This document shows, piece by piece, positions 1 through 39,436 of a DNA stretch of 39,436 nt. This DNA comes from Nitratifractor sp. (GTDB taxonomy: Bacteria > Campylobacterota > Campylobacteria > Campylobacterales > Sulfurovaceae). Numbering within the stretch: position 1 is the first letter of the stretch; every line of letters begins with the position of its first letter. The notes beneath the pieces are model-generated. The model did no database searches. It was not told the DNA's origin and worked only from the letters and a program-made list of their open reading frames with translations. Where the stretch lies: positions 1 to 39,436 of the forward strand of contig NZ_WFQN01000030.1 in NCBI RefSeq assembly GCF_015487065.1, in the 5' to 3' direction. The position numbers and the translations under genes were made by a program.

Positions 1-948
1 CGCCGCCACCTCCGGCGCGCGTCCCAGGTAGGTGATCCAGGTAAAGAGGCGGATCAACTCCGGCGTGCGCCACTGGGCCATGAGATTGGCCACAATTTGG
101 TCGAGATAGACGATGGGATCCCGGGTGAGAAAATCTTCGACGATTCCGCCGAACAGGATCAGAATATAGCCCGAAAGGAGCGTCAGGATCGTCAGCGGAA
201 GTCCGGTGAAACGGTCGTTGCGGAAACGGTCCGCCAGGAAAGCGACAAAGCGGGGATGCCGTCGACAGAAACGCTCCACCGGCGCACTGCGGCGAAATCC
301 TGCGGCCATCCCCTGGAGAATCTCCCAAAGGATCGGGAGACTGCGCTGCAGAAAGCGCATCAGCATCCACAGGACGATCAGGGCGATCGCCAAAGAGCCG
401 ATTACCGCCGCTGTGCGCCCCAGCATGCTCTGGGCGAGGGTCAGCGAGGAGGAGAAGAGATAACCGATGCCGACAAATTCGAAGCCCCAGCCGACGGCCC
501 CGAGGAGGTTCCAAAAGATGAACTTCCCCCGATCCATCCGTGCCGAGCCCGCCAGGAAGGGGACGGTCTCCTTGAGTCCCGGGATGAAGCGTGCCAGGAA
601 GATCGAGACCGAACCGTGGCTATCGAGAAAGTCGTGGGCTTTTTGAATCGCCGATTCGGGAAGATGGAGCCAGGGTCTGCCCAGCAGGGCACTGCCGTAT
701 CGTTTGCCCAGCGTATAGTTGAGCAGATCCCCCAGGAAGGCCCCGACAATCCCGGCAATCAGGACGATGCCAAAATCCAAAACCCCCTGACCGGCCAGAA
801 TCCCCAGAATCAGAAGAATCGTCGAGCCCGGCAGCAGCCAGCCCAGACCGATGAGTGTCTCTCCAAAGGCGGCGAAAAAGGCCAGGAAGGGCACGAAGAT
901 GCCGAAGTGATCGGCCCAGGCCGACAGGGTGATTTGAATCTCGTTCAT
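1..948 (-). CDS. DedA-family membrane protein fused to a C-terminal PAP2-like membrane region (3' end runs off the left edge)
   Basis: My translation of the minus strand from ATG at 948 is open to base 1: MNEIQITLSAWADHFGIFVPFLAFFAAFGETLIGLGWLLPGST...GAFLGDLLNYTLGKRYG...FLARFIPGLKETVPFLAGSARM, typical DedA/SNARE-associated. It is followed by more TM segments and ...RFRNDRFTGLPLTILTLLSGYILILFGGIVEDFLTRDPIVYLDQIVANLMAQWRTPELIRLFTWITYLG, typical of a PAP2 N-terminal region. Confidence 0.8.
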   Translation of the reverse strand, partial: MNEIQITLSAWADHFGIFVPFLAFFAAFGETLIGLGWLLPGSTILLILGILAGQGVLDFGIVLIAGIVGAFLGDLLNYTLGKRYGSALLGRPWLHLPESAIQKAHDFLDSHGSVSIFLARFIPGLKETVPFLAGSARMDRGKFIFWNLLGAVGWGFEFVGIGYLFSSSLTLAQSMLGRTAAVIGSLAIALIVLWMLMRFLQRSLPILWEILQGMAAGFRRSAPVERFCRRHPRFVAFLADRFRNDRFTGLPLTILTLLSGYILILFGGIVEDFLTRDPIVYLDQIVANLMAQWRTPELIRLFTWITYLGRAPEVAA

Positions 949-1011
949 ACCGCTCCTCATCCTCCATTATTGACTATTGAGTACACCGAAAAACCGAAAC
1001 AATCGCGCTCT

Positions 1012-1093
1012 CCGTCATCCTGAACTCGATTCAGGACCCACGGCACAATGGATACTTCAAGCCCTGCATTCGGGTCAAGCCCGGAACGACGGA
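1012..1093. repeat. Dispersed palindromic repeat, copy A
   Basis: CCGTCATCCTGAACTCGATTCAGGACCC...ATTCGGGTCAAGCCCGGAACGACGG; outer inverted ends plus internal hairpins. Same family as 10717, 14913 and 29308. Confidence 0.75.
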
Positions 1094-1240
1094 GGTTTTT
1101 CACATCGCTTGATTCTTCATCAGGATACTATAGCGTGAAAATGAAAAAGAGATGAAAAAAAGAAAGAGAAGCGTTTTAGGGCAGAGCCGTAGGTGAAGCA
1201 ACGGCGGCCCCTTTTGTGATCATATCAATAAATATCAGTT

Positions 1241-1903
1241 CTAGGGGGTGTCGATCAAACGGTATCCCATACCGTATTCGGTCTTGAGGAAGTTCTTGCC
1301 TCCCTGGGCAGCGATCTTTTTACGGATGTTTTTGATATGATTGTCCAACGAACGGTTGGAACTGACCGCCGAAAGGGAAGAGAGGAGGCGGTCCCGTGTA
1401 ACAGTGCGGTTTTTGTTTTGCAGCAGCAGTTGCAGAATCTTGAACTCGGTCCAGGTAAGGTTGAGCGGTTTGCCGTAGAGCAGAATGTCGCTGGTTTCGA
1501 TCCGGAAAGCCTCTTCCTCGAAATCAGCGGGAATCTGGGAATTTTTGCCGAGTTGGACCCAGATCCGAGCTTCGAGCTCCTCCAGGTCGATGGGTTTGAC
1601 CATGTAGTCGGTGGCACCGTAGCGGAAAGCCATGATCTTGGACTTGGTATCGCCGTAGGCACTCAGGACGATCACCGGCAGGGAGAGGGAGCCTTTGATG
1701 CTCTTGAGCAGCTCCATCCCGCTGAAATCGGGGAGGTTGATATCGAGCAGCAGGATGTCGTAATGGTTCTGTTTGAGATAGGAGAGCCCGTCCGTTACCG
1801 AAAAAACCGTATCGACATCGAAACCGCTATCCCGGAGAAAGGTCGCCAGATACTCCGAGGTCATCTCATCGTCTTCAACCAGCAATACTTTCACTTCTTG
1901 CAT
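1241..1903 (-). CDS. OmpR/PhoB-family response regulator
   Basis: REC domain (VLLVEDDEMTSEYLATFL...LLLDINLPDFSGMELL...KPIDLEELEAR) plus winged-helix DNA-binding domain (LTWTEFKILQLLLQNKNRTVTRDRLL...RSLDNHIKNIRKKI). Confidence 0.93.
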   Translation of the reverse strand: MQEVKVLLVEDDEMTSEYLATFLRDSGFDVDTVFSVTDGLSYLKQNHYDILLLDINLPDFSGMELLKSIKGSLSLPVIVLSAYGDTKSKIMAFRYGATDYMVKPIDLEELEARIWVQLGKNSQIPADFEEEAFRIETSDILLYGKPLNLTWTEFKILQLLLQNKNRTVTRDRLLSSLSAVSSNRSLDNHIKNIRKKIAAQGGKNFLKTEYGMGYRLIDTP

Positions 1904-2029
1904 TGAATAATTCCTTCTTGTTAATTTTTTTCTGTTACAGGTTCTACAGATTTTATCGCAAATTACCTTAGAATTATATTGTAAGATATAATAAATTTTC
2001 TGAACTAATAAAGAGACGAGATAGCAAAA

Positions 2030-5000
2030 TTGATCAAAAGTACTAAAATCGTGTCGGCGTTGCTGCTGGGGATATCACTGCTGTGGGGGGCGATGAAGGC
2101 CCCCTCTGAGAGTGAGGGAAAAGAGAGTTCGCTCGAACATGTCGTCTTGCAACTCAACTGGGATTATCGTTTCGAATTTGCCGGCTTTATCGCCGCCAAA
2201 GAGAAGGGCTTTTACCGGGATGCGGGCCTGGATGTGGAACTGAGAACCTTTCGCCCCGGAATGGATGTGGTGCGGGAAGTGACACAGGGAAGGGCCGACT
2301 ACGGTCTCTACAGCTCCAAACTGCTCAAACGTTTTCTCGCCGGAGAACCGGTCAAGCTCCTGGCCAGTTTCTTTAAAAAGCCCTCCATGGTGATCGTCGC
2401 CCGTAAGGGGATCGATAAACCTGAAGATCTTGCCGGCCGTAAAATCCTCTCCGCCTTTTCCCGAAATGACTTCATCCTCAATTTCAAAGAGATGTTTCGG
2501 CAGCATGATGTCAATCTCTCCAAAATAGAGCTCTCAAAAGAGCCTTATTCGATGAAGCCCTTTATCGAAGGGAAGGTTGATGCGATGATCGTCTATCTCC
2601 CCAGCCAGCTCTACCGCCTCAGCAGTCTGGGGATCTCCTACAACATCATCGATCCGGGGAAATACAGTGATCTTTCGCTCCAGCAGGAGCTTTTTACTTC
2701 GCAAACCGTCGCCGAAAAATATCCCGATCGGACGCTGGCTTTTCGTAATGCCAGCATCAAAGGTTGGGACTATGCCCTGCAACATCCCTATGAGATCATC
2801 GATATCATCCGGAAAAAGTATGCTCCGGACCTGACGCTGGAGGAGTTGAGCTACGAATACCGGATCGTCAAACGGCTGATTCAACCGGAACTCTATCCTA
2901 TCGGCTCTATCGATCAGAAACTTTTGCTTTTGCAGATCGAACATCTTCTCGGCAAGCAGAAGCGTGCACAGGCAAAAGAGCTGTTGAAAAAATATATCTT
3001 TGGGGGCGGGGTGGAGATGTCCCCGTTGATCCTGACCAAAGCGGAGCGGGATTTTCTCAAAAAGCATCCGGTGCTCAAAGCGCATAATGAGAGCAACTGG
3101 CCCCCTTTCAATTTCACGGAAAACGGGCAGGCAAAGGGATTTTCGATCGACTATATGAATCTGATCGCCGAGAAGATCGGCGTGAAAGTCCGGTATATCA
3201 GCGGGTATACCTGGTATGAATTTCTGCAAATGATCGATACTGATCGCCTAGATATCATCGACAACATCGCTATCACGCCGGAGCGAAAAAAAACCATCGC
3301 CTTTACCGACCCCTTCATCGATCTGCAGCACGCGATCTACACCAATGTCAACAATCAATCCTACTTCTCTCTTGCCGAACTCAACGGTAAAAGAGTGGCC
3401 CTGGTCAAAGGATTTTTCATCCAGCAATATCTGGCCGAACACTATCCCGGTATCCACCAGGTCCTCGTCCCGGATCAGCTCCAGGCCCTGAAGCTCCTCT
3501 CCTTCGGCAAAGTAGATGCCGTGGTCGGCAAACAGGTGGTAGTGGACTATCTGATGCGTAAATATCTGCTCTCCAACATCATCGCCACCAGTTATGTCAA
3601 AGATCCCGGTGCCGTCAGCCATGTCGCCCTAGGGGTCTCCAAAAAAGACAAAATCCTCGCTCGAATCCTGAAAAAGGCTCAGAAGACCGTTACAGAAGAG
3701 GAGCTACAAAAACTCAAGCACAAATGGTTCGGTATCAACCCGCTACTCAACAGCAAAGAGCTGCTGACCCCGGCAGAGCAGAACTATCTCACCACCCATC
3801 GACTCGCCAAAGTCTGTATCGAAAAAGATCGGGCCCCGATAGAGTTTGTCGAACAGGGCAAAGCGCAGGGTATCGCGGTAGAGATTCTCAGCTCTCTGAC
3901 CCGCAGACTTCATCTCAATCTCAATTTCCGGCCGGTTGCCGACCGAAACGAGGCACTCCATAAGATTCAAACGCGAGAGTGTGATCTCCTTGCCGCCGCA
4001 TCCCGGGACCAACGGAGTGCCAAGCTGCTTGACTTCACCTCTCCTTATCTCGAATATGAAGAGGTATTTATTCGGCATCGCCCGCAGACCGCCTCTGATG
4101 GCGGCAAGCCGTTGATCCTCACCGGAAAACGCCTGGTCGGGAAATGGGGGGATCCGGTCCTTGCCAAGCTGAAGAAGGCACATCCGAGTCTGAAAATCCT
4201 GGAGACCGACAGTTATCTCGATGCCTTGAAAATCCTTCAGCGCGATGCGGCGGATTATGCGGTGATGTCCGAGCCGGTCTACAATTATCTGAGTCAGATT
4301 CATCGGATGAAAGATCTGGAGATGGCCGGCGTCGCTCCCGTCAAAAGCTCTCTGAGTATCGGGGTCAGGAAAGATCAAGTAACGCTCTACCATATCATCA
4401 ACAAAATCCTTCATGCGATGCCGCGGGAGACCTTTTATGCGATCAGTGACAAATGGACCTCGGAGCGAATCCTCAAAGAGATAGACTACAAAAGTATTTT
4501 GGGGATACTTGCCGTAGCACTCCTGGTCATCTCACTGATCACTCTGGCCTACTGGAGACAACGGAAACTCGTCCGCAGGATCAACGAGCTCAACGAAACC
4601 CTGGAAGAACGCATCGAAGAGGCTCTTGAAAAGAACCGTGAGCAGGAGCTCTACATCCTCCAGCAGGATCGCCTGGCCAAAATGGGGGAGATGATCGCCA
4701 TGATCGCCCATCAGTGGCGCCAACCCCTCAACAACCTTTCGATTCTGATCCAACTCCTGGTCTCCCGTTACAAAAAAGGGATCCTCAACGACGATGCTAT
4801 GGCCTATTTCCAGAATCATGCCCAGAAGCAGGTCGAACAGATGTCCACGACCATCGATGATTTCCGCAATTTCTACCGCCCGGAGAAAGAGGCCACTGAG
4901 TTTTGTATCAATGAGAGTATCGACAATGCGATTCAGATGAGCAAAATGGCATTTACAGCTCAGGGAATCAAGATCATTTTCCACTCCGACGGACGCTACG

Positions 5001-5383
5001 TCTACACCGGATACCCCAACGAATTGGCCCACGCCATCCTCAATATCCTCAACAATGCAAGAGATGTATTGGTTGAAAAGGGCGAAAGCCTCCTCGAAAA
5101 GCATATCGTCATCACGCTCGAAGAGCGCGAAGAGGGATTGACGCTGGAGATCTGCGACAATGCGGGAGGAATTCCCGAAGCGATCATCGACAAGATCTTC
5201 GACCCCTACTTCTCGACCAAACAGGACAAAAACGGTACCGGATTGGGACTCTATATGACCAAGGTAATGATTGCGGATCATATGCATTCCCAAATCACCG
5301 TCTCCAATCGCGAAGAGGGCGCCTGTTTTACCATTACATTTTTGGGAGAATATCACCGGGAGAGCGAGTCCGAGGCAGAGTGA
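2030..5383 (+). CDS. Sensor histidine kinase with one NMT1/THI5-like and two SBP_bac_3-like periplasmic domains
   Basis: N-terminal signal, NMT1-like region (LQLNWDYRFEFAGFIAAKEKGFYRDAGLDVEL), two SBP_bac_3-like regions (NWPPFNFTENGQAKGFSIDYMNLIAEKIGV...; RAPIEFVEQGKAQGIAVEILSSL...), TM helix (ILGILAVALLVISLITLAYW), HisKA (MIAHQWRQPLNNLSILIQLL), HATPase (IFDPYFSTKQDKNGTGLGLYMTK). Starts with TTG. Confidence 0.92.
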   Translation: MIKSTKIVSALLLGISLLWGAMKAPSESEGKESSLEHVVLQLNWDYRFEFAGFIAAKEKGFYRDAGLDVELRTFRPGMDVVREVTQGRADYGLYSSKLLKRFLAGEPVKLLASFFKKPSMVIVARKGIDKPEDLAGRKILSAFSRNDFILNFKEMFRQHDVNLSKIELSKEPYSMKPFIEGKVDAMIVYLPSQLYRLSSLGISYNIIDPGKYSDLSLQQELFTSQTVAEKYPDRTLAFRNASIKGWDYALQHPYEIIDIIRKKYAPDLTLEELSYEYRIVKRLIQPELYPIGSIDQKLLLLQIEHLLGKQKRAQAKELLKKYIFGGGVEMSPLILTKAERDFLKKHPVLKAHNESNWPPFNFTENGQAKGFSIDYMNLIAEKIGVKVRYISGYTWYEFLQMIDTDRLDIIDNIAITPERKKTIAFTDPFIDLQHAIYTNVNNQSYFSLAELNGKRVALVKGFFIQQYLAEHYPGIHQVLVPDQLQALKLLSFGKVDAVVGKQVVVDYLMRKYLLSNIIATSYVKDPGAVSHVALGVSKKDKILARILKKAQKTVTEEELQKLKHKWFGINPLLNSKELLTPAEQNYLTTHRLAKVCIEKDRAPIEFVEQGKAQGIAVEILSSLTRRLHLNLNFRPVADRNEALHKIQTRECDLLAAASRDQRSAKLLDFTSPYLEYEEVFIRHRPQTASDGGKPLILTGKRLVGKWGDPVLAKLKKAHPSLKILETDSYLDALKILQRDAADYAVMSEPVYNYLSQIHRMKDLEMAGVAPVKSSLSIGVRKDQVTLYHIINKILHAMPRETFYAISDKWTSERILKEIDYKSILGILAVALLVISLITLAYWRQRKLVRRINELNETLEERIEEALEKNREQELYILQQDRLAKMGEMIAMIAHQWRQPLNNLSILIQLLVSRYKKGILNDDAMAYFQNHAQKQVEQMSTTIDDFRNFYRPEKEATEFCINESIDNAIQMSKMAFTAQGIKIIFHSDGRYVYTGYPNELAHAILNILNNARDVLVEKGESLLEKHIVITLEEREEGLTLEICDNAGGIPEAIIDKIFDPYFSTKQDKNGTGLGLYMTKVMIADHMHSQITVSNREEGACFTITFLGEYHRESESEAE

Positions 5384-5388
5384 CCGGC

Positions 5389-5432
5389 TGTAGGGTGGTG
5401 CCCTGTGGGTCCACCGAAACAAAGGTGGGATT
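5389..5432. repeat. Hairpin / degenerate REP-like sequence between convergent genes
   Basis: TGTAGGGTGGTGCCCTGTGGGTCCACCGAAACAAAGGTGGGAT; imperfect inverted repeat GGTGG..CCC-TGT-GGG.CCACC just after the kinase stop. Confidence 0.35.
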
Positions 5433-5452
5433 TGAAGCTCCCCGCCGCCGGC

Positions 5453-6412
5453 TCAGGCCAGCTGAGTCGCCTTGGTAACGTTGTATTTGAGGCCGATCTC
5501 TTCGGGAGTACAGCCCAGGGCCAGGGCGACCATCTGGGGCATATGCAGAACGGGAATATCGATATCGCGTCCCAGTTGTTTGCCGGCACTCTCCTGCTTG
5601 AGATCCATATTGAGCTGGCAGAGAGGACAGGGGGTGACGACCACATCGGCACCGTGATCGATAGCGTCGCTGAGTGCGGTGCCCGTCAGGGCGTTGCTGG
5701 TCTCGGGCGCTTGCAGATCCACATGGAAACCGCAGCATTTGTTTTTGCTTTCATAGTCGACCGCCTTGCCCTCCAGCGCCTCGATGAGACGGTCCAGAGA
5801 GGTGGGAACATAGGGATTTTCATGGGTGTACTTATACATCAATCCCTCTTCCTCATACGCAACTTCACCGCCCCCCTCACTCACTTCATAGTCGGGCTGA
5901 GGCATGTTGTGCTTGTAGTGGATATGGCTGGGGCGGATATTGTGGCAGCCGTAGAAGGGAGCGATGTTGAAGTGGCTCAGAGGTTTGACCACCTTTTCGC
6001 TGATATTCTCCAGGCCGTAGTCGTCGATGAGGGCGTAGAGGAAGTGACGGACGGAGCTGGTCCCTTTGTACTCCAGGCCCACTTCGGCCAGCTTCTCGTT
6101 GACTTTGGCCCGTAGTTCGGGGTCATGGTCCAGGCGCTCCTTGGTCATGACGGTGTTGAGCTGGCAGGTGTTGCAGATGGTCACCATGGGCAGCCCCAGC
6201 TTTTCGGCGTAGCAGATGTTGCGGGCGTTGAGGACCAGAGAGAGAAATTCGTCAAAGTCCTGCAGGTGGCTGGCACCGCAGCAGCTCGCTTCGTCCAACA
6301 GTACCAGCTCGATGCCGAGTTTCTCGGCGACGGCCAGGGTGGAGGAGAGGAGCTCGGGAGTCGATTCCCGGGCGGTACATCCGGTATAGAGGGCATATTT
6401 CAGTTTGCTCAT
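5453..6412 (-). CDS. sdhE: Succinate dehydrogenase/fumarate reductase SdhE-type subunit (CCG-domain, HdrB-like)
   Basis: Two Cys-rich CCG motifs: YTGCTARES..SCCGAS..CNTCQLN and YGCHNIRP..KCCGFHV..CPLCQLN. Located directly downstream of sdhB. Confidence 0.88.
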   Translation of the reverse strand: MSKLKYALYTGCTARESTPELLSSTLAVAEKLGIELVLLDEASCCGASHLQDFDEFLSLVLNARNICYAEKLGLPMVTICNTCQLNTVMTKERLDHDPELRAKVNEKLAEVGLEYKGTSSVRHFLYALIDDYGLENISEKVVKPLSHFNIAPFYGCHNIRPSHIHYKHNMPQPDYEVSEGGGEVAYEEEGLMYKYTHENPYVPTSLDRLIEALEGKAVDYESKNKCCGFHVDLQAPETSNALTGTALSDAIDHGADVVVTPCPLCQLNMDLKQESAGKQLGRDIDIPVLHMPQMVALALGCTPEEIGLKYNVTKATQLA

Positions 6413-6421
6413 GGCTCGTCC

Positions 6422-7429
6422 TTACAGTTCGTTGGTTTTGGAAATTTCGATCAGCTTCTGGATCTCGTCGAGATTCTTGCTGCGGGGCATCTTTTTCTTG
6501 GCGAAGTCAAAAGGATGCACCTTGCCGGCTTTGATCATCTTGAAGGCTTCGCTCAGGTGCTTGACCACGCCGAGACCTTCGGAGTAGAGGACGATATCCT
6601 GCTCGTCCAGATAGCCGAATTTTTTGATGGAGCGGACGAAGCCCTCGGCATGTTTGGTGGCCACGTTGCGCTCGGCCACATGGTGCTCGAACTGCATATT
6701 GTGGAGCTTGGTGATCTTCTCGATGGGGTTGACGTCTTTGGGGCAGGCCTCGGCACATTCGAAGCATTTGACACAGTCCCAAACTCCGCTGCCCAGCTCT
6801 GCCGTGGTCTCCAGGCGGTCGACGGTCGCTTCGTCTCGGGGATCGACACTGAAACGGTAGGCGGCGGCAAAGGCGGCAGGCCCGAGATAGTCTTCGTTGA
6901 CCTCCAGGACGGGACAGGCATAGTGACAGCTGCCGCACTGGATGCAGTAGTCGGCATCCAGGAAATTTTCCACCTGCTCGGGGCTCATGAGGGTCTCGCT
7001 CTCGGGATGGGGGTCCACCTGGGCCTCCACATAGGGTTTGACCGCGGCGTGCTTCTCCCAGAAGTCCCCTTTGTCGATCACCATATCCTTGACGGCACGC
7101 TTCTTGCTCTGAGGTTCGAAGACCAGCTCGTCACCGAAGAGATCCAACAGTTCCTGGGCGTTTTGCTTGCACGAAAGCACCGGTTTGCCGTTGACTTTGA
7201 TCCCACAGGCCCCGCAGATACCGTGGCGGCAGCTGCGCCGGTAGGAGAAGGAACCGTCGTGCTCCCACTTGATCCGGTTGAGCAGATCCAAAATCAGCTC
7301 GTCTTTACCCACCTCCATCTCGTAGGTCTTGTAGTAGGGCAGGTAGTCTGTCTCGGCATTGAAGCGGAAAGCCTTGATGGTCACTTTCCGGGTTTCGGAG
7401 GCCGTTTTTTTTGTCGTATCGCTCATCAC
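6422..7429 (-). CDS. sdhB: Succinate dehydrogenase/fumarate reductase iron-sulfur subunit
   Basis: SCRHGICGACGIKVNGKPVLSCKQ ([2Fe-2S]); CIQCGSCHYACP and CVKCFECAEACPKDVNP (cubane clusters). Confidence 0.93.
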   Translation of the reverse strand: MMSDTTKKTASETRKVTIKAFRFNAETDYLPYYKTYEMEVGKDELILDLLNRIKWEHDGSFSYRRSCRHGICGACGIKVNGKPVLSCKQNAQELLDLFGDELVFEPQSKKRAVKDMVIDKGDFWEKHAAVKPYVEAQVDPHPESETLMSPEQVENFLDADYCIQCGSCHYACPVLEVNEDYLGPAAFAAAYRFSVDPRDEATVDRLETTAELGSGVWDCVKCFECAEACPKDVNPIEKITKLHNMQFEHHVAERNVATKHAEGFVRSIKKFGYLDEQDIVLYSEGLGVVKHLSEAFKMIKAGKVHPFDFAKKKMPRSKNLDEIQKLIEISKTNEL

Positions 7430-7435
7430 CGCTCC

Positions 7436-9160
7436 TTAATATTTTCTCTCTTGGGGTTCGAACTTGCCCAGGACCACATCGCCGTAGCTGAGTTCCAGAT
7501 CGTAATCACCGCTGAACTTCGCATAGGTATGTTTGAGGAAGTTTTCGTCGTCACGTTTGGGATAATCTTCACGGAAGTGGGCTCCCCGGCTCTCTTTGCG
7601 CGCCAGGGCCCCTTCGACGATAAAGAGGCTGAAGTCGATCAGGTGCCCCAGTTCGATGGCCTCCTGCAGGTCGGTATTGAAGGTGTGGGATTTGTCGTCG
7701 ATCCGGATATTCTGATAACGCTCGTAGAGTTCCTTGAGCTTCTCTTTCTGCTTTTGCAGCGACGCTTCAGTACGGAAGACCCCTGCATCCATGGTCATAC
7801 TCTCCTGGAGTTCATTACGCAGGAGAGGAACCCGCTCGGAGCCGTTGTTGTGTTTGATGCGGTTAACCTTGTCGATCATCCCTTTGGCGTCTTCGGCCGT
7901 GGCGGGCTCCAGCTCGATCTGCTCCATATCCTCCAGCATCGCTTTGCCGGCCTCCCGGCCGAAGAAGAGGGCCTCTAGCAGACTGTTGGCTCCCAGGCGG
8001 TTAGCGCCATGGACGCTGACGCAGGAGCACTCACCGGCGGCATAGAACCCCTCGACAGTCTCGTCGGGGCTCTTTTTGACCTGGCAGCGCTTGGTGACGG
8101 GGATGCCGCCCATGGAGTAGTGGGCCGTGGCGGCGATCATGATGGGCTCTTTGAGCATATCCTGGCCCAGGAAAGTGATGGCCAGCTCCCGGAGTTCGGG
8201 AAGCTTGGTGAGGATCGTCTCTTTGGGCAGGTGGGTCAGGTCGATGTAGACGGCGTCTTTCTTGGGACCGACGCCGCGGCCTTCGCGGATCTCCTGCATA
8301 ATGGCCCGGCTGACGACGTCCCGGCTGGCCAGCTCCATGGCGTTGGGGGCATATTTGGACATGAAACGCTCACCCTCGCTGTTGAAGAGGCGTCCCCCTT
8401 CACCCCGGGCCGCTTCGGAGATCAGGATTCCTGATCCTCCCAGACCCGTGGGGTGGAACTGGACAAACTCCATATCTTCCAGAGGCAGACCGCGGCGGGC
8501 GACGATGGAGAGGGCGTCGCCGGTGTTGGCGTGGGCGTTGGAGTTGATCTTGAAGGCCCGGCCGTAACCGCCGGTGGCGAACATGGTCACTTTGGCATTG
8601 AAGATCGCCGGCTCGGAGGTACGGATATTGTAGGCGGCGACCCCTTTGACCTTGCCCTTGCCGTCATAGAGGAGATCGGCGCAGTACCACTCGTCGAAGA
8701 CTTCGATGCCGGCGCGGAAGGCCTGCTCGTAGATCGTCTGCAGCAGGGTGAGTCCGGTCCGGTCTGCCGCGTAGCAGGCGCGGGGCTTGGACTGGCCGCC
8801 GAAGGGGCGCTGGGCGATACGGCCATTCTCTTGACGGGAAAAGATCGCTCCCATCCGCTCGGCCCATCGGATCGTCTCGGGGGCTTTGGAACACATCAGC
8901 TCGATGGCATCCTGATCTCCCAGATAATCGCTCCCCTTGACGGTATCGAACTCATGAAGCTCGGTGGAGTCCTCCTCACTCAATGCGGCATTGATCCCGC
9001 CCTGGGCGGCACCGGAGTGGCTGCGCAGAGGATGAAGCTTGGTGATTACCGCGACTCGTTTGCCTGCCTCTTTGAGCTCTTTGGCTGCCGCGAGGCCCGC
9101 CAGCCCGGCGCCAACGATGACGGCGTCGTACTGATGGATTTTTACGTCATTCACTTCCAT
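7436..9160 (-). CDS. sdhA: Succinate dehydrogenase/fumarate reductase flavoprotein subunit
   Basis: [80 protein letters not shown]; no twin-arginine signal. Confidence 0.95.
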
Positions 9161-9272
9161 AGACCTGGTCCTTGTGCTGAATTTCGCTTCATTATAACAC
9201 CGACGAAGTATAAGAAAGATGAATACAGGGTGATTATCTCCCGCTAGAGTCGGAGAGTGTTACTTTTTGACA

Positions 9273-10385
9273 TTACAATAGAATCCGTTTCGCCACTTCC
9301 GCGGCACTGCCGTGGCTCAAATAGCCGCGCAGTGCCGCGGCATCCTCGGCGAAACGTCCTCGATCGTATTTCCGGTAGGCCTGCAGCAGATTTTCCAGGC
9401 TCAGCTCCTCCTGGATCAGCTCCGGGTGCATGGGACGTCCCCGGAAGTCGAGGCTGAAGAGGTTGGCCAATCCCGCATAGCGCAGGTCGGTGAGTTTTTT
9501 GACCAGAAAGTAATCCAGCGCTTTGGCCCGATAGGTCAAGACGAAGGGGGTTCCGATGAGGGCCGCCTCCAGCGTCGCCGTACCGCTGCAGACAAAGGCA
9601 AAATCACTCTCGTAGAGAGTGGCATGGGTGTCATGGCGGATCTCGAAAGCGCTCAGATCACCGTAGAGCTCCCGGATCTGATCCTGGGTGAAGTAGGGGG
9701 GAATGACGATCTGCGCCCGATGCTCCCCCAGTTCGCGGCGCAGTTGATGGAAGAGGGGCATCAGCCGGGTGATCTCGCCCCGGCGGCTGCCGGGCAGATA
9801 GGCGATACGCTCCGGCTCCGCGGTAGAGCGTTCCGGCTCGTCAGGACCGGGACGGTAGTGCCACCTGCCGTCGCGCTGTTCCCAGCTGCCCGTTCTGAAA
9901 CGGTGGATCTCATCGAGCAGCGGATGTCCCACATATTCGATGGGCGCTTCCTTGCTATAGTATTGATTCTCGAAAGGCAGGATCGAAAGCAGCCGGTCGC
10001 AGGTGCGCTCCAGTACCGGGATCCGTCCTTTGCGCCAGGCCCAGGCCTGGGGAAGGATGTAGTAGATCACCTCTTTAGAGGGGTAGCGCTTTTTGATCCG
10101 TTTGGCCAGAGGGAGGTTGAAGCCCGAGGAGTCCATCAGCAGGATCTTGTCCGCCTCGGCGGCCCGTTCGGTCATTTCGGCCGCCAGGCGATAGAAAAAG
10201 GGGAGTTTCTTCGCCGCATCCACGAAACCCATCACCGCCAGGGAGCGCAGATCGACGATGGGCTCTCCAAGATCGGCGCTGAAGATCCCCTCCAGTTCCA
10301 CCGACTCGGGCAGATGCTCTCTCAGGGCTTTCAGATGGACATTGGCGGAGTGTTCCAGGGCACTGACCAGCAGCTTCATCGCCAT
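9273..10385 (-). CDS. lpxB: Lipid-A-disaccharide synthase
   Basis: SALEHSANVHLKALREHL, GFVDAAKKLPFFYRL, YYILPQAWAWRKGRIPVLE, LLSILPFENQYY..YVGHPLLDEI, LPGSRRGEI, CSGTATLEAALIGTPFVLTYRAKAL. Confidence 0.95.
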   Translation of the reverse strand: MAMKLLVSALEHSANVHLKALREHLPESVELEGIFSADLGEPIVDLRSLAVMGFVDAAKKLPFFYRLAAEMTERAAEADKILLMDSSGFNLPLAKRIKKRYPSKEVIYYILPQAWAWRKGRIPVLERTCDRLLSILPFENQYYSKEAPIEYVGHPLLDEIHRFRTGSWEQRDGRWHYRPGPDEPERSTAEPERIAYLPGSRRGEITRLMPLFHQLRRELGEHRAQIVIPPYFTQDQIRELYGDLSAFEIRHDTHATLYESDFAFVCSGTATLEAALIGTPFVLTYRAKALDYFLVKKLTDLRYAGLANLFSLDFRGRPMHPELIQEELSLENLLQAYRKYDRGRFAEDAAALRGYLSHGSAAEVAKRILL

Positions 10386-10398
10386 CCTCCGGCTGTGT

Positions 10399-10680
10399 TC
10401 AAGAGGTTTTCCCCGTCTCGTAGAGCTCGCGCTTGATCGAATCCCGGTTGAGTTTGCGGCGGATGGAGCTGCGGATCTCCTTTAGACGCTGAGTATCCAG
10501 TTTCAGTTTTTCCTGCAGTTGGGCATCGCTCACTCCCCGCAGAGGGCCCATGAGAACCTTGAACTCTTTTTTGGTCAGACGGCGGCGCAGCACCCACTCC
10601 ACCGCCTCTTCGTCCCGCATCCGGCCCAGGGGTTTGTCGATCATTCCTTCGATCGTCTCTCGCAGTTCCATCGTCCTCAC
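10399..10680 (-). CDS. Small conserved-looking protein with helix-turn-helix-like (sigma region 4-like) pattern
   Basis: 93 aa directly upstream of lpxB on the same strand; LTKKEFKVLMGPLRGVSDAQLQEKLKLDTQRLKEIRSSIRRKLN resembles an HTH with a G-S turn. Confidence 0.65.
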   Translation of the reverse strand: MRTMELRETIEGMIDKPLGRMRDEEAVEWVLRRRLTKKEFKVLMGPLRGVSDAQLQEKLKLDTQRLKEIRSSIRRKLNRDSIKRELYETGKTS

Positions 10681-10716
10681 TTTTTTGCTATGCTTGTTGA
10701 GTGGTCCGAAAAAGCT

Positions 10717-10749
10717 CCGTCATTCCGGGCTTGACCCGGAATCCAGGGA
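10717..10749. repeat. Dispersed palindromic repeat, copy B (half element)
   Basis: CCGTCATTCCGGGCTTGACCCGGAATCCAGGGA; hairpin ATTCCGGG-CTTGA-CCCGGAAT. Confidence 0.75.
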
Positions 10750-10821
10750 CGCAATTGCCCATTACAGCTTTCAGCACACACCAACTTTGGGTTTATTATA
10801 ACGGAAGAGCAGGAGAAAAGG

Positions 10822-11292
10822 TTGACCTATCGCGAATGGTTTGAATCACATAGCCGTCGTCACCGTGCCATCATCGAGAGCCTACCACCCATGAGTCCGG
10901 AAGCCCTGGTGGACTATTTCCGCTATGAAAATATGCAGCAGAAACATCCCGACTTCTGCCCGCTCTATGCCAAAAACGAAAAGTGCCACGAGATGGAGGA
11001 TCTCAACTGCTACCTCTGCGGCTGTCCTTCTTTTCGTTTCTGTGATGAAGGGATCGATCAGGTAGATGGAATAGTGCGCTACAGCCTCTGCGCCATCGAC
11101 GCCAAAGAGGGCAGAGCACTCGAGACAGACAATGCCATCCATCAGGACTGCTCGAAATGTCTCCTGCCTCACCGCCGAAGCTTCATTCTGAAGCATTTCG
11201 ACCGGGACTGGATGAAGATCATGGAAAAGTGCGAAGCCTGTCCTGTAACGGCAGTGCAGGAACTCAGTGCAGGGAAGAGTCCAGAAGATTGA
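10822..11292 (+). CDS. Cysteine-rich protein of unknown function
   Basis: 156 aa, TTG start with AGGAG upstream (AGGAGAAAAGGTTG); 11 Cys including LNCYLCGCPSFRFC, DCSKC, EKCEAC. Confidence 0.7.
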   Translation: MTYREWFESHSRRHRAIIESLPPMSPEALVDYFRYENMQQKHPDFCPLYAKNEKCHEMEDLNCYLCGCPSFRFCDEGIDQVDGIVRYSLCAIDAKEGRALETDNAIHQDCSKCLLPHRRSFILKHFDRDWMKIMEKCEACPVTAVQELSAGKSPED

Positions 11293-12241
11293 GAGCATCC
11301 CGGTAGATCGGCTCATCGATAAAACCGTATTTGTCATGCATCAAACCATGAATACCCAGGGCACTAGCCTCTTCAAACGCCTCCCTGATCTCCCGGGCCC
11401 GACGTAGCTCCTCACTTGACGGGCTAAAGATGGCATTGGCGATCTCCACCTGGGCGGGCCCCATACAGGCTTTGGCCGTGAAGCCCATCTCCCGTTCCCG
11501 TTCACACCAACGCCGAAACCCCTCCAGATCCCGATAATCCTGATACATAAAAGAGACGGGAAGCAGCCCTGCCGTTCTCGCCCCCAGCAAAAAACGGCTC
11601 AGTATCGCTTCGGCTGTGGGGTTGCCGGGCCCCCGGGTGACCAGCCGATGGGGGAGTCCAAGGTCCGCCAAGAGATCCAAAATCCCCAGATTGGCGGTGG
11701 TGAGTCTTTGATCGATTCTCCCCCAATGTTCCAGATCCCGAAAGGCTTCTTTGGTCTCCAGAGAGATATGCAGTTGACGGTCCTGCCGTATCAGTCCCAA
11801 AGCTGTCTCGATCTCATCTCTACTACGAATTTTGGGGATTCGGATAGCATCGACGATAAAATCGTTCAGAAACTTTATCTCCTCTTTACCCCCCTGATCC
11901 AGAGGATTGACCCGGACTACAATGCAGGAGGGGGAGGATTTCAGATGGGAGAGGAAGAGCGCGATATTGATGAGCGCCTCCTTTTTACGGGAGGGGGCAA
12001 TGGCATCTTCGAGATTGAGTGTCACCCAGTCAGCTTCCAGATCGTCCAAACGGTTGAGATGATGCAAGTTGAGAGGATTGAGCATCATATTGGAACGGTG
12101 GAGACGGCGGGAGCAGGGGGCTTTCCGGATCGTGCCGATCTTCTTTTCCCGCTCCTCGATACTCAAGGATTCTATGGAAGCTATATCATCGAATATCAAT
12201 TCAGATCCTTTACTGAAATTGTCTATTTGGATCAGTCGCAA
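11264..12241 (-). CDS. HpcH/HpaI aldolase / citrate lyase beta-subunit (CitE)-like protein
   Basis: DWVTLNLEDAIAPSRKKEA, VVRVNPLDQGGKEEI, IRIPKIRSRDEI, HISLETKEAF, GFTAKACMGPAQVEIANAIFSPS. Converges with and overlaps the 3' end of 10822-11292 by 29 bp. Confidence 0.85.
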   Translation of the reverse strand: MRLIQIDNFSKGSELIFDDIASIESLSIEEREKKIGTIRKAPCSRRLHRSNMMLNPLNLHHLNRLDDLEADWVTLNLEDAIAPSRKKEALINIALFLSHLKSSPSCIVVRVNPLDQGGKEEIKFLNDFIVDAIRIPKIRSRDEIETALGLIRQDRQLHISLETKEAFRDLEHWGRIDQRLTTANLGILDLLADLGLPHRLVTRGPGNPTAEAILSRFLLGARTAGLLPVSFMYQDYRDLEGFRRWCEREREMGFTAKACMGPAQVEIANAIFSPSSEELRRAREIREAFEEASALGIHGLMHDKYGFIDEPIYRDALNLLDSSLH

Positions 12242-12381
12242 CGCCGATCCTCACCCAAATCTTCTTTGATTCGGTGCTCATGTTTCCGGCTTTCCGGAAG
12301 AAATAAAATCTGTGATTTTGTTTTTATGATGACATTCTACCCAAAATAGAGCCTATAGAGCATTATGTTACAATCGCCGCT

Positions 12382-13215
12382 ATGAAGCGAATCGACAAAG
12401 AAGCCTACCTCATCCGACGCCTCCGTTCCCCACATATCGGGGATGACGCTGCTCTCATCGACGGGATGATCTACAGCGCCGACGCTTTTTGCGAAGGAAC
12501 GCACTTTTTGCGGGAGTGGATGCGTCCGGCTCAGGTCGGGCGCAAAGCGATGCTGGTGAACCTCTCCGACGCCGTGGCGATGAATGCCGACCCGAAATAC
12601 GCCCTGGTCACGGTAATGCTGCCTCGTAATATGAAGGAAAAAGAGATCGACGAGCTGGTCGAGGCCCTGGAGTCCACGGCGGCGGAGTACGGCTGTGAGA
12701 TCATCGGTGGGGATACGGTCGGAGGCGATCGGCTCCATCTGAGCATCACCCTCATCTCCCACAGCGACGCCCCGCTCCTGCGCCGGGGCCTGGTGGCGGG
12801 GGATCTGCTGGCTTATACGGGAAAGCCAGGAGAGTCAAAACGGGATCTGGAGGCGCTGATGCGGGGCGAAACGATCCCGGCCGATTCCCGCTTTTACGAG
12901 CCTAGCCTGCGAAGGGACTTCGTCAAAACCTGCCGCCCCTATCTCAAAGCCGGCATGGACATCTCCGACGGACTCTACTGCGACACCAACAAGCTCCTGG
13001 CGGCCAACGACCTAGCTCTGGAGCCCACGATGCAGATCCCGCCGGAGATCGGGGAGAGCGGGGAAGAGTATGAGATGCTGGTGGCCTTCGCCCCCGAGGA
13101 GCGTGAGAGAGTAGAGGAGTGTGCCCGGCAGACACAGACAGAACTGACCATTTTTGGAATCGCTTCGAAGAAGGGAATTCTCTACCCTTGTTTGGATCAT
13201 CATTTCAGGGAGTGA
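12382..13215 (+). CDS. thiL: Thiamine-monophosphate kinase
   Basis: SPHIGDDAALI, VNLSDAVAMNADPKYALVTVMLP, IIGGDTVGGDRLHLSITLI, AGMDISDGLYCDTNKLL. Confidence 0.92.
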   Translation: MKRIDKEAYLIRRLRSPHIGDDAALIDGMIYSADAFCEGTHFLREWMRPAQVGRKAMLVNLSDAVAMNADPKYALVTVMLPRNMKEKEIDELVEALESTAAEYGCEIIGGDTVGGDRLHLSITLISHSDAPLLRRGLVAGDLLAYTGKPGESKRDLEALMRGETIPADSRFYEPSLRRDFVKTCRPYLKAGMDISDGLYCDTNKLLAANDLALEPTMQIPPEIGESGEEYEMLVAFAPEERERVEECARQTQTELTIFGIASKKGILYPCLDHHFRE

Positions 13216-13264
13216 AGCATAGAGATATTATTTAATATTATCCCTAGCTATGCTTTTCTACTCG

Positions 13265-13285
13265 TTCCCACCATCTTGGTGGGAA
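13265..13285. repeat. Perfect hairpin in REP-like intergenic sequence
   Basis: TTCCCACCA-TCT-TGGTGGGAA: 9-bp perfect stem, 3-nt loop; followed by related GTTCCCACCGGGG...GGAAC and TTTCCCGACGGAAAG segments to about 13,413. Confidence 0.6.
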
Positions 13286-13436
13286 TGCCTACCTGATGCA
13301 CAAAATAGTTATTGCCCTAGCATAAGGTCCACCGGTCTTGTAGACGTTCCCACCGGGGACGGATAGGAACGAGGTAGTTCCAGGTGAACGTTTCCCGACG
13401 GAAAGGGCACGGAAATCTGCGTTTCCTTAGAAGCTC

Positions 13437-14660
13437 CTATGCCTCCGGCGACCACTGCCGCACACCGAAGGTCTCCACCACATAGTCGATATCTTTGTCA
13501 CCGCGACCGGAGAGATTGACCAGAATGGCGTCGTTGGGATGCTTTTTGGCCAGTTTCATGGCATAGGCAATGGCGTGGGAGCTCTCCAGGGCCGGGATGA
13601 TCCCCTCATATTGACTGATGGCATAGAAGGCATCGATGGTCTCCTCGTCGGTGGCGCCGGCCACGTGGACCCGGCCGATATCGTGGAGATAAGCCTGCTC
13701 CGGCCCGACGCCGGGGTAGTCCAGGCCGCTGGCGACGGAGTGGACGGGGGCGGGTTCGCCTTTTTCATCCTGGAGCAGGATCGATTTGAACCCGTGAAGC
13801 ACCCCGGCCTCTCCATACTCCAGTGTGGCGGCGTGATCGCCCAGACGGGTGCTTTTCCCCAGGGGTTCGACGGCGTAGAGCTCTACCGGATCGTCGATAA
13901 AGCCGCTGAAGAGCCCCATGGCGTTGGAACCGCCGCCGACGCACGCCACCACATGTTCGGGCAGATCACCGTCGGTCATCTCCATATACTGTTCCCGCGC
14001 TTCGATCCCCACGACGCTCTGAAAATCCCGCACCATCAGCGGGAAGGGGTGGGGTCCCACCACCGACCCGATGGCATACAGCGCCGTATCGAGCTGGCTC
14101 AGGTAGGATTCGAAGGCGGAATCCACCGCCTCCTTGAGGGTCTTGAGGCCGTGGGTGGCCGGAACCACCTGAGCCCCCAGGATCTGCATCCGCACCACGT
14201 TGGGATGTTCCTTGGCGATATCCACCTCACCCATATGGATCTCGCACTCCAGTCCGAAATAGGCCGCCGCCGTCGCCAGGGCCACCCCGTGCTGACCGGC
14301 CCCGGTCTCGGCGATGAGCTTGGTCTTGCCCATGCTTTTGGCCAAGAGCGCTTCGGCCATGCAGTGGTTGAGCTTGTGGGCACCGGTGTGGTTGAGATCC
14401 TCCCGCTTGAAGTAGATCTGGGCTCCGCCCACAGCGTCACTGAGGCGTTTAGCGTGATAGACGGGAGTGGGGCGCCCCTGATAGTGCTTGCGGATGCGGC
14501 GCAACTCGCTGAGAAAGTCATGGGATTTGCGCAGCTTCATATAGGCCTCGGTGATACGCTCAAACTCCTCTACCAGCTGCGGCGGCAAAAAGGCGCCGCC
14601 GTACTCGCCGAAATAGCCCTCCTCGTTGGGCTGACTTTTGAGATAGGGGTGTTTTTTCAT
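13437..14660 (-). CDS. trpB: Tryptophan synthase beta chain
   Basis: [109 protein letters not shown]. Start chosen at ATGAAAAAACAC with AAGGAGG upstream, 6 codons inside the track ORF. Confidence 0.96.
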
Positions 14661-14696
14661 GCCGAATTCCTCCTTCACATAGCAAATGTCACCATT

Positions 14697-15017
14697 CTAT
14701 CGCGGCAATAATGAGGGGGAGTTTAACCCATTTTGGGTTTCTGGGAGAGTCCGGTCTCCCGGCGGCGGGGCGATGGTAACGGCCATGCAGGCGGTACATT
14801 CAGGAACGGGGGCCGGGTCGAAAAGTGCGCACCCGCTGACGAGGAGGGTACCGCAGAGCAGGGGAAGGAGCCTCAGATACCTTTTCGTTTTTGATTTTCT
14901 TGAAAAATCTTTGTTATTCCGGGCTTGACTCGGAATCCAGGGCTTTGAATAACCAAGAATCTGAGTCGAGTCCAGGATGACGGAGTCATCGGCATCTGAT
15001 TTTCCAAAATACTCCAT
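14697..15017 (-). CDS. Putative lipoprotein with repeat-encoded N-terminal extension
   Basis: RYLRLLPLLCGTLLVSGCALFDPAPVPECTAC contains a lipobox (LVSGC). The only in-frame ATG/GTG/TTG I found upstream is the ATG overlapping the preceding stop (TAATG); the intervening codons include palindromic repeat copy C. Confidence 0.55.
   Translation of the reverse strand: MEYFGKSDADDSVILDSTQILGYSKPWIPSQARNNKDFSRKSKTKRYLRLLPLLCGTLLVSGCALFDPAPVPECTACMAVTIAPPPGDRTLPETQNGLNSPSLLPR
14913..14983. repeat. Dispersed palindromic repeat, copy C (inside ORF 14697-15017)
   Basis: GTTATTCCGGGCTTGACTCGGAATCCAGGGC...CTGAGTCGAGTCCAGGATGACGG; two hairpins with outer inverted ends. Confidence 0.75.
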
Positions 15018-17827
15018 TATTTTCCTCTCCTGCCATGGGAGCGCCGGGGAGGGCGGCCGGTGCCCCGTTTGCCCTTCTGGTAGCAGCTTTCGCAGATGCT
15101 GAAGCGGTAGCTAAAATCTAGCTCCCGCCCGCAGCGGCGGCACCGCTTGACGAAATCCCCCTTCTGTAGGGAGCTTTCGATGAAGCGGTTGAGACGTTCT
15201 CTGGCGGCGCGGGCCTTTTCCGTATCGGGGAAGAGATCCCGGAACTTGAAAGAGAGCCAGAGATAGAGGGAGACCTCTTTGACCCGGTCTTCGGCGTTGA
15301 GAAGCTCTTCGTTGGTCCAGGCGAACTCCGGCAGCTCCCGGGGCGGGATATAAGGGACCGTTTCACCCCGCTCCAGATGCCCCAGATAGCGGTGAAAGAC
15401 CGATTCGATGTAAGGGGAGCCGATGCTCACCGGCGCACAGGCCAGATGATAGCGGGAGCGCAGATCCAGCGTATACTCGTCCACGATGGCCGCCACCTCC
15501 ATCATCGAGTCGATATTGGCCGCCCTGAAAGGCCCCTCGAACTCCATGTTCTGGGCGAAAAACTCCAGAATCTCCAGGAGCTTGTCGGTCTCGAGGATCT
15601 CCCCGATGAGCAGCACATGATCCAGGCTCGCCATCACGGAGAAGGGGAGGCGGATCTCCGGCAGCGGCGCATGGAAGCGCCGGGCGATGGTCTGGAGCGT
15701 TCCCGCATCCAGGGCTCCCACATAACCGTGTTCGTGGATCCCGTAGCGCCCGGCCCGGCCGGCGATCTGCAGGATCTCCGAAGTGGTGAGCTCCCGGCGG
15801 CGCAGACCGTCGAACTTGTTGTCCTTGGCGAAGAGGATCGTCTGAATCGGGAGATTGAGCCCCATGGCGATGGCGTCGGTGGCCACCAGGATCTGGCTCT
15901 CCCCCTCCCGGAAACGGCGCGCTTCTTCCCGACGTACCTCCGGCGAGAGGTTTCCGTAGACCACCGAGACACTGTAGCGGCCGGAGAGCTGTTGCTTGAG
16001 GGAGAGCACCTCCTTGCGGGAGAAGGCCACGATAGCGGTATTGGGGCGGATCTTGCGGGGCGAGACGGGATGGCTCATCAGCTCCAGAGGGTTTTTGCGT
16101 TCGAAATGGATCACCTCCAGTTCCTCCCCCAGATAGTCACAGACCTCCTGCACGGCGGCCACGGCATTGGCGGAACCGGTGAGGATCACCTCCTTGGCCG
16201 GGGCGCCGATGAGGGCGTTGGCCCACGCCCAGCCACGGTCCCGGTCATCAATCATCTGGATCTCGTCGATGACGCAGCACTCCACCTCCACCTCCATATT
16301 GACCATCTCGATGGTGGAGCTGATATGGGTGGACTCTTCGTCAATGATCTCCTCTTCGCCCGTAATCAGCGATGCCGCGATACCGGAGCGGCGAAGATCC
16401 TCGTACCCCTCCAGGGCCAGGAGCCGCAGGGGCGCCAGGTAGTAGCCGGTCTCGGCCTTTTTGAGCCGCTCCATGGCGGCGTAGGTCTTGCCGCTGTTGG
16501 TGGGGCCGGCGTGGAAGGTAATCCGCCGCTTCAGTCGACGCGCCAAGGGGAAGAGGAGCTTGAAGTCCCGGATGGTTTTTGCCAGGAGCTCTTCGCGCAT
16601 CTTCTTCTCTTTGAGGGGGCGCAAGTACTCCCCGAAGTGGTAGAGGATGCGTCGTTTGGTCTTCTCCTTGATCTTGAGTTTACCCGAGGCGATGAGCTGG
16701 GGTTCGAGAAACTGGAGAATATAGCGCTCCATCGTCGCCGCCTCCACCTCCAGCCCTTCGGCCATCTCTTCCATCCGCTCCCGCAGGGTTTGAAGTGCCA
16801 CGTTGAAATGTTCCAGCGTGTGCTCCTTGAGTGCCGCCAGATCTTCCCTGATCGGCAGCGGCTTGCCGTCCCAGATCGCGGCATAGATGAAGTTGCGCTC
16901 GTAGGAGAGGGAGAGACGGTACCCCACCGTGGTATCGAAAAGCTCCAGCTCCTTCTCCCGCTCCAGGATGAAATGGTCACCACTGAGGATCAGAAAGAGC
17001 TTCGGATCGATGGCATGGACGATCCGTTCGACGACGGCGTAGTCGAGGGGAGTATGGCGCAGATCCCCCTCCATGGGAGTCCGACGCAGGTGGTCGATGA
17101 TCTCCTCTTCGCTCAGATAGCGATGCTCGGAAAGTGTCGAGAGGAAGGTGTCGATCTCCTGCTGACGTTCGGCGATCGCCTTCTCTTTGAGAGAGTGCAG
17201 CGCTTTGAGCGCCGCCTCATCCCCCCGGTTCAGCAGCTCCGCCAGGTCGATCGGCTCGCTGCGTACCAGGAGATGCCGGGTGAAACGGTTGCCGAAAAGT
17301 TTGAAGACAAAAGGATGGACGAACTCCAGGCGGTCATCGGAGCCAATCTCCGCCTCCACAGCTTCCTGCAGACGATCCAGGCGTCGGTGGAGTCGCAGGT
17401 AGGCCAGTTTGTTCAGCAGTTTTTCCCGGGTGATTTTGCCGCTGCGCATCGGCAGAAAATGCTCCAGCAAAGCCTCTTCCTCTTCCCGGCTGCGTTCCGT
17501 CCCCTCCAGCAGTGAGAGGATCCGCTCCACCTTGTCCTGCGCGGCGGCGGCAGCAGGACGCTTGCCTCCGCCTCCCTTTTTGCGCTCCATCAGATAGTCC
17601 ACGATGGTTTTGCGCACTCCATAGTCACCGTCGCTCCAGACCCGTCGCAATGCCCGGATCATCTCTCCGCGATCGGAAGAGGGCAGATCCAGCTGCAGCA
17701 GCATTGTCAGTTCCATCAACAGATCATCATCCAATTGCGTCACCGCCTCGTCAAAGGGGAGACCGCCGAAGAGTTCTTTGATTCGATTGTTGAGTTTGAT
17801 GTAGTGTCGTCGTTTCTTTTTGGCCAT
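15017..17827 (-). CDS. Suv3-like DEAD/DEAH-box RNA helicase with N-terminal extension and C-terminal Cys4 motif
   Basis: FHAGPTNSGKTYAAMERL (Walker A), YYLAPLRLLALEGYE, HISSTIEMVN, CCVIDEIQMIDDRDRGWAWANALIGAPAKEVILTGS, AFSRKEVLSLKQQL, VVYGNLSPEVRREEARRFREGESQILVATDAIAMGLNLPIQTILF, LQIAGRAGRYG; C-term CRRCGRELDFSYRFSICESC. Confidence 0.88.
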   Translation of the reverse strand: MAKKKRRHYIKLNNRIKELFGGLPFDEAVTQLDDDLLMELTMLLQLDLPSSDRGEMIRALRRVWSDGDYGVRKTIVDYLMERKKGGGGKRPAAAAAQDKVERILSLLEGTERSREEEEALLEHFLPMRSGKITREKLLNKLAYLRLHRRLDRLQEAVEAEIGSDDRLEFVHPFVFKLFGNRFTRHLLVRSEPIDLAELLNRGDEAALKALHSLKEKAIAERQQEIDTFLSTLSEHRYLSEEEIIDHLRRTPMEGDLRHTPLDYAVVERIVHAIDPKLFLILSGDHFILEREKELELFDTTVGYRLSLSYERNFIYAAIWDGKPLPIREDLAALKEHTLEHFNVALQTLRERMEEMAEGLEVEAATMERYILQFLEPQLIASGKLKIKEKTKRRILYHFGEYLRPLKEKKMREELLAKTIRDFKLLFPLARRLKRRITFHAGPTNSGKTYAAMERLKKAETGYYLAPLRLLALEGYEDLRRSGIAASLITGEEEIIDEESTHISSTIEMVNMEVEVECCVIDEIQMIDDRDRGWAWANALIGAPAKEVILTGSANAVAAVQEVCDYLGEELEVIHFERKNPLELMSHPVSPRKIRPNTAIVAFSRKEVLSLKQQLSGRYSVSVVYGNLSPEVRREEARRFREGESQILVATDAIAMGLNLPIQTILFAKDNKFDGLRRRELTTSEILQIAGRAGRYGIHEHGYVGALDAGTLQTIARRFHAPLPEIRLPFSVMASLDHVLLIGEILETDKLLEILEFFAQNMEFEGPFRAANIDSMMEVAAIVDEYTLDLRSRYHLACAPVSIGSPYIESVFHRYLGHLERGETVPYIPPRELPEFAWTNEELLNAEDRVKEVSLYLWLSFKFRDLFPDTEKARAARERLNRFIESSLQKGDFVKRCRRCGRELDFSYRFSICESCYQKGKRGTGRPPRRSHGRRGK

Positions 17828-18094
17828 GGTTGCTCTATTATTTAATATTAATTCAGAAATTCTCTGGAATAAATGTCATTATATCGAATGATTCACCTCC
17901 AAAAACAGGGAAAGAATATATTTTATAATATCTCTTTAAGCTCTCAAGGATTATTTTGAAGTATATTAATAAATATATTTACAATAAATGCCCATAATAT
18001 GGGAATTTATCTTCCATTTGCTAGACTTGTAAGTAATAGATTGTTTTTATGTTAAAATACGCTTAATATCTTTTAATAAAAAGAGGCGCAAGCG

Positions 18095-19690
18095 ATGAGT
18101 TACGGATTACGAATCAGCGGTTTTTTCCTTTTGACATTCTGTTTTTCGTACGGGGTCACCCCTGCGATGCTTCATTCTACCCCGGAGACTCTTTCGGTTC
18201 ATATGACCAAAAAGATGACCATGATTATTGAAGAGCCTGTCAGCAAATCTTCGCCTCTCTCCTTATTGAAGGACCGAGGGGAGGATTTTGATTCGGAAAC
18301 GCTGCCGCCGCAAAATCCTTTTGCCATACATTGTGATGAGAATCAAAGCGTACAGGAGCATGTCAAAACTGTCGAAAAGCCTCAGGCCAAAGAGCTCTAT
18401 CTCACCTTTGATGACGGTCCGCTCAAGGGGACGGGAAATGTCTTGAAAATCCTGAAAGAGGAGGGGGTTCCCGCGACAATGTTTTGCGTCGGTCGGCATG
18501 CCCGGTTGCATCCCGCACTCTTCCGTCAGGAGCTTGCGATGCCCAATCTTCTGATCGCCAACCATACCTTTTCTCATGCCAACGGACACTACAGCCGCTA
18601 TTACAGTGATACCTTCGGCCTCCTGAGCGATGTGGAACATGCCCAAATCATTCTCGGCGGTCGGAAATATCTTCGTCTGGCCGGACGCAATGTCTGGCGT
18701 TTGCCGGAAGTCGCACGGAACGACCGGGCGATTATGGCCCTCCGTGGACCTCGGGAAGTGCCGAAATACGATGCCCTTGCCCGGGAAGGCTACTTCATCT
18801 ACGGATGGGATGTGGAGTGGCACTTCAATCACCGTAACGATCATCCTGTCGAGAGCCCGGAATCCCTCGCGGCCTGCATCGACAGACTCTACCGTCACGG
18901 CCGTCTCGCCCGACAGGGCAAAGTTGTGCTGCTCGCCCATGACTTTATGTTCCGTAGCCGTCAAACGGCAGATGAACTCCGCCGTTTTATCCGTTTGATG
19001 AAAGCAAGAGGTTGGCATTTCAAAACGATCAACCGTTACAGCCGGCTGCGCCCCGAGCCGCTCTATGTCGCCAAATATTACGGGAAGGATAGGAAAACTT
19101 TCGCCGCCGCCTCCAATGAGCAGCCGCTTCGCCCAAAGAGCCGTGTCTTACCCCATGCCGTCTCCGCCGATACCCCTTCAAAGGTGACAGCGGTTTCCGC
19201 CTCGGTCGCCGACCGGAAGGAAAAATTAAATTTCGGCACCCATCCTTCGCAGCGGAGAACGCCCACACAGGATCCCCGCTCCCGGCAAAGCCTCCTGACG
19301 AATGCTATCCGACACTACGATGCTGCCAAAGTGGACCGTTTGCTTCGCCGGGGTGTCTCAATCAACCAGCCGGATCCCTTCGGCCATACCGCACTCAACA
19401 CCGCCGTACGAGCCAACAGTCTGCTCCTGGTCAAGAAACTTCTGGCCAACGGTGCTAGTCTCAATCAAAAAGATGCTTCGGGAAGCAATGCGCTTCAGAC
19501 CGCCCGGCGTTTCAAACGCCGGGCTATCGAAAACTATCTGCTCCATTTCGCCCAAAAACAGACGACTCCGCTTCCATTGAGCCGAAGGAGCCAAGCTCTT
19601 AACACTCCTCCCATTGCCGTCATCCAACCTAAACGGATAAATCCGCTCAAAATGTTGAATCAAGCGGGCGGATCAACTCCCTGGAATTGA
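18095..19690 (+). CDS. Polysaccharide deacetylase (NodB-like) with C-terminal ankyrin repeats
   Basis: ELYLTFDDGPLKGTGNVLKILKEEGVPATMFCVGRHA, NHTFSHANGHY, YFIYGWDVEWHF, VVLLAHDFMFR; then LLTNAIRHYDAAKVDRLLRRGVSINQPDPFGHTALNTAVRANSLLLVKKLLANGASLNQKDASGSNALQTA. Confidence 0.88.
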   Translation: MSYGLRISGFFLLTFCFSYGVTPAMLHSTPETLSVHMTKKMTMIIEEPVSKSSPLSLLKDRGEDFDSETLPPQNPFAIHCDENQSVQEHVKTVEKPQAKELYLTFDDGPLKGTGNVLKILKEEGVPATMFCVGRHARLHPALFRQELAMPNLLIANHTFSHANGHYSRYYSDTFGLLSDVEHAQIILGGRKYLRLAGRNVWRLPEVARNDRAIMALRGPREVPKYDALAREGYFIYGWDVEWHFNHRNDHPVESPESLAACIDRLYRHGRLARQGKVVLLAHDFMFRSRQTADELRRFIRLMKARGWHFKTINRYSRLRPEPLYVAKYYGKDRKTFAAASNEQPLRPKSRVLPHAVSADTPSKVTAVSASVADRKEKLNFGTHPSQRRTPTQDPRSRQSLLTNAIRHYDAAKVDRLLRRGVSINQPDPFGHTALNTAVRANSLLLVKKLLANGASLNQKDASGSNALQTARRFKRRAIENYLLHFAQKQTTPLPLSRRSQALNTPPIAVIQPKRINPLKMLNQAGGSTPWN

Positions 19691-19788
19691 ATAAACACAT
19701 GTTACTTATTAGAATTAAATTACTTGCTGTTTCTAAGAATTTGAGCTAGATCAATTCAAATAATCAAAATTTGGCTTATACTAAAAAT

Positions 19789-20682
19789 ATGAAAAGAAAA
19801 ACGATACTGGTGATTGATGACGAAGTCGTCAATCTCGACATACTCTCGGAATTATTGGATCGTTTCGACGTCATCGACGTTACCTCCGGCGAAGAAGCCC
19901 TGGAGATCCTGGCCAAAGAGAAGATCGATTTGATCCTGTTGGATATCCTCATGCCGGGAATGGATGGGTACGAAATCTGCCGTATGATCAAAGCCGACAA
20001 AAGTTTACGACATATTCCCATCATTTTCATCACGTCGAAAAACGACGATGAATCCATTGAACATGCTTACGAAATCGGGGCCAGCGACTACATCACCAAA
20101 CCGTTTCGTCATCGGGAACTCCTGGCAAGGGTGGGCAACGCCCTGCGAATCCAGGAACTGCAGGAGGAACTGCGTCTGCTCGCCTCGATCGACCCTATGA
20201 CCCGGCTCTATAATCGCCGCTACTTTACCACAATGGCCGACAAGATCCTCAAACTGGCCCGCCGGGAACACCATCCGCTCTCCCTGGCCATTTTGGATAT
20301 CGACCGCTTCAAACAGATCAACGACACCTACGGCCACCAGACGGGAGATCGGGTCATTACCGCACTTTCGGAGAAGCTGACGGAACGCTACCGGGAGAGT
20401 GATCTACTCTGCCGTTTCGGCGGAGAGGAGTTTGTGATTCTGATGCCCAATACCGAGCAGGATGTGGCGGTGCTTTTGGCGGAACGTACCCGCAAAGAGA
20501 TAGAAAAACTCCAAATCCCCTATGGAGACGGGGCTGTCTCCATGACGGTCAGTATCGGAGTCTCCCAGGTGGACCTGGAGGGAGAAGAGACGCTTGATCC
20601 GGTACTCAAACGGGCTGATGACGCACTCTACGCAGCCAAAAACCAAGGTCGAAATCGGGTTTGTACCCCTCTCGATACCTGA
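19789..20682 (+). CDS. Response regulator with GGDEF (diguanylate cyclase) domain
   Basis: REC: TILVIDDEVVNLDILSELL...LILLDILMPGMDGYEICRMI...YITKPFRHRELLARV; GGDEF: DPMTRLYNRRYF...LLCRFGGEEFVILMPNT (GGEEF active-site motif). Confidence 0.93.
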   Translation: MKRKTILVIDDEVVNLDILSELLDRFDVIDVTSGEEALEILAKEKIDLILLDILMPGMDGYEICRMIKADKSLRHIPIIFITSKNDDESIEHAYEIGASDYITKPFRHRELLARVGNALRIQELQEELRLLASIDPMTRLYNRRYFTTMADKILKLARREHHPLSLAILDIDRFKQINDTYGHQTGDRVITALSEKLTERYRESDLLCRFGGEEFVILMPNTEQDVAVLLAERTRKEIEKLQIPYGDGAVSMTVSIGVSQVDLEGEETLDPVLKRADDALYAAKNQGRNRVCTPLDT

Positions 20683-20726
20683 ATCGAATCGTGTGAAAGA
20701 TTCCAAGTGACGGGATATATTGACTG

Positions 20727-23700
20727 ATGAAACATCTTGTAACCTGCTATCGCGACCCTGAAGCGTGGAACAGCCTCTGCTCCCGGGAAGGGATCGTCGA
20801 CTCTCCCTCCCTGTTGATTCAGGCCTTTTGCGGTGATCCCGATCCCCTGAAACTCGATGTCCTGCGAAAAGATTTGGCCCGGTATTTCCCTCAGGCAGTG
20901 ATTCTCGGGACCAGTACCGACGGCGGAATCTGCGGAAGCGAAGTGATCCTGGATCAAAACGTATTGAGCTTTACGCTTTTTGAAAAGACCTCTCTCCGGA
21001 GTCACCTTATCGAAGAGATAGAAGAGTTTGAAACGGCGGGCAGAGCCGTAGCCCAAAGCCTGATCGACAATGAGACCCGGGTGATTATCGCTTTTATCGA
21101 CGGGTTGGAAGGCGACGGAGACGCCTTTGTTCAGGGAATCGCTTCCGTAGATGAAGCCGTGCATGTCGCCGGCGGTTTGTCGGGCGATTCCGCCCGCTTC
21201 GAGGGGACCTATGTTTTCGATAGGAATCGTGTGGTACGCGGAGGCGCCGTCGCCGTGGCGCTCAGCTCTCCGTCATTGACGGTGACGAACCGCTACAGTT
21301 TCAACTGGAACCCTATCGGTCGACGCCTACGGATCACCTCGGCGGAAGGCAATGTGGTTCATACTATCGACGATCGGCCTGCCCGGGAGATCTACGCCTA
21401 TTATCTGGGGGAGGAGGTCGCCCGGAGACTTCCGGAGACGGGAATCGAATTTCCTCTGATTATGGAACGGGAGGGACAGACGATCGCCCGAGCGGTGATC
21501 AATACGCTTCAGGACGGTTCCCTGGTTTTCGCCGGGAAGTTTCGTGAGGGGGATGAAGTGCAGTTCGGCTACGGCAATGCCGAGCTGATCCTGGATGCGG
21601 CTCCTGAACTGGCCCTGGATCTGGCCCGCCAGCCCGTTGAGGCGATCTATATCTACTCCTGTATGGCAAGACGCCGTTTCATGCCCGATACAATCGGCAA
21701 AGAGATCGAACCCTTTGCCATGTTGGCTCCCACGGCCGGTTTTTTTACCTACGGTGAGTTCTACGGTCAGCATCTGCTCAATGAAACCATGACGATTCTT
21801 GCGCTGGGGGAGGGCGGTGATGCTCTTCCGCCGACGAGATCTCTGCCGAAGGAGTTGTCCAGACGGGATCAGCCGTTGCGTTGGACGTTTAGAGCCTTTT
21901 CCCATCTGATCGATGTCTCCACTCGGGAGCTCAATCGACAAAAAGAGGAGTTCCGGACTATTTTTGAACAGAGCAAGGGGGCCATAGCCATTATTGATCC
22001 GGCGGAGGGGCGTTTCCTTCAAGTCAATCCGGCCTATTGCGAGATGACGGGTTATAGCCGCGAAGAGCTTCTCGGACTACACTGTTCCGACTTGACCCGG
22101 GCGGAATATCTCGAAGCTTCCCGGCAGGCCATCTCGAAGGTTTTGGAGCGCGGACATCTGAAAAACTACACCAAAGAGTGCCGACGCAAAGACGGAGAAT
22201 TCATTACCGTCACGCTCTCCATGTCGCTGCTGGAAGATCCCCGGAGAATTCTCATCAACGTGCAGGATGTTACCCAATGGCTTCGCAATCAGCAGGCCCT
22301 CGAAGCGGCCAAACGCAAAGCCGAAGAGGCAACACGGCTCAAGAGTGCCTTCTTGGCCAATATGAGCCATGAGATCCGGACGCCGATGAACGGTATCATG
22401 GGGATGGCTCATCTATTGACCCAATCCGAGCTCAACCCTTCTCAGAAGGAGTATGTCCAGATCATTGAAAACAGCGCCAAGAATCTCCTGGAGATCATCA
22501 ACGATATTTTGGACTTTTCCAAGGTCGAAGCGGGAAAATTGAAACTGGAAGAGGTGGAGTTTGATCTCTTTGAAACGGTCGAAGAGGTTTTGGCGGTTAG
22601 TGAGCCGAGGATCCGGGAAAAGGGCCTGGAGTTGACAGTCCATTACGATTTGGAATTGGGCAAACGCTTTTTGGGTGATCGACTGCGCATCGCCCAGGTT
22701 CTCACCAATCTGCTAAGCAATGCCGTGAAGTTTACCGAACGCGGAGAGATCGCCCTGGATATCGAACGCCGAGGAGCCAACAGGGTCCGTTTTGAAGTGC
22801 ACGATACCGGAATCGGTATGTCTCCGGAGGTGCTTGCCCGGCTTTTTCGGCCCTTTACCCAGGCCGATGTCAGTACGACACGTCGCTACGGAGGGACGGG
22901 ACTGGGACTCTCCATCTCCAAACAGTTGGTGGAGATGATGGGCGGAAAGATCGAAGTGGAGAGTACGCCGGGGGAGGGGAGCACTTTCCGTTTCGAATTG
23001 CCGTTGCAGGAACTCGACCCCCAGGATCGGCACTACAATCTCTTTAGCGGACGACATGTTATGTTGGTAGAGGGAAATGAAGCCTGGCGTGAGATCCTGG
23101 GAGAGATCTTGCGCTCCTTTGATCTGACGGTTGCCTATGCTTACAGCGCTCAAGATGCCTTGGAGAAAGTAGGGCAATGTCGGGAAGACCTTTTCTATGA
23201 TCTGATCCTCATGGATCAAAATCTTCCCGATATCGACGGATTCCTCCTCCTCGAAAAATTTCGCGGTCTTTGCCCCGATGATTCGCTCCTTCCGCCGATC
23301 ATCATGCTCAGCAGTGACCGCCAGGTCCTACTCTCGCCGAAAGTACATGAATCGGGCGCTGAGTATTGCCTCCACAAGCCGGTCAACCCCTCCATCCTCA
23401 ACAATGTGCTCAGCGATCTCTTTTTGGGAACCGATATGATGGGCGAGCAGGCACATCTCGGAGCCCGAGAGAGACGTCTCGGAAAATTCCGACATCTCAA
23501 AGGCCGAATTCTGTTGGTGGAAGATAATCAAACCAATCAGATCATTATCAAAAATCTGCTCAATGCCTATCCGGAGCTACGACTTGAAATCGCACTCCAT
23601 GGCCGGGAGGCGGTCACAATGGTCCATCGCCATCCGGGACGCTACGATTTGATTCTGATGGATATTCAGATGCCGGTGATGGATGGTTACGAAGCGACGC

Positions 23701-24563
23701 GTCGGATCCGCCTGGAAGACCCCAGTGTCCCCATCGTCGCGCTGACGGCCAACGCCCTTCGTGAAAATATAGAAATGACCCGTCGAAGCGGTATGAATGA
23801 TCATCTCAACAAACCGATCGATGTGGAAAAATTCTACGCGGTGATCCATCGCTATCTTGGAACGATGGAAAACGGAGAGACGCTTTCTCCGGGGGGAAGG
23901 GGGCTTCCGGAAGATGAGAGTATTCCTCTGCCTCACTTTCAAAGTATTGACACGGCAAAAGGGCTGCCGCATTTCGGCGGCAACCGACGCCTCTATCGCA
24001 AAATACTCGAACAGTTTCTCAAAAACTATCGAACCGTTGATTGGGAAAACCTTTCAACCGAGGAGATAGAACGCACGGCACATACCCTCAAAGGGCTTAG
24101 CGCCAATATCGGAGCAATGACGTTGAACCGCTACGCTGAAGATTTGGAAAAAGTCCCCGCAGATCACCAGATCAGGAGACGAGTCGATCAAGAGTTGAAA
24201 GCGGTATTGGAAGAGCTTGAACAGGGCTTGCAGTCCGTTGAAAAAAGTGAAAAAGAGACAACGGATAGCGAAAAGTGTGACAGCATCGCCCAAGATGACT
24301 CACCACGGCGCAAACCCAAAATACTTCCCGGACGCAAAAAAGAACTTTTCACACTGCTGAGCCGATACGCGGCCAGGCGACGTTCGCGTCAATGCCGACA
24401 GATTCTTCAGGAGTTTCAAGAGTATCGGCTCAATTCGAGAGATTCGGAATTGATTGATCGACTGGTAAGATTGGTTGAACAACGGGATTATGATGAAATC
24501 GTCAAATTGGTTGAGAGTGCGTTCAAGTCCTCAGCTCAGAGTAATGAGCAGCGTGAGGGATAG
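20727..24563 (+). CDS. FIST-PAS-histidine kinase-REC-REC-HPt hybrid sensor protein
   Basis: FIST N/C region (VILGTSTDGGICG..., VHVAGGLSGDSARFEGTYVF), PAS (IFEQSKGAIAIIDPAEGRFLQVNPAYCEMTGYS), HisKA (FLANMSHEIRTPMNGIMGMAHLL), HATPase (GTGLGLSISKQLVEMMGG), two REC domains (LILMDQNLPDIDG; LILMDIQMPVMDG), HPt (AHTLKGLSANIGA). Confidence 0.93.
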   Translation: MKHLVTCYRDPEAWNSLCSREGIVDSPSLLIQAFCGDPDPLKLDVLRKDLARYFPQAVILGTSTDGGICGSEVILDQNVLSFTLFEKTSLRSHLIEEIEEFETAGRAVAQSLIDNETRVIIAFIDGLEGDGDAFVQGIASVDEAVHVAGGLSGDSARFEGTYVFDRNRVVRGGAVAVALSSPSLTVTNRYSFNWNPIGRRLRITSAEGNVVHTIDDRPAREIYAYYLGEEVARRLPETGIEFPLIMEREGQTIARAVINTLQDGSLVFAGKFREGDEVQFGYGNAELILDAAPELALDLARQPVEAIYIYSCMARRRFMPDTIGKEIEPFAMLAPTAGFFTYGEFYGQHLLNETMTILALGEGGDALPPTRSLPKELSRRDQPLRWTFRAFSHLIDVSTRELNRQKEEFRTIFEQSKGAIAIIDPAEGRFLQVNPAYCEMTGYSREELLGLHCSDLTRAEYLEASRQAISKVLERGHLKNYTKECRRKDGEFITVTLSMSLLEDPRRILINVQDVTQWLRNQQALEAAKRKAEEATRLKSAFLANMSHEIRTPMNGIMGMAHLLTQSELNPSQKEYVQIIENSAKNLLEIINDILDFSKVEAGKLKLEEVEFDLFETVEEVLAVSEPRIREKGLELTVHYDLELGKRFLGDRLRIAQVLTNLLSNAVKFTERGEIALDIERRGANRVRFEVHDTGIGMSPEVLARLFRPFTQADVSTTRRYGGTGLGLSISKQLVEMMGGKIEVESTPGEGSTFRFELPLQELDPQDRHYNLFSGRHVMLVEGNEAWREILGEILRSFDLTVAYAYSAQDALEKVGQCREDLFYDLILMDQNLPDIDGFLLLEKFRGLCPDDSLLPPIIMLSSDRQVLLSPKVHESGAEYCLHKPVNPSILNNVLSDLFLGTDMMGEQAHLGARERRLGKFRHLKGRILLVEDNQTNQIIIKNLLNAYPELRLEIALHGREAVTMVHRHPGRYDLILMDIQMPVMDGYEATRRIRLEDPSVPIVALTANALRENIEMTRRSGMNDHLNKPIDVEKFYAVIHRYLGTMENGETLSPGGRGLPEDESIPLPHFQSIDTAKGLPHFGGNRRLYRKILEQFLKNYRTVDWENLSTEEIERTAHTLKGLSANIGAMTLNRYAEDLEKVPADHQIRRRVDQELKAVLEELEQGLQSVEKSEKETTDSEKCDSIAQDDSPRRKPKILPGRKKELFTLLSRYAARRRSRQCRQILQEFQEYRLNSRDSELIDRLVRLVEQRDYDEIVKLVESAFKSSAQSNEQREG

Positions 24564-24827
24564 TCGCTGACTCCTTCATTAAGGATCTTGAAGATAACGA
24601 CTTGATCAACTGATCGGTAGGAGTCGGTGCACGAAGAGAGTGGATATTATGTCTGGTTAACATAATATATATTCTATCTAATAAACAACATAGCAGAATT
24701 GACGCTTCGACGGTATTCAATAACAAAGGTTTGAGCTAGCGACTTGGTGCGGTGATGATTTTGGAAACCCGAGGCTAAGTTCATACACAGACATTCATGA
24801 GTTTGAGGGAATCTCCTCACAGCGGAT

Positions 24828-24938
24828 TTATCCAGGCTTCCAGGAACATGGGTTCTCTTTTATTTGAAAAGTGTCCTTGTCGATAGTAGATTTCAAAGGC
24901 CTATCTCCGCCAGCATTTCTCAATTCCCACTTTTGCAT
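24828..24938 (-). pseudogene. Short leftward ORF, possible remnant of a gene divergent from tetR
   Basis: 36-aa ORF MQKWELRNAGGDRPLKSTIDKDTFQIKENPCSWKPG* preceded by GGGAGG 6 nt before ATG; starts about 45 bp from the first palindromic operator. Confidence 0.3.
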
Positions 24939-24983
24939 TTGTTGCCTCCCAAAATAGATCATACGATACCAATGCAGATGAAG

Positions 24984-25126
24984 TGAACAAGTGTTCATAT
25001 TGGATCAACCCTAATATACTGTGATGTGAACATTTGTTCATTTCAGGAAAAAGGACTTATATTCCGTTATGAACAAATGTTCATAACGAATTCCTTCCTC
25101 ACCCTTGACTTATGAACATTTGTTCA
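24984..25126. promoter_or_regulatory. Array of four palindromic operator candidates, 43-bp period
   Basis: TGAACA-NN-TGTTCA at 24984-24997, 25027-25040, 25070-25083 and 25113-25126; start-to-start spacing exactly 43 bp each time. Third copy extends to CGTTATGAACAAATGTTCATAACG (25065-25088). Confidence 0.9.
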
Positions 25127-25133
25127 TTATAAT
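25105..25133 (+). promoter_or_regulatory. Sigma70-type promoter for tetR with operator in the spacer
   Basis: TTGACT (25105-25110), 17-bp spacer, TATAAT (25128-25133); operator copy 4 lies inside the spacer. Confidence 0.85.
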
Positions 25134-25162
25134 ATATAAAAACATCTCAAAAGGGCCATTTT

Positions 25163-25795
25163 ATGGACAATAAAAGCAAGAGCACCAAAGAGAAGATTCT
25201 AGAGGAATCTCTCGCTCTCTTCTCCGAGAAGGGGTACAAGGCCACGACGGTGCGGGATATCGCCGGGAAGGTCGGTATACGACAAGGGGCTATCTACAAC
25301 CATTTCAAAAACAAGGAAGAGATCCTGCAGACACTGGTCAACAACCTCACCGAATCGGCCCTGGTACATCTTTTTGAGGAGGAATCGCAGAGCAAAACGG
25401 GCAAACAGCTTCTTGCGCGTATCGCCACCACTTTCAAGCTCATCAGTTTCGATCCCCGCAATGAAGCCCTCTTCCGCCTGATGATGCAGGAGCTCTTTCG
25501 TAACGAGAAGATCCGCGATCTTTACCATGAACACTTCTATCAGCAGAATGTCAAGCGACTCTCTTCTCTGCTCTTTCAGATGATGCAGGAGGAGCAGATC
25601 CGCTCCTCGGATCCGCTTTTGCTTGCCAACGAGTTCTTCGCTCCGCTTTTTTATTATCAGATGCAGGTTGTTCTGCTCAAAATGGACGGCAAATCTACCT
25701 CTTCTGCGGTTACGATGTTTGAAAAGCATGTGGATCTCTTTTGGGATTCGATCCGAATCCAGGAGAACGAGACGATAAAAAAGACCCTTTTCTGA
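25163..25795 (+). CDS. TetR/AcrR-family transcriptional regulator
   Basis: STKEKILEESLALFSEKGYKATTVRDIAGKVGIRQGAIYNHFKNKEEIL: classic TetR N-terminal HTH. Confidence 0.95.
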   Translation: MDNKSKSTKEKILEESLALFSEKGYKATTVRDIAGKVGIRQGAIYNHFKNKEEILQTLVNNLTESALVHLFEEESQSKTGKQLLARIATTFKLISFDPRNEALFRLMMQELFRNEKIRDLYHEHFYQQNVKRLSSLLFQMMQEEQIRSSDPLLLANEFFAPLFYYQMQVVLLKMDGKSTSSAVTMFEKHVDLFWDSIRIQENETIKKTLF

Positions 25796-25921
25796 CATCT
25801 TGTCGAGAATTTGATTCAGGAGCCACTGTATATAATGGCTTTTTCCAGAAGTTTTTTAGAGCCTTCAATTGATATTATTATTGATTGAATCTTATATTAA
25901 AACATATTAATAGGAATAAAT

Positions 25922-26536
25922 ATGAATAAAGATCATTTTGAAGTACGATCCGCCGGATACGACGAAACCGACTATCGACTGCGTTACGTCGATGAGATGG
26001 CCGAAGTGATACGGAAGCATCTGCCGCTGAGTCCGGCAATGCATCTGCTGGACTTCGGTGCAGGGACCGGGCTGCTGACAGAGCGGATCGCTCCGGAGGT
26101 CTCGGAGATCACCGCCGTGGATATCTCCCCTTCGATGATCTCCCAGCTGCAGGAAAAATCTCATCTACTCCCCTGCCGCCTCTCACTCCTTCAGCAGGAT
26201 CTCTGCCGGGATGAACTCCCCGAGATCCGGGTGGACGGAATTGTCTCCACGATGACCCTGCATCATATCGAAGATGTCCCCGTACTCTTTCGCCACCTGC
26301 TGACACTGCTCAAACCGGGAGGCTTCGCCGCCTTTTGTGATATCGACACCGAAGACGGCAGTTTCCATACACTTGATACGGGAGTGAAACATTTGGGATT
26401 CGATCGGGAGGAGATAGTGCAGTGGTTGAAAGAGGCAGGGTTTGAGAATGTCGAAATACGGGATGCGACGGTCATCCGCAAGCCCCAGGGAGACTACTCC
26501 GCTTTTCTTCTGAGCGGGTATCGTCCGCAGAGCTGA
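25922..26536 (+). CDS. Class I SAM-dependent methyltransferase
   Basis: HLLDFGAGTGLLTERIAPEVSEITAVDISPSMISQL; DGIVSTMTLHHIEDV; LLKPGGFAAFCDID. Confidence 0.93.
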   Translation: MNKDHFEVRSAGYDETDYRLRYVDEMAEVIRKHLPLSPAMHLLDFGAGTGLLTERIAPEVSEITAVDISPSMISQLQEKSHLLPCRLSLLQQDLCRDELPEIRVDGIVSTMTLHHIEDVPVLFRHLLTLLKPGGFAAFCDIDTEDGSFHTLDTGVKHLGFDREEIVQWLKEAGFENVEIRDATVIRKPQGDYSAFLLSGYRPQS

Positions 26537-26538
26537 GC

Positions 26539-26742
26539 TCAGATCAGGCCGAGTTCTTCCAGGAGGGCCTCGATTTTGGGAGAGATTTCGGCCAGTTTTT
26601 CATAGAGGGTGCCGAAAGCTTTATCCTCGGCGTACCACTCTTCGATATGTTTCCAGGCGTTGCTCTTCTCCTCTTCACTCAGATCCGCTTTGTTGATGGC
26701 ATCTTTGATCTTCTCCAGATGCTCGACACGTTTGTTGCTCAT
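26539..26742 (-). CDS. Small hypothetical protein (67 aa, helical)
   Basis: MSNKRVEHLEKIKDAINKADLSEEEKSNAWKHIEEWYAEDKAFGTLYEKLAEISPKIEALLEELGLI; AGGAA-type RBS upstream; fits between neighbours without overlap. Confidence 0.7.
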   Translation of the reverse strand: MSNKRVEHLEKIKDAINKADLSEEEKSNAWKHIEEWYAEDKAFGTLYEKLAEISPKIEALLEELGLI

Positions 26743-26769
26743 GCTCTTCCTTTTTTTGATTGAATTATA

Positions 26770-28830
26770 TCACACGCGCTTTGGCGAGGAGGCCGGGCCC
26801 TGATCCGACCGGATCAAACCGGCCTCTTCCAGAAAGGGGGAGGGTTTGAAATCGATCTTTTTGACCCGGTCGTAACGGGCCATGGAGAGGTAGAGCCGCT
26901 CTTTGGCCCGGGTCACCGCCACATAGAAGAGACGGCGCTCCTCTTCCAGGCTCCCGGTGCGCTCCATCAGCTTGCGATTGGGAAAGCGCCCGTCCATCAG
27001 ATCGATCACATAGACCTCGGCAAACTCCAACCCTTTGGAAGCGTGAACTGTCAGCAGGTTGACCCCCTCCCCCTCACTCATCTCTCCGCCTCCTAAAATC
27101 ATAGCATTGACAAAGCGATGCAGATCCGAGTAGTGGGTCGCAAGATCCGTCAGCAGACGCGCTTTACGCAGGATCCTCTCTCTGGCCTGCTCCTCTTTTT
27201 CGGGATCCAGCTCTCCGCTCTTCAGACGGGCCCGCTGGGCCGAAAGCATCGCCACGACACTCTGATAGAGCGGCGAAGCGGCCGCCTTGCGCAGAATCGT
27301 CGCCGGTCGCTGGCTCCGGTCGATGCTCCGGTAGAAGCGGTAGAATTCGATAAAGAACCGTACCCCGTCCTGCCCCAGTCTCGGATGCTTCAGCAGCGGG
27401 TGAGCCCGAATCTCCTCCTCCATCTCCATATGGGCGAAGCGGGTGACAGAACCGATCTCTAGGTCGTCGTCGAAAAGCCCCAGCTGGGTATTTTTGTTGG
27501 GGTTGAGTTTGGGCAGAGTCGTGACGGCAGGTTTGAGCAATCCCCGCCGCAGATCCCCCTCTCCGAAATGGATCAGGCACTGGAAGATCTCTTTGGCCAT
27601 GGCGGTCCCGACCCCTTTGCCATATTCAAAAATATGGATAAAGGCCATCATATCCCGGGGATTGACCAGCAGTGAACAGAGATCCAGCAGAAACTTCACC
27701 TCTTTGGCTTCAAAGAAACTGGTTCCCCCCTTGCGGCGGCAGGGGACCCCCCGCTCCCGCAGGCTCGCTTCGATCCCGTCGGCGCTGGCATTGTTACGAA
27801 AGATCACCGCCATGTCGCTGTGGGGCGTCGCACTCTCGGCGATCATCGAGGCAATGGATTGGTACTGTTCGAAGAGCTCCTCGTAGATCAGGAGTTTCGG
27901 CGGATGGGACTCCCCCGCTCTGCCGACGATCAGCTCTTTGGGGTAGATACGTTCGTTGCGTTCGATGACCCGGTTGGCCAGGGCCAAAATGGCCGCCCCG
28001 GAGCGGTAATTGGTCCGCAGCGTGTAGACCCGCGCCTCGGCATAACGCTCGGTAAAGGTGGCGATGTTGGCGATGTTGGCTCCGTTGAAGGCGTAGATGC
28101 TTTGATCGTAATCCCCGACACAAAAGAGCGAGGCGGGTTCCAGCGCGTCAATCAACGCCCCCTGGAGGGTATTGGTATCCTGATACTCATCCACCAGTAC
28201 CTCGTCGAAGCCGATCTGTTCTCCTTCTTCCAGTCGGGACTTCACCTTGAGCAGCAGGTCGTTGAAAGAGAGGAAACCGTACTCCTCCTTGGTCGCTTCG
28301 TACTCCTGACAGATATCCAGATAGATATCCATCCATGCCTCGTGCTCCGGGTACCGCTCAAGAAACCACTGATCGAAACTCTCCAGGGCGGCGTTTTGAT
28401 AGAGCTGGTAGAGTTCGTAGAGATAGGCGGGAGAGAAGGGCTGCGTCTCGTATCCCAGCCGTTTCAGATCCCGTTTCTCGTAGATACTGCGAAAAAGTGT
28501 TTTGAGTTCGCCGGGCTGTTTGAGGGTCGATTGGGGCAGTCGCGCTTTGAGCCAGCGATAGCAGACAGCGTGGAAGGTCCCCGCTTCGATCCGATCGACG
28601 GTCTGGGCGGGGAAATAGTGTTTGAGCCGCTGGACCATCTCTCCCGCGGCTTTGTTGGTAAAGGTCAGAAGAAGGATCTTTTCAGGCGGAATGCCCTGCT
28701 GCAGAAGATGGGCGATCCGCCCGACGATCGTGGAGGTTTTGCCGGTGCCGGCGCTGGCGATGATAAGATTGCGGCCGGCCGGAGCCGTCGCCGCCCGGCG
28801 CTGCTCGTCATTGAGCCTGCTGAGCGGCAT
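26770..28830 (-). CDS. UvrD/Rep-family ATP-dependent DNA helicase
   Basis: LNDEQRRAATAPAGRNLIIASAGTGKTSTIVGRIAHLL, LLTFTNKAAGEM, VLVDEYQDTNTLQGALI, VGDYDQSIYAFNGAN, LTVHASKGLEFAEVYVIDLMDGRFP, RLFYVAVTRAKERLYLS. Start set at MPLSRLNDEQ; the track ORF extends upstream into the next gene. Confidence 0.93.
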   Translation of the reverse strand: MPLSRLNDEQRRAATAPAGRNLIIASAGTGKTSTIVGRIAHLLQQGIPPEKILLLTFTNKAAGEMVQRLKHYFPAQTVDRIEAGTFHAVCYRWLKARLPQSTLKQPGELKTLFRSIYEKRDLKRLGYETQPFSPAYLYELYQLYQNAALESFDQWFLERYPEHEAWMDIYLDICQEYEATKEEYGFLSFNDLLLKVKSRLEEGEQIGFDEVLVDEYQDTNTLQGALIDALEPASLFCVGDYDQSIYAFNGANIANIATFTERYAEARVYTLRTNYRSGAAILALANRVIERNERIYPKELIVGRAGESHPPKLLIYEELFEQYQSIASMIAESATPHSDMAVIFRNNASADGIEASLRERGVPCRRKGGTSFFEAKEVKFLLDLCSLLVNPRDMMAFIHIFEYGKGVGTAMAKEIFQCLIHFGEGDLRRGLLKPAVTTLPKLNPNKNTQLGLFDDDLEIGSVTRFAHMEMEEEIRAHPLLKHPRLGQDGVRFFIEFYRFYRSIDRSQRPATILRKAAASPLYQSVVAMLSAQRARLKSGELDPEKEEQARERILRKARLLTDLATHYSDLHRFVNAMILGGGEMSEGEGVNLLTVHASKGLEFAEVYVIDLMDGRFPNRKLMERTGSLEEERRLFYVAVTRAKERLYLSMARYDRVKKIDFKPSPFLEEAGLIRSDQGPASSPKRV

Positions 28831-28838
28831 GGAGTCTT

Positions 28839-29174
28839 TTACTTGTGGCCGAGGATATAGTAGGTGTTTTTGCCGTCGACCTTTTCCAGGGCGACTTTGT
28901 ACTTCTCCGCCCACTGCTTGACATAGTCATTGAAGGCTTCGATCTCTTCGGGATTGGTACTGTCGGTCTTGACTTTCAGATAGTCTTTGGAGTTGGAGAG
29001 AGCGACGATGCCGGCGAAGCGCTTCACTTCGTCGTTGAGCGTCAGAATATGCTTGGCAAACTTTTCGAAACCGGGCGTGTTGTCGATGATGCGCTGCAGT
29101 TGGGCCAGTGTCGCCTCTTTGACGGGATATCCGAGTTGGATCAGGAGATTTTCGGGAGTCAGTTCGATGTTCAT
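28839..29174 (-). CDS. Hypothetical protein (111 aa)
   Basis: MNIELTPENLLIQLGYPVKEATLAQLQRIIDNTPGFEKFAKHILTLNDEVKRFAGIVALSNSKDYLKVKTD...; same strand as, and directly upstream of, the helicase. Confidence 0.75.
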   Translation of the reverse strand: MNIELTPENLLIQLGYPVKEATLAQLQRIIDNTPGFEKFAKHILTLNDEVKRFAGIVALSNSKDYLKVKTDSTNPEEIEAFNDYVKQWAEKYKVALEKVDGKNTYYILGHK

Positions 29175-29307
29175 TCATTTACCTCATTGTTGGTCTTGGA
29201 TGGCGGATTTTAACAAAGATTGTATTAGAGAGGACTTCTTGTCTCTCCGAAAGATCTGCTCGTGGTGGAGAGGTGATTGGACTTTTCACAAAAGAAGAGA
29301 TCATCCT

Positions 29308-29385
29308 CGTCATTCCGGCGAAAGCCGGAATCCGGGGCTTGGAAAGTATATCAAACCGTGGATCCTGAAGCGTGTTCAGGATGAC
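29308..29385. repeat. Dispersed palindromic repeat, copy D
   Basis: CGTCATTCCGGCGAAAGCCGGAATCCGGGGC...GGATCCTGAAGCGTGTTCAGGATGAC; two hairpins, terminal GTCAT...ATGAC. Confidence 0.8.
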
Positions 29386-29411
29386 AAAAAGAAGTTTTTC
29401 AATGCACTCAC

Positions 29412-30116
29412 TTAGAAAAGGCTCTCTTTGGGACGGACCTTTTCCAGGAGCAGACGATAGTGCTCCAGGTTCTGGAAGGCCTTTTCGTAGCGCCAGCGCA
29501 GGACAAACTCGATCACCTGGTTTTTGCGGGCGGGTTCCAGAGTCTCCGCTTTGCCGAAGTAGCCCAGGGAGATGTTTTTGGCCTTTTTCTTGCCGTTTTT
29601 ATCCGGTTCGTAGGTGATGGCGATCACCTGGACATATTTTCCCTCACGTATTTCACCGAAATCCTCCTCTTTGAGACCGATTCCGCTGATATTCATCGCT
29701 TTGTAGATGAAAAGTTCCTCGATCTTCTGCACTTTTTTATTGATCTCCAACTGCAAAAAGAGCTCGGCAAGACGGTTCAGGTTTTGGGCCCGTACCGGCT
29801 CGGTACGGCTGTCGATCCCCAGATGGTGCAACAGGATCTGTCCCAGTCGGCGTGCCTCCCCGCTCTTTTCCTCATGGACTGCGGCCTCTTCACGCTTTTC
29901 ATCCGTGGCAGAAGGTTGCGGCAAATCCGCGGCAGCCCCCTGCTCTTTCACCGGTTTTGACACGGGTTTTTGGGCGACGGTCACCGCAACGTCAGAACTT
30001 TCGTCATTTTCGATCAATGAAGGTTGTTTGGGACGTACCGGTTTTTTTTTCTTTTCATTCAATTTTACATCGAGCTTACTGCCCAATGCCTTGAGTCTCT
30101 CTAATGCATCACTCAT
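29412..30116 (-). CDS. Hypothetical protein with charged linker and conserved-looking C-terminal domain
   Basis: 234 aa; low-complexity N-terminal half, then RRLGQILLHHLGIDSRTEPVRAQNLNRLAELFLQLEINKKVQKIEELFIYKAMNISGIG...; no family recognised. Confidence 0.7.
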   Translation of the reverse strand: MSDALERLKALGSKLDVKLNEKKKKPVRPKQPSLIENDESSDVAVTVAQKPVSKPVKEQGAAADLPQPSATDEKREEAAVHEEKSGEARRLGQILLHHLGIDSRTEPVRAQNLNRLAELFLQLEINKKVQKIEELFIYKAMNISGIGLKEEDFGEIREGKYVQVIAITYEPDKNGKKKAKNISLGYFGKAETLEPARKNQVIEFVLRWRYEKAFQNLEHYRLLLEKVRPKESLF

Positions 30117-30326
30117 CTTTTATCCATTCTCATCTCAAAGAGGTTCTTGTTTGAATATTAAGTAATATAGTAGCAGGCCAAAGATTAAACATATCTAAAA
30201 ATATCAAAACTTTTATTTTAAAATATCAAATCTATATTAAATAATAGAATATCGAAGCACTCGCTCGATTTAACCCTTCTTGGATACAATGGCGAAATCG
30301 ATGTATAAATATATGGTAGGAGTTTT

Positions 30327-31601
30327 ATGGACTATCTTGAAATCGAAGGGGGAAGGCGCCTCAGCGGCACCGTAACAATCAGCGGAGCCAAAAACGCCGC
30401 CCTACCCGTCATCGCAGCGACTATTCTGAGTGATCAGCCTGTTACCGTCCACAATCTTCCCAATGTCGTGGATATCCGGACGCTACTGAAACTTCTCCAG
30501 ATCCTGGGAGCCCAAGTGGAACATGAAGCGGACCGCGCAGTGATCGATGCCGGGCCGATCAATTCGACCCGGGCGGTCTACGAGATCGTCGCCCAGATGC
30601 GGGCATCGATCCTGGTTCTGGGACCCCTCCTCGCCCGTTTCGGCGAATGTGAAGTGAGCCTCCCCGGCGGTTGTGCCATCGGGCAACGTCCCATCGACAT
30701 GCATCTCAAAGCGCTTGAGACCATGGGGGCCACCATCGAGATCAAAGGGGGATATGTCCATGCGATCGCTCCGGAGCATGGTTTGCAGGGCAGCAAGATC
30801 GTTTTCGACAAAGTCAGCGTCGGCGCCACTGAAAACACTCTGATGGCAGCGGCCCTGGCCCATGGAACCACCGAGATCATCAATGCCGCGAGAGAACCGG
30901 AGATCGTTCAACTTTGTGAAATGCTTCAAATCGGCGGCATCAAGATTGAAGGCGTCGGGACGGGGCGGCTGCGGGTGGAGGGAACGGGAGGAGCCCCTTT
31001 GAACTTCTCCGAAGAGATTTCCATTATCCCCGACCGCATCGAAGCCGGCACCTATCTCTGTGCCGGCGCGATCACCTACTCCCAGATTACCCTGGAAGCG
31101 GTCAATGCGGAACATCTGCAGAGTACCATCGACAAACTGGAGGATATGGGATGCGGATTTGACTATCCCGGCCCAAACAGTGTGACCATCTATCCGGCCC
31201 GGGGGGAACTGCGTGAAGTCAATATTGTTACGGCGGAGTATCCGGGATTCCCTACCGACATGCAGGCGCAGCTGATGGCGGTGGCAACGCTGGCTTCGGG
31301 AGAGAGCCTGATCGAAGAGCGGCTTTTTGAAAACCGTTTCATGCATGTCAGCGAACTCAACCGGCTGGGAGCCGACATCTGGCTCAAAGGCAACACCGCC
31401 GCAGTACGCCCTGTGGAGAAACTTTTCGGAGCTGATGTCATGGCGACCGACTTACGGGCCAGCTCTGCTCTTGTCCTGGCGGGATTGGCTGCCGAAGGTA
31501 CGACCCGGGTGCGCCGGATCTACCATCTCGACCGAGGCTATGAGGATCTTCAGGGAAAACTTGCTTCCCTCGGTGCCGCCATTACCCGTCGCAGCGAATG
31601 A
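30327..31601 (+). CDS. murA: UDP-N-acetylglucosamine 1-carboxyvinyltransferase
   Basis: [125 protein letters not shown]. Confidence 0.97.
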
Positions 31602-31616
31602 TTACCCACTGATATT

Positions 31617-31973
31617 TCAGGGGGCCTGCCTCCTCGCTTCCGCCAAACGTCTGGCCAGGAGTTCGATCCGTTGTAGATAGAGCAGCATCAGATCGTCCCG
31701 ATCGGCCAGACGGTTCCGGATCCTGAGCCACTCTTTTTCTTCTCGACGCGGCGCTTCCACATCGACAGTTGGGTAGAACTGCAGATAACGATAGACTGAA
31801 CTGAGAAGATTGTCTTCGATACTCAGGATTTCATCACTACAGACGGTTCATTCTCCCGGACTCATTCGGCTTCGATCTCCGGAACACCAGGGCGGCTGGG
31901 GACAATAGTCCGAGGGCATCGCTACTGCCAGGAGTGTTCCGATGACCATCGAGAACATCACCCTCTTAGTCAT
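31617..31973 (-). pseudogene. LprI/DUF1311-like secreted protein interrupted by in-frame TGA
   Basis: AAAGGAGG RBS then MTKRVMFSMVIGTLLAVAMPSDYCPQPPWCSGDRSRMSPGE-[TGA 31848-31850]-TVCSDEILSIEDNLLSSVYRYLQFYPTVDVEAPRREEKEWLRIRNRLADRDDLMLLYLQRIELLARRLAEARRQAP*; one continuous reading frame apart from the TGA. Confidence 0.65.
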
Positions 31974-31994
31974 CTCCGCCTCCTTTCTGAGTTT

Positions 31995-32927
31995 TTACTG
32001 GGCGTTGCTATTCTGTGCCGGTTGTTGAGATGCCGGAGAATTATCTACCGGAGACGGAGCAGACGGTTGAACGGCTTGAGGAGTTTGTTGCCCTTGTACC
32101 GGTTGGGGTGCCGGCGCAGGGGCCATCGGAGCGGGAGCTTCCTGCGTAATGGCGGGTTGGACCGGAGCCTGTGCCGGTGCAGGCTGCAGAATCACCGGTT
32201 GTCGTGCCGCCGGAGAAGCGGGTCGAGGTTGATACGGCTGTTGTGCCGAAGCCGCGCCGAGACGTTTCAGGGAAGCGATCGTCTCCTGGATATTGTTGTC
32301 GTTGGAGCGTTTGGCGGTGTCGATGAGACGATACTCATCTTCATACCCCAGGGTATAGCCGGCCGGCAAGCCGTTGGCCCGTCGATACTCGGCGATCGCC
32401 CGGCGTGTCATCGGGCCGGTCGAACCATCCACTTTGCCGTTATAAAAGCCCAAGACTTTCAACGCAGCCTGAATGCGGCGTGTTTTGGAGCGTCGATCGT
32501 TCCCTGAAGCTGTAAGCTGGCGGTCCAACTCCAACAGGTTCCCCAGATAGATCAGAGCGTCACGCTCCTGCGGACTCATATAGGCGGTATCACCAATCTC
32601 ATAAGCACGGTTAAACTCCTTGATGGCGTTGCGAGTGACGAAGGAGTTGATCTGACCGTCGATCGGGCCCCGATAATATCCCAGATTTTTGAGGGCCTGC
32701 TGGATCCTCATCTCGTCGGTCATGACGGGAGCTGCCGGTCGACGATGGACGACACGGTGCCGATAATGGCGATGCCGTCCGCTGTGATAGATCTCGTTGG
32801 TGATCACCGAACCGACGACCCCGCCGACGATACCACCTGCTACGGCGTCACCGAATCCTGCCTCCAGTGACTCTACGCCTCCTGCCGTCATCAATACCGC
32901 AGTTGCCAATGCTGTTAATCTTTTCAT
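31995..32927 (-). CDS. Secreted protein with glycine-zipper segment, two peptidoglycan-binding-like repeats and a Pro/Gln/Ala-rich tail
   Basis: GFGDAVAGGIVGGVVGSVITNEIY; MRIQQALKNLGYYRGPIDGQINSFVTRNAIKEFNRAYEI and RRIQAALKVLGFYNGKVDGSTGPMTRRAIAEYRRANGL; APAPMAPAPAPQPVQGQQTPQAVQPSAP tail. Confidence 0.85.
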   Translation of the reverse strand: MKRLTALATAVLMTAGGVESLEAGFGDAVAGGIVGGVVGSVITNEIYHSGRHRHYRHRVVHRRPAAPVMTDEMRIQQALKNLGYYRGPIDGQINSFVTRNAIKEFNRAYEIGDTAYMSPQERDALIYLGNLLELDRQLTASGNDRRSKTRRIQAALKVLGFYNGKVDGSTGPMTRRAIAEYRRANGLPAGYTLGYEDEYRLIDTAKRSNDNNIQETIASLKRLGAASAQQPYQPRPASPAARQPVILQPAPAQAPVQPAITQEAPAPMAPAPAPQPVQGQQTPQAVQPSAPSPVDNSPASQQPAQNSNAQ

Positions 32928-33019
32928 CTCTTATCCTCTCCTTAATCATTGTAATTATCCATAACTATTGTAAAGTATCCAAGCTTAAGGAGAAGACCGA
33001 ACGTCACAAAGGGAGAAGA

Positions 33020-33529
33020 TTAAAATTTGGGCTTTGTTATCAGATATTTGGGCCCTTTATAAAAAAACAGATCTCGGCTGGCACCATCCTCGCTTACGAT
33101 ATGCAAACGCATACGCTTTTCTGCGGAGAGGGGAAATTGGAGGCGATAGAGTGCAAACCATGTAGGGATAGTATGGGCAAGTACAGGAGAAAGATCTTTC
33201 CGGTGAATCCTTGTGACCCGGATCGGAGCTTTTTTCTCGAGCGTGAAGCGCCCTAGTCTGATTCCTTCTGACGGATAGGCAGCGATGACAAAAGTCTCTT
33301 TTGAATTTGAAAGACTCTCTTGGGGTAAATAGGTGGCAAGAACGATGGTTTTGTCGGTCTCACTTTTTCCAAAAACCGCCTTTTCACTCTGTTGGAGCGT
33401 TTTGAGTTCCGGATTTCGGCAGTGAATCTTCTCAAAAAGTGCCTTGTCCTCTTTGGATGCACATCCTGTTATTGCCAACAGCAATATCCCTGCTCCCCAC
33501 ACTGCCGCGATCGTTTTTTTACCCGCCAT
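33020..33529 (-). CDS. Putative lipoprotein, unknown function
   Basis: MAGKKTIAAVWGAGILLLAITGCASKEDKALFEKIHC...; lipobox LAITGC. Start at second ATG, with AAGGA upstream. Confidence 0.75.
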   Translation of the reverse strand: MAGKKTIAAVWGAGILLLAITGCASKEDKALFEKIHCRNPELKTLQQSEKAVFGKSETDKTIVLATYLPQESLSNSKETFVIAAYPSEGIRLGRFTLEKKAPIRVTRIHRKDLSPVLAHTIPTWFALYRLQFPLSAEKRMRLHIVSEDGASRDLFFYKGPKYLITKPKF

Positions 33530-33729
33530 ACAACTCATTCCTTCACCATCCGCTTATCGTCTGCATTTTTTAAAACATTGTAACATATCGATCTCCCTGT
33601 TCCACCTCCCAGTGTTCAGCAGAGATAGTATACAATCAGCTCTGAATCCGAAGAGACTCCTCTGAAAAGACGATCGGAGATGATCCGGGAATTGTTTTTC
33701 AAAGGAATCAATAGAGACAAAGGCGAAAA

Positions 33730-34233
33730 ATGGAGCAGAAAGCGATCGCATTCACCGGCCCCTCGGGCAGCGGCAAAACGACCCTGATCGAGAAGATCGC
33801 CCAGCGATTGGCAAAGAGTCGCAGAGTGGCCATCGTCAAACACGATCCCAAAGACAAAGCCCATTTCGACCGTCCCGGCAAAGACAGCGATCGCTTTTTC
33901 CGAAGCGGCGCCGAGGTGGCGGTCCTCTCCCCTACCCGAACCACCCTCTTCTCCCACCGGCCCCGAACTGTCGAAGAGGTTGCAAAGCTCTTCGGTGAAT
34001 TCGATCTGATGCTGGTCGAGGGGCTCAAACATCTTCCTCTGCCCAGGATCGGTGTTTTCCGTGGCCGGATCGACCCGGATTATCTGCCGGTTTTGCAGGC
34101 TGTCGCGATTGACGATAGTATCGACCAAGAGACGCTCGTCCTCCCCGAGGGGGTTGATATTCTCGATCTCAATGACACCGAAGCCGTCATCCGCTGGATT
34201 GACCGACATGCCATAAAACTAGAAAGGAACTGA
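33730..34233 (+). CDS. mobB: Molybdopterin-guanine dinucleotide biosynthesis protein B
   Basis: [92 protein letters not shown]. Confidence 0.92.
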
Positions 34234-34235
34234 AG

Positions 34236-35093
34236 ATGCAATCGATTTTTCAAAAAATCAAAGAGATCGCCCTGGATATCGACCGGGCTATCAAAGACCA
34301 GGAGATGGGGTATAGTGACAACTGCAACGCTTCGGGGGACGACCAGCTCAAACTCGATGTCTATGCCGACGAACTGGTAGAACACGGTCTAAAAGAGCTT
34401 CCGATCGTCAAAACGCTTATCAGCGAAGAAAAGGAAGAACCGATGTCGGTCCATCCCAAGGGGAAATATACGGTCTGCTACGATCCGCTGGACGGATCGA
34501 GTATTGTCGATGTGAATTTTTCTGTCGGGACCATCTTCGGCATCTATGAGGGCGAGCCCTGCGGTGCGACTCTCCGGGCTGCCGCTTATATCGTCTACGG
34601 TCCCCGGCTGGAGATGGTGACGGTCACGGCGGACGATGCCGTCGTACAGCATTACCGTTGCGGCAGCAGTCAGCTTTTCAATCTCCAGTGCGCCGAGGTC
34701 CGTCTGGAAGAAAAGGGCAAACTCAATGCCCCCGGCGGTACCCAGAAAAACTGGTCCCCGACGCACAAAGCCTTCATTGATTCTCTCTTTGCCGAGGGGT
34801 ATCGCCTGCGCTACAGCGGCGGGATGGTTCCGGATCTGCATCAGATCCTCCTCAAAGGAGGCGGACTCTTCAGCTATCCCGGCACCAGCGACAAACCCGA
34901 GGGCAAACTGCGCCTGCTTTTTGAAGTCCTTCCTTTTGCCATGATTTATGAAGCTGCCGGCGGGGAGGCTGTGAATGACCGGGGAGAGCGTCTCCTGGAG
35001 CTCGTCGCGGAACATCCCCATGCCACCAGCCCCTGCTTTTTCGGCTCCCGTTATGAAATCTCCCGGATGAAAGAAGCGTATGGCATCGCCTGA
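34236..35093 (+). CDS. fbp: Class 1 fructose-1,6-bisphosphatase
   Basis: [107 protein letters not shown]. Confidence 0.95.
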
Positions 35094-35298
35094 TCAACAG
35101 GTCAAACCTTTTCCCTCCGATAAATGGGAAGAGGCCCTTGCCCAAAAGCTGGAAACCCTGAAAGCCTGTCAGCAGGAGAAGGGACTGAAGAGTTGCCTCA
35201 ACTGTGAGGCGATTGTTCAGTGCGAAATTCGTACAGAGTATGTCAACGCCGTCTATGAGAGTATGAACAAAGGAACCGGCGGCGGTTTCGAATTCTGA
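35080..35298 (+). CDS. Small Cys-containing protein (72 aa), unknown function
   Basis: Overlaps the fbp 3' end; [72 protein letters not shown]. Confidence 0.75.
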
Positions 35299-35313
35299 TC
35301 CAAAGGAGAGCCC

Positions 35314-35874
35314 ATGTCCCCGACACTCAGCCCCGAGGCAAAAGAAAAGATCCTTTCGAGTATCCGTACCATCCCGGATTTTCCCAAACCGGGTATCCAG
35401 TTTAAAGATATCACCACCCTGCTCAACAACCCGGAGGCTTTTCAGACCCTGATGGACCATCTCCAGGAACGCTATACAGGATACGATCTGGACTATATCG
35501 CCGGGATCGACGCCCGGGGATTCATTTTTGGAAGCGTGCTGGCCGACCGGCTTGGGATCGGCTTCGTTCCCATCCGGAAAAAAGGGAAACTCCCCTATAC
35601 AACGGTTTCGGAAAAGTATTCGCTGGAGTACGGCTTCGATGAAGTGGAGATCCACATCGACGCCTTTGGAGAGGGCGGGCTCTGCCGGGAACGTCCGGCC
35701 CGGGTACTCCTCATCGACGATTTGATTGCGACCGGCGGGACCGCTGCCGCCGCCGCACGTCTGATCGACAAAGTGGGTGCCCAATGTGTCGAGTGCTGTT
35801 TTGTGATGGAACTGATCTTTCTCAAAGGACGGGAAGGAATTGATGCGCCGGTCTACTCGGTGATTCAACTCTGA
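35314..35874 (+). CDS. apt: Adenine phosphoribosyltransferase
   Basis: [92 protein letters not shown]. Confidence 0.96.
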
Positions 35875-35883
35875 CCGGAAAGG

Positions 35884-36402
35884 TCAGTCGGTACTTTCCA
35901 CGACCCGGATCTCGTCGATATCGTCATTCATTTCGATACTGTCGAGGACCCGGAAGCTCTCCGTATCCCCCTCCTCTATTCCTCCGAATACCGTGTGGAC
36001 GCCATCCAGATGGGGCGTGTCGACGAAGGTGATGAAGAACTGGCTACCGCCGGTATCTTTGCCCGCATGAGCCATAGAGAGAGCCCCGCGCTTGTGGGGA
36101 ATGCCGTTGTCGATCTCACAACGGATCGCCCATCCCGGTCCGCCGGTACCGGCAAGACGCGGATTGTCCTTGGAATGGGGGCATCCTCCCTGGGCCATGA
36201 ACCCGGGAATGACCCGGTGGAACTTCAACCCGTCATAGAAGCCGCTGTTGGCCAGATGGGCAAAATTGGCCACAGTATTGGGGGCCTCCTTGGGATAGAG
36301 TTTGATCTTAATGGTCCCCTTGGGGGTCTTGACCAGGGCGTATTGGAGCTTTTGCAGCTCTTCGGGGCTGAGCTTGTACTCTTTGAGTTTTTTTCCGAAC
36401 AT
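35884..36402 (-). CDS. Cyclophilin-type peptidyl-prolyl cis-trans isomerase
   Basis: [50 protein letters not shown]...[37 protein letters not shown]. Confidence 0.95.
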
Positions 36403-36536
36403 CACTTTTCTCCTTGTTGAATAGTCTTCTGAGGTGGATGGGTCATGTCGCTGGCTTTTTCAAGACCCAGGACAATGAAGATCGTCGCCAGGACAAAGAG
36501 CAGCAGTATCAGTAACGGCGCAAATTTCTGGAACAT
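36402..36536 (-). CDS. Small single-TM protein (44 aa)
   Basis: [44 protein letters not shown]; its TGA overlaps the ATG of the PPIase gene (TGATG). Too short for the supplied track. Confidence 0.6.
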
Positions 36537-36623
36537 GGTCTCTCCTGCCTTCAAGATGAGGTGGATTGTAGCCAATTTTCAGCTTTGGTTCAACTTTTTT
36601 CGATTATAATTCGGCGTTCTTAC

Positions 36624-36714
36624 GGAGACGTGGGTGAGCTGGCTGAAACCACACCCCTGCTAAGGGTGCGTACCTTAACGGGTACCGAGGGTTCGAATCC
36701 CTCCGTCTCCGCCA
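36624..36714 (+). tRNA. tRNA-Ser (anticodon GCU), CCA encoded
   Basis: GGAGACG...CGTCTCC acceptor stem, ACCCCTGCTAAGGGT anticodon arm, long variable arm (GTACCTTAACGGGTAC), GGGTTCGAATCCC T-arm, G discriminator + CCA. TATAAT at 36605-36610 upstream. Confidence 0.95.
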
Positions 36715-36783
36715 CTCCGATCTTTATTTTCTCTACTTTTTTCGTAATATTTGGCCACTCAATTACAACAATTCACTATTTTT

Positions 36784-38868
36784 TCAGCGTTCTTTCAACA
36801 ATAGATACAAAATCTCCGGTGCCCGTTTCGGTTCGCTGTAGAGGAACCCCTGCATCTCTTTACAGCCCAAAAGGCGGAGCGTCTGTCGCTGATCATCGGT
36901 TTCGATGCCGATGGCCACGGTTTTGAGATCCATGGCATCGGCCAAAGCGATGGAAGCTTTGACGACAGACTGATCTCTGCCGTCAAGGGAGATTTCGTCG
37001 ATGAAAGACTTGTCGATTTTAAGCTTGTCGACTTTGTATCTCTTGAATGTCGCCAAGGAGGTATAGCCGGTTCCGAAATCATCGATTGAAATTTTACAGC
37101 CGATATTTTGAAGTTTTTTAATCGTATGTTCACTTGCTTTCTGCGACTGGACAAAAGCCGTTTCCCCGATTTCAAATTCGATAATTGTAGGATCGAGTCC
37201 GTATTTTCTCAGTACGCGCTCTACAAAATCGGCGAAATTTCCATCCATCAATTGCCGTGGAGAGAGATTGATCGAGATCTCTATATTGTTGACTTGATAC
37301 TCCTGCTTCCATTGCGCCATTGTCTGGCAACATCGTTCAAAGACCCATTGGCCGATTTTGAGTATCAGGTCGCTTCCCTCGGCGATGGGGATAAACTCCT
37401 GGGGGTGCAACGGTCCCGCGATCTTTTCGTCGATGCGTATCAGAGCCTCCAATCCTGTCAGCATATTGGTATTGAGATCGACTTTGGGTTGATAGACCAG
37501 ATAGAACCCGTCGTTTTCTAAAGCATAACGAAGGATATTCTCTATCATCGAATGGCGTTTGAGTTTTTGATCCAGCGTATTGGAATAGAAACGGTAACGG
37601 TTCTTCCCCTGTTCTTTGGCCTGATACATCGCCATATCAGCGTAGCGAAGCAACTCCTCCCGATTCGTTGAATCATTGGGAAAGGTCGCCACACCGATAC
37701 TGACGCCGATATGGTATTGAAATCCGCCGACATCAAATGGTTGATTGACCACATTGATGATTTTATGCGCCAAATGCATCAAATCATCGGGAGATTTGAT
37801 CTCTTCGACAATCAGCAAAAACTCGTCGCCGCCAAGCCGACCGAAAATATCGCTTTTGCGAATGGCGGATCGAATCCTTTTGGCACACTCTGTCAGCACT
37901 GTATCCCCGGCACTATGTCCCAGGGTATCGTTGACCTGTTTGAAGTCATCCAAATCGATAAAAAAGAGTGCGCCGGAACGGTGATTTCGCACACAGCGTT
38001 GAATCGCCTGTTCGAGATGGTTCATAAGCAGACGACGGTTGGGCAGTCCTGTCAGCACATCATGTGTTGCGGAAAAATGCAATTCTTCCTGAAATTCCTG
38101 CAACTCCGAGATATCGGTCAGTATGGCGATTTCGTAGGTCCCATCGCCATCGGATTCAACCTTTTGCAGACGGTCGTAATTGAGCCAGACGCTGATTCGG
38201 CTGCCGTCGGGGCGTATCAGGGTCGCTTCGCCGTGATAGGATCCGTGCTTACGAATCGATTCTCTGATCATCGCAAACTGTTCCGCTTTGAAAAATCGTT
38301 CAAAATCTTCGATCCGTTTTCCCGGATTTTCATCAAGTTTCAACCCGAACATTCGAAAGAAGGCTTCATTGAAAAAGACCTTGTTGCTTCGGGGAGAAAA
38401 TATCATCATCCCCTCTGTGGACTCTTCAAAGATTTTTTTAATGAGATTGAAATACTCCCGGGAATTGACATCGGCCGTGATATCCCGCAGGATCACTATG
38501 GCGCTTTTACGGTGTGCGTTTTTTCCGCCTGTGGGGATAATCCGACCTTCGAAATTTTTCTCCTTTCCCCGCTGCTTGACAGAGAATCTCACAACCTGGA
38601 GTTTCCCCTGACGCTGCGCCTCGGTAAAGGCATTGTCAAGATGGTGGGTCACGGAAACAGGAAAAACCTCTTTCAGCTCCCGTCCGATCACGTCTTCTTT
38701 ATGGAGATCAAAAGGATTCTCCTCGCCTTCTGAGTAGAGGTACGTGATGCAACCTTGATCATCCAGCTGAAAAACGATATCGGAGAGGGCATCTATCAAT
38801 TCGGAAAAATGGTCAGGTAAACGTCTCTTTTTCAAAAGATCTTTCTGATTATTCACTTGCATATTCAC
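36784..38868 (-). CDS. PAS-GGDEF-EAL c-di-GMP turnover protein
   Basis: PAS-like regions at N-term; DVLTGLPNRRLLMNHLEQAI...FGRLGGDEFLLIVEE; YQPKVDLNTNMLTGLEALIRI...DDFGTGYTSLATFKRYKVDKLKIDKSFI. Confidence 0.95.
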   Translation of the reverse strand: MNMQVNNQKDLLKKRRLPDHFSELIDALSDIVFQLDDQGCITYLYSEGEENPFDLHKEDVIGRELKEVFPVSVTHHLDNAFTEAQRQGKLQVVRFSVKQRGKEKNFEGRIIPTGGKNAHRKSAIVILRDITADVNSREYFNLIKKIFEESTEGMMIFSPRSNKVFFNEAFFRMFGLKLDENPGKRIEDFERFFKAEQFAMIRESIRKHGSYHGEATLIRPDGSRISVWLNYDRLQKVESDGDGTYEIAILTDISELQEFQEELHFSATHDVLTGLPNRRLLMNHLEQAIQRCVRNHRSGALFFIDLDDFKQVNDTLGHSAGDTVLTECAKRIRSAIRKSDIFGRLGGDEFLLIVEEIKSPDDLMHLAHKIINVVNQPFDVGGFQYHIGVSIGVATFPNDSTNREELLRYADMAMYQAKEQGKNRYRFYSNTLDQKLKRHSMIENILRYALENDGFYLVYQPKVDLNTNMLTGLEALIRIDEKIAGPLHPQEFIPIAEGSDLILKIGQWVFERCCQTMAQWKQEYQVNNIEISINLSPRQLMDGNFADFVERVLRKYGLDPTIIEFEIGETAFVQSQKASEHTIKKLQNIGCKISIDDFGTGYTSLATFKRYKVDKLKIDKSFIDEISLDGRDQSVVKASIALADAMDLKTVAIGIETDDQRQTLRLLGCKEMQGFLYSEPKRAPEILYLLLKER

Positions 38869-39016
38869 TCCCCCCTCCTTTTTATTATATGATAATTATA
38901 TTAGTCAATATTGATTTGCTTGAAATTTTCTGAAAAAAACGAGCAACATAGAACCTGAGTAAACAGAATGGGAACAACATCGTATTGAAACACTTCGACA
39001 TTCTCTTGACAACGGA

Positions 39017-39436
39017 TCATTGCTTTTTGATCAATACCGAAGCGGTCATCCCCACACGCAGTTTCACCTCCGGCGGCAGCTTCTCCAACGCAATGCGTAC
39101 AGGAATCCGCTGGGCCAGGCGGATCCACTGAAAGACCGGTTTGACCTTGGGCAGCAGATTGGGGCCGGGGTTGCCGTCGGGCGGGGTGATGCCCCAAGCG
39201 ATGGACTCCACCCTCCCCTTCAGCGGCGTGTCGGGATAGGCCATCAGGGTCACTCTCGCCTCGTCGCCCACCTTGATATCGGAGACAGCATCTTCCCGGA
39301 AAAAGCCGAAGACCCAGAAGGTGTGCCGGTCCACCAGGGCCAGGATCGGTTTGTTGGCCACCGCCTGGGAGCCGACCTGGAAGTTGATGTTGCTCACCCA
39401 GCCGTCCACTTCGGCGTAGACCTTGGTGCGGGCCAG
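39017..39436 (-). CDS. HlyD-family membrane fusion/efflux protein, C-terminal part (5' end off the right edge)
   Basis: Open to the window edge: LARTKVYAEVDGWVSNINFQVGSQAVANKPILALVDRHTFWVFGFFREDAVSDIKVGDEARVTLMAYPDTPLKGRVESIAWGI...LRVGMTASVLI. Confidence 0.85.
   Translation of the reverse strand: MARTKVYAEVDGWVSNINFQVGSQAVANKPILALVDRHTFWVFGFFREDAVSDIKVGDEARVTLMAYPDTPLKGRVESIAWGITPPDGNPGPNLLPKVKPVFQWIRLAQRIPVRIALEKLPPEVKLRVGMTASVLIKKQ

Follow-up and report, generated by a model that had tools for sequence, protein, structure and literature searches.

A Suv3-family helicase gene in a Nitratifractor contig

The window is a 39,436-nucleotide stretch corresponding to contig C30 of a draft Nitratifractor genome (1.86 Mb, 88.6% complete). 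On its reverse strand it carries a gene for a 936-residue, ATP-dependent helicase of the Suv3 family (Table 1). The reading frame extends from ATG to TAA, is intact and free of internal stops, and is present in a single copy in the source genome. Its start codon is backed by an MAKKKK beginning that is conserved among orthologues. The closest relative shares 96% identity along the entire protein, and the named relatives are from metagenome-assembled genomes (Campylobacteraceae, Nitratifractor).

A 106-residue open reading frame with a lipoprotein-like signal (LLVSGCALF; 14697-15017, reverse strand) begins at the last base of the helicase stop codon, and this TAATG overlap suggests translational coupling of the two genes. 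Pfam gives no match for the small frame, and related loci lack a similar gene beside the helicase. Divergently oriented beside the helicase gene is a polysaccharide deacetylase domain fused to C-terminal ankyrin repeats (18095-19690, forward strand), whose position is conserved in the closest relatives (L002, L003 and L101). Two large kinases are also encoded on the forward strand of the window. A 1278-residue hybrid sensor kinase (20727-24563), directly preceded by a response regulator-GGDEF gene, combines a FIST_N/FIST_C sensor with PAS, HisKA, HATPase, two receiver and Hpt domains. A 1117-residue histidine kinase (2030-5383) carries an NMT1/THI5-like and two SBP_bac_3 domains, which are its likely sensors.

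Table 1. Features of the helicase gene, with positions in the window.
Feature	Residues	Position	Strand	Basis or remark
Suv3-family ATP-dependent helicase, long form	936 aa	15017..17827	-	
N-terminal region	1-425	16553..17827	-	Predicted folded; kept in families f1, f4 and f16
Basic MAKKKRRHYIK start and helical subdomain	1-85	17573..17827	-	
Two successive helix/beta-hairpin/long-helix units	99-362	16742..17533	-	
Suv3-specific stretch IRDFKLLFPLARRLKR, before RecA1	419-434	16526..16573	-	Aligns with the Dss1-touching part of yeast Suv3
RecA1 (DEXQc_Suv3)	426-574	16106..16552	-	Pfam
RecA2 (Helicase_C)	595-696	15740..16045	-	Pfam
Suv3 C-terminal region	777-889	15161..15499	-	Pfam (Suv3_C_1 and SUV3_C)
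CxxC-x12-CxxC, presumed zinc-binding	C896, C899, C912, C915	15083..15142	-	Sequence pattern
Basic C-terminal tail, predicted disordered		15020..15082	-	AlphaFold

The motor is a genuine Suv3 helicase

A sequence-only reading of this DNA had assigned the motor, by its motifs, to the Suv3 type rather than to RecQ or DEAD-box helicases. That call was right, since Pfam, PDB sequence and fold matches all agree. Specifically, the DEXQc_Suv3 model (PF22527) matches at 6e-57 with 192 bits against a cut-off of 27 bits, and SUV3_C (PF12513) matches residues 842-889 at 2.2e-13 with 50.3 bits, also against a cut-off of 27. Suv3_C_1 (PF18147) reaches 21.8 bits, slightly below its cut-off of 22.5. The proposed search with SUV3 domain models succeeded for the C-terminal part of the protein and failed for the N-terminal part, where no Suv3 N-terminal Pfam model indicative of a mitochondrial-type domain was found up to an E-value of 1. 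Helicase_C is also matched, and no other helicase family matches strongly; the Pfam DEAD model scores 26.2 bits on this protein, compared with 192 for Suv3. RecQ and DEAD-box profiles of NCBIfam reach at most 26 bits, far under their cut-offs, and neither is the best match. No NCBIfam equivalog is available for the helicase, and all of its matches in that collection are sub-threshold.

Human and yeast Suv3 are the top matches by both sequence and fold. The best PDB sequence matches, human SUPV3L1 (4e-77) and yeast Suv3 of mtEXO (6e-74), cover residues 425-887 only. The AlphaFold model finds 3rc3 as its best fold match (E-value 3.1e-39, TM-score 0.77 on the target). Mitochondrial Suv3 or SUPV3L1 (PDB 3RC3, 3RC8, 6F4A and 7W1R) likewise contains RecA1 with DEIQ, RecA2 and the Suv3 C-terminal region, and about 460 residues align (fold E-value 3e-39). 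In contrast, its own N-terminal domain is shorter and different, and the match ends ahead of the C-terminal cysteines.

The motifs quoted in the sequence-only reading all lie in this reading frame: GPTNSGKTY (residues 441-449), DEIQMIDDRDRGWAWANALIG (521-541), VVYGNLSPEVRREEA (622-636), ATDAIAMGLNLPI (649-661) and QIAGRAGRYG (687-696). In an alignment of 56 orthologues these motif columns are largely invariant or nearly so. The catalytic residues of the motor are invariant throughout, including D521, E522 and Q524 of motif II (DEXQ).

Distribution and descent of Campylobacterota Suv3

Among 298 genomes sampled across Campylobacterota, 70 encode a protein that matches PF22527 above its cut-off. 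A long form of about 930 residues is found in families f1, f4 and f16, and a short form, encoded by open frames of roughly 520-600 codons, occurs in f8 and f6; the remaining families yielded no match to this model. In the short form the motor, about 52% identical to the one here, starts some 20-40 residues past a plausible start. Both the N-terminal region and the four C-terminal cysteines are missing, but a basic tail is retained. In one genome of the same family as the source (G013, 100% complete) Suv3 went undetected, which looks like an isolated loss.

We built a tree on the motor from Suv3 proteins and an outgroup. The outgroup is formed by large helicases of Sinorhizobium and Indioceanicola that we take to be of the MgpS type. 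These alphaproteobacterial proteins of about 1,020-1,100 residues carry the motor at the N-terminus, are 36-37% identical to the motor here over about 260 residues, and form a deep branch. The helicase groups with Suv3 and away from this outgroup; the other SF2 families, outside the tree, score far lower by profile and fold. Campylobacterota Suv3 proteins form one clade (support 100/100), inside which the short forms are again one clade (100/100). Support for joining the long forms is modest (65/42), and rises to 86/71 when two divergent rows are dropped. Mitochondrial Suv3 falls outside this clade; a tree forced to unite the two is worse by 31 log-likelihood units (p-AU 0.0006), which rejects a sister relation between them. 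Eukaryotic sequences place near Firmicutes, but on long branches, and this placement is not to be trusted. The helicase is a chromosomal, vertically inherited Campylobacterota Suv3 of the long form.

Related genes span Alpha-, Beta- and Gammaproteobacteria, Firmicutes and phages. Using tblastn, we found Suv3 genes on plasmids of Azospirillum, Methylobacterium, Rhizobium, Vitreoscilla, Ideonella, Pseudomonas, Butyrivibrio, Lachnospira, Priestia and Pontibacillus. Others are in a Salicola phage and three viral contigs, and Caulobacter is among the control genomes with a PF22527 match. A Suv3 in a bacterium is not a novelty: in addition to the 70 carriers in this phylum, Suv3-like helicases of bacteria were already known from 1999 work on Rhodobacter, as it is cited in PMC10253155, and purple bacteria are mentioned as carriers in PMC5818665.

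The relatives in phages and viral contigs, together with a weak similarity to the HamB helicases of PADLOC (4e-10), might suggest that the helicase belongs to an anti-phage defence system. We rejected this idea, which we regard as very improbable: the HamB matches, restricted to the RecA2 motif region, are far weaker than the match to Suv3, the neighbouring genes are housekeeping genes (trpB-, lpxB-, aroA- and fbp-like), and the helicase is inherited across whole families as a single copy per genome.

A C-terminal Cys4 module shared with other bacterial Suv3 proteins

The C-terminal pair of CxxC motifs and the basic tail noted earlier are present. The exact CxxC-x12-CxxC spacing is invariant in 56 of 56 long orthologues, so the four cysteines are not there by chance, and their pattern suggests a putative zinc-binding site. 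Residues 891-936 carry a net charge of +11, and model confidence falls below a pLDDT of 50 from residue 921 onward.

The Cys4 element had been viewed as an extra of this protein; instead, it is widespread among Suv3 proteins from bacteria and from some viruses. The motors of proteins annotated as 'helicase-related protein' in Azospirillum, Butyrivibrio, Lachnospira, Priestia and Methylobacterium are 39-46% identical to the motor here, and several of these proteins have the same cysteine spacing. The same 16-residue-spaced Cys4 ends proteins of Azospirillum (two), Butyrivibrio, Lachnospira and Priestia, and it recurs in the Suv3-like protein of a viral contig. The latter, from IMG/VR (L117:2725-4467, forward strand), is a helicase of 580 residues with CxxC-x12-CxxC at its C-terminus. 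Cys4 is missing in the Suv3 proteins of Vitreoscilla, Ideonella, Rhizobium, Methylobacterium, Pseudomonas and Pontibacillus, and in 13 of 13 short-form Campylobacterota proteins examined. Matches to the human and yeast chains stop just ahead of its position. The simplest reading of these sequences is that Cys4 would be an old module of bacterial Suv3 that has been lost several times.

A conserved N-terminal region specific to the long form

About 425 residues precede the motor, and the earlier observation that no recognised family covers this segment is borne out by Pfam, PDB sequence and PDB fold searches. None of the Pfam families matches residues 1-425 consistently in a scan of 31 members. 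Likewise, no match to this segment was obtained in a PDB profile search, in plasmid and phage searches or in PHROG. Structure prediction, which had been proposed as a check, gives a confident fold with no PDB relative (mean pLDDT 90.7; AlphaFold, 31 relatives). The best PDB fold match of this model has a meaningless E-value of 0.32, Suv3 structures are absent from its best 50 PDB fold matches, and the best hit in a viral structure search is equally meaningless (E-value 0.01, TM-score 0.11).

In the predicted layout, the helical start is followed by a linker (residues 86-98), the two units and long helices that lead into the motor. The pTM of the full-length model is 0.54, and hence the packing of the N-terminal region on the motor cannot be read from it. 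Conservation is lower than in the motor. The best-conserved residues are N13, F20, F25, L37, R61, W64, S65 and R72; R61, W64, S65 and R72 are invariant and fall in the first subdomain. The region is mildly acidic (net charge -3; family mean -7) and for this reason is no obvious RNA binder.

The predicted elements of residues 99-236 and 237-362 occur in the same order (hhalign P 0.004), but a possible internal duplication is only suggestive, as 4 of 150 block-shuffled controls score equally high. A partial repeat of another kind was seen in one genome (G043 C2:153127-153237), where a second match to helicase residues 1-37 lies some 1 kb upstream of the complete gene and may reflect a partial duplication of its start.

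The N-terminal region was detected in 49 of the 298 genomes, all from f1, f4 or f16, always in frame with a Suv3 motor and never alone. N-terminal regions of the other bacterial Suv3 proteins differ in length and have no detectable similarity to it. Kinship with the N-terminus of Butyrivibrio Suv3 was considered and rejected, the alignment from residue 276 being not significant alone, as was kinship with those of other bacterial Suv3 proteins (profile E-values of at least 0.06). This conserved and undescribed N-terminal region, which the modelling indicates is probably folded, is what is new here; the motor, bacterial Suv3 and Cys4 are already known or old.

A possible role in RNA decay or ribosome maturation

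Mitochondrial Suv3 unwinds RNA in the 3'-5' direction and passes it to Dss1 or PNPase (PMC5758563, PMC5818665, PMC10253155). We propose, with a probability of about 0.5, that the Nitratifractor helicase would provide ATP-driven 3'-5' RNA unwinding for an exoribonuclease or for ribosome maturation, and that its N-terminal region would serve for docking. Like its mitochondrial counterpart, the motor would consume ATP, move 3' to 5' on single-stranded RNA and open structure, while Cys4 and the basic tails of both ends would help hold the RNA. The likeliest partner to dock on the N-terminal region would be a 3'-5' exoribonuclease (PNPase or an RNase R-like RNB protein) or else a ribosomal particle, and unwinding would thereby be coupled to RNA decay or rRNA maturation. 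Help to an exoribonuclease is the leading candidate, and ribosome maturation its main rival.

In yeast, Dss1 docks chiefly on a Suv3-specific helix just before the first RecA1 strand (PMC5758563). In the corresponding LFPLAR-x-L-x-R stretch, L425, A429, R430 and R434 are invariant in long forms, and the stretch is also kept in short forms. By our own count of the chain numbering, the yeast contacts K197 and R199 fall on residue 431, which is variable, and residue 433, which is mostly basic but not conserved. Furthermore, yeast docking depends on an HTH domain special to Dss1, which counts against the analogy, and the absence of both the N-terminal region and Cys4 from f8 and f6 counts against the proposed role.

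The source genome encodes a PNPase above cut-off and an RNB-family exoribonuclease that is under the RNase R cut-off. Ribonuclease co-occurrence was discarded as partner evidence: RNB proteins are found in all 298 genomes, with or without Suv3, and so give no backing for a specific partner. No gene-neighbourhood link of the helicase to any ribonuclease was found, and the candidate partner genes are not neighbours. A conserved neighbourhood connected with RNA decay was likewise rejected, each subgroup having its own context. By gene names read by eye, the short forms sit between a trmA-like gene, flagellins and glmU/coaBC-like genes, and f16 and f1 are located elsewhere.

Alternatively, the helicase might serve chiefly to assemble ribosomes or to adapt the cell to cold; it would then occupy the niche of additional DEAD-box helicases, and its N-terminal region would bind pre-ribosomes. 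We hold this to be possible, though clearly less probable. It is consistent with the conserved basic MAKKKK start and with the presence of Suv3 in some families of the phylum and not in others, but no direct neighbourhood link to ribosomal genes is seen. DEAD-box numbers also differ in the class: several are usual in free-living Epsilonproteobacteria, as against one in Helicobacter and none in most Campylobacter (PMC5874925). Because the survey was based on the COG0513 profile for DEAD-box proteins, it would not have counted Suv3. Somewhat more doubtful is a specific version of the proposal, in which the N-terminal region would be a new fold linking the mitochondria-like motor to a complex for RNA decay or ribosome assembly that is specific to Campylobacterota and builds on the RNase E-less (RNase J-based) decay apparatus of the class.

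Suv3 proteins can unwind DNA and DNA-RNA hybrids in vitro. Rice SUV3 is described as binding DNA as well as RNA (PMC4207899). A substrate of this kind, as in R-loop removal or repair, is unlikely for the present helicase, because those close relatives of its motor whose cellular role is known serve RNA turnover and a separate UvrD-type DNA helicase is encoded in the window. ATP-driven RNA unwinding for an exoribonuclease or ribosome maturation is the reading that we prefer.

Implications

To our knowledge, Suv3 research is almost confined to mitochondria. Our searches turned up no Sulfurimonas paper dealing with Suv3, a single mention of Suv3 together with Campylobacter, in a PNPase review, and no assigned role for bacterial Suv3 relatives in the searchable literature. 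The helicase is absent from the published picture of RNA metabolism in the class, which relied on COG0513 only. The invariant Cys4 and the R61/W64/S65/R72 patch are direct targets for mutagenesis, and a bacterial Suv3 that is conserved and carries a dedicated additional region could reveal the job of this enzyme outside organelles.
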